Part shown: piece by piece, positions 1-55,739 of the stretch
Layout of the letters: the number at the start of each line of letters is the position of its first letter
Position numbering within the stretch: position 1 is the stretch's first letter
Translations under genes and position numbers: made by a program
The notes under the pieces: model-generated
What the model saw: the letters and a program-made list of their open reading frames with translations, nothing else
Database searches by the model: none
What the model was told of the DNA's origin: nothing
Assembly: GCA_003223395.1 (NCBI GenBank)
Contig: QHUZ01000087.1
Location: forward strand, 1-55,739
Source: Gemmatimonadota bacterium
GTDB lineage: Bacteria > Gemmatimonadota > Gemmatimonadetes > Gemmatimonadales > GWC2-71-9
Reading direction: 5' to 3'
Length of the DNA: 55,739 bases

Positions 1-1058
1 AAGCCGGCGAGGTCCGGCTTGCGGGTGTGGAGCCCGCCCGGTCCCTGCGACGAATAGCCGAGGCGTCGATCGGTGACGGTGACGGCGGCGACGGTGACGA
101 CGTCGGGATGGGAATTCGCGCCGTGGATGCTCTGGCCCGGACCGGTGTCGGCGGTGCCGCAGCGCCCGTCGGGGCAGGGCTTGCCGCAGTTGCCCGCGGC
201 GAAGAACACGTCGGCGCCCGCCGCGACCAGGCCGCCGGTGATCTGATTGAACGGATGGTCGGGGTTGGCGCTGTAGTTCTCGGGCGAGCCGATCGGGGCG
301 TCTTCGGAGCGGTCGAACATCCCCCAGCTGTTGTTCACCACCCAGCGGCCCGGATTCGCGTTCACCTGTTCGATGAGGTCGGCGAAGGCGGCGATAGCGT
401 CCGACAGGAACGCCGCCCACGTCCCCGCCTCGGTTCGCAGCAACGCGTAGTCGTAGATCTTCGCCTCCGGCGCGGCGATGCGCACATCGTAGGCCACCAT
501 CGTCCCGTGATCGGGCTTGGCGGAGCCCGGCACGTAGTCCGACCCGGGGGCCCAGCCGCCGGCCACGGGGATGCGGCTGCCGTCGATGCCGGTATCGACG
601 ACGGCCACGTGGACGCTTCTCCCGGTCAAGCCGTGCGCGCGCAGGGCTGACACACCGACCCGGCGCGCCACGTCGTCCGCCGTGCCGACGGCGCCGCTGC
701 CGCAGTAGGCGGAGGGGAAAATCGACACGGCGGGGTCGGCGAAGACGCCAACGACATCCATCCCGCGCTCTCGGCGCAGGCGGTGCACAGCCTCTTCGTC
801 GTCGAAGATCGCGCGCACAGCGTAGGTGTCGATCGGCCCACCCTCGGCGCGCGCATAGCGGAATCCGCGGGCGGCGGGCCGCTCGGCAGGTGAGCCCAGG
901 CGGCCGGCAACGCGCACGGGATGGTAGGTGTCGTCGAGCGCGAAGCCCGGGACGTGAAGCAACTTCTCCAGGTCAGCGCCGGCGAGGCCGAAAGACCGGC
1001 TCCGCCAGGCGCGGTGCAGCGACTCGCCCTTACCGACCAGCACAATACGCCGCGGCAT
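1..1058 (-). CDS. S8 subtilisin-like serine protease, 3' end beyond window
   Basis: The minus frame is open from ATG at 1058 to the window edge, giving 352 codons without a stop. An N-terminal domain of about 145 residues precedes the peptidase core. The catalytic Asp lies in VAVVDTGID near residue 154, the His in HGTMVA near residue 183, and the oxyanion-side segment FFAAGNCG near residue 289. The last readable residues, KPDLAG, are where subtilases approach their GTS serine motif, so the catalytic Ser falls outside the window. No signal peptide is visible after MPRRIVLVGKG, so the enzyme is probably cytosolic, unlike most secreted subtilases. Substrate unknown. The family call is firm; the start is the first good ATG in frame. 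Confidence 0.88.
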   Translation of the reverse strand, partial: MPRRIVLVGKGESLHRAWRSRSFGLAGADLEKLLHVPGFALDDTYHPVRVAGRLGSPAERPAARGFRYARAEGGPIDTYAVRAIFDDEEAVHRLRRERGMDVVGVFADPAVSIFPSAYCGSGAVGTADDVARRVGVSALRAHGLTGRSVHVAVVDTGIDGSRIPVAGGWAPGSDYVPGSAKPDHGTMVAYDVRIAAPEAKIYDYALLRTEAGTWAAFLSDAIAAFADLIEQVNANPGRWVVNNSWGMFDRSEDAPIGSPENYSANPDHPFNQITGGLVAAGADVFFAAGNCGKPCPDGRCGTADTGPGQSIHGANSHPDVVTVAAVTVTDRRLGYSSQGPGGLHTRKPDLAG

Positions 1059-1315
1059 CGGCGAACCTCCCGCGTGGCATGGTCAGGGCGCTGGGGTCCC
1101 ATACCCGGAACTACGGCCAAGGATTCACCTCCGCCGCTTCGACCCGAGCACCGAATGTCTCACGATCCGGTCTGGAACGGTGTCCCCATGTCGCAGAGTG
1201 AAAACTGTCTTTCGGGTCAAGAAGACAGGTGCGGGCGGAGATAACTAGCGGCGCCGAGGATGACCGGAGCGTTGCGGGGCGTTCTCGGCGAGTCGGGCTC
1301 GGGTGCAGTTACCGT

Positions 1316-1675
1316 TCATTCCCACCCGACTGGGAACACCTCGTGGCACCGAGGGCAAGGCATCGCTTGGGGCGAGCCGCGTAGCGGCGCACGAGACCTG
1401 CACCTCGGGCATACTCCGTATCGCTCGCCCCAGCTCTCTGGCACTCGCACCGCATTGGTGGGGCAAGGGACGATCGTCCAGCGGTGTGGCAGTCTGCTAC
1501 GAAGATCGAGCAGCGACAGCGGCAGGGTCACCGGCTTCCGGTTGACGTCTAGTACGACTTCATCCGGGAAGAACTCGGTGACACGATACCATGCGCCGCG
1601 GCGCAGTGGGTAGGGGCCTTCGACCTTCAAGCGCGCCCACTCTAGTTCTGTCATCGACACCACCGCCTTACGCAT
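1316..1675 (-). CDS. Small zinc-ribbon protein of unknown function
   Basis: This 119-residue protein has an N-terminal beta-rich part (VLDVNRKPVTLPLSLLDL) and a C-terminal CPRC...CPRC pair typical of a zinc ribbon, ending in PVGWE. I do not recognise a named family. Codon use fits a real gene. ATG at 1675 is used here, but MTELEW at 1654 is an alternative start. The gene stands alone between the subtilase and the tRNA scar, and both flanking spacers are over 200 bases. A nucleic-acid or metal-binding role is only a guess from the ribbon. Confidence 0.6.
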   Translation of the reverse strand: MRKAVVSMTELEWARLKVEGPYPLRRGAWYRVTEFFPDEVVLDVNRKPVTLPLSLLDLRSRLPHRWTIVPCPTNAVRVPESWGERYGVCPRCRSRAPLRGSPQAMPCPRCHEVFPVGWE

Positions 1676-1897
1676 TGCGTCAACCAGCCCACGCTAGCAA
1701 CGCATCGGAACTGCAAGCGGTGTGCCCTTGGAGGTGGCAGCAGGAGGAGATGCTCTCTGAGGCACGCTGCCCTGGTGCCCGCGGTCGCTTTGCCGCGGAG
1801 GCTCAACACTGTTCATGTGGCGCTGCGGTGGGCCCGCGGCCACAGCAACTCTGGTCAGCCCGTCGCAGCCCAAGCGTTAGCGCCGCGGCCCGCGAAG
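1676..1897. other. Non-coding spacer with no recognised gene
   Basis: No convincing coding frame is present on either strand; the short frames here have no family-like sequence. The stretch is GC-rich and contains small self-complementary runs such as GCGGTCGCTTTGCCGC. It leads directly into the tRNA-Gln half gene at 1898. With the tRNA scar and the missing MFS N-terminus, 1676-2003 looks like a recombination junction. Confidence 0.4.
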
Positions 1898-1939
1898 TTG
1901 CCCCTCCTGGGATCGAACCAGGACTCTCCTGATCCAGAG
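1898..1939 (-). pseudogene. 3' half of tRNA-Gln(CUG), probable attachment-site scar
   Basis: Read on the minus strand, this is exactly positions 32-73 of a tRNA. It has loop CTCTGGA with anticodon CTG, 3' anticodon strand TCAGG, a 5-nt variable loop AGAGT, a perfect T arm CCTGG-TTCGATC-CCAGG, acceptor strand AGGGGCA and discriminator A. The 5' half is absent: the bases upstream of the loop do not pair with TCAGG, and no TGCCCCT acceptor partner occurs within 100 bases. A break exactly at the anticodon loop is the usual crossover point of tyrosine integrases that use tRNA genes. No integrase is in the window, so this is most likely an old att site. Confidence 0.75.
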
Positions 1940-1948
1940 CGCGACTCG

Positions 1949-1964
1949 CTTGTGAATCCACAAG
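1949..1964. repeat. Perfect 6-bp inverted repeat next to the tRNA scar
   Basis: CTTGTG-AATC-CACAAG is a perfect hairpin sequence 9 bases from the tRNA break. It could be a recombinase arm site or chance. Its main value is its position at the junction where the MFS gene has lost its 5' end. Confidence 0.35.
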
Positions 1965-2003
1965 TTACATAACGTACACGAACCGCGAGATCGTGTCGTC
2001 CGC

Positions 2004-3128
2004 TTGCACTCCGAGCTCCATCTATCCGACACCGAGCTCGGCTCGTTGATGACCGGATTCCTCATCGTGTACATGCTCACGGCGCCGCTGTTCGGCCGAC
2101 TCGGCGACACACGGTCACGCAACCGGTTGCTCGCCGTGGGCGTCGCCATTTGGAGCATCGCCACCGCGCTCGCGGGACTGGCCAGGAGCTACGTCGGTTT
2201 GTTCGCCGCCCGCGCGGCAGTGGGGATCGGAGAGGCGGCGTATGGAACCATCTCGCCGGCGCTCCTCGCGGACTATTTCCCCCGCCAACAGCGTGGGCGA
2301 GTGTTCGCGGTGTTCTTCGCCGCGATCCCCATCGGCTCCGCCCTCGGGTACATCGTCGGCGGGCTGGTCGACCATTATTTCGGATGGCGTCAGGCGTTCT
2401 TCGTGGCGGGAGTGCCGGGGCTGGTGCTGGCATTCCTGGCGCTGCGGCTCTACGACCCACCGCGAGGCAGCCAGGACTCCGCTGATGAAGCGCCGCGCAG
2501 CACCCGAGGCGCCTACCCCACCTTGATTCGCAACCGGCCATATGTGCTCACGATCCTGGGATACGCGGCGTACACGTTCGCGATCGGCGCATTGGCGTTT
2601 TGGACCCCGACCTTCCTGGAGCGCGTGCGCGGCATCCCCAAGGCGCACGCGACGGTGCAGTTCGGCGCGGTCGTGGTCGTCACGGGATTCGTCGGCACGT
2701 ATGGGGGCGGATGGCTCGGCGACCGCCTGTTGAAGATTTCACGGCAGGCATATCTGTGGCTCTCCGGAGCGGTCACACTCCTTGCGGCTCCGCTCACACT
2801 CCTCGCCCTGGCGGCGCCGCAACCCTACGTGTATTGGCCGGCCATCATCGCCGCGGAGCTCTGTCTGTTCGCGTCTACGGGACCGATCAACTCCGCGATC
2901 GTCAACGAGGTCTCTCCACACATGCGCGCCACGGCCGTCGCGCTGAGCATTTTCACAATTCATATCCTCGGCGACGTCCCCTCACCATCTATCGTGGGGA
3001 TGATATCGGACGCGCGCTCGTTGGCCGACGCCGTGTTGATCATCCCCGTCGCGGTGCTGCTGGGCGGGGTGATTTGGACGTACGCGGCCTGGCGCATGTC
3101 GCGCACGACACACCCCCAGACAACGTGA
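2004..3128 (+). CDS. MFS transporter, Spinster-like, N-terminally truncated
   Basis: The 374-residue membrane protein opens at a TTG within HSELHLSDTELGSL, which in Spinster-like MFS carriers follows the first helix. About 25-35 residues, including TM1, are missing. The rest is well kept: the loop GRLGDTRSRN, GIGEAAYGTISPALLADYFP, and later helices to the C-terminus. Just upstream, a frame offset by one base reads YITYTNREIVSS, which resembles the end of TM1, so one base may be lost near 2004. TM1 still cannot fit, because the tRNA half gene ends at 1939. The stop overlaps the acyltransferase start (GTGA). Substrate unknown; lipid or sugar export is typical of relatives. Confidence 0.8.
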   Translation: MHSELHLSDTELGSLMTGFLIVYMLTAPLFGRLGDTRSRNRLLAVGVAIWSIATALAGLARSYVGLFAARAAVGIGEAAYGTISPALLADYFPRQQRGRVFAVFFAAIPIGSALGYIVGGLVDHYFGWRQAFFVAGVPGLVLAFLALRLYDPPRGSQDSADEAPRSTRGAYPTLIRNRPYVLTILGYAAYTFAIGALAFWTPTFLERVRGIPKAHATVQFGAVVVVTGFVGTYGGGWLGDRLLKISRQAYLWLSGAVTLLAAPLTLLALAAPQPYVYWPAIIAAELCLFASTGPINSAIVNEVSPHMRATAVALSIFTIHILGDVPSPSIVGMISDARSLADAVLIIPVAVLLGGVIWTYAAWRMSRTTHPQTT

Positions 3129-4264
3129 GAGCGCTGCTCCGTCTGTTGCTGCGTGGCATGCTGCGGATCTTCTTCCGGCGGACCGAGGTGAGCGGAGCGG
3201 AGCGCGTGCCGCAATCGGGTCCCGTGATCTTTGTGCTCAACCATCCAAACGGGCTGATTGACCCGACATTTCTCCTGTGTCTTGCGCCGCGGCGCGTGTC
3301 CTTCCTCGCCAAGGCTCCGCTGTTCCACATGCCGATTATTGGCGCGATCGCGCGAGCGTTCGAGGCGATCCCCGTGCACCGCCGCCAGGATGCCGGCGCG
3401 GATCTGCAAAAGAATGCGGAAACCTTCGAGGCGGCCCGGGCCGTGCTGGTCCGCGGCGGTACGATTGCCGTTTTCCCGGAGGGCGCGTCGCACAGCGATC
3501 CCAAGCTGCGACCGCTCAAGACCGGGACTGCGCGCATCGCACTCGGCGCCGCGGCGGCGTTGCCCCCGAACTTGATCCTCGAGATCGTGCCCGTGGGGTT
3601 GTATTACCGCGCCAAACAGACATTCCGCAGCGTCGCCTTATTGCATTTCGGCACGCCATTTTCAGTCGAGCGAATCGCCCTCGCGCCGGGAGCGGAGCCC
3701 CCACCCGAGCCCGTGCGTGCACTGACGACGCACCTCGAGGCAGCCCTCCGCACGGTGACGCTCGAAGCAGAAGAAGTGAACGCCCACGCGCGCTACGACT
3801 GGCGGCGTGCAATCACGTACGCCCTCAAGAGCGTTTTATTCTTGACGCTGGGACTGCCCGCGGCGCTGATCGGCGCGTTGGTTCACTATCCAGCGTACCG
3901 GGCCGTGGGATGGGTCGCGACTGGAATGTCCAAGGGCGCCGAGGATGCGCTCGCGACGGTGAAGCTGCTCAGCGCGATGCTGCTATTCCCGCTGACGTGG
4001 GCTGCGATCCTCGTAGCGGTCTTGTTATGGAAAGGTGTCTGGGCTGCGGCGCTCATCGCTCCGATTCTGCCGCTCACGGGGTATGTGGCGCTGCATTTTG
4101 CAGAGCGGTTTGACCGCGTGGTGGGAGCGACGCGGGCGCTCGCCATCCTGCTGTTTCGACGCCGCGCCTTTTTGCGCCTGACAGCCGAGCGTCACGACAT
4201 CCGCCGGCAGATTCTGGACCTCGGGCAGGAGGTGGACGGACTACTCGCCAAGCAGCTCCGCTAG
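3125..4264 (+). CDS. Lysophospholipid/glycerol-phosphate acyltransferase (PlsC-like)
   Basis: GTG at 3125 overlaps the MFS stop by four bases, which favours this start. The 379-residue protein carries the acyltransferase block NHPNGLIDP near residue 38 and FPEGASHSDP near residue 117, followed by LKTGTARIAL, matching the LPLAT group that acylates lysophosphatidate or related acceptors. The C-terminal third holds several hydrophobic helices, so the enzyme is anchored in the inner membrane. Coupling to the MFS carrier suggests joint lipid handling. Its last 24 bases overlap, tail to tail, the AI-2E-type gene on the other strand. Confidence 0.85.
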   Translation: MRALLRLLLRGMLRIFFRRTEVSGAERVPQSGPVIFVLNHPNGLIDPTFLLCLAPRRVSFLAKAPLFHMPIIGAIARAFEAIPVHRRQDAGADLQKNAETFEAARAVLVRGGTIAVFPEGASHSDPKLRPLKTGTARIALGAAAALPPNLILEIVPVGLYYRAKQTFRSVALLHFGTPFSVERIALAPGAEPPPEPVRALTTHLEAALRTVTLEAEEVNAHARYDWRRAITYALKSVLFLTLGLPAALIGALVHYPAYRAVGWVATGMSKGAEDALATVKLLSAMLLFPLTWAAILVAVLLWKGVWAAALIAPILPLTGYVALHFAERFDRVVGATRALAILLFRRRAFLRLTAERHDIRRQILDLGQEVDGLLAKQLR

Positions 4265-5311
4265 CGTGCCCATCCGCGGCACCTGATCGCCCAGCACTTT
4301 GAGCGTCGCCGCAATCGGGATGGCGAGGAAGACGCCCGGAATCCCCCAGATGAACCACCAGAACAGCACGAAGATCATCACCGCGAGCGGGTTCAGCTTG
4401 AGGCGATTGCCGTAGGCATAGGGCGATACGACGTTGTTCTGGAGCGTCGAGATGACGAGATAGATGGCCGGCGCGACGAGCACCTGCCCCAACCCCGGGA
4501 AAACCGAAAAGCCGTCGATCAGGAGTAGGCCGACAATGATCACGCCCCCCAGATACGGAATGAACTCGAGCACGAACGTCACGACGCCCCAGATGAACGG
4601 ATCGGGCATGCCGATCGCCCACATAGCCAGACCGACGGCGATGCCTTGCCCTACGTTGATCAGCGCCGTGATGGTCAGATAGTTCGCGACAATCCTCTCA
4701 GTCTTGTTCAGGATGTCGGTCGCCGTGCGCAAATCATCGGGGGCCGGCAACAGCTTCACCAACTTGCGAAACAGCATGTTCCCCGCCGCAAGCATCAGGT
4801 AGACCAGCACGATGACCTCGAGCCCTCCCGCGACGACGGTGGTCGCGCGTCCCAGCAACTGGGCGAACAATGACGGCACCGCGGGGCCCGGTGCCGCCTG
4901 GGCTGGGGGGAGGGGCGCTGGGGCCGGTGGCGGAGCGTTGGGCGCCACGGGCACCGGCGTCCCCTCTGCCGCGGCGGTCAACCTGTCGAGGGGACGGCCG
5001 AGCTCGCGCAGCTTTCTCCGCGCGGTCGCGATGTTCGACGGTGCCTTGTCCACCCACTCGCTTGCCGGCCCCGACAACGCCCAAGCACCGACGACGAGCA
5101 CGGCGAGCGCGCCCAGAACCACGATTGCGGCGCCAGCCGGCGGGGGGATTCGCAGCCGTGCCAGCCCACGCACGAGCGGGGTCAGCAGCGCCTGAAAGCA
5201 CAGTGCCAACGCGAGTGGGATGAAGAAGGCTCGGCCCAACGCGAGGGCGGTGACCGAGAGACCGACAGCGATGAGCTTTGTGGTGAAGGGGGCGTCCCGA
5301 CCATTTAGCAT
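4241..5311 (-). CDS. AI-2E family (PerM/YdiK-type) membrane transporter
   Basis: At 356 residues it has the family layout: an N-terminal helix pair, a soluble loop, then a helical bundle with EFIPYLGGVI and a C-terminal stretch with STLQNNVVSPYAYGNRLKLN and GIPGVFLAIP. The loop near residues 118-145 is very rich in Pro and Ala. Family members export AI-2, or act as sodium/proton antiporters or general efflux permeases; nothing here sets the substrate. It converges on the acyltransferase with overlapping 3' ends and no terminator between them. Confidence 0.88.
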   Translation of the reverse strand: MLNGRDAPFTTKLIAVGLSVTALALGRAFFIPLALALCFQALLTPLVRGLARLRIPPPAGAAIVVLGALAVLVVGAWALSGPASEWVDKAPSNIATARRKLRELGRPLDRLTAAAEGTPVPVAPNAPPPAPAPLPPAQAAPGPAVPSLFAQLLGRATTVVAGGLEVIVLVYLMLAAGNMLFRKLVKLLPAPDDLRTATDILNKTERIVANYLTITALINVGQGIAVGLAMWAIGMPDPFIWGVVTFVLEFIPYLGGVIIVGLLLIDGFSVFPGLGQVLVAPAIYLVISTLQNNVVSPYAYGNRLKLNPLAVMIFVLFWWFIWGIPGVFLAIPIAATLKVLGDQVPRMGTLAELLGE

Positions 5312-5350
5312 GGCGGATGTTAGCCCCCCTGATCTAGAGCGGCCAGTGCG

Positions 5351-5797
5351 TCAGCGGGTCAACGCCTTTCTCAGATTATTGATCAGCCCCGAAAACATCC
5401 GATGGGCATTGCGCCGGCGGTAAAACTGGCCGTTTAGCCACGAGCGAAAGCCCGTCGGGTGCCAGATGTGTTTGAGTGTGACCTTGGTCGATCCGCCCGC
5501 GAAGCCAAGGCCGAAAAAGGTCTTGGAGCCCGCACGATGATAGATCTCGACCCACCCGAACGTATGCGGCGGAGAGAAGTCGATGATTTCGATGACCGAT
5601 TCGTGACGGGGGTTGGTGTCGCGCTGGAAGGTGACCTTGTAGCGGGCCCCTCGGCCTGCTCTATTGTTCGTCGTCGCCTTCACTTCAATGCAGCGCGGCA
5701 GCCACTCAGGCATTCGGAGCGGGTCTGAAATGAGCGCGAAGACTCTGTCGATAGGCGCTGGGATACTGGCGGAATACGTGAATGACACTGGTCCCAT
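5351..5797 (-). CDS. SRPBCC/polyketide-cyclase-like protein
   Basis: The 148 residues start with FTYSASIPAPIDRVFALISDP and WLPRCIEV, the opening of the START-like (SRPBCC) fold, and end with the long C-terminal helix (MFSGLINNLRKALTR). These proteins bind hydrophobic ligands or modify membranes and cell size; the role here is unknown. The ATG at 5797 lies only 9 bases after a good -10 sequence (TATATT, 5812-5807), so the mRNA is probably leaderless. Confidence 0.8.
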   Translation of the reverse strand: MGPVSFTYSASIPAPIDRVFALISDPLRMPEWLPRCIEVKATTNNRAGRGARYKVTFQRDTNPRHESVIEIIDFSPPHTFGWVEIYHRAGSKTFFGLGFAGGSTKVTLKHIWHPTGFRSWLNGQFYRRRNAHRMFSGLINNLRKALTR

Positions 5798-5828
5798 GGG
5801 GCGGGGAATATAATCTCCCGCCCCATGG
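5794..5828. promoter_or_regulatory. 12-bp palindrome with AT-rich centre at the SRPBCC start
   Basis: Arms CCATGGGGCGGG (5794-5805) and CCCGCCCCATGG (5817-5828) are perfect inverted repeats around GAATATAATCT. The centre gives a -10 on both strands: TATATT on the minus strand, TATAAT on the plus strand. The SRPBCC start codon lies in the left arm. The layout suits an operator covering a leaderless start. Confidence 0.5.
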
Positions 5829-5856
5829 CCGGTGGTGACGCGTCACATCCTCACGG

Positions 5857-6387
5857 TTAGCCCGGCCTGCCACAGCAAGTCATTCTGCGTCCTGCTGTAA
5901 CCGAACGGTCGAACTTGTACAGCAGACTGCGACCCTCGGCCCGAAGCCCGATTCTGCCGAGCTTGTAGCCGACACCGACACCCACGTTGCCGGCGAACCG
6001 CGTGAACGAACTGTCGGACCCCTTGTCATGCACCTGCACCGCACCAACCCCGGCCAGGACGTACGGCAGGAGTTTCGTTCCGGGGAGCTCTTCGCGCTGC
6101 AGCACTCCGTCCGCCATATAGGCGGCCTTGTTGAACCGTCTTTCTCCCGGAATCGAGGGAGCGCCCGCGAGGTCGTTCTGCGCGAGGTTTGCATCGGCCC
6201 GGAGGCCGAAGCGAGAAGACATTCGATAAGTGAGGTTCGCGCCGGCGGACCAGCCACTCTTCCAACCGGTGCTCGTACCGAGGTCGGCGTTCGCCGAACT
6301 GCCCCCGACGTTTGCGCCAAGGGTGAGCCGCTGCGCGCTGAGCGGCACCGCGAACAGCATGCTGAGTAAGACAAATCGGGTCGTCAT
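5857..6387 (-). CDS. Outer-membrane beta-barrel protein, last strand frameshifted
   Basis: A Sec signal peptide (MTTRFVLLSMLFAVPLSAQ) precedes a porin-like barrel with alternating strands (LTLGANVGGSSAN, VGVGVGYKLGRIGLRAEG). The annotated frame ends with an unlikely RRMTCCGRPG. Supplying one missing base near 5906-5912 restores FGYSRTQNDLLWQAGLTVRM and a stop at 5843-5845, which is a proper final barrel strand. The gene is therefore either damaged or the consensus has lost a base. GAGGAG lies just upstream of the ATG. Function unknown; probably a small OmpA/OmpW-like barrel. Confidence 0.78.
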   Translation of the reverse strand: MTTRFVLLSMLFAVPLSAQRLTLGANVGGSSANADLGTSTGWKSGWSAGANLTYRMSSRFGLRADANLAQNDLAGAPSIPGERRFNKAAYMADGVLQREELPGTKLLPYVLAGVGAVQVHDKGSDSSFTRFAGNVGVGVGYKLGRIGLRAEGRSLLYKFDRSVTAGRRMTCCGRPG

Positions 6388-6451
6388 AGCTCCTCGCTAA
6401 AGGTGTTACGCTGACGACCCGAACCGTTACAACGCAGTCACCGCCGTTGTT

Positions 6452-7372
6452 TCAGTCGGCAAACGGCACGTCCACTTCCAGTCCGTCTTTCGCAACACTC
6501 GCGTTGGGAAACACCTCGCGGGCCTCCCGCACCAGCTCGTCTGCGCTGATCGAGTAACGCGCTGAAACATGCGAGAGCACGAGTCGCTTGGCCTTCGCCG
6601 CCAATGCGACTTGGGCGGCCTCTTTCGCGGTCGAGTGCCCGGTGTCGCGGGCACGCTCGCGCTCCTCCTCGCCGAACGTTGCCTCGTGAATCAGCAGGTC
6701 CGCTTCGTGTGCGGCATCCACCGTGGCAGCGCAGGGGCGTGTGTCACCGGTGAACGCGACGTGGCGGCCGGGCCTCGCGGCTCCAACAAAGCCATCGGCC
6801 GTCAGCTGTCTGCCGTCAGCAAGCTCGACTGTCTCACCCTTGGCGAGTTTGCCCCAGAGCGGGCCTTCGGGGATTCCAGCGGCCTTGGCTTTCTCGACGT
6901 CAAAGCGTCCGCGCCGCACGTGTTCCCTCAGGATGTAACCCAGCGACGGCCCGCCGCCGTGTTCAGTCGGGAACGCGCAGATGTCGTAGCCATCCCGCTT
7001 CCCCACGGTGTCCCCCGCTTTCACCTCCGTGATTTCGACGGGAAAAGGGACCCGTTCGACACCCAGCTGCATGGCCGTGCTCAAGACCTTCTTCGCCCCC
7101 TTGGGACCATACAGGAAGAGTGGCTCAGGCCGTCCCTGCAGTCCCAAAGTCCGGATCAATCCAATGACGCCGAGGAAATGATCGGCATGGAAGTGTGTGA
7201 AGAAGATCTCGGACAGCGCAAAGCTCACCCCATAGCGCATCATCTGGCGCTGGGTCCCCTCACCGCACTCGAACAGGAGCGTTTCACCTTCGCGGTGAAT
7301 GGCGAGGCCGGAGACATTGCGCTCTACGGTTGGCCTGGCGGCGGACGTGCCCAGGAAGGTTACGGTGAGCAT
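6452..7372 (-). CDS. rnz: Ribonuclease Z
   Basis: This 306-residue metallo-beta-lactamase-fold enzyme cleaves the 3' trailer from tRNA precursors in the cytosol. It has GTSAARPTVERN at the N-terminus, the zinc motif FFTHFHADHFLG (HxHxDH), FTGDTRP with the bridging Asp, HEATF, and LSHVSARYS with the last His. Length matches RNase Z/ElaC. A -10-like CATATT lies 8 bases before the ATG. It is downstream of the Mla-type operon, separated by a 72-base spacer filled by a GC-rich repeat. Confidence 0.95.
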   Translation of the reverse strand: MLTVTFLGTSAARPTVERNVSGLAIHREGETLLFECGEGTQRQMMRYGVSFALSEIFFTHFHADHFLGVIGLIRTLGLQGRPEPLFLYGPKGAKKVLSTAMQLGVERVPFPVEITEVKAGDTVGKRDGYDICAFPTEHGGGPSLGYILREHVRRGRFDVEKAKAAGIPEGPLWGKLAKGETVELADGRQLTADGFVGAARPGRHVAFTGDTRPCAATVDAAHEADLLIHEATFGEEERERARDTGHSTAKEAAQVALAAKAKRLVLSHVSARYSISADELVREAREVFPNASVAKDGLEVDVPFAD

Positions 7373-7385
7373 GGGGAGTAAATAT

Positions 7386-7440
7386 GGCGGTAGGAGGCGG
7401 TAGGAGGCGGTACCGCCCCCTACCGCCCCTTTACCGCCCC
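7386..7440. repeat. GC-rich tandem and inverted repeat between rnz and mlaD
   Basis: GGCGGTAGGA is repeated nearly three times (7386-7412) and then mirrored by ACCGCC-rich copies (7413-7440) around the centre GGCGGTACCGCC. It can form a strong hairpin between the MCE stop and the rnz start, so it may limit readthrough into rnz. Its right end nearly abuts the MCE stop at 7445. Confidence 0.6.
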
Positions 7441-7444
7441 TATT

Positions 7445-8338
7445 TCAGCAGCACAGCTTTACCCTGACGATCCCCGGTTTCATGTACTTGTCCGGATGCT
7501 CCTTGAGATCCGTCAGCAGTGCGGTGAGCGAAACGGATAGTGCGTGCAGATCGTGATACATCGTCGTATCAGCCGCCAGTTTCCCCAACGTTCCTTCGCC
7601 CCGATTCATGCGACTCAGCAGTGTATCGAGCTGCGCGGTCGTATGGGTCAGATGATTCGTCAGCCGGGCCAGGTTCGTCGAGATCGAATCGATATTCTGC
7701 CCGGTGCCCGAGCCGAGCATCGAGTCCACGCGCTGCATCACGCGTTCGGTCGCCTGCAGCGTCCGCGTCGTCTGCTTGATGAACGGACCTTCGGGCGCGG
7801 TGGCCAGTGTGTTCATCGCTCGCTGCGTCACGATGAGCGTGTTGTGGATGTCCTCTCCCAGCCGGTCGGACACGATATTCGCCGCGTTCTCCATCAGCTC
7901 GTTGGCACGGTTGGCGACGCCCTGCGCTACACCGGCGATGTCGGGCGTACTCGTCCCCGAGATGCTGCGCCCGCTCGCCAGCATCTCCTCGCGCGCGCCG
8001 GGGTTGTAGTCGATGAACTTGGCGCCGAACAGGTCCATCGCGGCGACGGCGGCGCTCGCGTCGATGTGCGGCGCCACGTCCTTCGACAGCTCGAGCGTGA
8101 CGCGCACGCTCTTCACCCGCTCGAGCGCCACGCGCGCGACCCTGCCCTTCTTCACGCCGGAGACGAGGACGGGATCGCCCTGCTTCAGCCCGGCAACGCT
8201 CTCGAACATCACGTCCACGGTGATGCCGCCGGTGCGCAGCGACCGCCCCGTCAGATAGAACATCCCGACGAGGAAGACGGCGACTCCGATCAGCACGATC
8301 GCCCCGACTCCGACTTCTTGCTTGTAGGTGAGGTCCAC
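7445..8338 (-). CDS. mlaD: MCE/MlaD family lipid-transfer protein
   Basis: The 297-residue protein has one N-terminal transmembrane helix (VGAIVLIGVAVFLVGMFYL), an MCE domain from about residue 38 to 115 with GLKQGDPVLVSGVKKGRV, and a long helical tail. MCE proteins form periplasmic rings that pass phospholipids between the membranes. It starts at GTG 8338 and overlaps the ATPase stop by one base. The -CC terminus is odd, since KLCC is not usual for MlaD. It is third in the operon after permease and ATPase. Confidence 0.88.
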   Translation of the reverse strand: MDLTYKQEVGVGAIVLIGVAVFLVGMFYLTGRSLRTGGITVDVMFESVAGLKQGDPVLVSGVKKGRVARVALERVKSVRVTLELSKDVAPHIDASAAVAAMDLFGAKFIDYNPGAREEMLASGRSISGTSTPDIAGVAQGVANRANELMENAANIVSDRLGEDIHNTLIVTQRAMNTLATAPEGPFIKQTTRTLQATERVMQRVDSMLGSGTGQNIDSISTNLARLTNHLTHTTAQLDTLLSRMNRGEGTLGKLAADTTMYHDLHALSVSLTALLTDLKEHPDKYMKPGIVRVKLCC

Positions 8339-9132
8339 TATCGCCCGCCTATTCGCCTTTCCCCTGTCGGCACCTCATTCGCCTGGATCACCGCCATCTC
8401 CAAATCGCGCTCCAGGAACTGCTGCACCACGGGATCCTGGGACGCGACGATCTCTTCGGCGGTGCCCACGGCGCGGATTTTCGCCTTGGACAAGAGCGCG
8501 ATCCGGTCGGCGACGCGAAACGCGCCGCGGACGTCGTGCGTCACGACGACGCTCGTCACCCCGATCTCCTGCTGCAACCGCTCGATGAGCGAATCGATGA
8601 CATCAGCGTTCACGGGGTCGAGGCCGGATGTCGGCTCGTCGTACAGCAAGTATACCGGTTTTCCGGCGATGGCCCGGGAAATCCCTACGCGCTTACGCAT
8701 CCCACCCGACAGCTCCGATGGAAGCTTGCTGCCGACGTCCTCATTCAGGTTCACGAGCCGCAGACACTCCTTGACGCGCTGAATGCAGTAGTCCTTGTCC
8801 GCATACTGCTGCTCGTCGGTGATACCGAGCCGGATGTTTTCGAACACGTCCATCGAATCGAACAGCGCGCCGTTCTGAAAGACGTAGCCGATGCGGCTGC
8901 GCAGGAGCGCCAGCGCCTTGCGACCCAGCAACGGCACCTGCTGCCCGTCGACCCACACCTCGCCCGAATCGGGCTTGATGAGGCCGATGATGTGCTTGAG
9001 CAGCACGCTCTTGCCGACGCCTGATGGGCCGAGCAATGCGACCGTTTCGCCCTCCGCCACGAAGAAGTCGACGCCGTCGAGCACGACGTTGTCGACGAAC
9101 CGCTTGGAGACCTTCTTCAGCTCGATGCTCAT
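8338..9132 (-). CDS. mlaF: ABC transporter ATPase, MlaF-type
   Basis: The 264 residues run from MSIELKKVSKRF and show Walker A GPSGVGKS, Q-loop YVFQNGALFDSMDV, signature LSGGMRKR, Walker B YLLYDEPTSGLDP and the H-loop THD. The phrase FQNGALFDS is typical of MlaF/Ttg2A ATPases that drive MCE lipid transport. ATG at 9132 overlaps the permease stop by four bases. The frame runs on upstream as an antisense shadow of the permease, so the longer reading is rejected. Confidence 0.93.
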   Translation of the reverse strand: MSIELKKVSKRFVDNVVLDGVDFFVAEGETVALLGPSGVGKSVLLKHIIGLIKPDSGEVWVDGQQVPLLGRKALALLRSRIGYVFQNGALFDSMDVFENIRLGITDEQQYADKDYCIQRVKECLRLVNLNEDVGSKLPSELSGGMRKRVGISRAIAGKPVYLLYDEPTSGLDPVNADVIDSLIERLQQEIGVTSVVVTHDVRGAFRVADRIALLSKAKIRAVGTAEEIVASQDPVVQQFLERDLEMAVIQANEVPTGERRIGGR

Positions 9133-9929
9133 TTCGCGGTCCCCAGGATGAGCTTCGTGAGAATCGTATCGAGCATCAGCACGGTGACGGATGCCGCCAC
9201 CACGGCCTGCGTGGTCGCCCGGCCGACCCCCTCGGCGCCCTGCTGCGTGTTGAAGCCGATGTAGCAGGGGATGATCGTGACCGCCCCGGCGAACGCGAAC
9301 GACTTGATGAGCGAGTACCACAAGTCGAGCGGCCGGAAGAAGTAACGCGCGCCGAACTCGAAGTCGGCGTACGTCAGGCCGAGCGACGACTGGGCGGTGA
9401 TGTACCCGACCACGACGCCGAAGGCGTTGGCGAGCATCACGAGCGCCGGGATCGCGATCAGTCCAGCCAGGATTCGGGGCAGAAGCAGATGGGTCACCGG
9501 CGAGCGGCCGAGGCTTTCGAGCGCGTCGATCTGCTCGGTGACCCGCATGCTGCCCAGCTCGGCGGCGTAGCGCGCGCCGATCCGGCCGGCGAGGATCAAC
9601 CCAGTCAGGACGGGGCCCAGCTCGAGAATCATCGATTCCGAAATGATTCCCCCGGCGACATAGAGGGGGAGCTGGCCGGTGAATTGATAGCCGGCCTGCA
9701 GGCTGGTCACGGCGCCGGCGAACCCCGCCACGAGCAGCACGATAAAGAGGCTGCCATATCCGACGCCCAGGGTCTGGTCCAAGGTCCGGGGGAGCCAGAC
9801 GCGCCACTCCAGGATGCCGCGCACCAGGTCCAGGAGCATAAAAAAGAAGCGCCCCGCGTGGCTGGCGCTCCGTAAGGACCACCGCCCGACATATCGCCGC
9901 AGGTCGAGGGCGGCAGTGAAAGCTCTCAT
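9129..9929 (-). CDS. mlaE: MlaE-type ABC permease
   Basis: The 266-residue inner-membrane protein has the MlaE core: ELGPVLTGLILAGRIGARYAAELG with the coupling EQIDALESLG, and five or six helices, ending in TILTKLILG. It is the first gene of the permease-ATPase-MCE operon that moves phospholipids across the cell envelope. It is divergent from mutY, and only about 21 bases separate the two start codons. Confidence 0.93.
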   Translation of the reverse strand: MRAFTAALDLRRYVGRWSLRSASHAGRFFFMLLDLVRGILEWRVWLPRTLDQTLGVGYGSLFIVLLVAGFAGAVTSLQAGYQFTGQLPLYVAGGIISESMILELGPVLTGLILAGRIGARYAAELGSMRVTEQIDALESLGRSPVTHLLLPRILAGLIAIPALVMLANAFGVVVGYITAQSSLGLTYADFEFGARYFFRPLDLWYSLIKSFAFAGAVTIIPCYIGFNTQQGAEGVGRATTQAVVAASVTVLMLDTILTKLILGTAK

Positions 9930-9936
9930 GGGCCTG

Positions 9937-9950
9937 TATCTTGTGTGGCT
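9937..9950 (+). promoter_or_regulatory. Probable leaderless promoter (-10) of mutY
   Basis: TATCTT at 9937-9942 stands 8 bases before ATG 9951. With transcription starting about 6-7 bases after the hexamer, the message would begin near the ATG. This argues against the in-frame GTG at 9945 as start. No clear -35 is visible. Confidence 0.35.
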
Positions 9951-10592
9951 ATGAGCTTCACGCGCAAGCTTTTAGCCTGGTACAAGCGCAACGCGCGCGT
10001 CCTTCCGTGGCGCCAGACGCGCAATCCCTATGCCATCCTCGTGTCGGAGTTCATGCTGCAGCAGACGCAGGTGAGCCGCGTCCTGGAGTACTTCCCCCGG
10101 TTCATGGCCCGCTTCCCCACCATCGCTTCACTCGCCGGCGCACGGCCGAAGGCCGTGATGGAACAGTGGGACGGGCTCGGCTATTACGCGCGCGCTCGGA
10201 ATCTCCATAAGCTCGCGAAACACGTCGCGGAAACCGGAGACCGAATACCGGACGATCCCGAGGACTTACGGACACTACCCGGTGTCGGACGGTACACAGC
10301 AGGAGCAGTCGCGTGCTTCGCGTATGAGAAGCCTGTCCCGACCGTCGATACGAACGTGCGCAGAGTGTTGCAGCGAGCTTTTGGCTCGAAGGATGTGTGG
10401 GAGCTCGCCGAGCAGCTGGTGCCGAAGCAGGGAGAGCGAGCGTGGAGATTCAATCAGGCACTGATGGAGCTAGGGGCGCTGGTTTGCACTGCCAGGAAGC
10501 CAAAGTGCCCCGAATGTCCGGTTAGGAGCGATTGTCTAGCAGTTCGGAAAGTGGTGCGAATTCGTAGCCCGCGCTCCGCGCATCCTCGATGA
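9951..10592 (+). CDS. mutY: A/G-specific adenine glycosylase, short form without NUDIX-like domain
   Basis: MutY removes adenine mispaired with 8-oxoguanine. Present are the catalytic Glu in SEFMLQQTQV, the helix-hairpin-helix LPGVGRYTAGAVA, catalytic Asp in PTVDTNVRRV, and the 4Fe-4S cysteines CTARKPKCPECPVRSDC (C-x6-C-x2-C-x5-C). The protein stops about 15 residues later at 213 residues. The usual C-terminal domain that reads 8-oxoG, about 130 residues, is missing, as in some short homologues. The 3' end overlaps the deacetylase gene by 71 bases, which suggests a secondary loss. Confidence 0.9.
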   Translation: MSFTRKLLAWYKRNARVLPWRQTRNPYAILVSEFMLQQTQVSRVLEYFPRFMARFPTIASLAGARPKAVMEQWDGLGYYARARNLHKLAKHVAETGDRIPDDPEDLRTLPGVGRYTAGAVACFAYEKPVPTVDTNVRRVLQRAFGSKDVWELAEQLVPKQGERAWRFNQALMELGALVCTARKPKCPECPVRSDCLAVRKVVRIRSPRSAHPR

Positions 10593-11166
10593 TCCCAGGC
10601 AGGGCGTCGGCCGTTTGCATCCTGTCGCCCTCGGGATCGTATCCGTCGCCGTCGTGCAGCAGCACGATCGCCCCCGGTCGCAGCCGCTTGCGCACTCGTC
10701 TCCGAATCTCCTCGACTCCGGGCCGCGCTGTATCGAACACACCAAACGTCCATCCGAAAACTGTGTAGCCGAGGTCTTGCGCTGCGGAACGGAGAAATGG
10801 ACTCCGGTACCCGTGCGGCGCGCGAAAGGCGCGCGGCGTCCGGCCTGCGGCGCACTCGATGGCGCGATGCGCCATTTCGAGCTGATCGCGAATCCGCCCC
10901 CGACCAACAAAGTGCAGCTTCACGTGGTTATGGGTGTGGTTCCCCACCATGTGGCCTTCCTTCACCACGTGGCGCGCCAGCCGAGGAAAGCGCTGCACAT
11001 GGTCGCCCACCATGAAAAACGCCGCCGGGACACGGGATCCCGCGAGGGTCTCGAGAATCGCCGGCGTCGCACGCTCGTTCGGGCCGTCGTCGAAGGTCAG
11101 GTAGATCCGTCGATTCTTCGGGCCCCGCTCGACTGAAGGCCCAAAGATCAGGTCGAACCCCATCAT
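10522..11166 (-). CDS. Polysaccharide deacetylase (NodB/CE4)
   Basis: The 214-residue enzyme has all five CE4 motifs: YLTFDDGPN, the metal-binding NHTHNH, RAPHGYRSP, the W-containing GWTFGVFD segment and IVLLHDGDG. It removes N-acetyl groups from sugars. There is no signal peptide, so it probably acts in the cytosol or at the inner face of the membrane, on a glycolipid intermediate rather than on cell wall. The ATG at 11166 overlaps the glycosyltransferase stop (ATGA). It is the last gene of the 18-gene run. Confidence 0.9.
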   Translation of the reverse strand: MMGFDLIFGPSVERGPKNRRIYLTFDDGPNERATPAILETLAGSRVPAAFFMVGDHVQRFPRLARHVVKEGHMVGNHTHNHVKLHFVGRGRIRDQLEMAHRAIECAAGRTPRAFRAPHGYRSPFLRSAAQDLGYTVFGWTFGVFDTARPGVEEIRRRVRKRLRPGAIVLLHDGDGYDPEGDRMQTADALPGIIEDARSAGYEFAPLSELLDNRS

Positions 11167-12296
11167 CCCGTCACCCGCCGGTACACCGCGAGCACCCGCT
11201 GCGCCACGAGGGGCCACGCATGCCGCTCGGCGACCCGTCGTCCGTCGCGCGCCATGGTCTCCCGGCGCTCGGTGTCCTCGAGGAGCGTGGTGACTGCGCC
11301 TGCCCAGGCGTCGGCATCGCCCGGCGGCGCGAATACCGCGTGCGCCTGCTCGGCGAGATCGCGGAAGGCGGGAATGTCGGAGACCACGAGCGGCGTGCCG
11401 CACGCCATCGCTTCGAGCAGCGTCACACCGAACGACGCTCGCGAGGTGGGACAGAGATAGACATCGGAGCCGCGATAATAGCCGGGCCGGCCGCCGTTGG
11501 CGTAACCAGCGAAGTGAACGCACGTTCCGAGCGGACGCGCGGCGCGCTCCATGCGCCCACGCCATGGCCCGTCACCGACCACGGTGAGACGCGCCTCCGG
11601 ATAGCGCTCGAGGATCCGCGGCATCGCGGCGAGGACGGTCCCCAGGTCATTGCGCGGCTCGATCCGGCCGAGCCACAACAGCCGCGGCCCGCGTTGTTCG
11701 ATTCGTCGGGAGAGTCGACCGAGGCCGGGACGGAAGAACGTCGTGTCCACGCCGTTCGGAATGATCTCCCACGGCGCCGTGAAGTAGCGCGCCATCGCCT
11801 CCTGAGCGGCGCTGCTGACCGCGATCGTGGCTGCATGGCGATCGAGCAGCCGCTGGAACGGACGGCGCAGGAGACGCAGGCCGATCGAGCGGGGGAACCA
11901 GGTATGAAACGTCGCGACGACGGGAATGCCCGCTCGCATCGCGGCGCGCGGTGCGACGATGCCGAGCGTAGGATTCAGGCCGCCGTGCACGTGCACGACG
12001 TCGAATCGCTCTTTGCGAAACAGCTCCTCGAACCGGGCCGTCAACCGCCACCCGATGGTGATTCGCGCGACCCCACCGTTCGCATAGATCACCACACTCG
12101 TCCCGATCCGCCGCACATCTGAATGTTGTTCCGGCTCCCCGCTCCCGGCTCCCCGCTCCTTCATTCTTGCTGTCACGATCGTCGTATGATGACCGAGGCT
12201 GTCGAGCTCTCGCGCCAGGTGGTGCACGTGCTCCGGCACGCCGCCCAGCTGCGGGTAGTAGTCCTCCGCCACGAGCGCGATGCGCAGCGGACTCAT
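11163..12296 (-). CDS. GT4-family glycosyltransferase
   Basis: The 377-residue protein opens with RIALVAEDYYPQLGGVPEHV, the donor-fold start of GT4 enzymes, and has VHVHGGLNP, PNGVDTTFFRPG, LWLGRIEPRNDL and SFGVTLLEAMACGTP with the EX7E-like donor site. Layout resembles PimA/PimB mannosyltransferases that glycosylate phosphatidylinositol. The loop MKERGAGSGEPEQ is encoded by a simple GC repeat (12130-12165). ATG at 12296 overlaps the hydrolase stop. With two CDP-alcohol transferases upstream, it may extend a lipid headgroup. Confidence 0.9.
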   Translation of the reverse strand: MSPLRIALVAEDYYPQLGGVPEHVHHLARELDSLGHHTTIVTARMKERGAGSGEPEQHSDVRRIGTSVVIYANGGVARITIGWRLTARFEELFRKERFDVVHVHGGLNPTLGIVAPRAAMRAGIPVVATFHTWFPRSIGLRLLRRPFQRLLDRHAATIAVSSAAQEAMARYFTAPWEIIPNGVDTTFFRPGLGRLSRRIEQRGPRLLWLGRIEPRNDLGTVLAAMPRILERYPEARLTVVGDGPWRGRMERAARPLGTCVHFAGYANGGRPGYYRGSDVYLCPTSRASFGVTLLEAMACGTPLVVSDIPAFRDLAEQAHAVFAPPGDADAWAGAVTTLLEDTERRETMARDGRRVAERHAWPLVAQRVLAVYRRVTG

Positions 12297-13138
12297 CGTG
12301 CCCGCTGTGCCAGCCGTTCCACGGCGGACACGACCGCCGTGGGTCGCTCTTCCTGCAGGTAGTGCCCGGCCCCCTGCTGGCTGTCCACCTCGAACGACTG
12401 GATGGAGTGCGTCATGAGCGCGACTTCTTCTGGCGGCACATCGCCGTCGTGGTGCGCCGTCCCGACGACCAGCGTCACCGGACACGCGATGTCGCCGAGG
12501 CGCGGCAGGAGTTTCGCCGGCTCGTGTGCGCGCGACATTGCCAGGAAGGTCTTGAGTGTCGCGTCGAAATTGCGCGCCTCGCCCAGCGTGTAGCCCAACA
12601 CGATTCCGTCGGTCACCCACGATCGGTCCCCCGACGAATCGAGCAGCATGTCTCGGATCTTGCGGCGCACGAGGCTGATCCCGCCGAACAGTTTCACCCA
12701 TGGCAGGTACCGCATGCCGCTGCGAAACATCGGCGTCGTCGCTTCCTCGGTTGGCCCGCCTTCGAGCGACACGATGCCGCGGACGAGATCGGGTCGTTCG
12801 ATCGCGAGCCGAAATGCGATTGCCGCGCCGAGTGAGTGCGCGAGCACGAGCACCGGCCCGGATTTCAACGAATCGAGAACCGCCGCGATGCGCTGCGACT
12901 GCGCAGCCAGGGAGTAGTCGGCCTTGACGGGACGGCTCGAAAAACCGGTGCCCAGCGGCTCGATGACGATGGGGCGAAACCCCTGAGCGGTGAGCAACGG
13001 AACGACCTTCCGGAAGGTGAACGCCCCGCCGAACAGTCCCGGAATGACGGCGACAGGCGTGCCCGTGCCTGCCGAGGCCTCGACGTGGACAGTTTCCGCC
13101 GGTGCCACGACGACGTAGGGGTGCTGGAACGCGAGCAT
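12293..13138 (-). CDS. Alpha/beta hydrolase
   Basis: The 281-residue fold shows VIPGLFGGAFTFRKVVPLL (oxyanion loop), the nucleophile elbow LAHSLGAA (GxSxG-type, with Ala first), a late Asp in VVGTAHHDGDV and His in GAGHYLQEE. It is likely a serine esterase or lipase-like enzyme; substrate unknown. It starts at ATG 13138, touching the preceding stop (TGATG). Position within the cluster suggests deacylation or quality control of a lipid intermediate. Confidence 0.85.
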   Translation of the reverse strand: MLAFQHPYVVVAPAETVHVEASAGTGTPVAVIPGLFGGAFTFRKVVPLLTAQGFRPIVIEPLGTGFSSRPVKADYSLAAQSQRIAAVLDSLKSGPVLVLAHSLGAAIAFRLAIERPDLVRGIVSLEGGPTEEATTPMFRSGMRYLPWVKLFGGISLVRRKIRDMLLDSSGDRSWVTDGIVLGYTLGEARNFDATLKTFLAMSRAHEPAKLLPRLGDIACPVTLVVGTAHHDGDVPPEEVALMTHSIQSFEVDSQQGAGHYLQEERPTAVVSAVERLAQRAR

Positions 13139-13743
13139 CACGGCGTCCCGAGGCGGGCGGCGCGCGAGGCGACGGTGTTCAGGTCGCCGCCGAGCGCATC
13201 CATGTCGCGTTGAAAGCGGCAGTCGATGATGAGCAGGCCGACGACGTACGCCGCGAGGTTCACGATGAAGATTGCAGCGAACAGCAGTGGATAAGGCGCC
13301 CAAATCCCGAAATACAACGCGAAGCGCTTGACGCCGGGATCGAGCTTCGAGCGATCCACGATCGTCGTGAGCAGCAGCACGGCGACCGACGCGAGCACGG
13401 CAAGCCGCAACGACACCAGCCCGCCCACCGCGCAGCCGAGGAAAATCGCGATCTCGGACGCGCGATCGAGTCGCGTGTCGAGCCGGTGGCCGGCTTCAGA
13501 CACGAGGCCGAACTGGCGCGCGATCCCGCCGTCGAGTGCGTCGAGGAGCTGTCCGACCGCCATGAGCACGAGCGCCGGCATGACTCTACCCGTGGCGAAC
13601 ACGACGGCTGCAGCCGCGCTCACCCAGAACGACGCCCACGTCACCTGATCGGGCGAAAGCCCGAGGCGCTTGTGCACGAAGCGCAGCACCGGGCGAATGC
13701 CGCGGTCTACAGCGGAGCCAAGAACAGGAGCAAATTCGTACAT
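13138..13743 (-). CDS. CDP-alcohol phosphatidyltransferase, first of two
   Basis: The signature DGGIARQ-x6-G-x3-D-x3-D is intact ([11 protein letters not shown], then [14 protein letters not shown]). These integral membrane enzymes swap CMP from a CDP-alcohol for a second alcohol. Start MYEFAPVLG at 13743 gives 201 residues, the usual family size; the longer reading adds a non-membrane N-terminus and is less likely. It overlaps the small membrane gene upstream by 37 bases in another frame. A second enzyme of the family lies four genes up, so the pathway probably has two lipid or polyol transfer steps. Confidence 0.88.
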
Positions 13744-13979
13744 AGCAGAATGACGATGAGGATGGCTTCCTTCGCTTTGTCCGACACGCCGACGAGAAAT
13801 CCCTGTGTGACGAGCGGCGAGTACTGGTACCACGGCGTGCGGAGATAGAAGGGAGCCTTGATGGCGTGGTCGATGTCCACGCCGACGCCGAAGACGTAGG
13901 CGAGCACCACGTCACTGCCCGTGAGCTTGAGCACTCTCACGCCGAGCGTCGTCGCGAGCGCATGTGTGACAATCGTCAT
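13707..13979 (-). CDS. Small membrane protein with DUF457-like HAL...DIDH start
   Basis: The 90 residues begin [13 protein letters not shown] and contain VDIDH, echoing the His and DxDH motif of YdjM/DUF457 membrane proteins, but the protein is half their length. One C-terminal helix ([16 protein letters not shown]) is clear. ATG at 13979 overlaps the flippase-like stop (ATGA), and the gene overlaps the next start, so it is translated as part of the cluster. Metal-dependent hydrolase activity is only suggested. Confidence 0.6.
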
Positions 13980-14965
13980 GTGACGGGCTGTCTCTCCGCG
14001 GCAGGTAGCATCAGCAACAGACCGAGACCGATCCATACGAAGTCTCGGATGCGGCTGACGAGCGAGGTGTACAGGCCAAGCTGCGGATCCATCCCAAAGA
14101 GACTGAAGAGAGCAAAGTAGGCCCCCTCGCGCGCGCCGATCTCGAATGGCACGACGAAGAGCAGATTCCCCGCGAGTCCTTCGAGCCCGCCGATCGCGAA
14201 GGCGCTCAGGTAGCTGAGCCGGTATCCGAGACTCGCGACGATGAGGACGATCTCGACCATGAAGATGCAGCGGCTCAGATACTCGAGCAGAATCGCCTGC
14301 ACGAACCGGCGGGGCTGGCGGTGATAGAACTCCGTGATCTGCTGGTCGAGCTCAACGAGCATCGTTCGTTTCGGCTCGAGCCGCGCCGCGAGGCGGCGCA
14401 GCAGGGGCACGCGACCCATCCAGTTCAGGAGCCGCTCGAGCACGCCACTGCGATGGGCCGACATGATGAGCGCGAGGATGCACAACAGCACCAGCCCGAC
14501 CACACCAAGCATGATCAACACCGCGTTCGGGGTCTCGCGCGGCAGCAGCGCAAACGCGAGCACGATGGCCGTGAACCAGACCAGCACGTACGCAAACGAA
14601 TGCAGCATCCGATGCAGGATGACCGAGCCCGCGGCGCGGCGCGTTCCGAGCCACGGCGCCAGGGCGGCGACGCGGAACGGCTCACCGCCGGCGTTAACGA
14701 CTGGGGTGAGAAAGTTCAGCGCCCCCGCGGAGATCGTCACCGCGTAGGTGCGCCAAAACGACGGCCGGTTGGACTCCCCCATCGTCAGCTGCCAGGCGCG
14801 CGCGCTGCACGCGTAGACCAGCGAATAGAGCAGCACGATGGGCACGAACATGAAGCCGGTGCGTCCCGCGTCGGACGCGAGCTGGCCGATGCCGATCTGG
14901 GTCACCAGATATCCGAAGACCGCCACTCCCAGGAGGAAGAGCGCGAGTCGCAGCGTCCGGCTCAT
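13976..14965 (-). CDS. LPG-synthase-TM / flippase-like integral membrane protein
   Basis: The 329-residue protein has about eight helices and the UPF0104/LPG_synthase_TM pattern: FLTPVVNAGGEPFRV, then EIGAREGAYFALFSLFG and a final VWIGLGLLLML. This domain moves or anchors lipid-linked substrates and is the membrane half of MprF without its aminoacyl transferase half. Here it is probably a flippase for the cluster's lipid. ATG at 14965 overlaps the oxidoreductase stop. Confidence 0.83.
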   Translation of the reverse strand: MSRTLRLALFLLGVAVFGYLVTQIGIGQLASDAGRTGFMFVPIVLLYSLVYACSARAWQLTMGESNRPSFWRTYAVTISAGALNFLTPVVNAGGEPFRVAALAPWLGTRRAAGSVILHRMLHSFAYVLVWFTAIVLAFALLPRETPNAVLIMLGVVGLVLLCILALIMSAHRSGVLERLLNWMGRVPLLRRLAARLEPKRTMLVELDQQITEFYHRQPRRFVQAILLEYLSRCIFMVEIVLIVASLGYRLSYLSAFAIGGLEGLAGNLLFVVPFEIGAREGAYFALFSLFGMDPQLGLYTSLVSRIRDFVWIGLGLLLMLPAAERQPVT

Positions 14966-15969
14966 GCGACCGCGGCGTAAGAGGCCTCGAGCACCGCCGC
15001 GACCTGCGCGATATCGGCCATCGGCCGCGCGCGATCGCCGGAATCGAGGGTAGCGGCGAAATCGTGGAACAGTCCCGCAAACCACTTTGCGTAGGACGCC
15101 TTGTCGAGATCGACGGTGTGGTCGAACGACTCGCTGTGCCCGTCGCGCTCGAGCGTCAGCATGCCGCCGCTCCAGGTGATGCTGCCCCGCTCGCCAATGA
15201 AGCGGATCTCCGTCTCCCGGCGCCGCGCCGCCCAGGTGAGAAACATCGTCGCCATGCGGTCGGGATACGAGAACAGCAGCTGCGCGGTGTCTTCGACGTC
15301 GTAGGCCCCGTGGCGCAGGCGGCCCGTCCAGGCCCGCACTGCCTGCGGCGGACCAGCCACGTCGAGCAGCTCGTAGACCAGATGCGTACCGTGATCGAGC
15401 AGGACGCCGCCCCGTCCGTCGGCGCGCCGGCCCCGCCAGGGGACCGCACTCTGTGCGGCGCCGGGATCGGCCGCCAGACGATAGACCCGGAATTCCGCGA
15501 GATACCAACGCCCGATCACGCCGTCGTCGAGCCATTGCTTCACGCGACGCCACACGGGGTTGAACCGGTACTGATGGCAGGGCATCACCACCCGTCCCGC
15601 GTCGAGCGCCGCAGCCTCGAGCGTCGCCGCCTCGGCACGGTTCACCGCCACCGGCTTCTCGCACAACACGTGATAGCCCTGCGACAGGCCCCACAGCGAA
15701 AGCTCGAGGTGGGACGACGTTGGCGTGCAGATGTCTACGAAATCCAGCGGACCCAGGTCCTTGAGCTTGTCGGCGCTGCGCAGCAGCGGAATGCCCTCGA
15801 ACGACGCCGGGGCGGTCGGCGCGTCATCCACGATTGCGACGATGCGCAGTCGCGACGCGACTTGCGGATCGGCACGAAACGCGGGGAGGTGGCCGGAGCG
15901 CGCGATCCCGCCGAGCCCCAGCAACGCGCCAACGTAGACCCGACCCCCCCCCTCAGGCGAGTTGTGCAT
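14962..15969 (-). CDS. Gfo/Idh/MocA-family NAD(P) oxidoreductase
   Basis: The 335 residues start with a Rossmann fold (GALLGLGGIARSGHLPAF), then DFVDICTPTSSHLELS, the catalytic EKPVA, and HQYRFNP. Such enzymes oxidise or reduce sugars and cyclitols, for example inositol to inosose. Next to a class III aminotransferase, the simplest reading is oxidation of a hydroxyl to a ketone followed by transamination. It overlaps the upstream phosphotransferase by 17 bases. Confidence 0.88.
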   Translation of the reverse strand: MHNSPEGGGRVYVGALLGLGGIARSGHLPAFRADPQVASRLRIVAIVDDAPTAPASFEGIPLLRSADKLKDLGPLDFVDICTPTSSHLELSLWGLSQGYHVLCEKPVAVNRAEAATLEAAALDAGRVVMPCHQYRFNPVWRRVKQWLDDGVIGRWYLAEFRVYRLAADPGAAQSAVPWRGRRADGRGGVLLDHGTHLVYELLDVAGPPQAVRAWTGRLRHGAYDVEDTAQLLFSYPDRMATMFLTWAARRRETEIRFIGERGSITWSGGMLTLERDGHSESFDHTVDLDKASYAKWFAGLFHDFAATLDSGDRARPMADIAQVAAVLEASYAAVA

Positions 15970-16801
15970 GCAGCCTCGGCTCGCGTTCGTGCGCCACGAT
16001 GAGGACCAGCAGCACCACGTTGAGCGGGCCGACGACGAGCCAGCAGTACGCGGCGGGCCAGTGCGGGACCGCGGTCAGCGCGAGGAGCAGAAATCGGATG
16101 TTCTGCGCGATCCAGGCGCAGCTGCGCACTACCCAGCGCTGCCGCTCGGCCCACGACTCGCGCACCGACACCGGCACGTCACGGCCCGACAGCGCGCGCG
16201 CCAGCGCGGTGGTTCGCGGGAAGAGCCAGGCCTGCCGGCGCACGTAGTCGCCGTAGATCCAGCCCGTGATCCGTCCCCACAGCGATGTATCCTCGCGCGC
16301 GGATTGGCCCGGGATCTCGAGCTCGCTGCCCGAGCCGACCGCGAAGTACAGATAGGCCTGGCGAATGAAGTCGGCGGCGGCCGCCTGATAGGAGTGTGAC
16401 AGCAGCGCTGCGAGCCCGAGCGCCGGGCCCCCCCAGCCCCATCCGGCCGCATACAACCGCGCGCCGAGGTGTCCGTAGAGGCTCACGAACCGACCGGCGT
16501 CGGCGAGGCCGTCGAGAATGCGGCCCATCCGCGTAGACGTGCCGCGCAGCCGGGCGAGCTGGCCGTCGGCGCTGTCGAGCACGTCGGACACAATGAACAG
16601 CAGCACGCCGCCCGCATTGATCCAGGCGCTTCGGTACCAGAACAGGTGGCCGGCGAGAATGCCGAGCACCAGGCTGGCGAACGTCACCGCATCGGGCGAG
16701 ATGCGCGTCGGCAGCAGCGAGGTCGCGATGCGCCACCCGGCCGGCCGGAAAAAGCGACGGTCCGCCCACTCTTCGACAACGGGCCCTTTACTGGCGTACA
16801 C
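15953..16801 (-). CDS. CDP-alcohol phosphatidyltransferase, second of two
   Basis: The family signature is complete: SADGQLARLRG, then MGRILDGLADAGR. The protein starts at GTG 16801 and has 282 residues, longer than the first copy because of a soluble insertion around residues 150-215 and extra helices at the end. It overlaps the aminotransferase stop by 14 bases. Substrate unknown; the distinct size suggests a different alcohol from the first copy. Confidence 0.87.
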   Translation of the reverse strand: MYASKGPVVEEWADRRFFRPAGWRIATSLLPTRISPDAVTFASLVLGILAGHLFWYRSAWINAGGVLLFIVSDVLDSADGQLARLRGTSTRMGRILDGLADAGRFVSLYGHLGARLYAAGWGWGGPALGLAALLSHSYQAAAADFIRQAYLYFAVGSGSELEIPGQSAREDTSLWGRITGWIYGDYVRRQAWLFPRTTALARALSGRDVPVSVRESWAERQRWVVRSCAWIAQNIRFLLLALTAVPHWPAAYCWLVVGPLNVVLLVLIVAHEREPRLHAQLA

Positions 16802-18107
16802 GCGCGCTGGCCTCTTCGAGCACCGTTTTCATCGTAGCGAGGGCTTCCATCGCCTGCTCGTCGGTAATGACGAGCGGCGGATTGATGCGCACCTCGGGGT
16901 TGTAGATCATCGCGATCACGCCGCGCGCGAGCAGCGTGTCGAAAATCCACCGCGTGATCTTCTTGTCGAGCAGTTTGCGAGTCCCGGGCACCACCAGATC
17001 CATTCCCAGCATCAGACCGCGGCCGCGCACGTCGCTGACGATCGGAATCTCGTCCTCCCAGCGCTGCATCTCCGCCAGCATCAACCCGCCGAGGCGGCGA
17101 CTGTGCTCGACCAGCTCTTCGTCGACGATCGTCCGGATCGTGATGTGGGCGGCGGCCGACGCGAGTGGATTGCCGCCATAGCTCGACGAGCTGCCGCTCG
17201 GATTCGCCCACGGCTTGGAGAAGGCGATGGGCTCGCGGATCACGATGCCGCTGACCGGGAATCCGCCTCCGAAGCCTTTGCCGACGAGCAGGACGTCGGG
17301 CACGACGTTGTCGTGCTCGACCGCGAACATCTTTCCGGTCCGCCCGAAGCCCGTGATCATCTCGTCGCAGATCAGCAGCGCGCCGATTTCCGTGGCGAGC
17401 GCACGCAGTTCGCGCAGATAGCCCGGCGGGGGCACGACGTTGCCGGCGGTGCCCTGCACCGGCTCGACGATGATCGCCGCGATGTCGTTCGTCGTCTCGA
17501 GCGCGATCTTGGAGCGCAGAAAGTCGACGCAGTGCCAGTGGCACGATGGGAACGACTTCTGAAAAGCGCAGCGTTCGCACGAGGCGTAGGGGCTCGAATA
17601 CATCCCGGGCGCGAGCGGGCCGAGACCGTGCTTGAAGCTTCCTGACAGGAGCGGCAGCACACCGCCGGTCTTTCCGTGGAACCCGCCCCAGAACCCCATG
17701 ACTTCGTGCCGGCCCGTCGCGGCGCGGGCGAGGCGCAGGGCGGCTTCCACCGCCTCCGCCCCGCTCGAGTAGAGCTGCGTGCGGTTCACGTCACCGGGCG
17801 CGAGCTCCGCGATCAGCTTGACCAGCGCGGCGCGATGCTCGGACGTGAAGCTCCCCACATGTACGCGCTCGAGCTGTCGCGACATCTCGGCGACATAGCG
17901 CGGATGGGCGTAGCCGAGGCTCGCGACGCCGACGCCGGCGAGCAAATCGACGTAGCGATTGCCGTCCACGTCCCACAGGACGGCCCCCTCGCCGCGGTCC
18001 ATGCACAGCTTGCTGAAGAGCGCGACGCTCTGCGTTCCGGGCGCGAGGTACTGCGCCTCGAGGTCGAAGATGCGCTGCGACTGCAGTTGTAGATCGAGAT
18101 CGGTCAT
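16788..18107 (-). CDS. Class III PLP aminotransferase with a Cys-rich insert
   Basis: The 439-residue enzyme shows FWGGFHGKT, LLICDEMITGFGRTGKMFA and the PLP lysine in LVGKGFGGGFP. It moves an amino group to a ketone or aldehyde of a small substrate. Between residues about 175 and 200 sits CERCAFQKSFPSCHWHC, a C-x2-C-x8-C-x3-C pattern that could bind iron-sulphur or zinc; a similar segment occurs in some GabT-like relatives. In context it may aminate a sugar or cyclitol ketone made by the Gfo/Idh enzyme. It overlaps the ATP-grasp stop by four bases. Confidence 0.9.
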   Translation of the reverse strand: MTDLDLQLQSQRIFDLEAQYLAPGTQSVALFSKLCMDRGEGAVLWDVDGNRYVDLLAGVGVASLGYAHPRYVAEMSRQLERVHVGSFTSEHRAALVKLIAELAPGDVNRTQLYSSGAEAVEAALRLARAATGRHEVMGFWGGFHGKTGGVLPLLSGSFKHGLGPLAPGMYSSPYASCERCAFQKSFPSCHWHCVDFLRSKIALETTNDIAAIIVEPVQGTAGNVVPPPGYLRELRALATEIGALLICDEMITGFGRTGKMFAVEHDNVVPDVLLVGKGFGGGFPVSGIVIREPIAFSKPWANPSGSSSSYGGNPLASAAAHITIRTIVDEELVEHSRRLGGLMLAEMQRWEDEIPIVSDVRGRGLMLGMDLVVPGTRKLLDKKITRWIFDTLLARGVIAMIYNPEVRINPPLVITDEQAMEALATMKTVLEEASARVRQ

Positions 18108-18946
18108 GCCTGTTTACCGTTGGTCGCTTTCTCGTCGATGTAGGCGGCGATCGCCGCGGCCGCGGCGACGCGCACGGGAGCAAAGGAGGGCCAATCGTTG
18201 AGATCGATCAGCACGGGAGCGTCGGGCTTGGGGAACGCGACGTCGCCGCCGAATACCTCGAGTCCTACCGCGCGCGCTGCGGCAAAGACCAGCTCCCGCA
18301 GGCGGTCCTCGTCGATCTCCACGTGCCGGTCGCGCGGCCCGTCGGCCGGATACCAGGAGAAGAAGCGGCCGTCGGCGACCGCGTAGAACTTCAGGATCGG
18401 ACCAGCGATGTGTGCCTGGAGCGCCACACGCGACACGCCCCGCCGGGCGAACTCGGCGATCGCGTCCGTCACGCCTGCCTCTTTCGTCGCCACGACGTCG
18501 GCGCTCGTCTCGGCGTGAACGTCGCCACGCTTGACCCACACCGGCCGGCCGTCGCCGTTTAACTGATGGACAAGCGGAATCAGCGCCTGCGGGTCGGCGG
18601 TCGGCACGATCAGCGTACGCGGAAACGGCAGTCCCGCCGCTTCCATCCGCGCCACCAGACGATGCCGGTGACAATTGAGGACGCTCTCGGGCGGATTGAC
18701 GGCCAGTGCCTCGCGCGGCACGAGATTGAGCAGCCGCTCCGACGCCGCCGGGCCCTGGCACATGTTCACGTACAGCTCGGCCGTGGGGACCCGGCCGGCC
18801 ACGACATCGCCCTCGCCGGTGCGCGTCACGTTCCAGCCGCGACGCTGCAGCCCGGCGATCGTGTCGTCGAGGATCGCCGTGTCGTTGCTGCGATGCTGTG
18901 CCGGCGAGTACGTGGGGCTGCGATACAGCGCGACGAGACGCCTCAT
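18104..18946 (-). CDS. ATP-grasp ligase-like protein
   Basis: The 280-residue protein has an N-terminal domain, VNPPESVLNCHRHRLV before the grasp, PVWVKRGDVHAET with the ATP-binding lysine, and the metal/ATP end IDLNDWPSF. ATP-grasp enzymes join a carboxylate to an amine or thiol through an acyl phosphate. In this cluster it could attach an amino acid to the amine made by the aminotransferase. ATG at 18946 overlaps the nucleotidyltransferase stop. The exact subfamily is not recognised. Confidence 0.78.
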   Translation of the reverse strand: MRRLVALYRSPTYSPAQHRSNDTAILDDTIAGLQRRGWNVTRTGEGDVVAGRVPTAELYVNMCQGPAASERLLNLVPREALAVNPPESVLNCHRHRLVARMEAAGLPFPRTLIVPTADPQALIPLVHQLNGDGRPVWVKRGDVHAETSADVVATKEAGVTDAIAEFARRGVSRVALQAHIAGPILKFYAVADGRFFSWYPADGPRDRHVEIDEDRLRELVFAAARAVGLEVFGGDVAFPKPDAPVLIDLNDWPSFAPVRVAAAAAIAAYIDEKATNGKQA

Positions 18947-19644
18947 TGCTCGTCTCCCGCGTGGGCCGTGAGCCAGCGCTCGGCCGCCTCGAGGTCGCGC
19001 TTGTGATCGAGGTCGATGATGCGCGGCACTTCGACCGTTGCGACGGGGACGCGCAGCTCGACCAGCAGCCGCAGAAACGCGCGCATGCGATGGAGCGATG
19101 CGACGGCAACCGTGGCAAGCCGCCGAGCCTCGGGGCTCAGACCGTAGACGCCGCCCGTGACGAGCAGCGGACCCGGCGGAGGGGGCGGCGTGTCCAGGAT
19201 GCTCGTCGCGAGCCCCTCGGTATTGCGCGTGACATAGAGCGGCAATTCGTCATCCACGAATGGCGTGACCGCGAGCACGGCAATCGACCTGGTCGCGAGA
19301 CGGTCAGTCACGCCGCGATACACGCGACGCCAGTCCGCCGCCGGCATCACGGTATCGACCATCGCACAGAACACGGGTCCGGGCGGGACGATCGCGAGGC
19401 CCGCGACCAGGGTGTGCAGGGACGACGGCGTGCGGCACGTCCGCACCACGGTCGGCTTGGGCACATCGACCGTGATCCCCTCGCGGACCATGCAGGTGAT
19501 CGACGCGCAGCCGAGCTCGGCGAACGTGTCGATCAGGTTGACGATCTGCGGGCGCCCGCCGACCTCCACGAGGGCCTTGGGCGCCTCGACGCCGTCGGCG
19601 GCCAGCCGTGAGCCGCGTCCACCCGCGAGGATCAGTCCCTGCAT
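18943..19644 (-). CDS. Nucleotidyltransferase (sugar/polyol-phosphate NTP transferase)
   Basis: MQGLILAGGRGSRLA and PKALVEVGGRP are the nucleotide-binding signature of GT-A-fold NTP transferases, followed by the metal Asp region (CAMVDTVM). At 233 residues it is the short form seen in cytidylyltransferases for choline, inositol or glycerol phosphates. The paired CDP-alcohol transferases make CTP the likely nucleotide. Start ATG 19644 touches the HAD stop (TGATG); the longer frame is rejected as a shadow of the HAD gene. Confidence 0.87.
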   Translation of the reverse strand: MQGLILAGGRGSRLAADGVEAPKALVEVGGRPQIVNLIDTFAELGCASITCMVREGITVDVPKPTVVRTCRTPSSLHTLVAGLAIVPPGPVFCAMVDTVMPAADWRRVYRGVTDRLATRSIAVLAVTPFVDDELPLYVTRNTEGLATSILDTPPPPPGPLLVTGGVYGLSPEARRLATVAVASLHRMRAFLRLLVELRVPVATVEVPRIIDLDHKRDLEAAERWLTAHAGDEQ

Positions 19645-20321
19645 CACGATTCGAGCACTCCGGCGAGGTCGGAGAGCGTGGACAGGCGCACGGTCGGGAT
19701 TCCCGACTCGCGCGACTTCTCGCTCGCGGCAGCGAGCCAGGCGGTGGACAGGCCGAGCGCGGCGGCGGGACGGATATCCGATTCGAAGTTGTCGCCCACC
19801 ATCCAGGCGGGGTTCGCGGTCAAGCCGGGATGACTCAGTGCATGCTGGAACAGTCGCAGATCGGGTTTGGTGATCCCGACGCGTCCCGAATCCGCGACCA
19901 CCGAGAAATACTTCATCACGCCAAGCTCCTCGAGACACAGCTCGAGATTGCCGGTGAAATTAGAAACGACGCCGAGGTGATAGGATTGGTGCAGCCGCGC
20001 GAGCAGCTCTTCGTTGCGCCGCACGACCGCGCAGGTCGTAGAGTGGAACTGGTCGGCGATGGCTCGCCCCGGCAGCGCGGCGCCATCCGAGAGCCGGGGT
20101 AACAGCAACGCGGTTTGAGCGTCAACCATCGCGCGGAATCCCAGCCTCTCTATGCCGGCGAGCCGCTCGAGCGCTCGGTCCGACTCCCGAAATGCCCGAT
20201 CAAAAGCGGCGAACGACTGTTTGCCACCCACCGCGCGGTACGCGGCGTGAAATCGAACGCTCCAACGAGAGCCGTCCGCGTCCAGCGTCCCGCCGAAGTC
20301 GAACAGAACCAATCCTCGCAC
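19644..20321 (-). CDS. HAD-superfamily hydrolase
   Basis: From GTG 20321 the protein starts MRGLVLFDFGGTLDADG, the normal HAD opening. An in-frame ATG at 20393 would add 24 residues unlike the family, so I prefer the GTG. Motifs are DFGGT (nucleophile Asp), VVSNF, TKPDLRLF (Lys) and MVGDNFESDI. It probably removes a phosphate from a small substrate in the headgroup pathway. The 75 bases between the upstream stop and this start hold a REP-like sequence. Confidence 0.82.
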   Translation of the reverse strand: MRGLVLFDFGGTLDADGSRWSVRFHAAYRAVGGKQSFAAFDRAFRESDRALERLAGIERLGFRAMVDAQTALLLPRLSDGAALPGRAIADQFHSTTCAVVRRNEELLARLHQSYHLGVVSNFTGNLELCLEELGVMKYFSVVADSGRVGITKPDLRLFQHALSHPGLTANPAWMVGDNFESDIRPAAALGLSTAWLAAASEKSRESGIPTVRLSTLSDLAGVLES

Positions 20322-20332
20322 TCCGACAACGA

Positions 20333-20396
20333 CCCGCAAATGGGGGTCATGGTCACAGCTCGAAACGGCGGGGTCAGATACCACGAGACGCATTTC
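20333..20396 (-). repeat. Possible REP-like insert before the HAD gene
   Basis: The minus strand reads GGTATCTGACCCC followed by GTGACCATGACCCCC, which resembles intergenic repeats I associate with REP transposases. It sits in the only sizeable gap of this otherwise overlapping operon and creates the odd N-terminal extension of the HAD frame. Only one copy is in the window, so the call is weak. Confidence 0.3.
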
Positions 20397-20849
20397 CTAT
20401 CTAAAGATGGTCCCTGAGAGCAGGGCGAGCAGGGCAAAAACGCCTGCAACGGTCGCAAAAATGGCCTGTCGTTTGCGCAAACCACTGAAGCCTTCAGGCA
20501 GTTCTCCCCTGGGGTCGAGCTCCAGCCTGCCGAGCCGAGCGGCGGTAGGAGTCACGATCCCGATGGCCACGATGGCGCCAAGGAGACCCAGTCCCTGCAT
20601 GGCCAGGAGCCAGGATGGCGCGGTCGCGCTCTTGAAGTAGGGGACCGACAGCACAAAGCCGCTGACCACGACGAGGACCGCGCCAGGGCCGATCAGGTTC
20701 CGCGACACGACGCTCATGACGCGGTACACCGCCAGCCGCTGCTCCGGGGGGAAGTACTTGGCCGTAATGCCGCTGAGCATGACCGCGAGCCCGCCGCCGA
20801 GCCAGGCCGTGAACCCCATGACGTGGACGAACAGCCAGAAGCCCCTCAT
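20397..20849 (-). CDS. Small integral membrane protein, DUF2269/CopD-like
   Basis: The 150 residues form four helices with FVHVMGFTAWLGGGLAVML at the start, a His-containing first helix typical of DUF2269/CopD-type proteins, and FSGLRKRQAIFATVAG near the end. Function unknown; relatives are linked to copper or haem. It starts four bases inside the DUF2203 stop region (ATGA-type overlap). Confidence 0.68.
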   Translation of the reverse strand: MRGFWLFVHVMGFTAWLGGGLAVMLSGITAKYFPPEQRLAVYRVMSVVSRNLIGPGAVLVVVSGFVLSVPYFKSATAPSWLLAMQGLGLLGAIVAIGIVTPTAARLGRLELDPRGELPEGFSGLRKRQAIFATVAGVFALLALLSGTIFR

Positions 20850-21259
20850 CTACGGCTCAGGACTTCCGGCAGGGGTTGCCGGCCATCGAATCCCGCCTCC
20901 AGCTCGTGCCAGTGCGTGATGCGGTCCTCGCCGAGCTTCCAGCACCACAGAATCTCGCGCTCATCCAGCCGGCCGTGGAAGTCAACGAGTCCCTTGTCGA
21001 ACCCCTTGAACTCGCAACCGATCTGCTCGAGCTCGCCAAGGTACCCGTTGATCTTCACGGCCACGGTATCGATCTCCGCCTTGAGGTTCAGTTGCTCCTG
21101 GGACTCGCCCCACTCGGGACGCGCCTGGGATGCGATGAGCCCGTAGCGGTCCACGAGATCCTTCCAATGCGGATAGGCCGCCATGATGTCCTGCACCACG
21201 CGCCGCACCAACGGGAGCGTGCGATTAGCCTCGGCCAGAGTGAAGAATTTGTGCGCCAC
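20846..21259 (-). CDS. DUF2203 family protein
   Basis: The protein is 137 residues. FFTLAEANRTLPLVRRVV at the start, LGELEQIGCEFKGFDKGLVDF in the middle and ILWCWKLGEDRITHWHELEAGF near the end match DUF2203, a small helical family of unknown role. GTG at 21259 directly follows the CBS stop. It is probably cotranscribed with its neighbours. Confidence 0.85.
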   Translation of the reverse strand: MAHKFFTLAEANRTLPLVRRVVQDIMAAYPHWKDLVDRYGLIASQARPEWGESQEQLNLKAEIDTVAVKINGYLGELEQIGCEFKGFDKGLVDFHGRLDEREILWCWKLGEDRITHWHELEAGFDGRQPLPEVLSRR

Positions 21260-21454
21260 CTACCCCACCACAATTCCCTGGATTTCTTCGGGATGCCGAT
21301 CAGAGATCGTGCCCATGTAGTGTCGATCCTTCGGATTGTCGACCACCGGAACGACCGAGATGTTCTTGAGCCGCATGAGCGCGGCGACTTCTGACGACGT
21401 CGCCCCCGCCGAGGCAACGACTGGATAACAGATCATTACTTCCGATGCTCGCAT
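21260..21454 (-). CDS. Short single-CBS protein
   Basis: The 64 residues read as the first half of a CBS module: MRASEVMICYPVVASAGAT, then AALMRLKNISVVPVVD and GTISDR. A normal protein has two CBS motifs (about 130 residues), so this is either a natural mini-CBS that dimerises or a truncated gene. It fits snugly between the patatin and DUF2203 genes. Confidence 0.6.
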   Translation of the reverse strand: MRASEVMICYPVVASAGATSSEVAALMRLKNISVVPVVDNPKDRHYMGTISDRHPEEIQGIVVG

Positions 21455-21459
21455 AGCGC

Positions 21460-22323
21460 TTATCCTAAGGCCTTTTTCGTGGCCTGGTAACCCAGCTCGA
21501 CGTACTCTTGAATTCTCTCAACGGCGAACGTTGCCTCCCGCTCGGCGACGGCCCGCACATACACGAGTCGGGGTCCGTCTTTCGGCCAATCCGCGAGCAC
21601 GCGCTCCGTCTGCTCCGCCATCATGATCCGCATCGCTTCGCCGTGCGTTCGCACGACGCGCGGGAGGCGCGCGGGGATCGGAGCATCGGGAGACTGCGGC
21701 TGATCGCCGTTCGTCGCCGGACCGCCGCGCTCGTCAAAGCCGGGACCGACATCGACGGCGACGAAGAGGTCGGCGTCCTTCACGAGTTGACGCGCCGGCT
21801 CGAGCGGCAAGACGGCCCTGAGGCCGCCGTCACCCAGGCGGCGGCCGTCGGCCTCAAGCGGCGGAAAATAGAGCGGGAGCGCGCACGAGGCGTATAGCGC
21901 ATCGCCCAGCTCGATGTCCCGGCGGCGGCGCTCCGGTCCGCCCAGCAAAAGCAGCTCGCCGCTGTCGAGATCGGTTGCGGTAACGGTGAGGGGGGTTTTC
22001 AGGTTCTCGAAGCGCGTCTTGGGAACGATGCTGGCGATGGCGCGGCGGAGCGCGGAAGCCGGAAAGAGACTGCGGGCGAACAGGCCCAGCACGAGCACCA
22101 GCGGATCGAACGGCGCGACATCCTTGCGCCGGATGCCCATGGCCCGGCGGCGCACCTGATCGAACGGCATCCCCGCGCACAATGCGGCGCCGACGACGGC
22201 GCCCATCGACGTCGCGAAGACTTGGCTGGGAAGGAGGTTCGCTTGCTCGAGGGCCCGGAAGGCGCCCGCGTGAGCGAGAGCCTTGGCTCCGCCACCCGAC
22301 AAGACCAGTACGACTTTACTCAC
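21460..22323 (-). CDS. Patatin-like phospholipase
   Basis: The 287 residues have the glycine-rich oxyanion loop LSGGGAKALAHAG, the nucleophile elbow FATSMGAVVG and the catalytic Asp in LGDGGLRAVLP. The elbow is AxSxG rather than GxSxG, a small departure from the family. It likely hydrolyses phospholipid acyl chains at the cytosolic side (no signal peptide). It overlaps the thioesterase by eight bases. Confidence 0.87.
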   Translation of the reverse strand: MSKVVLVLSGGGAKALAHAGAFRALEQANLLPSQVFATSMGAVVGAALCAGMPFDQVRRRAMGIRRKDVAPFDPLVLVLGLFARSLFPASALRRAIASIVPKTRFENLKTPLTVTATDLDSGELLLLGGPERRRRDIELGDALYASCALPLYFPPLEADGRRLGDGGLRAVLPLEPARQLVKDADLFVAVDVGPGFDERGGPATNGDQPQSPDAPIPARLPRVVRTHGEAMRIMMAEQTERVLADWPKDGPRLVYVRAVAEREATFAVERIQEYVELGYQATKKALG

Positions 22324-22807
22324 CCCGGCCCTGATCGTAGCGGCGTTCCATTACCCGGTTCGCGCGACGCTTGGAGGCACGCTCGTAGCGGCGCTTCTCA
22401 TCCGCCGTTTCGGGCACGATCGGCGCGACTTCCGTCGGCCGGCCGTTCTCGTCCAGTGCGACGTAGGTCACGTAGCACGAATTCGTGTGACGGGCGTCTC
22501 CCGTCAGCACGTTCTCGGCGAGCACCTTGACGCCGACTTCCATGGACGTACGACCGGCGAAGTTCACGCGCGCCTTTGCCGTCACCAGCTCGCCGACGTG
22601 AATCGGCTCGCGGAAGTCCACCTTGTCCACCGAGACCGTGACGCACTCGCGGTGCGCGTGGCGGATCGCCGCGACCGCAGCAACGCGGTCTACGAGCGCG
22701 AGGATGTGCCCGCCGAACACGTTGCCCATGATGTTCGCGTGGTGCGGCATCATCAATTCCGTGAGCACTGCTTCCGATTCGCGCGGATGACGGCCCGGCG
22801 GTGGCAT
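22316..22807 (-). CDS. Acyl-CoA thioesterase, YciA-like hotdog fold
   Basis: The 163-residue hotdog protein shows MMPHHANIMGNVFGGHILALVD, with the active-site Asn/His and Asp, and CVTVSVDKVDF. It splits acyl-CoA to free acid and CoA. It touches the nadE stop and is followed by the patatin, so fatty-acid release may be shared between them. Confidence 0.88.
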   Translation of the reverse strand: MPPPGRHPRESEAVLTELMMPHHANIMGNVFGGHILALVDRVAAVAAIRHAHRECVTVSVDKVDFREPIHVGELVTAKARVNFAGRTSMEVGVKVLAENVLTGDARHTNSCYVTYVALDENGRPTEVAPIVPETADEKRRYERASKRRANRVMERRYDQGRGE

Positions 22808-24600
22808 CAGTAGTCGACCGGTCTCAGATAGAATTCGCCAATCGCGGTTTGCGAGACCACGGCGACCGTCGGGAGCCGGCGTTTCCAGTGCGTCGAGTCG
22901 AGCCGCTTCCGCACGATCTCGACCTCTTCCTTCGGAAAGCCGATCGGCTCCTCGCCCCTGATCAGATGATAGAGAATCCGGTCGGCGTGCACATACGACA
23001 CGCCGAGGTCCCCTTCATCTGTTTGACCCTTGATCAGGTCGGCGGTTGCAGGCTTGGCGACGATCTCATCCGGGACGCCCACGTGCCTGGCCAGCGCCCA
23101 CACCTGCGTCTTGAAGAGATCGCCCAGCGGATTCACCGGCGGGGCATCGTCGCCGTGCCAGGTGAAATAGCCCAGCAGCCGTTCCGACTTGTTGCTCGTG
23201 CCGAGCGGCAGCGCTTTGTGCTTGGCGGAGAGGTCGAACAGGACGATCATGCGCTCGCGCGCCATGACGTTGCCGAGCCGGTGCGGATCGAGATCGCCGA
23301 CTTGTTTCAGGTAGCCCGCGACGGCGTCGGTGATATCGATCGTCAGCGACGGAATCCCGAGCTTGTCGATGACGAGCTGCGCGTGCGCGAGACTCTCGGG
23401 ACTCGAGGTGCGGTACGGCATGCGCACGCCGATCACGTTCTCCCGGCCCAGCGCCTCCGCGGCGAGAAATGCGGTGAGCGAGGAATCCACGCCGCCCGAC
23501 AGTCCGACGAGACCCTTCTTGAAGCCGCGCCGGCGGACAACTTCGTCCTTGAGAAAACTGACTAACCACTTGCGCGTCAGCTCAGGATCGATCGTGAGCG
23601 GATCGCGGGCTGACAACTCAACCCCTGACACAGGCGTCGAACTGCGTGGAACGGCGTGAGCAGGCGTGGGGACACCGTTCGTGGCAGGATCGAATCCGAC
23701 CTTTTCGTTCTGTTTCTGACCGGACAGACTCTTCGTCAAGACCGGCAATGCGCTTTGCAGATCCGCCAGCAGCGGCGAATCGGACCGCGCCGTCGTCAGC
23801 GAATCGAGATCGACGTCCGCCGTGAGTAGCGCCTCTTCGAATAGCGGGCCGCGCGCGATGACTCTCCCGGTTGGGTCGATGACGGCCGACGCACCGGGGA
23901 ACCCCTTACCGCCTTCGAACCCCACGAGATTCGCAAGCGCCACAAAGACGCCGTGCTCCTCGGCGATGCCGCGGACGATCCGTTCCCACCGCACCACCGA
24001 CTCAGGCAGCGCCGTCTCTCCCTCGCAGGCCCGTTCCTCGTCCAACCCTCGCGCCGGTGACGCGCTTGGCACGATGATCAGTTGCGCCCCCTCGAGCGCC
24101 GCTACCGTCGCGGCCAGCGAATGCCAGGCGTCCTCGCAAATCAGGATCGCGGCGCGCCCTCCCCACCCCGTCTCAAAGGACCGGACGCCATCCTGCCCCC
24201 GATCTACGAAGCGTTCCTCGTCGAACACGCCATAGGTCGGGAGGAACACCTTGCGATGTACGTGTCGCACGTCGGCCTTCTGCTTATCGAGCGTGAGATA
24301 CAGCGCGGAATTGTAGATGTGATTCTGGAAGCGCTCGTAGAATCCGACGACGACGTCGATCGCGGCACCGTGGTACGCGGCGGCCAGGTCGCGGGCGAGC
24401 GTTCCCGCGGTGACCGCGAGCTCTTTCACGCCGCCCTCGACGAAATAGCCCGACGTGGCCGTCTCGGGAAAGACGACGAGCGCGGGCCTGGGATCGAGCT
24501 GCGCGGCTTGCGTCACGACGGCGCCTATCCGCGCGACATTCTCGGCGTATTCGCCCTTGTTGGGCCGGAACTGGGACAGGGCGATCCGGATGTGCGCCAT
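22807..24600 (-). CDS. nadE: Glutamine-dependent NAD+ synthetase
   Basis: The 597 residues fuse a nitrilase-type glutaminase domain, with Glu in VVFPETATSGYF, Lys in HRKVFLPTYG and Cys in ILICEDAWHS, to the synthetase domain with the P-loop GLSGGVDSS and LGTSNKSERLLGY. It makes NAD from deamido-NAD, ATP and glutamine. The linker around residues 300-340 (PTPAHAVPRSSTP) is longer than usual. ATG at 24600 is nine bases after TAATAT, suggesting a leaderless mRNA. It heads the 18-gene minus-strand run. Confidence 0.96.
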   Translation of the reverse strand: MAHIRIALSQFRPNKGEYAENVARIGAVVTQAAQLDPRPALVVFPETATSGYFVEGGVKELAVTAGTLARDLAAAYHGAAIDVVVGFYERFQNHIYNSALYLTLDKQKADVRHVHRKVFLPTYGVFDEERFVDRGQDGVRSFETGWGGRAAILICEDAWHSLAATVAALEGAQLIIVPSASPARGLDEERACEGETALPESVVRWERIVRGIAEEHGVFVALANLVGFEGGKGFPGASAVIDPTGRVIARGPLFEEALLTADVDLDSLTTARSDSPLLADLQSALPVLTKSLSGQKQNEKVGFDPATNGVPTPAHAVPRSSTPVSGVELSARDPLTIDPELTRKWLVSFLKDEVVRRRGFKKGLVGLSGGVDSSLTAFLAAEALGRENVIGVRMPYRTSSPESLAHAQLVIDKLGIPSLTIDITDAVAGYLKQVGDLDPHRLGNVMARERMIVLFDLSAKHKALPLGTSNKSERLLGYFTWHGDDAPPVNPLGDLFKTQVWALARHVGVPDEIVAKPATADLIKGQTDEGDLGVSYVHADRILYHLIRGEEPIGFPKEEVEIVRKRLDSTHWKRRLPTVAVVSQTAIGEFYLRPVDY

Positions 24601-24616
24601 GGGGGAAAGATATTAG
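24601..24616. promoter_or_regulatory. Shared -10 region of divergent nadE and crcB
   Basis: The bases GATATTAG contain TAATAT for nadE (24615-24610, minus strand), nine bases before its ATG. They also contain TATTAG for crcB (24611-24616, plus strand), whose transcript would start near 24623, at the riboswitch edge. Clear -35 boxes are not seen. Confidence 0.4.
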
Positions 24617-24624
24617 CTTGTGGC

Positions 24625-24677
24625 AGGCGATGGAGTTCGCCTTAAACCGCCCGCTTTCCGGGCTGATGACTCCTACC
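24625..24677 (+). ncRNA. Fluoride riboswitch (crcB motif) aptamer
   Basis: The aptamer consensus is present nearly base for base: GGCGATGGAGTTCGCC, then TTAAACCGC, a CCCG-loop-CGGG stem, and CTGATGACTCCTACC. It binds fluoride with magnesium. It lies directly before crcB, its usual partner. Fluoride binding should protect ACTCCTACC from pairing with the terminator arm downstream and so allow crcB expression. Confidence 0.95.
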
Positions 24678-24703
24678 GAAACCATCCACGGCAGGAGTTT
24701 TTC
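24669..24703 (+). terminator. Riboswitch-controlled terminator that also covers the crcB RBS
   Basis: ACTCCTACCG (24669-24678) pairs with CGGCAGGAGT (24689-24698), with one mismatch, followed by five Ts. The 5' arm is part of the aptamer. The 3' arm contains AGGAG (24693-24697), the ribosome binding site seven bases before TTG 24705. The same hairpin can therefore block both transcription and translation. Confidence 0.88.
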
Positions 24704-24704
24704 T

Positions 24705-25061
24705 TTGACTATCCTCTATATCGCACTCGCCGGTGCGGCTGGCACGCTCACCCGCTTCGGCACCGAGCGGCTTGTGTCAGGGCGTCTCGCGACCCTCCTC
24801 GTCAATCTCGTCGGATCCCTGATCCTCGGCTTTGTTGTCCACTACGCGACGCGATCGGGGTCCATCGCACCCGCGGTCAGATCCGCATTGACGATCGGAT
24901 TCTGCGGCGGGCTCACGACGATGAGCACCTTCAGTTACGAATCACTCGCGTTGCTCGTGCAGGGGCAGTACCCGCGTGCGGCCCTCTACATGGGCGCAAC
25001 GATTATTGGATGTTTGGGCGCGGTGCTGGGAGGCATGGTACTCGCTGAAAGGCTTGTGTAA
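24705..25061 (+). CDS. crcB: Fluoride channel CrcB/Fluc
   Basis: From TTG 24705 the protein has 118 residues in four helices, with GGAAG-like AGAAGTLTRFGTE, LLVNLVGSLILGF, and the hallmark GFCGGLTTMSTFSYES. Fluc channels let fluoride leave the cell as dual-topology dimers. The TTG is chosen because AGGAG lies seven bases upstream and because the earlier in-frame ATGs fall inside the riboswitch. It ends just before a structured repeat. Confidence 0.94.
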   Translation: MTILYIALAGAAGTLTRFGTERLVSGRLATLLVNLVGSLILGFVVHYATRSGSIAPAVRSALTIGFCGGLTTMSTFSYESLALLVQGQYPRAALYMGATIIGCLGAVLGGMVLAERLV

Positions 25062-25062
25062 G

Positions 25063-25148
25063 CGCGGACATGCAAAAACTAGGTTGTCCCGATAACGACA
25101 GCCTACAAACCGCTGCGCGTCGGTGCGTCTAGTCTTTGCAGGTCCGCG
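25063..25148. repeat. Structured palindromic element, copy A
   Basis: Arms CGCGGACATGCAAAAACTAG (25063-25082) and CTAGTCTTTGCAGGTCCGCG (25129-25148) match at 18 of 20 positions; GTTTTT follows the right arm. The inner part has GGTTGTCCCG and ACCGCTGC blocks shared with copy B (30630-30776). It lies between converging crcB and a barrel gene, so it can act as a bidirectional terminator. Confidence 0.7.
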
Positions 25149-25161
25149 TTTTTGATTACGA

Positions 25162-25713
25162 TCAATGGAACGTCACGCCTACGCCGAACTGGAAGAAGTT
25201 GTGACTGAAGCCGCTGTCCGGGTGCCCCCAGACAAAGTTCGCCACCGGCGTGACGGAGGTGTTCGCACTGACCCGCACGTCATAGCCGCCGCCGAGCGTG
25301 AATCCGGGGCCCGTGTTGCCGCTGCTGCTCCCCCCGCCGCTGGCCTCGACGCGCGAGAACCCGACGCCGGCGCTCAGGAACAGACCGCCCGCAGGCTGCG
25401 GATAGTAGTCAGCGGCAAGCGAGACGTTCCCAGCCGTGATTGTGACGCCCTGATCACTCTTCGTCCACGCGATTGATTCGGCACCCAGGAGGAGATGGGG
25501 ACTCACGGTGCCGCCCAATCTGACGTGGCCCGTGAACGAACTCTCGCGACCGAGTCCGCTGCAGGTGCTGCATGAGATGCCGTAGCTCCCATAACCCACT
25601 CCGAAACCGATCCAGAATCCTTTGCGGGTCTGGGGATGTTGTGCCGATGCAACCGAGGCACCGAGCGCTAACAACACCAGGACGATCGCACTACTGCGCG
25701 AGCTGTAACCCAT
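25162..25713 (-). CDS. Outer-membrane beta-barrel protein
   Basis: The 183 residues have a signal peptide (IVLVLLALGASVASAQ) and barrel strands ending in FFQFGVGVTFH, a good terminal strand. GISCSTCSG near residue 47 could form a surface disulphide. Gly-Ser-rich loops are visible near residue 125. The role is unknown; such small barrels are common in this phylum. Transcribed toward crcB. Confidence 0.8.
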   Translation of the reverse strand: MGYSSRSSAIVLVLLALGASVASAQHPQTRKGFWIGFGVGYGSYGISCSTCSGLGRESSFTGHVRLGGTVSPHLLLGAESIAWTKSDQGVTITAGNVSLAADYYPQPAGGLFLSAGVGFSRVEASGGGSSSGNTGPGFTLGGGYDVRVSANTSVTPVANFVWGHPDSGFSHNFFQFGVGVTFH

Positions 25714-25801
25714 TGGTCCCCCAGGTAGGTAGAGCGTAGTCCAATATTCGAAATGGAACGGTTCCGCGCCAGCAATCGCGGAACTCGTTGCGATACCTGG
25801 G

Positions 25802-25814
25802 TATGTAGAAACCC
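25802..25814 (+). promoter_or_regulatory. Probable leaderless promoter (-10) of otsA
   Basis: TATGTA at 25802-25807 lies seven bases before ATG 25815, and no Shine-Dalgarno sequence precedes the ATG. This matches the spacing seen at nadE and the SRPBCC gene. Confidence 0.35.
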
Positions 25815-28097
25815 ATGCGACTGTCGCTGAGATTCGTCATCCCGCTGCTGGTCGCGCTCGCCATCTTCGCCTACGCGGCGCTCCCGCTGGTGGACAAGCT
25901 CATGCTCCGCTGGTTCAGCCGCGACCTCGAGGTGCGCGCCAACCTGATTGCGACCACGGTCGACGATCCGCTCCATAACCTGGTTCGGACCGGCGACCGC
26001 AGCCGCATCCAGGAGTTCTTCACGCGCCTGACGCAGGACGAGCGCCTGTTCGCGGTCGCGTTTTGCCCCGCGGAGACCGGCGATCCGGTCGCGACCCCGA
26101 CATTGCCGGCGGAGGTGCGCTGCTCCGATCTGGATCGCTTCACTCAGCCGTCGGGCGATCTCCTGCAGACCACGAGCGGTCCCGTGTTCATATCGGTGCG
26201 CCCGCTGGTGAGCGGCGGGAAGCTCGTGCTGGTGCACGACATGAGTTTCATCGCACGCCGCAGCCGCGAGACACGCGACTACCTCTTCCTCTTCTTTGTC
26301 GGGCTCGGCCTCACCGTCGCGCTCATCACCGTCGTGATCGCGCAGCTCTCCTGGCGCGGCTGGGTGCAGGGACTCCGCGCGTTGCTGCGTGGCGAGGGCC
26401 TGCTGGTGGTACTGGGTCGGGCGGGCGGGCGCGGGTTCGCCGGGCCGCCCCCCGAGCTGCGGCCGATCGTGAAAGACCTGCGGGCGCTGATCGAGGACTT
26501 GGAGGCCGATCACCGCTCGCGCGATGGGGAGCAGCTCGCCTGGTCGCCCGCGACGCTGCGCCAAATCCTGCGTCGCGAGCTGCGCGGTCAGGAGGTGATC
26601 GTGGTGTCCAACCGCGAGCCGTACATCCACATGCGGCGCGGGGGGGGGCCCGGGATCGAGGTGTGGCGGCCGGCGAGCGGGGTCGTCAGCGCGCTCGAGC
26701 CGATCATGCGCGCCTGCTCGGGGACCTGGATCGCGCACGGCAGCGGCACGGCCGATCGCGACGTGGTCGACGCCCACGACCGGGTTGTCGTGCCGCCGCC
26801 ACCCGATGCGGCCGCCTACCAGCTCCGCCGGGTATGGCTCACGGAGGAAGAAGAGGCCGGCTACTACTACGGCTTCGCGAATGAGGGGCTGTGGCCGCTC
26901 TGCCACATCGCGCACGTGCGGCCGGAGTTCCGCCGGCGCGATTGGGAGCAGTACAATTCGGTGAACGCCAAATTTGCCGACACCGTCGTCGAAGAGGCGA
27001 CGTCCCAGGACCCGATCGTGCTGGTCCAGGATTACCACTTCGCGTTGCTGCCGCAGATGATCAAGGAGATCCTCCCCGCGGCCACGATCATCTCCTTCTG
27101 GCACATTCCGTGGCCTAACCCCGAAGCCTTCGCGATCTGCCCGTGGCGCGAAGAGCTGCTCGATGGACTCCTCGGCAGCGCGATCCTCGGATTCCACACG
27201 CAATTTCACGTCAACAACTTTGTGGACACGGTGGACCGCCTACTCGAGGCGCGCGTCGACCGCGAGGAGTTCGCCGTCACGTATCGCGGCAAGCCGACCT
27301 CGGTGCGGCGCTACCCGATTTCCGTGGAATGGCCCCCCGCCGCCGAGCTGCTCGCCGTCCCCGTCGAACAGTGCCGCACCGAGATCCGCCAGCGGCACAA
27401 TCTCCCGCCCGAGCACGCCGTGGGGATCGGCGTGGAGCGCATGGACTACACGAAGGGCATCGAGGAGCGGCTGCGGGCGGTCGAGCGGCTGCTCGAGGTC
27501 GAGCCGCAGTGGATCGGCAAGTTCTCCTTCATCCAGATCGCCGCGCCGACACGCATTCATATAGAGGAATACCGGACCTACGAGGCGCGCGTCCGCGACC
27601 TCGCGACGCGCATCAATCAGCGGTTTCCCGAGGCCATCCATCCGCCGATCATCCTGAAGATCGAGCACCACCAACCGAACGACATCTTCGAGTATTACCG
27701 CGGCGCCGACCTGTGCATGGTCACGTCGTTGCACGACGGCATGAATCTCGTCGCGAAGGAATTCGTGTCCGCCCGCGACGACGAGCGCGGCGTGCTCATA
27801 CTCAGCCTCTTCACCGGCGCCGCACGCGAGCTGCCCGAAGCGCTCATCGTGAACCCCTATGACACCGATCAGTGCGCCGCGGCGCTGCAGCTCGCGCTCA
27901 CGATGCCGAGCGCCGAGCAACGGACGCGCATGCGACTGATGCGCGGCCTGATTCAGGACTTCAATGTGTTCCGCTGGGCCGGACGCATGCTGATGGACGC
28001 CGCCGCAATGCGCCGCCGCGGACGGCTGCCGGACATCGTCGCGGTGCCGGCGGGACAACGCCAGGGATCGGCGCTCAAGCGGATCGGGCTGCGATGA
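25815..28097 (+). CDS. otsA: Membrane-tethered trehalose-6-phosphate synthase (GT20)
   Basis: The 760-residue fusion has TM1 at about 7-27, an extracytoplasmic sensor-like region to about 150, TM2 at about 158-180, and a HAMP-like helix pair to about 235. GT20 catalysis then begins at EVIVVSNREPYIH. Conserved GT20 residues are VQDYHFALLPQM, HIPWPNPE, VERMDYTKGI and LHDGMNLVAKEF. It joins glucose from a nucleotide sugar to glucose-6-phosphate; a related GT20 product such as glucosylglycerol phosphate is possible. Ordinary OtsA (about 470 residues) is soluble, so the N-terminal module suggests control by an envelope signal. The stop overlaps otsB. Confidence 0.9.
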   Translation: MRLSLRFVIPLLVALAIFAYAALPLVDKLMLRWFSRDLEVRANLIATTVDDPLHNLVRTGDRSRIQEFFTRLTQDERLFAVAFCPAETGDPVATPTLPAEVRCSDLDRFTQPSGDLLQTTSGPVFISVRPLVSGGKLVLVHDMSFIARRSRETRDYLFLFFVGLGLTVALITVVIAQLSWRGWVQGLRALLRGEGLLVVLGRAGGRGFAGPPPELRPIVKDLRALIEDLEADHRSRDGEQLAWSPATLRQILRRELRGQEVIVVSNREPYIHMRRGGGPGIEVWRPASGVVSALEPIMRACSGTWIAHGSGTADRDVVDAHDRVVVPPPPDAAAYQLRRVWLTEEEEAGYYYGFANEGLWPLCHIAHVRPEFRRRDWEQYNSVNAKFADTVVEEATSQDPIVLVQDYHFALLPQMIKEILPAATIISFWHIPWPNPEAFAICPWREELLDGLLGSAILGFHTQFHVNNFVDTVDRLLEARVDREEFAVTYRGKPTSVRRYPISVEWPPAAELLAVPVEQCRTEIRQRHNLPPEHAVGIGVERMDYTKGIEERLRAVERLLEVEPQWIGKFSFIQIAAPTRIHIEEYRTYEARVRDLATRINQRFPEAIHPPIILKIEHHQPNDIFEYYRGADLCMVTSLHDGMNLVAKEFVSARDDERGVLILSLFTGAARELPEALIVNPYDTDQCAAALQLALTMPSAEQRTRMRLMRGLIQDFNVFRWAGRMLMDAAAMRRRGRLPDIVAVPAGQRQGSALKRIGLR

Positions 28098-28843
28098 GCG
28101 CGGCGCCTCTCCCGCCCCTCCCGCCCCTCCCGCCCCTCCCGCGGTCCGACTGGGCGTATTTCTTCGACATCGACGGCACGCTGATCGACTTCGCCGACAC
28201 ACCAAGCTCCGTTCAGGTGAGCGACGAAGTGCGGCGGCTCCTCGAGCGGCTCTATCAATGCGCGAGCGGCGCGGTCGCCCTGATGAGCGGCCGGACCATC
28301 GCCGAGGTCGATCGCCTGTTTCCCGCCGTGCAGATCCCCGTGGCGGGCCAGCATGGCGTCGAGCGCCGCAATGCCGCCGGGGTCTACAGCCGGCACGCGG
28401 CGCCGACCGAACGCGTCGAGCAGGCGCGCCGGCGGCTCACCGCTGCCATCGCCGACAAGCCGGGACTGCTGCTCGAGGACAAAGGCGTCTCGCTGGCACT
28501 GCATTACCGGCGCGTGCCGGAGCTGGCGGACTTCGCGCAGCGCACGATGCAGGAAGTCCTCCCGCAGCTCGCCGGCCAATACAGCCTGCAGCTCGGCAAG
28601 AGCGTCGTCGAAATGAAGCCCGCGGGGAAGGACAAGGGACTCGCCGTCCGCGAGTTCCTGGAGGAGCCTCCGTTTGCGGGCCGGGTGCCGGTGTTCGTCG
28701 GTGACGACGATACCGACGAATACGGCTTCCACGTAGTGAACCAGCTCGGCGGACACTCGATCAAGGTCGGCGCGGGGGCGACGGCGGCCCGCTGGCGGCT
28801 CCCCGACGTAGAGGCGGTGCGGCAGTGGCTACGCTCGATCTAG
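28094..28843 (+). CDS. otsB: Trehalose-6-phosphate phosphatase
   Basis: The 249-residue HAD enzyme has FFDIDGTLIDF, ALMSGRTIAEVD, GQHGVERR, KPAGKDKGLAV and FVGDDDTDEYGF, all typical of OtsB. It releases trehalose from the otsA product. The N-terminus LPPLPPLPPLP is encoded by a CCCGCCCCT simple repeat. ATG at 28094 overlaps the otsA stop, and the 3' end overlaps the GH15 start by 19 bases. Confidence 0.95.
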   Translation: MSAAPLPPLPPLPPLPRSDWAYFFDIDGTLIDFADTPSSVQVSDEVRRLLERLYQCASGAVALMSGRTIAEVDRLFPAVQIPVAGQHGVERRNAAGVYSRHAAPTERVEQARRRLTAAIADKPGLLLEDKGVSLALHYRRVPELADFAQRTMQEVLPQLAGQYSLQLGKSVVEMKPAGKDKGLAVREFLEEPPFAGRVPVFVGDDDTDEYGFHVVNQLGGHSIKVGAGATAARWRLPDVEAVRQWLRSI

Positions 28844-30627
28844 CGCTCATCGGCAACGGGACGATCGGCGCCCTCGTCGATCCCGCCGGCGAGATCACCT
28901 GGGCCTGTTTCCCCCGGTTCGACGGCGATCCCATGTTCTGTTCGCTCCTCAAGCCGCGGACGGGAAACGGACAGCGCGCCGACATCGGCTTCTTTACCAT
29001 CGAGCTGCTCGACCGGGTCAAGATCGAGCAGTACTACCTGCACAACACCCCGGTCGTCGTCACGCGCATGACGGACTCCGCCGGCGGGACCATCGAGATC
29101 AGCGATTTCGCGCCGCGCTTCGAGCACCACGGCCGGATCTTCTGTCCGATGATGCTGGTGCGGCGCGTGCAGCGCACCGCGGGGCACCCGCGCATTCGCG
29201 TGCGCGCGCGGCCGGCGCAGAGCTACGGCCAGCCGCTCGCCGCCACGACCTCCGGTAGCAATCACATCCGCTACGTCGGGAATGCGCTGGTGCTGCGGCT
29301 GACGAGCGACGCACCCATCACCGCGATTCTCGAGGAAAACCCGTTGTTCGTCGACGACGCCATCACGTTCGTGCTCGGCCCGGACGAAACGCTCCAGGAC
29401 CGGGTCGCCGACGTAGGCGCGCGCTTCCTCACCGAGACGACGGCGTATTGGCGCGATTGGGTGCGCTCGCTCGCCATTCCGTTCGAATGGCAGGACGCCG
29501 TGATCCGCGCCGCGATCACACTGAAGCTCAACGTCTTCGAGGACACGGGCGCGATCATTGCCGCCGTCACGACGTCGATCCCCGAAGCCGCGGACAGCAG
29601 CCGCAACTGGGACTACCGCTTCTGCTGGCTGCGGGACGCGTACTTCGTCGTGAATGCCTTGAATCGCCTGGGCGCGACGCAGACGATGGAGCGGTACCTC
29701 GGCTTCATCCGCAACGTCGTCGCCGAGGGCGCCGACGGGGGGGGGCGGCTCGATCCGGTGTACACCGTCACCGGTCACCGGCTGCCGCCGGAGCGCGTGG
29801 TGGAGTCGCTGCCGGGTTACCGCGGCATCGGGCCCGTGCGGGTGGGCAACCAGGCTGCGGAGCAGTCGCAGCACGACGTGTACGGCTCATCCATTCTCGC
29901 CGCCACGCACGTGTTCTACGACCGGCGGCTGGTCCGGCAAGGCGATGAGTCGCTGTTCCGCCGCCTCGAGCCGCTGGGGGAGCGCGCGTTCCGGTCCTTC
30001 GATCAGCCGGATGCAGGGTTGTGGGAGCTGCGGGGCAGCACGCGGGTGCACACGTTCTCCGCCGTGATGTGCTGGGTGGGGTGCGAGCGGTTGGGCCGCA
30101 TCGCGAAACAGCTCGGCCTCGAGGACCGCGCCAGCTACTGGTGCCAGCGCGCCCGCGAGCTGCACGAGGAGATTTCGCGCCGCGCGTGGAACGAGAAGCT
30201 GGGCACGTTCGTCGCCACCTTCGATGGCGACACGCTGGATGCCAGCCTTTTGCAGCTGAACGAGCTGTTCTTCGTCGCGGACGACGATCCCCGCTTCGTT
30301 GCGACGGTGCGCGCCATCGGGAAACAGTTGAAGCGGGGCGATTTCGTGTTCCGCTACACCACCCCCGACGATTTCGGCACGCCGGCGAACGCGTTTCTGG
30401 TGTGCACGTTCTGGTACATCAACGCCCTGGCCGCGATTGGCGAGCGCGATGAAGCGCGCCGCATGTTCGAGGACATCCTGGCGTGCCGCAACCGGTTCGG
30501 GCTCCTCGCCGAGCACATCGACCCAAAGACAAGGGAGCAGTGGGGGAATTTCGTGCAGACATACAGCATGGTAGGACTGATTAGCTCGGCGATTCGGCTA
30601 TCACAAAGATGGGATCAAGCATTCTAG
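28825..30627 (+). CDS. GH15 family glycosidase (glucoamylase/trehalase-like)
   Basis: The 600-residue protein has the N-terminal beta-sandwich start ALIGNGTIGALVDPAGEITW and the (alpha/alpha)6 domain with NWDYRFCWLRDAYF, QHDVYGSSIL and a C-terminal LLAEHIDPKT with a probable catalytic Glu. There is no signal peptide, so it works in the cytosol. GH15 proteins next to otsAB are often called trehalases or glucoamylases; here it could recycle trehalose or trim a glucan. Start GTG 28825 lies inside otsB. Confidence 0.88.
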   Translation: MATLDLALIGNGTIGALVDPAGEITWACFPRFDGDPMFCSLLKPRTGNGQRADIGFFTIELLDRVKIEQYYLHNTPVVVTRMTDSAGGTIEISDFAPRFEHHGRIFCPMMLVRRVQRTAGHPRIRVRARPAQSYGQPLAATTSGSNHIRYVGNALVLRLTSDAPITAILEENPLFVDDAITFVLGPDETLQDRVADVGARFLTETTAYWRDWVRSLAIPFEWQDAVIRAAITLKLNVFEDTGAIIAAVTTSIPEAADSSRNWDYRFCWLRDAYFVVNALNRLGATQTMERYLGFIRNVVAEGADGGGRLDPVYTVTGHRLPPERVVESLPGYRGIGPVRVGNQAAEQSQHDVYGSSILAATHVFYDRRLVRQGDESLFRRLEPLGERAFRSFDQPDAGLWELRGSTRVHTFSAVMCWVGCERLGRIAKQLGLEDRASYWCQRARELHEEISRRAWNEKLGTFVATFDGDTLDASLLQLNELFFVADDDPRFVATVRAIGKQLKRGDFVFRYTTPDDFGTPANAFLVCTFWYINALAAIGERDEARRMFEDILACRNRFGLLAEHIDPKTREQWGNFVQTYSMVGLISSAIRLSQRWDQAF

Positions 30628-30629
30628 AA

Positions 30630-30776
30630 AAGCGAGGACATGCAAAAGCTAGTCTTGAGACGCACCGCGGGCCTCAGTCAACGGTTAACGGGACCACCCT
30701 AGCGAGGGTTGTCCCGTTGACTCAAGACCGTTGACCGCTGCTGCGTCTGTTGCCTAGTCTTTGCATGTCCTCGCTT
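30630..30776. repeat. Structured palindromic element, copy B
   Basis: Outer arms AAGCGAGGACATGCAAAAGC (30630-30649, continuing TAG) and CTAGTCTTTGCATGTCCTCG (30754-30773, continuing CTT) match at 21 of 23 positions. Nested inside are AGACGCA/TGCGTCT, GTCAACGG/CCGTTGAC and a hairpin ACGGGACCACCCT-AGCG-AGGGTTGTCCCGT. It is homologous to copy A and also lies between converging genes. Its right arm supplies the TAG stop of treA. Confidence 0.75.
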
Positions 30777-32370
30777 GTGCAGGCTGTGCGCACAATGCCA
30801 GTGCGACTCCGTTCGTCCATCCAAATCCATCCTGCGTCGGATACTCACCGCCCCCTGCTTTGCGAGTCGTGTTGACCACATCGTACTTCTCCATCATTCG
30901 CCCAGTTGCCTGGTAGGTCCGATTGATGAGCCGGAGCCAGCGGCTTGCCGCCTGATCGGCCAGGTCGCCCCGGCCATAGCGGCGTACCCCTTCGATCGTC
31001 AGCCACACGAGTGGCGGCCAGCCGTTGGGGCCGTCCCACTGCTGCCCCGACGCGAAGTTCGTCGTCACGAAGCCGCCCGGTTTCAGGAAATCGCGCTCGA
31101 GGCGCGCGGCAACCCTTCTCCCCTGGTCATCGGTCGCGATGCCGAAGTAGAGCGGCTCGGCTGCGGCGAGCGACGGACGATCCGTGACGAGCGCCCCGGT
31201 GCGCCAGCGCCGATCGAAGAAGAAGCCCGCCTTGGCGTCGTACATCGCAAGAATCGCCCGCCGGCGCGTATCCGCCCGCTGTTTGAACCGCCGGAAGAGT
31301 GTGTCGTCCCCCCTGCCGTTGCGGACGAAGGCGAAGGCCGCGATGGTGCGCTCGGTGTTGTACAGCAGGCTGTTGAGATCGACCGGGATCAGGTCCGTGG
31401 TCTCGAGCGTGCGCAGGTCTTTGGGATTGCGCATCCAGCGGCTCGAAAAGTCCCAGCCACTCTCCGCCGTCGCACGCACGTTGCGATAGAACTTGGCGCG
31501 GAGCGACTCGGGGAGCGTCTGACCGAGCTCGACGTCGGGCCGGTAGGATTCGGGCCGCGGCTCGTCAGAGTCGTCCCAGTACCGGTTCAGTACGACGCTG
31601 TCCGGCAGTCGCACCACTCGGCGGAACGCGTGTCCCGGCGCCAACGTGTCCGCGCCATCCATCCAGAACGCGTACTCCTTCTCCATCGCGTCGAGGTACC
31701 GCAGGGCCTGCGCCGTGTCCGTGGCGCGCGCGTACAGTCCCACCATTGCCGCGAAGTAGGGCGGCTGGCTGCGGCTCCGGTAGTAGGTGCGATTGCCGTT
31801 CGGAATGTGCCCGATCGTCAAGATGAGATGCGCGAAGTTGTCCAACATGTTCTTCACGAAGTCGGTGCGCCCGCTCTGCACCAGCCCGAGCATCGTGAAG
31901 TAGGAATCCCAGTAATAGACCTCGCGGAAGCGCCCGCCGGGAACGATGTAGGGACTCGGGAGAGGGATGAGGGACGAGTGGGTGTCCGCGCTGTCGGCGG
32001 AGCGCGTCAGCACCGGCCACAGCGCGTTGACATGCGCGACCATGCTCTGCGATGCGACGGTGTGGTACCCGTCACCTGCCGGCTGCGGCAACACGAAATT
32101 CTGCTCGACGAACGCGCGGAGCACGAATCCGGGTGTGCGCCGCGCCGAATCGTAGCGCACCTCGATGACGCGAGGCTCTGACTTCGGATGCGCGTCGACG
32201 AACTCTTTGGAATCGGGGAAGATTCCCGAAAGCTGGACGTCCGAGAAGAGCGCGCCGATGTCGTGCGCGGGGTCGTATGACGGTCGGACGGTCGGACGGC
32301 CGGACGGCCCGCAGGCAGCCAGCCCGAGCAGTCCGGCGCACAGCGTACGGCGCACGGCGTACGCAGTCAT
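30754..32370 (-). CDS. treA: GH37 trehalase, lipoprotein
   Basis: The 538-residue enzyme has a lipoprotein signal (LCAGLLGLAACG), so it is anchored outside the inner membrane. Both trehalase signatures are present: PGGRFREVYYWDSYF and QWDGPNGWPPL, then GGGEYPTQDGFGWTNG. It hydrolyses trehalose to two glucoses. The tail QARTCKD and the stop lie in the palindromic element. ATG at 32370 touches the symporter stop (TGATG), so the two are one operon. Confidence 0.95.
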   Translation of the reverse strand: MTAYAVRRTLCAGLLGLAACGPSGRPTVRPSYDPAHDIGALFSDVQLSGIFPDSKEFVDAHPKSEPRVIEVRYDSARRTPGFVLRAFVEQNFVLPQPAGDGYHTVASQSMVAHVNALWPVLTRSADSADTHSSLIPLPSPYIVPGGRFREVYYWDSYFTMLGLVQSGRTDFVKNMLDNFAHLILTIGHIPNGNRTYYRSRSQPPYFAAMVGLYARATDTAQALRYLDAMEKEYAFWMDGADTLAPGHAFRRVVRLPDSVVLNRYWDDSDEPRPESYRPDVELGQTLPESLRAKFYRNVRATAESGWDFSSRWMRNPKDLRTLETTDLIPVDLNSLLYNTERTIAAFAFVRNGRGDDTLFRRFKQRADTRRRAILAMYDAKAGFFFDRRWRTGALVTDRPSLAAAEPLYFGIATDDQGRRVAARLERDFLKPGGFVTTNFASGQQWDGPNGWPPLVWLTIEGVRRYGRGDLADQAASRWLRLINRTYQATGRMMEKYDVVNTTRKAGGGEYPTQDGFGWTNGVALALCAQPAQARTCKD

Positions 32371-33995
32371 CAGGCAAACACGATCCAGAGCACGCCGATG
32401 ATCGCCACTAAGAGAACGGAGAGCGCGATCTCGATCCTGCGCTGTTTCGACGTCCCCTCTTTCATCGCCATACCCGGCCCTCCGACGGCAGGCTTCTCGT
32501 ACGTGAGGCCCGCGGTCTTTTCGACGCCCGGCGGCGGCGTCGCCATACTCACGACGAAGAGGACGGCCGTGCAAATCACGAACAGCAGCACCGCGTAGTG
32601 GAGGAAGTTGAACTCCGCGATCCACTCCCAGGGCGAGCCAGCGGCCAACCCCGTCTTATCGGTCCCATTCGCGAACTCGAGGACCAGGCGCAGCACGCCG
32701 AGCACGAGACCGGTGACCAGCGATGCCATCGCCCCTTTCCCATTCAAGCGCTTGAAGAAGATGCCCAGCAGGAAACAGGCAGCGATCGGCGGCGCGATGT
32801 AGGCCTGAACGCTCTGCAGGTAGATGTAGACCTGCGACGAGATGTACTTCATGAACGGAATCCATGCCAAGCCCAGCACCACCATGATCCCGGCAGAAAT
32901 GCGGCCCACCTTCACGAGCTGCTGCTCGCTCGCGGCCGGACGCATTTTCTTGTAGACGTCCCACGTCAACAGGGTCGAGCAAGCGTTGAAGGCCGACGCG
33001 AGCGAGCTCATTAGCGCCGCCAGCATCCCGGCGAGCACGAGGCCTTTGAGCCCATCAGGCAGCAGCCGCGTCACCAGCGAGGGATAGGCCGAATCACCCT
33101 TGATGTCTGAGAACAACGCCGCGGCGACGACACCGGGTAAGACGAAGATGAAAACGGGCAAAATCTTCAGGTAGCCGGCGAAGATCGTTCCGGTGCGCGC
33201 TTGCGGAATGTTTTTGGCGGCCAACACGCGTTGCACGATGTGCTGATCGGTACACCAGTACCAGATTCCCAATATCGGAGCGCCGAAGATGATTCCGGTC
33301 CACGGAAAATTCGGATCGCTGGCGGGCTTCCACATCGAGAAGAATCCGACCGGCACTTTCGCTTTCAGCGCCGCGATCCCGCCCACGTGCTGCAATCCGA
33401 TGATCATGAGCGTCGCCGAGCCAAGGATCAGGACAATCGCCTGCAACACCTCAGTGTAGACCACGGCACGCAGGCCGCCGAAGATCGTATAGAGCCCAGT
33501 GACGACGATGAGCACGACGGCCGCTGTGAAGAAATCCCACCCCGTGACCGCGCGAATCACCACGCCACCCGCGTAGAGCGTCACACTGATTTTCGTGAGG
33601 ACGTAGCCGATCACGGACACCCAGGTGAAGTAGGTCCGCGCCGCCGAGTTGTACCGTTTTTCGAGGAATTCGGGCATCGTGTAGACGCCGCTCTTCAAGT
33701 AGTAGGGCACGAAGAGCCAACCGAGCAGCAGCAGGATCAGGCAGGCGAGCCACTCGAAGTGGCCCACCGCGAGTCCGGTGGTCGAGCCCGACCCCGCCAG
33801 ACCGACCAGGTGTTCGCTGCCGATGTTGGAGGCGAAGAGGCTGGCGCCGACCGCGAACCACCCCACGTCGCGCGCTGCGAGGAAGTAGTCGGAGCTCACC
33901 TGCTTCTCGCGCCGCGCCGCCCAGTAGCCGATGCCGGCCAGGATCAGGAAATAGCCGACGATGAACACCAGGTCGAAGGCATGCAGATTGCTCAT
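32370..33995 (-). CDS. Sodium:solute symporter (SSS, SGLT-like)
   Basis: The 541-residue protein has about 14 helices with SSDYFLAARDVGW, FASNIGSEHLVGLAGSG (sodium and substrate site), WYWCTDQHIVQRVLAAK and SSLASAFNACSTL. These match sugar-transporting SSS carriers. Placed directly after trehalase, it probably imports glucose released outside. ATG at 33995 overlaps the stop of the upstream glycosidase (ATGA). Confidence 0.92.
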   Translation of the reverse strand: MSNLHAFDLVFIVGYFLILAGIGYWAARREKQVSSDYFLAARDVGWFAVGASLFASNIGSEHLVGLAGSGSTTGLAVGHFEWLACLILLLLGWLFVPYYLKSGVYTMPEFLEKRYNSAARTYFTWVSVIGYVLTKISVTLYAGGVVIRAVTGWDFFTAAVVLIVVTGLYTIFGGLRAVVYTEVLQAIVLILGSATLMIIGLQHVGGIAALKAKVPVGFFSMWKPASDPNFPWTGIIFGAPILGIWYWCTDQHIVQRVLAAKNIPQARTGTIFAGYLKILPVFIFVLPGVVAAALFSDIKGDSAYPSLVTRLLPDGLKGLVLAGMLAALMSSLASAFNACSTLLTWDVYKKMRPAASEQQLVKVGRISAGIMVVLGLAWIPFMKYISSQVYIYLQSVQAYIAPPIAACFLLGIFFKRLNGKGAMASLVTGLVLGVLRLVLEFANGTDKTGLAAGSPWEWIAEFNFLHYAVLLFVICTAVLFVVSMATPPPGVEKTAGLTYEKPAVGGPGMAMKEGTSKQRRIEIALSVLLVAIIGVLWIVFA

Positions 33996-36166
33996 GGAGT
34001 GGACCTTGAGGAGTGGAGGAGATATTGAACCGCGATTTCGGTCAGCGACCACAACTGCACGTCGGAGCTCGAGCCATAGCGAACTGGCCGCAAGACCCCT
34101 CCTTCAAACTTGTAGCTCCACAGCTCGGCGTACTGCAGGCCGGAGCGCGCCACCGCGCTCCGTACCGAATCGATCGCGCCCGGGCGATTGCGCCCTCCCT
34201 GCGCCAGCGCGGCGAGCAGCACGCTTACTTCTCGACCCCACACGACGCGCGGCGAGTGGTAGAGATCGCGCTCGAACATCTCCCAGACGGCGGGAGCGGC
34301 GTACGCGTCGTTGGCTACGGCCAATCCCAGACCATCGATGAAGAGACCCACCGGGTACGGCAACAGAAACGGCCGCAGCAGCTCACTCTCGCGAGCGTCG
34401 TCCTGCCGCTCGAGCAGCAGCCACATCGCTGGGTCCGTGCTCATCACCGGAATCGGCTGGCCGGCGCTGTCGAGCGAGACGGCGGGAAAGCGCAGCGTGT
34501 CGCTCGGGAATCCGGAGCGCGTCACCACCGCTTCCCAATGCGCCCGCTCGGCGGCGGGCAGCGAGGCCAGCTTGGCACCCACGCGCGCTTCGACGTCGGC
34601 GGGCGCCAGCGCGACCATGAAATGGCGCGCGGTCCCGCGCCAGGTCTCCGCGGCCCGCGCGATCTCGGCCGTGTTCTCGATGCCTGGCTGGCCCATCGCC
34701 CGCAACGCGCTGTCGACCGCCCCGATCGCCCGCAGCGCCTGCGGCACCCACACCACGTTGACATCGAACGCGAAGCATCCGCCGGCGTAACCGACCCGGC
34801 TGTCGCGCCAGCTGCCCGGATGACAGTAGCCGTCCGGGTCGTGCTTGAAGCTGACGAGGTTCGTCGCCACCGGATCGCGCGCGTACGGAGCGGCGCGCTC
34901 CGCGACATACGCGAGATTCTTGCGCAGCGCGGCGCCCCAGCGCTGCACGAATGCGCGCTTGCGCGCATTGGGGACGGCGCCGTTGGCGAAGTAGTGCCCC
35001 GCGACCACCGGCAGCTGGAAGTCGTCGTCCACCATCCAGTAGTTCTCGCGCGTCGCCTGCAGGTTGCGCAGCAGCGTGCTGTCACCGGTCCTCAAGAACT
35101 CGGCGGCGTTCTCGCGGATCGCCTGACCGCCGAGCGCTTCTTCGTGACTCACTTCGCCGTCGGGGGCGAGCTTGGCCAGCGCCGCGCCCATGACGAATTC
35201 GGGCATCGTATCCGCCCACACCGGCTCCATGAGCAGCGCTGTCAGCAGCATGTCGCGGCCGAAGTAGGTCGCGTACGTCGGCAACGCCGCTATCAGCTTC
35301 TGCCTGGAGCTGAGCAGCTCGAAGCCGGAGATCTCGCGCTCCAAACGCGGGGACTTGGCGGAATCGGCGAAGCGGCGGAATGCGGTGCTGAAGATCTGAT
35401 TGCGGCGGAGCGGATCCAGCGCCCGGCCATCGGTCGCGATCTCGACGCTGACCGTGACGGGTCGCGTCCCGAGCGCGCGAATCGTCAAGACACCGCCGCG
35501 AAGCGTGGCGAGAGTGGTGCGCGCGTCGCCGCGCAGCGTCAGCCAGAGATGGTTCCTGCCATCGAGGCTGGGCTGCGATGCGCGCAGCGTCCAGTCCCGG
35601 GGAGTGCTCGTCAGTCGCACACTCGGCGTGAGCCGTTCGGTGTACGGCGCGCCCATGCGCTTGGCGAACTCCGCCATCTCCGGCACCACGAACGTCGGCG
35701 CGTCGATCGAATCGCGGACGCGGCCCGCATAGCCAAAGTCGCGCTCGATGCGCATCGAGCCCAGCAGGATTTGGCCGATCCGGATTGACCGCCCGCCCTG
35801 CACCGTCAGTGAGTACCGTAACCAGCGCCGACCGCCGCGACCGCCGGTCGCACCTACCGTCGCGCCCCCTTGGTCGAATGCGACCGCCGCGACCGCCGCA
35901 TTTGTTTCTTGACCGCCCCGACCGCCGCCTTCTCGTGCCGTAAACCCAATGCTCTCATTCAGCGCATCCGCCCATACGTGCACGACGCGGCCCGTTTTCC
36001 CTTCGATGTAGATCTCGACGGAATTGCCGCGCGCATCGCGGTACAGGCGGGCCGTGTAGCCCTCGTAGGCTGCGGGGTCATCGAGGCCGGGGGTGGGAAA
36101 CTGTAGGACGGGGGGCGTTTCCCGTGGGGATGCAGTCTGAAGCGCGAGCAGGATTGCCAGCAGCAT
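33992..36166 (-). CDS. Secreted (alpha/alpha)6-barrel glycosidase-like protein
   Basis: The 724 residues begin with a short signal peptide (MLLAILLALQTAS), then a beta-rich domain to about 260, then a helical toroid with TYATYFGRDMLLTALLM, NYWMVDDDFQLPV and SFKHDPDGYCHPGSW. The fold and GRD motif recall amylo-glucosidase and GH63-like enzymes, but I cannot name the family. Residues about 85-115 are coded by GACCGCC-type simple repeats. Coupling to the symporter and treA suggests periplasmic release of glucose. Confidence 0.72.
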   Translation of the reverse strand: MLLAILLALQTASPRETPPVLQFPTPGLDDPAAYEGYTARLYRDARGNSVEIYIEGKTGRVVHVWADALNESIGFTAREGGGRGGQETNAAVAAVAFDQGGATVGATGGRGGRRWLRYSLTVQGGRSIRIGQILLGSMRIERDFGYAGRVRDSIDAPTFVVPEMAEFAKRMGAPYTERLTPSVRLTSTPRDWTLRASQPSLDGRNHLWLTLRGDARTTLATLRGGVLTIRALGTRPVTVSVEIATDGRALDPLRRNQIFSTAFRRFADSAKSPRLEREISGFELLSSRQKLIAALPTYATYFGRDMLLTALLMEPVWADTMPEFVMGAALAKLAPDGEVSHEEALGGQAIRENAAEFLRTGDSTLLRNLQATRENYWMVDDDFQLPVVAGHYFANGAVPNARKRAFVQRWGAALRKNLAYVAERAAPYARDPVATNLVSFKHDPDGYCHPGSWRDSRVGYAGGCFAFDVNVVWVPQALRAIGAVDSALRAMGQPGIENTAEIARAAETWRGTARHFMVALAPADVEARVGAKLASLPAAERAHWEAVVTRSGFPSDTLRFPAVSLDSAGQPIPVMSTDPAMWLLLERQDDARESELLRPFLLPYPVGLFIDGLGLAVANDAYAAPAVWEMFERDLYHSPRVVWGREVSVLLAALAQGGRNRPGAIDSVRSAVARSGLQYAELWSYKFEGGVLRPVRYGSSSDVQLWSLTEIAVQYLLHSSRSTP

Positions 36167-36170
36167 GGGC

Positions 36171-36430
36171 CTAGATACTCCCGCCTCCGCTAAGACCTGG
36201 CAAGACCTGCTTGATCAGCGAGTTGTTGCGGACCTGGCGCCAGATCGTGACTCGCCGCAGATCCTGTCCGAGACCGTCTGACGGCTGATGCTCCCCACCA
36301 GCTTCACTGTTGTGACGCCAGGCAGCCGGCGCACAGCGGCAAGGACCGCAGTCGGGTTCGTTGTAACGACCGTGATTTCACCGCGACCCTCGGCGTCCAG
36401 CCACTCGAATCCGCCCCCGCGGGGGAGCAG
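36171..36430 (-). pseudogene. Frameshifted C-terminal gene remnant upstream of the glycosidase
   Basis: One minus frame reads GEITVVTTNPTAVLAAV then LPGVTTVKLVGSISRQT. After a one-base slip near 36260 the next frame continues LGQDLRRVTIWRQVRN, NSLIKQVLPG and stops at 36171, four bases before the glycosidase ATG. It therefore looks like the 3' end of a former upstream operon member. Family not recognised. Confidence 0.45.
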
Positions 36431-36622
36431 TGCATTCCGAGCCTGGCGCAGACGCGGCGCAGCGAAGAACTGCGTGCGATTCTCAGCGCCCTGGGACAAG
36501 TCGGCGGCAATCGCGAACGTGCCGCCAAGCTGCTGCGGATCAGCCCGGCGACTCTCTACCGCAAACTCGGCGAGGGGAGCCGGCGCAACAGACAGCCTGA
36601 GACTCGCAACAATGAGAGTTTG
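36422..36622 (+). pseudogene. Fis-type HTH fragment from a sigma-54 activator
   Basis: The plus frame ends with RSEELRAILSALGQVGG, NRERAAKLLRISPATLYRKL and a stop at 36620-36622. This is the C-terminal HTH_8 domain of NtrC-type regulators. No receiver or AAA+ domain precedes it, so it is a fragment abutting the minus-strand remnant. Confidence 0.65.
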
Positions 36623-36714
36623 TAAACCGTTCTGCGCCTCGCATTCTTCACCTGCGCCGCGGCGTCGCACGCCGACCACGCTTTTCCGCCTGAGTTGCAC
36701 TCCGGTCCTGGAGC

Positions 36715-37130
36715 TTGACCGAACCAGTGGCCTCGCCGAAGCAAGAACCCGAGCTCTTGATGAACGCGGCGTTGCCGTTCGCCGAGCAGATGCTACGGCA
36801 GCAGGGCGAGTTCTATCCATACGGCGGCCTCCTGAGTATAGACGGGTCGATCGTGCATGTTGGAGCGCAGCACTCAACTACAGACCATCCGCGCTCGCCA
36901 GCCGTGGGCTGCGAACGCACGTGAAGCGGCAGGAGGCGAAAGCGGCGGCGATCGTCTTCGATGTGCGGGTCACGCCGCCTGGAACCGGGCACACGAGCGA
37001 TGCGATCGAGGTCCTCGTGCAGCACCGGGATTCCTACTGCGCGGAGGTGTTCTTCCCATCGATTGAAGAACGGACAACTCTCTCTCGGCAGGTCTTCGCG
37101 CAGAGCTGCGGGGCGCAGATTCTCGGTTGA
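36715..37130 (+). pseudogene. Frameshifted gene of unknown family
   Basis: The first part reads ELLMNAALPFAEQMLRQQ, GEFYPYGGLLSIDGSIVHVG in one frame. The protein resumes as GLRTHVKRQEAKAAAIVFDV, RVTPPGTGHTSDAIEVLVQH, RDSYCAEVFFPS in the frame one base back. One missing base near 36870-36890 explains it. I recall similar small proteins in many soil bacteria but cannot name a function. Confidence 0.6.
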
Positions 37131-37321
37131 GGAAACGTCGCACGCTTGAGAGTGGGGACATCGTCGGTCATTACAGATTTGAGAGCCCTATCACCGCTGT
37201 CCATTACAGCAATTCCGATTCACTCAGTGGCGCAATGACTTAACGGATCGCGAATAACTGCATGCCTTGGCGCGGTTCTTTCATCAGTCGGGCGGCGTCC
37301 TCTCTCGGAGCTCGCTCCGCC
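37131..37321 (+). promoter_or_regulatory. Upstream region of the YD/RHS locus with a direct repeat
   Basis: CATTACAG occurs twice, at 37169-37176 and 37202-37209, 33 bases apart or about three helical turns, which fits a dimeric regulator. No strong -35/-10 pair was found. The area is less GC-rich than its surroundings. Confidence 0.3.
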
Positions 37322-40096
37322 ATGCGCCGTGCTATCGCAGCGATGATCATGGCTGGCACCTGCCTCGTCAGCACGTCTCTCCACAGCCAAACCGGCTCCT
37401 CTCGAGTCACCGTGCCGTCGCCTACTGTAGCATCGCTCGGGAGATATGGGGACATACCAGTGAGTTTCTACACTGGCGTGCCCGACATCAGCATTCCGCT
37501 TTTCACGGTGAAAGGACGAACGCTCGAGCTGCCGATCACGCTGCGCTATCACGCGTCCGGGATTCGCGTCGAGGACATCGCGAGCTGGGTCGGTCTCGGC
37601 TGGAGCCTCGACGCGGGCGGCGTGATCACGCGGACGGTGCGCGGCAAGGTCGACGAGAAGTTCAACGGCTACTACAACACCGGCAGCGCCTGGTACGACA
37701 ACAATAATTGGCCGTCCCCGAACACCTACACGATCCTCCAGTCGATTCACGATGGCTCGGTAGACGGCGATCCAGACCAGTTCTTTTTCTCGTTTGCGGG
37801 ACGTTCCGGGCAGTTCGTAATGGGGCCGATTGACCAGGCCGGAACGATCGAGGTGCGAACAATCCCGGCCCAGAAGCTCCGCATCATCCCTACGATCCTA
37901 AGTACCGGCATCCAGTCGTTCGAAGTAACAACAGAGGATGGTACCAAGTACACCTTTTCTAGCGCGGAACAACATTGGGATTACACGTTCGGCAACGTCA
38001 ACAACAACGGCGAGCAGTACGCCTCAAGCTGGTATTTGACGCAGATTCGGGCCGTGAGCGGCGACGCGATCACGCTCTCCTACACGCCATACGCCGCGCG
38101 TCACCGTCTCGGTTGGTACCATGAGCTCTTCTCGGAGCAATACGGTACTCCCAACTGTCCGCCCAATAGTTTCGATTACATCACGGAGTATCAGATCGAC
38201 CCGGCCATGCGCCTGGCTTCGATCACTTCCGCTCAGCACACCGTCCAGTTCGTCGTCGATCCCACGCTGCGAGCGGATGCCCTGAACCCCAACTCCAATG
38301 CACCGCAGGAGTCCAGACTAGATCACATCACCGTGCTCACGCCGACGGGAACGGTACTCAAGACCTTCCAGTTCTCGCATGACTACTTCCCCGGCAACCG
38401 GCTGCGGTTGCTCAGCGTGGCGGAAAAGGACCCGAGTGGTGCCTCGTTGCCGCCGTACGCGTTTACGTATGACGGTCAGACGCTTCCTCCGCGCGACTCT
38501 TATGCCCAGGATCATTGGGGCTACTACAACGGCAAGACCAGCAACACCAGCTACATCCCGACACTCACACACACCGCTTGCTTGTCCACCTGCATTTCAA
38601 CCGCATACCCCGGCGCCGATCGGAGTCCCGACGCGAATTTCATGAAAGCGGGAGTGCTCACGAGAATCACCTACCCGACGGGCGGCTACAACGAGTTTGT
38701 CTACGAGGGCAATGATTACGGTCGCTCTGCCTTCGGGGGCGCCGTATACGACGAATTCAGTCGCTCCGCAAACACCTTCAGCGCGCCGTATGAGGGCCTG
38801 CATAGCACGACATTCACGGTCGTGGGGAACCCTAACACCACCGTAGCCGTGCACGTGACTATCTCAATGTTCGTGCACACCGGCTTCTCGGACTGCGCAA
38901 ACGGCGATCCCCTCTATCCCTGTCCCTGGGGCGAGATGGTCAACAATGGCAAATGGTATCCCAGTGGGGTCGAGGGAAACTCGCCACAGTACGTTGGCAT
39001 GACGGCGTACAACAAATCTGTAGACCTCGCGCTTCCTCCGGGCACCTATACCCTCCAGACCTCGGCGGCCGGGAAGAACGTGGACATCTCCATCGTGGCG
39101 GAGTGGAAAGAACTCGTTCTTGTCACAAAGAAACCGGCCGGTGGGTTACGCATCGCGGAGCTGCGGACAGCCGATGCGATGGGGAACATCTCGATCACAA
39201 AGTACCAATACACGCTCCAGAGCGACCCCAACACATCCAGCGGCGTCGTCGGCCTTGAGCCGCGGTACGATTTCGAATACAGCGGCCCATGTCACTTCTA
39301 CTCACGCTCGTCCACGTCGAAATACCCCTTGGGGGCCGGTTCCATCGGCGCCGTTGTCTACCGCGAGGTGAACGTCGTGCACGGCGCGAACGGCGAATTC
39401 GGCAACACGCGGCACGGGTATCGGACGATCGCCGAATGGCTGGATGGCATGAATCCGTCGGTGTGGCCGTTCGCGCAGCGCACCAGCTATGAGTGGGAGC
39501 GTGGGCAACAGGCGTTCGCGGCCGACTACGACGCACAGGGGCGGCCGCAGCGTCAGACGAATACCTATTACACGATCGACGCCCTCGGCCCCGTCGCTCC
39601 GCGGCGATTCCGTGCTATGTCGATCTACACGTACTGGAATGGCGGCCTCGTAGGCTTCTACGGCAATGCTTACGAAGTGGTCGCGGGTTGGATCTACCAG
39701 TCGGGCGACACAGTCACCCGATACGACACGACGGGCACGAATTCCTTCAAGACTGGGGCCACGTACATCTACGCGAACCCGAGTCATCTGCAACTGACCG
39801 AAGTCGACGAGACGAACTCCGACGGCACGCAGCGAGTCACGCGCATGAAGTATCCAGGTGACTACGTGATCGGCACGCCGTCGGGGCCCGAGGCCGCAGC
39901 GTTGGCAGCGATGCAAAATGTCTCGCCGAGTGGCGCGCACATGCCGGGCGTCGTGATCGAACGCTCCGTCAGTGTCAAGAGCGGGGCCAGCGATCGTGTG
40001 GTACAGGCCGAGATCACCACGTTCAAGGAATTCGCGACCGGGCAGTTCCTCCCCTACAAGCGCTACGTACTCAATAGCCCGAGCCCATTGCCATGA
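37322..40096 (+). CDS. Secreted YD/RHS-system N-terminal partner
   Basis: From ATG 37322 the 924-residue protein has a Sec signal (MRRAIAAMIMAGTCLVSTSL) and starts GDIPVSFYTGVPDISIPLFT, then ITLRYHASGIRVEDIASWVG and WSLDAGGVITR. This is the N-terminal module that precedes RHS repeats in Bacteroidota-type YD proteins (SpvB/TcaC-like). The body is beta-rich (FTYDGQTLPP, RITYPTGGYNEFVYEGND). It ends FATGQFLPYKRYVLNSP-SPLP. An in-frame ATG at 37262 would put 20 extra residues before the signal and is less likely. It probably works with the next gene as a split RHS shell. Confidence 0.8.
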   Translation: MRRAIAAMIMAGTCLVSTSLHSQTGSSRVTVPSPTVASLGRYGDIPVSFYTGVPDISIPLFTVKGRTLELPITLRYHASGIRVEDIASWVGLGWSLDAGGVITRTVRGKVDEKFNGYYNTGSAWYDNNNWPSPNTYTILQSIHDGSVDGDPDQFFFSFAGRSGQFVMGPIDQAGTIEVRTIPAQKLRIIPTILSTGIQSFEVTTEDGTKYTFSSAEQHWDYTFGNVNNNGEQYASSWYLTQIRAVSGDAITLSYTPYAARHRLGWYHELFSEQYGTPNCPPNSFDYITEYQIDPAMRLASITSAQHTVQFVVDPTLRADALNPNSNAPQESRLDHITVLTPTGTVLKTFQFSHDYFPGNRLRLLSVAEKDPSGASLPPYAFTYDGQTLPPRDSYAQDHWGYYNGKTSNTSYIPTLTHTACLSTCISTAYPGADRSPDANFMKAGVLTRITYPTGGYNEFVYEGNDYGRSAFGGAVYDEFSRSANTFSAPYEGLHSTTFTVVGNPNTTVAVHVTISMFVHTGFSDCANGDPLYPCPWGEMVNNGKWYPSGVEGNSPQYVGMTAYNKSVDLALPPGTYTLQTSAAGKNVDISIVAEWKELVLVTKKPAGGLRIAELRTADAMGNISITKYQYTLQSDPNTSSGVVGLEPRYDFEYSGPCHFYSRSSTSKYPLGAGSIGAVVYREVNVVHGANGEFGNTRHGYRTIAEWLDGMNPSVWPFAQRTSYEWERGQQAFAADYDAQGRPQRQTNTYYTIDALGPVAPRRFRAMSIYTYWNGGLVGFYGNAYEVVAGWIYQSGDTVTRYDTTGTNSFKTGATYIYANPSHLQLTEVDETNSDGTQRVTRMKYPGDYVIGTPSGPEAAALAAMQNVSPSGAHMPGVVIERSVSVKSGASDRVVQAEITTFKEFATGQFLPYKRYVLNSPSPLP

Positions 40097-40170
40097 CCAC
40101 TTTCAGGAGAGTCGCTCTCAGCTTCGGAAGCCGCTGGGTGTTTGACGGTGTGGGCTGGGGTCCGTGCACT

Positions 40171-40241
40171 GTCAGTTCGCGACTGGACAGTTTCTCCCGT
40201 ATCAGCACTTTGTGCTGAATAGCCCGAGTCCGATCCCATGA
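40171..40241 (+). pseudogene. Duplicate C-terminus of the preceding gene
   Basis: After the stop at 40096 a second reading gives QFATGQFLPYQHFVLNSPSP then IP and a stop at 40239-40241, overlapping the next ATG. It nearly repeats the previous gene's end (FATGQFLPYKRYVLNSPSP) with many silent changes. It is the tail of an older second copy whose body is gone. Confidence 0.75.
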
Positions 40242-43200
40242 TCCGCGCATTCCAAGTACTCCAAGCCGCAGTAGTGCTTTCGCTGGCGACGACGGTTCTC
40301 GCTGCGCCCCTCTCGGCCCAGACGATGGCGCCCAAGGGCGGCACGCAATCTGTGGTCGCGAATGCGATCACTAAGGTCACATTTTCGATCACGAACAACA
40401 CGGGCATGAGCCGGCCGTTCAATCTCAATCCCTGCGTTCCCAGTGGTACTGTCACGGCATGTTCAGCACCTTCTGTGATCTTCGTGCCGAGTCCCATGAC
40501 CATGAACTTTGACGTCACCTTCAGTACCGGATCGACGACCGGCTCAGGACGAATCGATCTGAGTATTGCCGGTGGCGGCGATAACGGTTGGGTCAATGTC
40601 ACGGTCACCGCCGGCACCGGCGTGGCTATCACGCCGCACGCCGGGACGACCGGGGCGACGGCCAATAGCAGCGGGAATGCCGCCTCGTTCACCGTGCAAA
40701 ACACCGGCACCGTCCAGAAGACCTTCAGTTTCACCTGCGGAGCGATGTCTAACGTGAGTTGCGGTACGACGCCCGCGCCCGTGACGCTCGACGCCGGCGC
40801 GCAAACGAACGTCAGCATGCCCTACAGTTCGGGTGATCCTGGGACCGGCAAGGTATCGATCATCGCCACGGGGCCGAGTGCCACCGATGCCGGGACGTAC
40901 ACGGTGTCGATCAATGGCGTGGACGTGACGCCGGACGGCGGCACCGCGCCGACGCGGACCCCGAACACCGGGGGCTATAGTGAGCCCTTTTACGTACGGA
41001 ATGCGGCAACAACGCAAAACACGTTCAGCTTCTCGTGCTACGCAGTGACTGGCGTGACCTGCGGCACCGTGCCGGCCCCAGTGACGCTGGCGGGTACGAG
41101 CCAGACGACGGTGTACATGCCATACAGCGTGGGGGCGCCGGGCACCGGGATATTTTATTTCACGGCGTCGGGCACCAATTCCAACGACAATGGCAGCTAC
41201 TCGGTGCCGATCGTGTCGTACGGCGTAGCAGTGACGCCCGACAATGGCGCGGCGCCGACGCGGACCGCGAACACCGGCGGGTACAGCGAGACGTTCACCG
41301 TGCAGAACACCGGTTCGGCGAACAATACCTTCACGTTCAGCTGCACCGGCGCTGGCGGCGTGACCTGTGGAACTGTTCCCGCATCGGTACCGCTGTCCGC
41401 GGGCGGCCAAACGACGGTGAGCATGCCGTACAGCGTCGGTGCACCGGGCACGGGGACGCTGACACTGACCGCGACGGGCACGAGCGCGAGCGATGCCGGC
41501 AGCTACTCGGTACCGATCGCGTCGTACGGCGTCGTGGTTACGCCTGATGGGCAAATCGGACAGACCCGCTTCGCCAATACTGGTGGATATAGCGAGACGT
41601 TTGCTGTCCGGAATAGTGGCACGGCCGGTAACACTTACAGCTTTGCATGCACCGCTACAGGCGGGATTGTGTGCGGCGCGAATCCCGCGTCACTAGCCAT
41701 TGACGCAGGCGTCACGACGAATGTCACCATGCCGTACAGCACGGGCACCGCGGGAACCGGTACACTCACGCTGACTGCCACGGGAACGAACTCCAACGAC
41801 GCAGGATCTTTCAGCGTTCCCGTAGCATTGTCCCTGTCGTGGATCGCGACTGGGACGTTCACTGTAGACGGCAACTTCTTCGCGGAGGAAACGGATAACA
41901 GTTACAACACCGTAGGCCAGCTCCTGCAGGCCACCGATGGCCGCGGCCAAGTCACCAACTATCAGTACGGCGGAAACAGCAATAGCGCATTCCCGACACG
42001 AGTCACCGTGGTGCACGATGGATCGGGAAGCGTCGATCTCGTCACCAACATCGGCTATGACGGCAACCAACAAGTCGCGTCGCTGCAGGATCCCGGCGGC
42101 TCGTTCCGCTATTTCACCTACGACACATTCGGGCGCCTCAGGCAGGTGAAGAACAACGCCGGAAGCGTTGTCAAAGCCTACGGCTATGTGTACTCGGCCA
42201 CGAGCGCAAACGGTTGGACGTTCCAACCCACGAGCCCGAACGCGGTGATCGATACGACATTTTTGCAACAAACTCCCACAGTGCAATTCGTCGCCAGTAC
42301 AGGGTTCGTCGATGGCCTTGGGGCACCGCTGCAAACCGTCGTGCAGGACGGCACGAACTACTACGTAACGGCCACGCAATACGACGCGGCGCGCCGCCCG
42401 TGGCGGAAATGGAAGGCGTATCCTCGCACCACGGCGGGATACGATCCGAGCTTCGCGACCAACGCGACGAATTACTATACGACGTATCATGGCACGACGG
42501 CCACGCCCTACTCTGAGACCCAGTATCGTGCCGATGCGTCGAATCGCGTCGCTAAAGTCGTTCCGGAATACCTGGGCAGCACGCCTTCCGTCTGGACGCT
42601 GACGAGCTATGACGTCGATCCCGCCGGCAAGCGCGCGATCCTGGAGTTCGCCGACGAGTTGGGAAAAAAGATCCGGCGCTACACCGACATTTTCGGGAAC
42701 ATCGTCCAGTCCGTCGCCGGAAATGGCGCTCCGGAAGCGGCGACCACTCAAATGGCCTACAATGTGGTTGGCCGCCGGACGCAGCTGACCGATCCCCGCG
42801 GACTCATCACGACCTACGCGCTCAATACCCGCGGCCTGCTGGTCTCTCGCACCGGCCCTGACGACGGGACCGTAAACTCTAAGTACGACAGAGCCGGCAA
42901 TCTCCGGTACACGCAGAACGCAAACCAATCGCCTGCCGGCCAAGTGGCCTTCACGACGTACGACTTCGCAGGTCGGGCGCTCACGTCCGGGCTGGGCACG
43001 GCCACCTGGTCGATGTTGGATCCGGACGCCGGAACTCCGCCTACGCTCGAGACCACCCAAAGCAACTGGCTGGCGGTGCGTGCGTACGATGCGAAGCCGC
43101 TCACCTCAGCGTTCCCCTGGACCTTGTTCAGCAGCCAGATCGGCCCTCTCACGTTGACCAACGTGAGCGGGCGATTGGCCGCGAATGCGGACAGGTCGAA

Positions 43201-43684
43201 CGGTGCGTGGCAGGTCACGCTGTTTAGCTACGACGCCGATGGTCAGGTCGCCACGCGCTACACGTACACGCAAGCCAACGGCGGCGCCAGCGTCTTGACG
43301 GCGCTGAACACGACCGACGCATTCACTCGCGATCTCCGCGGTGAGCTGACGCAGCGCTCGGTCACGGTTGGTACGAGCACATTCTATCAATGGTACGACT
43401 ACGACGGCCGCGGGCTGCTATGGAAAACCTACGCCTCGATTAGCGCCTTCAAGCCGGCGACTCCGGACGCCACGGACACTTACGGACCGACGGCCCAAGT
43501 CAAAGACTATCAGTTCCAGAGCGGTCCGCTCGTTCCCATCACCTACACGGTTCGCGGGCAGACGAGGTTCGTGGGTGACCCGGCAAGCACGACTTATCCG
43601 TTCTCTGCCCACTACGCCTATCTCGCTACGACGCGTCCGGCAATCTGTTGTCGTTGCAGCGGTACCGGGAAACCGGGACGCTGA
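40238..43684 (+). CDS. RHS/YD-repeat toxin shell, 5' part (frameshifted into next frame)
   Basis: The protein has a Sec signal (AAVVLSLATTVLAAPLSAQ), then four repeats of about 101 residues (40619-41836), then a YD-repeat shell from about residue 545: NTVGQLLQATDGRGQVTNYQ, YDTFGRLRQV, YDFAGRALTS, YDADGQVATRYTY. The frame ends in unlikely TRPAICCRCSGTGKPGR. Around 43622-43627 one missing base would join YAYLA to YDASGNLLSLQRYRETG in the next frame, so this and the next entry are one protein of about 1630 residues. Its ATG overlaps the stop of the duplicate C-terminus. Confidence 0.85.
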   Translation: MIRAFQVLQAAVVLSLATTVLAAPLSAQTMAPKGGTQSVVANAITKVTFSITNNTGMSRPFNLNPCVPSGTVTACSAPSVIFVPSPMTMNFDVTFSTGSTTGSGRIDLSIAGGGDNGWVNVTVTAGTGVAITPHAGTTGATANSSGNAASFTVQNTGTVQKTFSFTCGAMSNVSCGTTPAPVTLDAGAQTNVSMPYSSGDPGTGKVSIIATGPSATDAGTYTVSINGVDVTPDGGTAPTRTPNTGGYSEPFYVRNAATTQNTFSFSCYAVTGVTCGTVPAPVTLAGTSQTTVYMPYSVGAPGTGIFYFTASGTNSNDNGSYSVPIVSYGVAVTPDNGAAPTRTANTGGYSETFTVQNTGSANNTFTFSCTGAGGVTCGTVPASVPLSAGGQTTVSMPYSVGAPGTGTLTLTATGTSASDAGSYSVPIASYGVVVTPDGQIGQTRFANTGGYSETFAVRNSGTAGNTYSFACTATGGIVCGANPASLAIDAGVTTNVTMPYSTGTAGTGTLTLTATGTNSNDAGSFSVPVALSLSWIATGTFTVDGNFFAEETDNSYNTVGQLLQATDGRGQVTNYQYGGNSNSAFPTRVTVVHDGSGSVDLVTNIGYDGNQQVASLQDPGGSFRYFTYDTFGRLRQVKNNAGSVVKAYGYVYSATSANGWTFQPTSPNAVIDTTFLQQTPTVQFVASTGFVDGLGAPLQTVVQDGTNYYVTATQYDAARRPWRKWKAYPRTTAGYDPSFATNATNYYTTYHGTTATPYSETQYRADASNRVAKVVPEYLGSTPSVWTLTSYDVDPAGKRAILEFADELGKKIRRYTDIFGNIVQSVAGNGAPEAATTQMAYNVVGRRTQLTDPRGLITTYALNTRGLLVSRTGPDDGTVNSKYDRAGNLRYTQNANQSPAGQVAFTTYDFAGRALTSGLGTATWSMLDPDAGTPPTLETTQSNWLAVRAYDAKPLTSAFPWTLFSSQIGPLTLTNVSGRLAANADRSNGAWQVTLFSYDADGQVATRYTYTQANGGASVLTALNTTDAFTRDLRGELTQRSVTVGTSTFYQWYDYDGRGLLWKTYASISAFKPATPDATDTYGPTAQVKDYQFQSGPLVPITYTVRGQTRFVGDPASTTYPFSAHYAYLATTRPAICCRCSGTGKPGR
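40619..41836 (+). repeat. Four tandem 101-residue extracellular repeats
   Basis: Each unit of about 305 bases codes for G-V-x-V-T-P-D, TGGYSETFTVQN, a cysteine pair spaced like FSCTGAGGVTCG, MPYSVGAPGTGTLTLTATG and AGSYSVPI. The two Cys in each unit probably form a disulphide, fitting a secreted Ig-like stalk. Units 2-4 are closest to each other. Confidence 0.8.
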
Positions 43685-45138
43685 TCGATAACCTGACCTA
43701 CACCAATGCCTCTACGTCCGACCGCCTGACTTCGATAGCAGACGCGGTCGCGCCCACGGCCGAGACGTGGGATGTCGAAAGCGGCAGCTTCACCTACGAC
43801 GCCAACGGGAATATCACATCGGCGCCCGCGCCGTATTCGATCACTGCGGTCACCTACGATCCGCGCAATCTGCCGATTTCCATCACGCGTGTCGACACGA
43901 CCACGAACTATCGCTACGACGATGGGGGACAGCGGATCACCAAGCAGGTAGGCACCGGGAATACCGAGGTCTACCTTCGCGAGGCGTCCAACGTGATCGC
44001 CGTCTTTACGGTAGATGGCACGGGGACGCCGGTGTCGTCGTACTTCAACATCCTTTGGGAGACCCGCGTCATCGGCCGGCACACCAACACCGCGGTGCGG
44101 ACCTACTACCACACGGACATGCTCGGCAGCACCCGCGCCGTCGTCTTGAGCACGACCGGCGCGGTCGTGGAGAGCTACGATTTCGAGCCCTGGGGTCTGT
44201 TAATGCCCGGCCGCACACTGGCGGGCCCGACCAAAGAAGGCTTCGGCGGAAAGGAGCAGGACGTCGAGTCGGGGATGGACTACTTCGGCGCGCGGTACTA
44301 CCTGCCTGCGCTGGGCCGTTGGGCGTCGGTTGATCCTGCGATGGATGCCATGCCTGGTTGGTCGCCGTACAACTACGTCTACGACAATCCCGTGCTGCAT
44401 GTCGACCCCGATGGCAAACAGGTGGACGTGAAAGAAACGAATGCCTATTGGGAACAGACAGCGATCGAAGGGCATCAAAAGGGCGGGATCCGCGGCAACG
44501 TCCAGGCCGGTTTCGCAACGGTGATGTCCACCGTTGTCGAATTCGGCGGTCTGAACCTGATGGATCAAGGGACTGACGAGATCGCCGACGGACAAATCGC
44601 GAAAGGCGTATTCCATACGACACTCGGCGTGTTGTCGCTCATGCCGATGCCCGGCCCGAAGGGTACGGGATCGGCCGTGCGGAGCACGGAGAGCATCGCG
44701 GTAGAAGTAGGAGAGGCGGCGTCGCGAGGAGGTCGCGGGGTCTGGTCACTTGACAATTTCACCCGAGGTAGGGCAATTGAGGATGCAGTATCGAAGGCGC
44801 TCGGGCTGAAGCAATTTGCTGTGCACAACGTTCCGGTGATCGATGCGTTTGAGCATGGTGTGGCCACGAGCATCAAGTCGATCGATCTGGCGGCCTCGAG
44901 TTATCAGAGTGGCGGTCGCCTGCTGCGTACGCTGAACGGCTATGTAGACGCGTTGAAAGAGTTCAAGGGCGGCTTCAGCTGGGGGACGGAGCGTGTCGGC
45001 GCCGTCACGTCGCGACAGCTCGTTCTGGCCGTTCCGGAAGGCATAACCTTGTCGGCGTCTCAAGCCAAGGCGCTTGCTGCCGCGATCAGTCGAGCCCAGG
45101 AGATGGGGGTGGACATCATCATCCAGGAGATCCATTGA
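43648..45138 (+). CDS. RHS core and C-terminal nuclease-like toxin domain
   Basis: The frame carries the end of the RHS shell and the conserved core: YHTDMLGSTRAVV, ESYDFEPWG, GFGGKEQDVESGMDYFGARY, LGRWASVDP, YNYVYDNPV, DPDGK at about residues 160-255. After that boundary come a hydrophobic pre-toxin segment and a variable end with GRAIEDAVSKALGL, NVPVIDAFEHGVATSIKSID and RQLVLAVPEG. The E...D...SxK order suits a PD-(D/E)XK nuclease fold. The first codon here is only where this frame opens; translation should come from the upstream part. Its stop overlaps the immunity candidate (TTGA). Confidence 0.85.
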   Translation: MSLQRYRETGTLIDNLTYTNASTSDRLTSIADAVAPTAETWDVESGSFTYDANGNITSAPAPYSITAVTYDPRNLPISITRVDTTTNYRYDDGGQRITKQVGTGNTEVYLREASNVIAVFTVDGTGTPVSSYFNILWETRVIGRHTNTAVRTYYHTDMLGSTRAVVLSTTGAVVESYDFEPWGLLMPGRTLAGPTKEGFGGKEQDVESGMDYFGARYYLPALGRWASVDPAMDAMPGWSPYNYVYDNPVLHVDPDGKQVDVKETNAYWEQTAIEGHQKGGIRGNVQAGFATVMSTVVEFGGLNLMDQGTDEIADGQIAKGVFHTTLGVLSLMPMPGPKGTGSAVRSTESIAVEVGEAASRGGRGVWSLDNFTRGRAIEDAVSKALGLKQFAVHNVPVIDAFEHGVATSIKSIDLAASSYQSGGRLLRTLNGYVDALKEFKGGFSWGTERVGAVTSRQLVLAVPEGITLSASQAKALAAAISRAQEMGVDIIIQEIH

Positions 45139-45602
45139 GATTTGTGGAGATCTACGTTCGGGAGGGGAAAGTCCTGCTACCAACGCTCGCGGTTCGGAGC
45201 GGTGACATCATCACGGTATTTGAGCCCGTGAGGGCTCTTGACTTGAGCGACCGCGACAAGATTGTAGCGGCAATCGCGAAGGCTGTGTCCGAACCCCTCC
45301 CGCGCGTGGACTTGATCGACCCTGCCGCCCATGCGCGGACGAAGCCGCTTCCCCGCGCGGTCAAGGCGCGATCGTGGACCGCGTTTGCGAAGCCGGCAAG
45401 GCAGTGGGTCTTGCGAGAAGAGGGCAGGAATCTGGTTCTGCTCTCGACGCATCATGCGTACAACTACGGATTTCAAGAGGACGACCAACCAACAAGAGTG
45501 TGGCCGGGTGATACCGATCCGGCTATCGTGGGGAGAGAGACGGTCGATCTGATCCTCCAGGCGGCCAGGGAGAACGCGACTCAGCCCTCGCAATCGGCTT
45601 AG
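45135..45602 (+). CDS. Candidate immunity protein for the RHS toxin
   Basis: The 155-residue cytosolic protein starts at TTG 45135, overlapping the toxin stop by four bases. It shows IYVREGKVLLPTLAVRSGD, EPVRALDLSDRDKIVAAIAK, RAVKARSWTAFAKPARQW and ETVDLILQAA, a pattern I have seen in small proteins following polymorphic toxins. Position, size and lack of a signal fit an immunity factor. Binding to the toxin is inferred, not shown. Confidence 0.72.
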   Translation: MRFVEIYVREGKVLLPTLAVRSGDIITVFEPVRALDLSDRDKIVAAIAKAVSEPLPRVDLIDPAAHARTKPLPRAVKARSWTAFAKPARQWVLREEGRNLVLLSTHHAYNYGFQEDDQPTRVWPGDTDPAIVGRETVDLILQAARENATQPSQSA

Positions 45603-45722
45603 CGCGGCAAGGCGTTCCCGACGGGCGCCACATGGCTGCTCATGTTCTTGATTCCTTTCAAAAGCCCACCTCGTCTGGACGTTCCTTCATACAGAAAAGC
45701 CGCTGTTCGTCCACGAAACCTT

Positions 45723-45811
45723 GCCCTTGACAAGGGCTGGAACGGGCGGCAATTCGGATGCAATAACCGTCATTCCGTTGGTCAGCAGACCCGCCTGCGG
45801 AGGTCACATCG
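45723..45811 (+). promoter_or_regulatory. SusC upstream region with operator-like palindrome
   Basis: GCCCTTGACAAGGGC (45723-45737) is a perfect 7+1+7 inverted repeat that contains TTGACA, a consensus -35. The -10 at normal spacing (CAATTC) is weak, so an activator or repressor at the palindrome is plausible. GGAGG at 45801-45805 is the SusC ribosome binding site. The preceding 120 bases hold nothing recognisable. Confidence 0.45.
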
Positions 45812-48800
45812 ATGCTTCTGAATCGACACGTAGGGCCCATCCTCGCGTTCCTGTCCGTCCTCGCCACTCCCCTCGCCGCCCAGAACGGCTCGATCCGCGG
45901 CCAAGTCGTCGACAGCGTCACCCAGCAGGGGCTCGTCGGCGCCACAGTCCTCATTCAGGGGCAACCGCGACAGACGGCAACCGGTGCCGACGGCAGCTTC
46001 ACGCTGAGCGACGTGCCGCCAGGCACGGTCGTACTCAAGGTGACGCGCATCGGCTTCGGTCCACAGACGAGATCGGTGACCGTCGCTGCGGGTGCCAGCG
46101 CCGAGGCGCGGTTCGCGCTCACGCCGCAGGCCTCGCTCCTCGAGGCCGTGGTCGTCACAGGTTACGGCTCGCAGCGACGCGAAGCGATCACCGGCTCTGT
46201 CTCAACCGTGGATCCGAGCGCGGCAAACGTGGGCGTGAAGACCAACGTCGATCAAATGCTGCAGGGCCGCGCGGCCGGCGTCGACATCATCCAAAACAAC
46301 GGCGAGCCCGGCGCCGGGATGCAGATCCTGATCCGCGGCGGCAGCTCGATCAGCAATACCAACGAACCGCTCTACGTCATCGACGGCGTCGCGATCAACA
46401 ACGTCCCGACGCAGCCGGACGGCATGGGCGCGGGTGGCGCACCACCGCTGGCGCGCAACCCCCTGAACATGATCAATCCCGGCGACATCGCTGCGATCAC
46501 GATCCTCAAGGACGCCTCCGCGACGGCGATTTACGGCAGCCGCGCCGCGAACGGGGTCGTGCTGATCGAAACGAAACACGGCACCAGCGCCGGTCCGTCC
46601 ACCGTCGAATATGACGGCTACGTTGCCGCGTCATCCCCGTCCAAGCGTCTCGACCTGGTCACCGCTCCCGAGTACCGTCAGTTCGTCACGGGGCAGGTCG
46701 CCCAGTTTGTCGCGGACACGGCCCTCTGTCCCCCGTTCGCCGTCGATTCGATCGCCTACAAGGCATGTTTCAGTGCCGCCCGGGGACTCGATCCGAAGCA
46801 CCTCGCCAACCTGGGTAAAGCAAACACCGATTGGGAGCGCGCGGTCACGCGCACCGCAGTCACGCACAATCACAATCTCTCATTCTCGGGCGGCAGCGAA
46901 GACACACGGTATCGGGCATCGATGAATTACATGAGCCAGCCCGGCGTGGCGATGAATAGCGGCCTGGAGCGGATCCAGGGAATGCTGAGCGCCAATCACC
47001 GGGCATTCGACAATCGCCTGCGCCTGGCGTTGACGGTGACCACGTCGCGCGAAAACGACACCTACATCACGTACGAGAACACCGGTGGCTTCGAAGGCGG
47101 CGTCTTCCAGAACATCGCGATCTTCAATCCGACGCAGCCGGTCGCGGTAACCGACTCGACCGGCACGCGCTATTACGAGGTCCCAGTCGGCACCTCCGTG
47201 CGGAATCCCGTGGCGTTGGCCGCACAGGTCCAGAACGTCGGCAACGCCACGCGCACCCTGGGAAACTCGAGTGCCGAGTTCGACCTCACGTCGGGACTTA
47301 CCGCCAAGATCGCCGTCGGCCTCGATCACTCGGACGGCATCCGCCAGATCTACTTCCCCAACAAGAATCCCGTGGGTGTGGCACTCGGCGGCGGGCTGGC
47401 CCAACAAGCCGAACTCGGGAACACGACGAAGACGTTGCAGACATTACTCACCTTCAATCGTCAGTCCGGCAACAACAGCTTCGACATGGTGGGCGGCTAC
47501 GAGTACACGAAATTCAACAACAATCTCGTGACGGCGCAGGGGGTCGGATTCTTCACCGATGCCTATGGCTTCAACAATCTCAGCGTCGCCGCCTCGCGCA
47601 CCGTTAGTTCGAACGCGACTGACTGGAAGCTCGCCTCGTTCCTGTCGCGCGCGAACTACGGGTACAAAGACAAGTACTTCGTCACCGGAATTCTCCGGTA
47701 TGACGGATCGTCGGTCTTCGCCACCGGGCATCAGTGGGCGCTGTTCCCGGGCCTCTCGGCCTCGTGGAAGCTGAGCCAGGAAGGCTTCGCCAGCAGCCTG
47801 CCGTTCTCCGATCTCCGGCTGCGAGTGGGTTGGGGACGCCAGGGCAACCCGGGCATTCCACCCTATCAATCGCTCGTCCTGATGAGCGGCGGCACGGGCG
47901 GCACGTATCCGTGGGGCGACACCCCGCAGAGCGGCGTGTTCCCGGTCGGCAACGGCAACAAGGACCTCAAGTGGGAGCAGACGGACCAGTACAACGTGGG
48001 GGTCGACTTCGGCCTCTGGGGTAACCGCCTCGCCGGCACGGCGGAGCTTTACGTGAAGAAGACCTCCAACCTTCTCGAGTTGGTCGGGGCGCAGCAGCCC
48101 GCCAATAATTCCCAGACGTTGGTGAACGTCGGCAAGCTGCGGAATCACGGCTTCGAGCTGACGCTCGACGCGCTGCTCGCGTCGCGGCCCAGTCTCACGT
48201 GGCGCGCAGGGATCACGTTTGCCGCCGCGCGGAACAAGGTCGTGTCACTGGGCCCGTTCAGCTTCCTGCGGTCCGGAGTCGTCAGCGGGCAGGGACAATC
48301 CGATCAATGGGCGGAGCGCCTGATCCCAGGACAGCCGCTCGGCACGTTCTATGGGCCGGTGTTCGTGGGCGTCGATGCGGCCGGCCATCAGCTGTTTGCC
48401 TGCACGGCGGCAACATCGGGCTGCACCAACGGACAGACCACGAACGGGTTGGGGCCCGCTTCCGCCGACTATGCCATCATCGGCAACGCGAATCCCGACT
48501 TCACCTTCGGGTTCCGCAACCAGATCACCTGGGGCAAGTTCGATATCAGCGCGCTGATTCGCGGCTCGGTCGGCCAGGACGTGTTCAACAACACGGCGCT
48601 GGTGTATTCGACGAAGAGCGACGCGCTTTCGGACAAGAATTTCCTGCGGCCCGCACTGACCGATGGGGTGGGGCTGCATGAGCCGGCGATCTACTCGTCA
48701 CGCTGGGTCGAGTCCGCGTCCTTCGTGCGGCTGCAGAACGTGACGGTGGACTACGCGCTGGATCTACCGGGCCTGGTGCGGAGCGCCCGCAGCATGCACC

Positions 48801-48979
48801 TGTTCGTGTCGGTCGATAATTTGTTGGTCCTGACGGGATATACGGGCCTCGATCCCGAGGTTTCGAACCTGAACCAGAACTCGCTGACGCCCGACGCCGG
48901 CATCGCGTCACGCGGCGTCGATTATCTCAGCTACCCCCGGCCCCGCACGGTGACCGGCGGCATCCGTCTCGTCTTTTGA
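45812..48979 (+). CDS. SusC/RagA-type TonB-linked outer-membrane protein
   Basis: The 1055 residues have a signal peptide (LAFLSVLATPLAAQ), a carboxypeptidase-regulatory-like domain (GSIRGQVVDSVTQQGLVGA), the plug (VVVTGYGSQRREAITGSVST, LYVIDGVAINNVP, ILKDASATAIYGSRAANGVV) and a 22-strand barrel ending in RPRTVTGGIRLVF. It imports glycans or peptides bound by SusD, powered by TonB. The SusD gene follows after 13 bases. The nearby GH97 enzyme hints at alpha-glucans. Confidence 0.96.
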   Translation: MLLNRHVGPILAFLSVLATPLAAQNGSIRGQVVDSVTQQGLVGATVLIQGQPRQTATGADGSFTLSDVPPGTVVLKVTRIGFGPQTRSVTVAAGASAEARFALTPQASLLEAVVVTGYGSQRREAITGSVSTVDPSAANVGVKTNVDQMLQGRAAGVDIIQNNGEPGAGMQILIRGGSSISNTNEPLYVIDGVAINNVPTQPDGMGAGGAPPLARNPLNMINPGDIAAITILKDASATAIYGSRAANGVVLIETKHGTSAGPSTVEYDGYVAASSPSKRLDLVTAPEYRQFVTGQVAQFVADTALCPPFAVDSIAYKACFSAARGLDPKHLANLGKANTDWERAVTRTAVTHNHNLSFSGGSEDTRYRASMNYMSQPGVAMNSGLERIQGMLSANHRAFDNRLRLALTVTTSRENDTYITYENTGGFEGGVFQNIAIFNPTQPVAVTDSTGTRYYEVPVGTSVRNPVALAAQVQNVGNATRTLGNSSAEFDLTSGLTAKIAVGLDHSDGIRQIYFPNKNPVGVALGGGLAQQAELGNTTKTLQTLLTFNRQSGNNSFDMVGGYEYTKFNNNLVTAQGVGFFTDAYGFNNLSVAASRTVSSNATDWKLASFLSRANYGYKDKYFVTGILRYDGSSVFATGHQWALFPGLSASWKLSQEGFASSLPFSDLRLRVGWGRQGNPGIPPYQSLVLMSGGTGGTYPWGDTPQSGVFPVGNGNKDLKWEQTDQYNVGVDFGLWGNRLAGTAELYVKKTSNLLELVGAQQPANNSQTLVNVGKLRNHGFELTLDALLASRPSLTWRAGITFAAARNKVVSLGPFSFLRSGVVSGQGQSDQWAERLIPGQPLGTFYGPVFVGVDAAGHQLFACTAATSGCTNGQTTNGLGPASADYAIIGNANPDFTFGFRNQITWGKFDISALIRGSVGQDVFNNTALVYSTKSDALSDKNFLRPALTDGVGLHEPAIYSSRWVESASFVRLQNVTVDYALDLPGLVRSARSMHLFVSVDNLLVLTGYTGLDPEVSNLNQNSLTPDAGIASRGVDYLSYPRPRTVTGGIRLVF

Positions 48980-48992
48980 GGAGGCTGGTCAT

Positions 48993-50582
48993 ATGAAGCG
49001 ACTTCTTGTGACAACGTCCTTCGGTGCAGTGGCGCTGAGCACGTTGCTGCTGGTGCCGATCCAGGGATGCACGGACCTGACCGAGGCGCCGCCGAGTCAA
49101 ATCGTGAAGAGCCAGTTCTTCCGCGACCAGGGCGAAGTACTCGCCGGTCTCGCCGGAGTCTACGCGCAGCTGCGTGGCACGCTGGATGACTACTATAACC
49201 TCAGCGAGATCAGCAGCGATGAAATGGTCGTGCCGACCCGCGGCCCCGACTGGTACGACAACGGCACGTGGCTCGAGACGCACCGCCAGCAGTGGACCGC
49301 CACCAGCCCGGGCACGCTCAGCTTCATGAACGGCGCCTGGAACACCGCCATGGGCGGAGTGGCGCGCGCCAACACATTCCTCGACGCCGTGCAGACCTCG
49401 TCCGTGCCGAACATCCCGAGCATCAGGGCGGAGGCGCGGACGCTGCGGGCCTTCTATTACTACCTGTTGCTGGACATGTTCGGCGGCGCGCCGATTGCGA
49501 CGACCCCAGAAATCAAGGCGCGGCCCCGCGCGACGCGCGATTCGACATTCAAGTTCATCGAGTCGGAGCTGCTGGCCGTTCGGCCCGACCTGCCCGTCAC
49601 GCGGGACGCGGCCAATAGCGGCCGGATCACGCGTGGTGTCGTGGATGCCATTTTGGCGAATATGTACATCAACGCCGGCGTATTCACAAAGGACGGGACC
49701 CCTACCAGTCCTATCAAGGCGACCGCGTACAATTCCTGCGCGGGCATCACGGTCGCGGGCGGACTCGACGCCTGCCAGGCGGCGGTGAACCGCGTCGACA
49801 GTCTTTTGAACGCCTCCGCAGTGTACGCGCTCGGCGATAGCTTTCCGACGTTCCAGAAGAATTTCTCGCCCGACAACGCCACGTCGAAAGAGAACATCTT
49901 CGTCGTGAAGTTCGCGGACGCGACGGACCTCGGCCTCAACTTCGTCATGCGGGCGCTGCACTATCACCAGTACACGCCCGAGCCCTGGAACGGGTTCGCA
50001 GCGCTGGCACAGACGTATAACGCCTTCGATGCCAGTGACAAACGCCGGTCGATTTTCCTCGTCGGACCGCAAGTCAACGTCCTGACCGGCGTGCCCACCA
50101 CGGACCGCGCCGGGAACCCGCTCGTGTTTACCGTCACCATCGCCAACGTCGCGTCGGCGACCGAAGGGGAAGGTCCGCGCATTTACAAATGGCCGGCCGA
50201 CCCCGGCCACGTCGCGCAGAACAACGGCAACGACTTCGCCTGGTTCCGCCTGGCGGAGATGGTCCTGATCAAGGCCGAGGCGGAGCTGGACGGCGCGACC
50301 GGCAGCGACGGGCCGCTCGCACTGGTGCAAAAGGTCCGAAAGCGGGCATTCACGACGGATACGCTGAGCGCGGTCTCGTTACCCGTCATTCTGCGCGAGC
50401 GGCTGTTCGAGTTCACCGGCGAAGGCAAGCGGCGCCAGGATCTGATTCGGTTCGGAGCGTACACGCAGCCGTGGGAGTGGAAGACGAACCCCGAGGGGCA
50501 GGAGGCGAGGCGCGTCCTCATGCCGATTCCCCAGGGGCAGATCGACGCCAACCCGCTGCTGACCCAAAACCCCGGGTACTAA
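48993..50582 (+). CDS. SusD/RagB-family glycan-binding lipoprotein
   Basis: The 529 residues have a lipoprotein signal (LLLVPIQGC), the helical SusD core (EVLAGLAGVYAQLRGTLDDY, ARTLRAFYYYLLLDMFGGAP) and the C-terminal RLAEMVLIKAEAEL and LRERLFEFTGEGKRRQDLIRF. It sits as a lid on SusC at the cell surface. GGAGG precedes the ATG. A perfect palindromic terminator follows the stop. Confidence 0.96.
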   Translation: MKRLLVTTSFGAVALSTLLLVPIQGCTDLTEAPPSQIVKSQFFRDQGEVLAGLAGVYAQLRGTLDDYYNLSEISSDEMVVPTRGPDWYDNGTWLETHRQQWTATSPGTLSFMNGAWNTAMGGVARANTFLDAVQTSSVPNIPSIRAEARTLRAFYYYLLLDMFGGAPIATTPEIKARPRATRDSTFKFIESELLAVRPDLPVTRDAANSGRITRGVVDAILANMYINAGVFTKDGTPTSPIKATAYNSCAGITVAGGLDACQAAVNRVDSLLNASAVYALGDSFPTFQKNFSPDNATSKENIFVVKFADATDLGLNFVMRALHYHQYTPEPWNGFAALAQTYNAFDASDKRRSIFLVGPQVNVLTGVPTTDRAGNPLVFTVTIANVASATEGEGPRIYKWPADPGHVAQNNGNDFAWFRLAEMVLIKAEAELDGATGSDGPLALVQKVRKRAFTTDTLSAVSLPVILRERLFEFTGEGKRRQDLIRFGAYTQPWEWKTNPEGQEARRVLMPIPQGQIDANPLLTQNPGY

Positions 50583-53500
50583 TTGCCGCAGGCGCTTCAC
50601 AGAGGGGCGCAGCATGCTGCGCCCCTCTTGCTTTTGCTCGGTATCGTCGCCTGCTCTGAAACACCGCGCGATGACGTCCCGCCGCCCGCGCGCGCCGGGC
50701 AGTTGTTCACGCTGATGCCCTCGAGCTACACCGGCGTCCGCTTCGAGAACCGCGTCACCGATACGCGGGAGTTCAATGTTTTCACCTACCGCAACTTCTA
50801 CAACGGCGGCGGCGTGGCGCTGGGCGATCTCAGCGGTGACGGGCTGCCGGAGCTGGTGCTCACCTCCAATCAGGGCGGCCCGCGCCTCTACCTGAACCTC
50901 GGCCAATTCCGGTTTCGTGACATTACGCAGGAGGCCGGCGTCGCCGAGCAGGACCGCTGGACGACCGGCGTCACGCTCGCGGATGTAAACGGCGACGGCC
51001 TGCTCGACATCTACGTGTGCCACGCCGGCCTGAAAAGCGCCGCACGCGCCAACACGCTGTACATCAATCAGGGAGTCAGAGACGGGATCCCACGGTTTCG
51101 CGAGATGGCGGCCCAGTACGGGATCGCAGATACCGGCTATTCCACCCAGGCCGCCTTTTTCGACTACGATGGCGACGGTGACCTCGACCTCTTCCTGATT
51201 CGTAACTCCCCGCGGGCGGTGGCAACGATCGCCGTCCGGAACCAGCGCACGATCCGGGATCCGCTCGGCGGACACGAGCTGTACCGCAACGACGGCGGGC
51301 ACTTCGTCAATGTCAGCGCGCAGGCGGGCATTTATGGCCCCGAAATCGGCTTCGGCCTCGGCATCGCGGTGGCGGACGTCAATCGGGACGGCCGGCCCGA
51401 TGTCTACGTCGCCAACGACTTCTTCGAGCGCGACTACCTGTACATCAACAAGGGCGACGGGACGTTCGCCGAAGTCCTGGACGGGGCACTCCCGGTCTCC
51501 AGCTACTTCTCGATGGGCGTGGACATCGCCGACGTGGACAACGACGGCTGGCCCGACATCTATACCGCCGACATGCTCCCCGAGGACGACTACCGGCTGA
51601 AGACGACGTCGGCCTTCGAACCGTGGGAGTCGTTTCAGGCCAAGGCCCGCGACGGCTTCGATCACCAGCTCATGCGCAACATGTTGCAGCGCAACAACCG
51701 CGACGGCACCTTCAGCGACATCGGGCAGCTGGCCGGCGTGGCGCGCACCGACTGGAGCTGGGCCGCCCTCATCGCAGACTTCGACCTCGACGGCAATAAG
51801 GACATCTTCGTCGCCAACGGACTGGCCAAAGACGTCACGTCACAGGATTACATCGCCTTCCTCGGCAACGACCAGACGATGCTCCAGGCAACGCGCGGCG
51901 AGCGGGTGGATTTCATGAGTCTCATCAACGCGATGGGCTCCACCAAGCTTCGTAATTACGCGTTCCGCAACAACGGCGATCTGACGTTCACGAAAGTCAG
52001 CGCCGCGTGGGGCGTGGACCAGCCGAGCTTCTCGAATGGCGCGGCATACGGTGATCTGGACGGTGACGGGGCGCCGGATCTCGTCGTGAACAACGTGAAC
52101 GACGAGGCGTTCATCTATCGCAACAACGCCCGCGCGCAGCTTCCGGCCAATCACTACCTGCAGGTCCGCCTCGAAGGCGACAGCGCGAATCGCTTCGCCG
52201 TCGGGGCGCGGGTCACGCTGCAGACGCGCGACCGCCAGTTCATGCAGGAGCTCGAGCCGACGCGCGGATTCCAGTCGAGCGTCGACTACACCCTGACATT
52301 TGGTGTGGGTCGCATCGATACGCTTGAATCGGTCACCGTCGATTGGCCTGATGGTCGCACGAGTGGCATGAAGCACGTCGGCACGAATCAGCGCATCACT
52401 CTTCGACCACCCGACCGCCGCAGTTTGAGTTTGACCGCCCGACCGCCGACCGCCCGATCGCCGCTGTTCAGAGACGTTACCTCTCAGGTAGGCTTGGACT
52501 TCAAACACCAGGAAAACGAGTTCATCGACTTCGATCGCGAGCAGCTCATTCCCAAGATGGTTTCCACCGAAGGCCCGTTCGTCACCGTCGGCGACGTGAA
52601 TGAGGATGGCCTCGACGACTTCTTCATCAGTGGCGCGAAGGGCCAGCCGAGCGCGCTCTACGTGCAGCGACCAAACGGCACGTTCGTAGCAACGAATAAG
52701 GCCCTACTCGACCGCGACCGCATTTCCGAAGACCTCGGCGCGGCCTTCTTCGACGCGAACGGCGACGGCAGGCTCGATTTGTACGTCGCCACCGGCGGCA
52801 ACGAATTCTCCGCGCTCGCGCCCGCCCTCGAGGACCGGCTCTACCTCGGCGACGGCCGCGGCAACCTGCGCAAGACGACAAATCAGCTGCCGCCACTCTT
52901 CACGAGCGGCTCGCGGGTCGCGGTGTCGCAGGACTACGTCTTCGTCGGTGGCCGGGTCGTGCCGGGGCGCTACGGCGTGGATCCGCCGAGCACGCTGCTC
53001 CGGAACGACGGCCATGGGAAGTTCAGCGACGTCACTGCGCGGGTCGCACCCGACCTCGCGCACATCGGGATGGTGACCGACGCGATGTGGCTCGACGTGG
53101 ACGGCGACCGCCGGCTCGATCTGGTCGTCGTGGGCGAGTGGATGCCGATCACGATCTTTCACAACACGGGCACGAAGCTCGTGCGCGTGGCGACGCGCGG
53201 ACTCGAGCACAGCGCGGGCTGGTGGAACCGGATCATCGCGGGCGATTTCAACGGCGACGGCCGGATCGACTTCGTGGTTGGCAATTTGGGACTGAACACA
53301 CGTCTGCACGCCACCCCCACCGAGCCGGCGCGCATGTACGTGAAGGACTTCGACGGCAACGGCTTCCCCGAGCAAATCGTCACATGCTACGAAAACGGTG
53401 TGTCGCTTCCGCTCGCCCTGCGCGATGAGCTCACCGCGGCACTGCCCTACCTCAAGCCACGGTACCCCAAGTACTCCGACTACGCCGGGCAGTCTGTCGA

Positions 53501-53912
53501 GCAGGTTTTCGGAAGTGGACTCGATGGTGCCATCGTGAAACAGGCTGAAACGTTCGCGACGACGCTGGCACTGAGCAATCGCGACGGCTCGTACACGCTG
53601 GTCCCCTTGCCGCGCGAGGCGCAGATTGCGCCCGTCTACGGCATTCTGGCGGGGGACTTCGATCGCGACGGCAACCTGGATCTCCTGCTGGCCGGGAACT
53701 TCGAGGGCGTACAACCGGCGATCGGTCAAATGAGTGCCAGCTATGGACTGTTCCTGCGCGGCGACGGGCACGGCGGCTTCAAACCTGTGGGCGCGTCCGC
53801 GAGTGGCTTCTTCGTGCCGGGTCAGGCGCGCGACATCCAACGGCTCCGCACCAGGCGGGGCGATCTCTACATTGTCGCGCGCAACAACGACCGGCCGCTG
53901 TTTTTCCGCTAG
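50583..53912 (+). CDS. FG-GAP/VCBS and UnbV (ASPIC) repeat lipoprotein
   Basis: From TTG 50583, directly after the SusD stop, the 1109 residues carry a lipobox (LLGIVAC). Calcium-binding FG-GAP repeats follow (GDLSGDGLPEL, ADVNGDGLLDIYV, FDYDGDGDLDLFL), then an UnbV/ASPIC domain near residues 520-605 (NRFAVGARVTLQTRDRQ, VTVDWPDGRTSG) and a second FG-GAP block. A repeat-coded linker (RPPDRRSLSLTARPPTARS) separates the halves. Such proteins accompany SusCD pairs in this phylum and probably bind the glycan at the surface. Confidence 0.88.
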   Translation: MPQALHRGAQHAAPLLLLLGIVACSETPRDDVPPPARAGQLFTLMPSSYTGVRFENRVTDTREFNVFTYRNFYNGGGVALGDLSGDGLPELVLTSNQGGPRLYLNLGQFRFRDITQEAGVAEQDRWTTGVTLADVNGDGLLDIYVCHAGLKSAARANTLYINQGVRDGIPRFREMAAQYGIADTGYSTQAAFFDYDGDGDLDLFLIRNSPRAVATIAVRNQRTIRDPLGGHELYRNDGGHFVNVSAQAGIYGPEIGFGLGIAVADVNRDGRPDVYVANDFFERDYLYINKGDGTFAEVLDGALPVSSYFSMGVDIADVDNDGWPDIYTADMLPEDDYRLKTTSAFEPWESFQAKARDGFDHQLMRNMLQRNNRDGTFSDIGQLAGVARTDWSWAALIADFDLDGNKDIFVANGLAKDVTSQDYIAFLGNDQTMLQATRGERVDFMSLINAMGSTKLRNYAFRNNGDLTFTKVSAAWGVDQPSFSNGAAYGDLDGDGAPDLVVNNVNDEAFIYRNNARAQLPANHYLQVRLEGDSANRFAVGARVTLQTRDRQFMQELEPTRGFQSSVDYTLTFGVGRIDTLESVTVDWPDGRTSGMKHVGTNQRITLRPPDRRSLSLTARPPTARSPLFRDVTSQVGLDFKHQENEFIDFDREQLIPKMVSTEGPFVTVGDVNEDGLDDFFISGAKGQPSALYVQRPNGTFVATNKALLDRDRISEDLGAAFFDANGDGRLDLYVATGGNEFSALAPALEDRLYLGDGRGNLRKTTNQLPPLFTSGSRVAVSQDYVFVGGRVVPGRYGVDPPSTLLRNDGHGKFSDVTARVAPDLAHIGMVTDAMWLDVDGDRRLDLVVVGEWMPITIFHNTGTKLVRVATRGLEHSAGWWNRIIAGDFNGDGRIDFVVGNLGLNTRLHATPTEPARMYVKDFDGNGFPEQIVTCYENGVSLPLALRDELTAALPYLKPRYPKYSDYAGQSVEQVFGSGLDGAIVKQAETFATTLALSNRDGSYTLVPLPREAQIAPVYGILAGDFDRDGNLDLLLAGNFEGVQPAIGQMSASYGLFLRGDGHGGFKPVGASASGFFVPGQARDIQRLRTRRGDLYIVARNNDRPLFFR
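50601..50640 (+). terminator. 28-nt perfect palindrome plus T-rich tail after SusD
   Basis: AGAGGGGCGCAGCA/TGCTGCGCCCCTCT (50601-50628) is a perfect inverted repeat followed by TGCTTTTGC. It has the form of an intrinsic terminator. It also encodes part of the signal peptide of the FG-GAP protein (GAQHAAPLL), so it probably attenuates that gene. Confidence 0.7.
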
Positions 53913-54340
53913 TTTTGCTTCGTGCGGATGAGGATCACGCCGTTCGCGCCGCGGACGCCGTACGCGGCCGTCGCCGCCGCGTCACGGAATACCTGGACGG
54001 TTTCGATGTCGTGCGTATCGATCGCCTTGAGGTTGCCGGGGTTGGGGGCGAGCGCGATGTCGTTGACGACGACCAGCGGCTCGTCGTCGCCCAGGAATGT
54101 GTTCGTCCCGCGGAAGTGCAGTACGGCATGGCCGTCCGGGGCTCGCGTCAGCGTCAACCCCGGCACGCGCGCGAGCAATAATTGCTCGAGCGACTGCCCC
54201 GGGGAGCGGCGGATGTCATCCGCGGTCAAGACCGTTCCCGGCGGCGTGTTGGTAGTCTCGGGCGCGGTGCGCGGAGTGCGATGCGAACACGCAAGGAACA
54301 GCGATACGGCCGGCAGGAGAGCGCGCGTCAGGTTCGTCAT
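53909..54340 (-). CDS. Orphan TonB-plug-domain lipoprotein
   Basis: The 143 residues from ATG 54340 have a lipobox-like LFLAC and a plug domain: LTADDIRRSPGQSLEQLLLA, LVVVNDIALAPN, IETVQVFRDAAATAAYGVRG, ANGVILIRTK. No barrel follows, so it cannot be a receptor itself. AAGGGG precedes the start. It may bind TonB or occupy a barrel in trans. Its stop overlaps the FG-GAP stop region on the other strand. Confidence 0.82.
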   Translation of the reverse strand: MTNLTRALLPAVSLFLACSHRTPRTAPETTNTPPGTVLTADDIRRSPGQSLEQLLLARVPGLTLTRAPDGHAVLHFRGTNTFLGDDEPLVVVNDIALAPNPGNLKAIDTHDIETVQVFRDAAATAAYGVRGANGVILIRTKQN

Positions 54341-54430
54341 AGAGCACCCCTTGAGGGAGTCCGCGACACGGCAAATATATCGGTTGGCCGCGATGCCCGC
54401 ATCACTCAAATCGTCAGGGGAGAGCGATTC
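54341..54430. promoter_or_regulatory. Divergent promoter region of plug lipoprotein and GH97
   Basis: The minus strand has TATATT near 54379-54374 as a -10 for the plug gene. Toward GH97, GGGGAGAG lies about 8 bases before ATG 54431 as its ribosome binding site. Confidence 0.35.
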
Positions 54431-55739
54431 ATGAAGATCTACTGTGTCACGTTGTTGGCGGTACTCATCCCCTTCACTCCCGGAACGAGCCAGCTCCGCG
54501 TCGCGTCACCCGACGGCCGCAACGTCGTGATGATCGACACCCATGAGGGCAAGCTGTACTACCTGGTGCAGCGCGACGGGCATCCGTTGCTGACGCCGTC
54601 GCTACTCGGGTTCGAGTTCCGCGGCGCGCCACCGCTGCGCGACGGGCTGCGCATCGTGGACTCGAGCCGCAGCACGTTCGACACGACGTGGACACAGCCG
54701 TGGGGCGAAGTGTCGCGCATCCGCGATCACCACAACGAGTTGAAAGTGTCGGTCGCCGAGACCGGACCACCGGACCGCAAATTCACCTTGGGCGTCCGGG
54801 CGTTCAACGACGGCGTGGCCTTCCGCTACGAGTTCCCGGCGCAAGCGAGCCTCGGCGACTTCGAGATCACCGACGAGCTGACGGAATTCGCGATGGCGGA
54901 CAACGCGCGTGCCTGGTGGATCGCGTCGAACCGGCCCAGGCTCGACCGCTCCGAGCAGCTCTGGTCCGAGGGACCCGTGAGCACGCTCGACAGCGTCCAG
55001 ACGCCGCTGACGATGGAATTCCGAGGCGGCAAGACGTTTGTGGTGATCCACGAAGCGAACCTCGTGGACTACGCGAGGATGAACATCCGCGGCCCGCGCA
55101 TGGACAACCGCACGTTGCATGCCGATCTCGCACCCTATGCCGATGGGGTGAAGGTGCGCGGCCATACGCCGTTCGTGACACCATGGCGCACCATCCAGAT
55201 CGCCGACAAGGTGACCGAGCTGTCGCCGTCGGTCATCGGCCTGAATCTCAATCCGCCCAGCGTCATCCCCAACACCGGCTGGATCAAGCCGATGAAGTAC
55301 GTCGGCATCTGGTGGGGCATGCACATCAACACGATGACGTGGAGCTCGGGACCCAAGCACGGGGCCACGACCGCGAATACCAAACGCTACATCGACTTCG
55401 CGGCGGCAAACGGGTTCGGCGGCGTGCTGGTGGAGGGCTGGAACGTCGGCTGGGACGGCGACTGGATCCAGAACCGCAACGCTTTCTCCTTCACCCAGCC
55501 GTATCCCGACTACGATCTCGTCGCGCTCGCCCGCTACGCGCAATCGAAGGGCGTGAAGCTGATCGTGCACAACGAGACGTCGGGCGGAATCGAGAACTAC
55601 GAGCGGCAGATGGACAGCGCCTTCGCGCTGTACCAGTCGCTGGGCCTCGACGCCATCAAGTCGGGATACGTGACCGACACGATCACGGGCGGGCACTCGC
55701 ACTGGAGCCAGCGCATGGTACAGCACTACCGCCTTGTGA
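54431..55739 (+). CDS. GH97 family glycosidase (SusB-like), 3' end beyond window
   Basis: There are 436 residues to the window edge. A signal peptide (VTLLAVLIPFTPGTSQ) is followed by the GH97 N-terminal sandwich (VASPDGRNVVMIDTHEGKL, LGVRAFNDGVAFRYEFP, LWSEGPVSTLD). The start of the barrel is seen with KYVGIWWGMH, GGVLVEGWNVGWDGDW and LIVHNETSGG. GH97 enzymes are calcium-dependent alpha-glucosidases or alpha-galactosidases of the periplasm; late catalytic residues fall outside. The SusCD context favours alpha-glucans. Confidence 0.92.
   Translation, partial: MKIYCVTLLAVLIPFTPGTSQLRVASPDGRNVVMIDTHEGKLYYLVQRDGHPLLTPSLLGFEFRGAPPLRDGLRIVDSSRSTFDTTWTQPWGEVSRIRDHHNELKVSVAETGPPDRKFTLGVRAFNDGVAFRYEFPAQASLGDFEITDELTEFAMADNARAWWIASNRPRLDRSEQLWSEGPVSTLDSVQTPLTMEFRGGKTFVVIHEANLVDYARMNIRGPRMDNRTLHADLAPYADGVKVRGHTPFVTPWRTIQIADKVTELSPSVIGLNLNPPSVIPNTGWIKPMKYVGIWWGMHINTMTWSSGPKHGATTANTKRYIDFAAANGFGGVLVEGWNVGWDGDWIQNRNAFSFTQPYPDYDLVALARYAQSKGVKLIVHNETSGGIENYERQMDSAFALYQSLGLDAIKSGYVTDTITGGHSHWSQRMVQHYRLV

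Follow-up and report, generated by a model that had tools for sequence, protein, structure and literature searches.

The SusD/FG-GAP boundary analyzed here lies in a window of 55,739 nt, by which we mean the whole stretch of DNA under study (contig QHUZ01000087.1 of assembly GCA_003223395.1, forward strand), from a Gemmatimonadota bacterium found in soil. Genes for a SusC-type outer-membrane protein, a SusD-type lipoprotein and a lipoprotein with FG-GAP repeats and an ASPIC-UnbV domain follow one another on the forward strand, with a perfect palindrome at the boundary of the last two (Table 1). On the reverse strand, a 143-aa ORF (53909-54340), most of it a TonB plug / SusC signature, is convergent with the FG-GAP gene and overlaps its end by 4 nt.

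Table 1. Features of the SusC-SusD-FG-GAP locus and their coordinates in the window.
Feature	Position	Strand	Basis or remark
SusC/RagA TonB-linked outer-membrane protein gene	45812..48979	+	ORF list; TIGR04056 profile match
SusD/RagB lipoprotein gene	48993..50582	+	ORF list; SusD_RagB profile match
SusD stop codon TAA	50580..50582	+	stem begins 18 nt after
FG-GAP / UnbV-ASPIC lipoprotein gene, 1109 aa	50583..53912	+	ORF; Pfam match (FG-GAP repeats, ASPIC-UnbV domain)
Inferred FG-GAP start codon TTG, adjoining the SusD stop, in the SusD frame	50583..50585	+	ORF; orthologues
28-nt perfect palindrome / RNA hairpin, REP-like element copy, outer triplets AGA/TCT not GTA/TAC	50601..50628	.	sequence, fold, copy alignment
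22-nt core GGGGCGCAGCATGCTGCGCCCC, identical to 63 other genome copies	50604..50625	.	genome pattern count
T-rich tract 3' of stem (TGCTTTTGCTCG), possible U-tract and signal-peptide h-region codons	50629..50640	+	sequence, orthologue comparison
Lipobox codons IVAC, FG-GAP signal peptide	50643..50654	+	orthologue comparison

The 28-base perfect palindrome that a first-pass annotation of this DNA had placed after SusD is present (AGAGGGGCGCAGCATGCTGCGCCCCTCT), its arms AGAGGGGCGCAGCA and TGCTGCGCCCCTCT being 14 nt each, 100% complementary and separated by a spacer of 0 nt. Its RNA form has 12 pairs and a 4-nt loop with a predicted energy of -26.6 kcal/mol (about -27), and the 101-nt region around it reaches -44.5 kcal/mol (z -3.85), a value equaled by 0 of 200 shuffles. 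No other perfect hairpin in the window reaches an arm length of 11 nt, and the SusD/FG-GAP boundary is the only one of 41 gene ends with such a hairpin, the next longest arm being 7. The stem-loop is GC-rich, as in an intrinsic terminator, and a terminator scan ranked the site, with its 12 pairs and T-rich tail, first among 11 calls in 9 kb. The tract after the stem contains 6 T in 12 nt with a longest run of 4, and the T-stretch of the tail TGCTTTTGCT is interrupted and begins 3-5 nt past the stem. At the gathering score no Rfam family matched the hairpin, the matches to STnc320 and STnc40 being sub-threshold only.

The FG-GAP/ASPIC-UnbV ORF is open from TTG 50583 in frame with SusD, whose stop closes the frame upstream, and the palindrome spans codons 7-16 (RGAQHAAPL), directly before the hydrophobic stretch LLLLLGIVAC with its lipobox Cys codon at 50652-50654. 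Apart from this TTG, the only possible starts are the in-frame TTG codons past the hairpin at 50628 and 50634. Since these would put only 8 or 6 residues, none of them basic, ahead of the lipobox Cys, FG-GAP is likely translated through the hairpin (MPQALHRGAQHAAPLLLLLGIVAC) from the TTG that adjoins the SusD stop. A TTG likewise directly follows the SusD stop in G002, G003, G005, G008, G073 and G075, and every palindrome-type orthologue keeps an open frame across the hairpin; the G069 orthologue has no in-frame ATG, GTG or TTG ahead of the hairpin. The ATG at the palindrome center (50614) was rejected as a start because it is out of frame with FG-GAP. The earlier proposal that the palindrome occupies the first FG-GAP codons therefore stands as far as its overlap with the signal-peptide codons of the only plausible frame is concerned, while the start codon itself is a putative one.

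The 22-nt core of the palindrome occurs in 64 exact copies in the 3.41-Mb genome, and in 93 when up to 3 mismatches are allowed, against 0 copies of the reversed core in the same genome. Eight of nine congeners carry 4-58 core copies; in G004, of the same genus, we found no exact palindrome copy and no match to the FG-GAP protein. Most other genera of the family lack the core; contigs of Chloroflexota, Bacteroidota, Acidobacteriota, Armatimonadota, Planctomycetota, Desulfuromonas, Geobacter and others contain it. Among 286 distinct copies, 209 have the standard form GTAGGGGCGCAGCATGCTGCGCCCCTAC, with GTAG at one end paired with CTAC at the other; the window copy has AGAG in place of GTAG. The context of the copies was taken from about 50 own-genome sites, with genes called by a simple codon-usage script and not by a standard gene finder. 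Of 50 classed copies, 37 were intergenic (16 convergent, 16 tandem and 5 divergent) and 13 lay inside genes; coding sequence makes up approximately 91% of this genome, and convergent junctions are enriched among the palindrome copies. Of 25 intragenic copies (G000, G003 and G008), 22 use the VGAQHAAPL frame. Among 23 dispersed copies in which both outer triplets differ from GTA/TAC, the triplets are complementary in 9, compared with 2.0 expected, and the dispersed palindromes thus look as if they had been corrected to perfect symmetry. On a Myxococcota contig (L049), copies at 2030 and 2224, 194 nt apart, have near-identical flanks rich in GTGTTC repeats, which suggests that the pair and its flanks form a larger duplicated unit. 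A literature search for the palindrome core returned only unrelated papers containing the 12-mer, and one for the malE-malF boundary of E. coli likewise yielded papers on other subjects.

A Y1/HUH transposase gene on contig C83 has palindrome copies on both sides, an arrangement shared by its relatives in G002 and G008. The linked protein contains MPDHIHG and matches Pfam Y1_Tnp at 24.1 bits (cut-off 23), and its best NCBIfam model is the REP-associated tyrosine transposase, NF047646, at 64.6 bits against a cut-off of 80. GTAG REPs and their REPtrons (PMC3733652, PMC2817692) are palindromes of 20-40 nt with a GTAG end, present in tens of copies that lie mainly at convergent or tandem gene junctions, with some in-frame intragenic copies and with an HUH tyrosine transposase flanked on both sides. 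The family found here resembles them in its length and copy number (28 nt; 64 exact and 93 near copies), in its mainly extragenic position downstream of genes (37/50 intergenic, convergent sites enriched), in the company of a RAYT-type tyrosine transposase with flanking copies (G000, G002 and G008), and in its GTAG end and in-frame intragenic copies. It differs in that the palindrome is perfectly symmetric, with GTAG and CTAC paired at its two ends where the REP tag is unpaired at one end, in that the same sequence occurs in many distant phyla, and in that the transposase falls below the NCBIfam cut-off for REP transposases; Gemmatimonadota are not mentioned in the GTAG REP paper (PMC3733652). 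Rickettsial palindromic elements, as cited in PMC3733652, are likewise palindromic repeats lying in a tolerated frame inside protein genes; the element described here is distinguished from them by its 28 nt and 9 codons, its different sequence and its link to a tyrosine transposase. Taken together, there is strong evidence that the palindrome is a REP-like (GTAG) dispersed element, which was probably mobilized by REP-type tyrosine transposases. The first-pass view of a dedicated terminator was accordingly not borne out, since the palindrome is one copy of a dispersed REP-like mobile element.

Several REP-type tyrosine transposase genes themselves carry an in-frame palindrome, in the linker just past the HUH motif (L337, L339-L342 and L346 of Gemmatimonadota g16/g26, L053 of Desulfuromonas and L123 of Wallbacteria, as well as L333, L345, L375, L386, L380 and L390). 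The g16/g26, Desulfuromonas and Wallbacteria genes embed the same palindrome as the junction family (VGAQHAAPL); other transposases embed different palindromes, in some cases also flanking the gene (GGGCGACGCATGCGTCGCCC, GTAGGGGCACGACATGTCGTGCCCCTAC, GTAGGGGCGGGTTTGAAACCCGCCCCTAC and GGGCGCGATTTATCGCGCCC). Such transposase genes may generally embed their own target repeat.

Conservation at orthologous SusD/FG-GAP junctions, proposed earlier as a check, proved positive: genera g1, g16, g26 and g11 all have the palindrome in the corresponding position, with covarying pairs, and every readable junction in the order has a hairpin. When the 50 own-genome copies were compared with five genomes (G002, G003 and G008 of the own genus, G061 and G063 of another), with orthologous place judged by flanking-gene similarity, the junction copy alone was common to all six, the G002 and G003 loci having been added by hand (cores with mismatches) and G008, G061 and G063 coming from unbiased pattern sets. 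The next-best copies were common to three genomes in all. Among the junction orthologues the outer pairs switch jointly from A-U/G-C to G-C/U-A, 99.2% of cells are paired, and the covariation score is 0.259 compared with 0.110 for shuffles (0/500). Since the dispersed copies show similar symmetric outer changes, covariation is not by itself proof of selection, and templated palindrome correction may contribute to it. Moreover, because nucleotide identity over the 28 nt, which exceeds that of the flanks in most orthologue pairs, is not extreme in all, the case for the junction copy rests on pairing and position. Paralogous FG-GAP genes (approximately 50% identity) were uninformative as junction evidence, with no SusD directly upstream in the DNA examined.

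Across the order, the SusD stop is followed by a strong hairpin at each of the 31 orthologous junctions that could be read: 13 are of the palindrome type, 17 have an unrelated GCCTGC...GCAGGC hairpin and 1 is of another type. In the GCCTGC type, 10 of 16 pairs are changed on both sides, with 29 double changes (0/500 shuffles). Throughout the sister family (L355-L369, L176, L178 and L179) this hairpin sits shortly after the SusD stop, before FG-GAP. Genomes with the GCCTGC type usually start FG-GAP with an ATG past the hairpin, as G015 and G100 also do. The possibility that the sister-family hairpin is itself a dispersed repeat was rejected (0-1 copy per genome). The data gave no clean tree with a single replacement: the base of the FG-GAP gene tree is unresolved, and G015, G100 and G025 cluster with the sister family. 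Because the hairpin is kept while its sequence is replaceable, an RNA role at the SusD/FG-GAP boundary is suggested, and this retention of structure is the strongest argument for it. Likewise, since the unrelated hairpins of the orthologues contain loops and G-U pairs, what is kept at the junction appears to be the structure and not a DNA word.

A T-run of at least 4 within 12 nt past the stem occurs at 10 of 13 palindrome-type junctions compared with 9% of dispersed copies, although this count, like those of position, comes from related orthologues and is not one of independent cases. For most orthologues, T content is also above what codon usage predicts for the encoded residues (P 0.004-0.07; two orthologues at 0.15 and 0.35). 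Both excesses favor some intrinsic termination at palindrome-type junctions. A terminator placed within the first 100 bp of a coding region can be active in E. coli, and at a distance of 17-18 nt past a stop codon, which compares with the 18 nt found here, efficiencies are 0.12-0.8 depending on ribosome coupling (PMC4824070). These position-dependence experiments, the enriched T-tract and the scan call would fit a classical intrinsic terminator or attenuator that acts alone, the hairpin and T-tract ending most transcripts after susD. We nevertheless consider this unlikely, given the interrupted and offset tail and the weak or missing T-tract of the G005 and G019 orthologues. Furthermore, intrinsic termination is not the common denominator of these junctions, since most GCCTGC-type hairpins of the sister family lack a U-tract directly after the stem. 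The resemblance to Rho-independent terminators is thus that of a stable GC-rich stem-loop with a T-rich stretch behind it, the differences being a T-tract that is not found in all orthologues and a hairpin drawn from a dispersed repeat family.

Sixty-odd other copies, mainly at gene ends and without sign of function, and the tolerated frame of the intragenic ones could mean that the element inserted here in the distant past and has been carried since as an inert passenger with no effect on expression. This is improbable, as the junction copy persists across genera, unlike the other copies, which turn over within the genus, its outer pairs covary, and unrelated hairpins hold the same junction elsewhere. 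We hold it to be quite improbable that FG-GAP starts further downstream, with the hairpin in its 5' untranslated region as a control of its translation. The ATG starts past the hairpin in the sister family, G015 and G100 agree with such an arrangement, as does the caution of Di Nocera et al. that N-terminal REPs often prove extragenic (PMC3733652). In the window gene, however, the later in-frame starts would place no more than 8 residues, none of them basic, ahead of the lipobox Cys, and the palindrome-type orthologues all keep the frame open. A site acting at the DNA level, through supercoiling or the binding of nucleoid or replication proteins, with the RNA hairpin incidental, would account for the perfect, strand-symmetric DNA sequence, and REPs elsewhere are reported to bind several DNA-associated proteins (PMC2817692). 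That the junction sequence gives way in other lineages to unrelated hairpins containing loops and G-U pairs makes such a site highly improbable.

A function for the hairpin at the SusD/FG-GAP junction is thus well supported by sequence comparison. The reading that we prefer, with a probability of roughly 0.6, is that a REP-like palindrome was domesticated at an ancient intercistronic hairpin site, where it would set the SusCD:FG-GAP ratio by 3'-end protection, partial termination or both. The element would have reached the boundary in the ancestry of several Gemmatimonadota genera, at a place where a strong intercistronic RNA hairpin is kept across the order, and would have been retained as a working hairpin, presumably replacing an older one. 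There it may mark or protect the 3' end of the susCD message, stop part of transcription before FG-GAP, or do both, so that one operon would yield much SusCD and little FG-GAP lipoprotein. Attenuation and 3'-end protection are both plausible as mechanisms; REP hairpins have been described as ribonuclease barriers and as attenuators (PMC12306157). In the clade of the window, where FG-GAP would start upstream of the hairpin at the TTG by the SusD stop, the hairpin would also be read as signal-peptide codons, in the harmless (V/R)GAQHAAPL frame. A ribosome re-initiating at this TTG would unfold the hairpin, so that transcription or decay could proceed through it. Extending domestication to such a dual-use sequence, in which a mobile palindrome replaced the ancestral operon-tuning hairpin and re-initiation at the TTG decides whether the hairpin forms, making it a translation-dependent attenuator within a signal sequence, is possible and offered only tentatively.

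At the malE-malF boundary of E. coli, an intercistronic REP lies between highly and weakly expressed genes of one operon and is proposed to set their ratio. The arrangement proposed here is similar in that a hairpin would set the gene ratio of an operon by 3'-end protection or termination. It differs from that REP, and from the attenuation by BIMEs (Espeli 2001, as cited in PMC2817692), in that the hairpin lies inside the downstream signal-peptide frame, at a place where relatives have an unrelated hairpin. REPs are usually regarded as selfish or as vaguely useful, and the junction copy, one of dozens yet kept across genera at a site where relatives seem to use an unrelated structure for the same purpose, offers a clean natural test of REP domestication. 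For Gemmatimonadota, the junction hairpin would provide a concrete route by which SusCD operons may control how much transporter is made relative to accessory lipoprotein.
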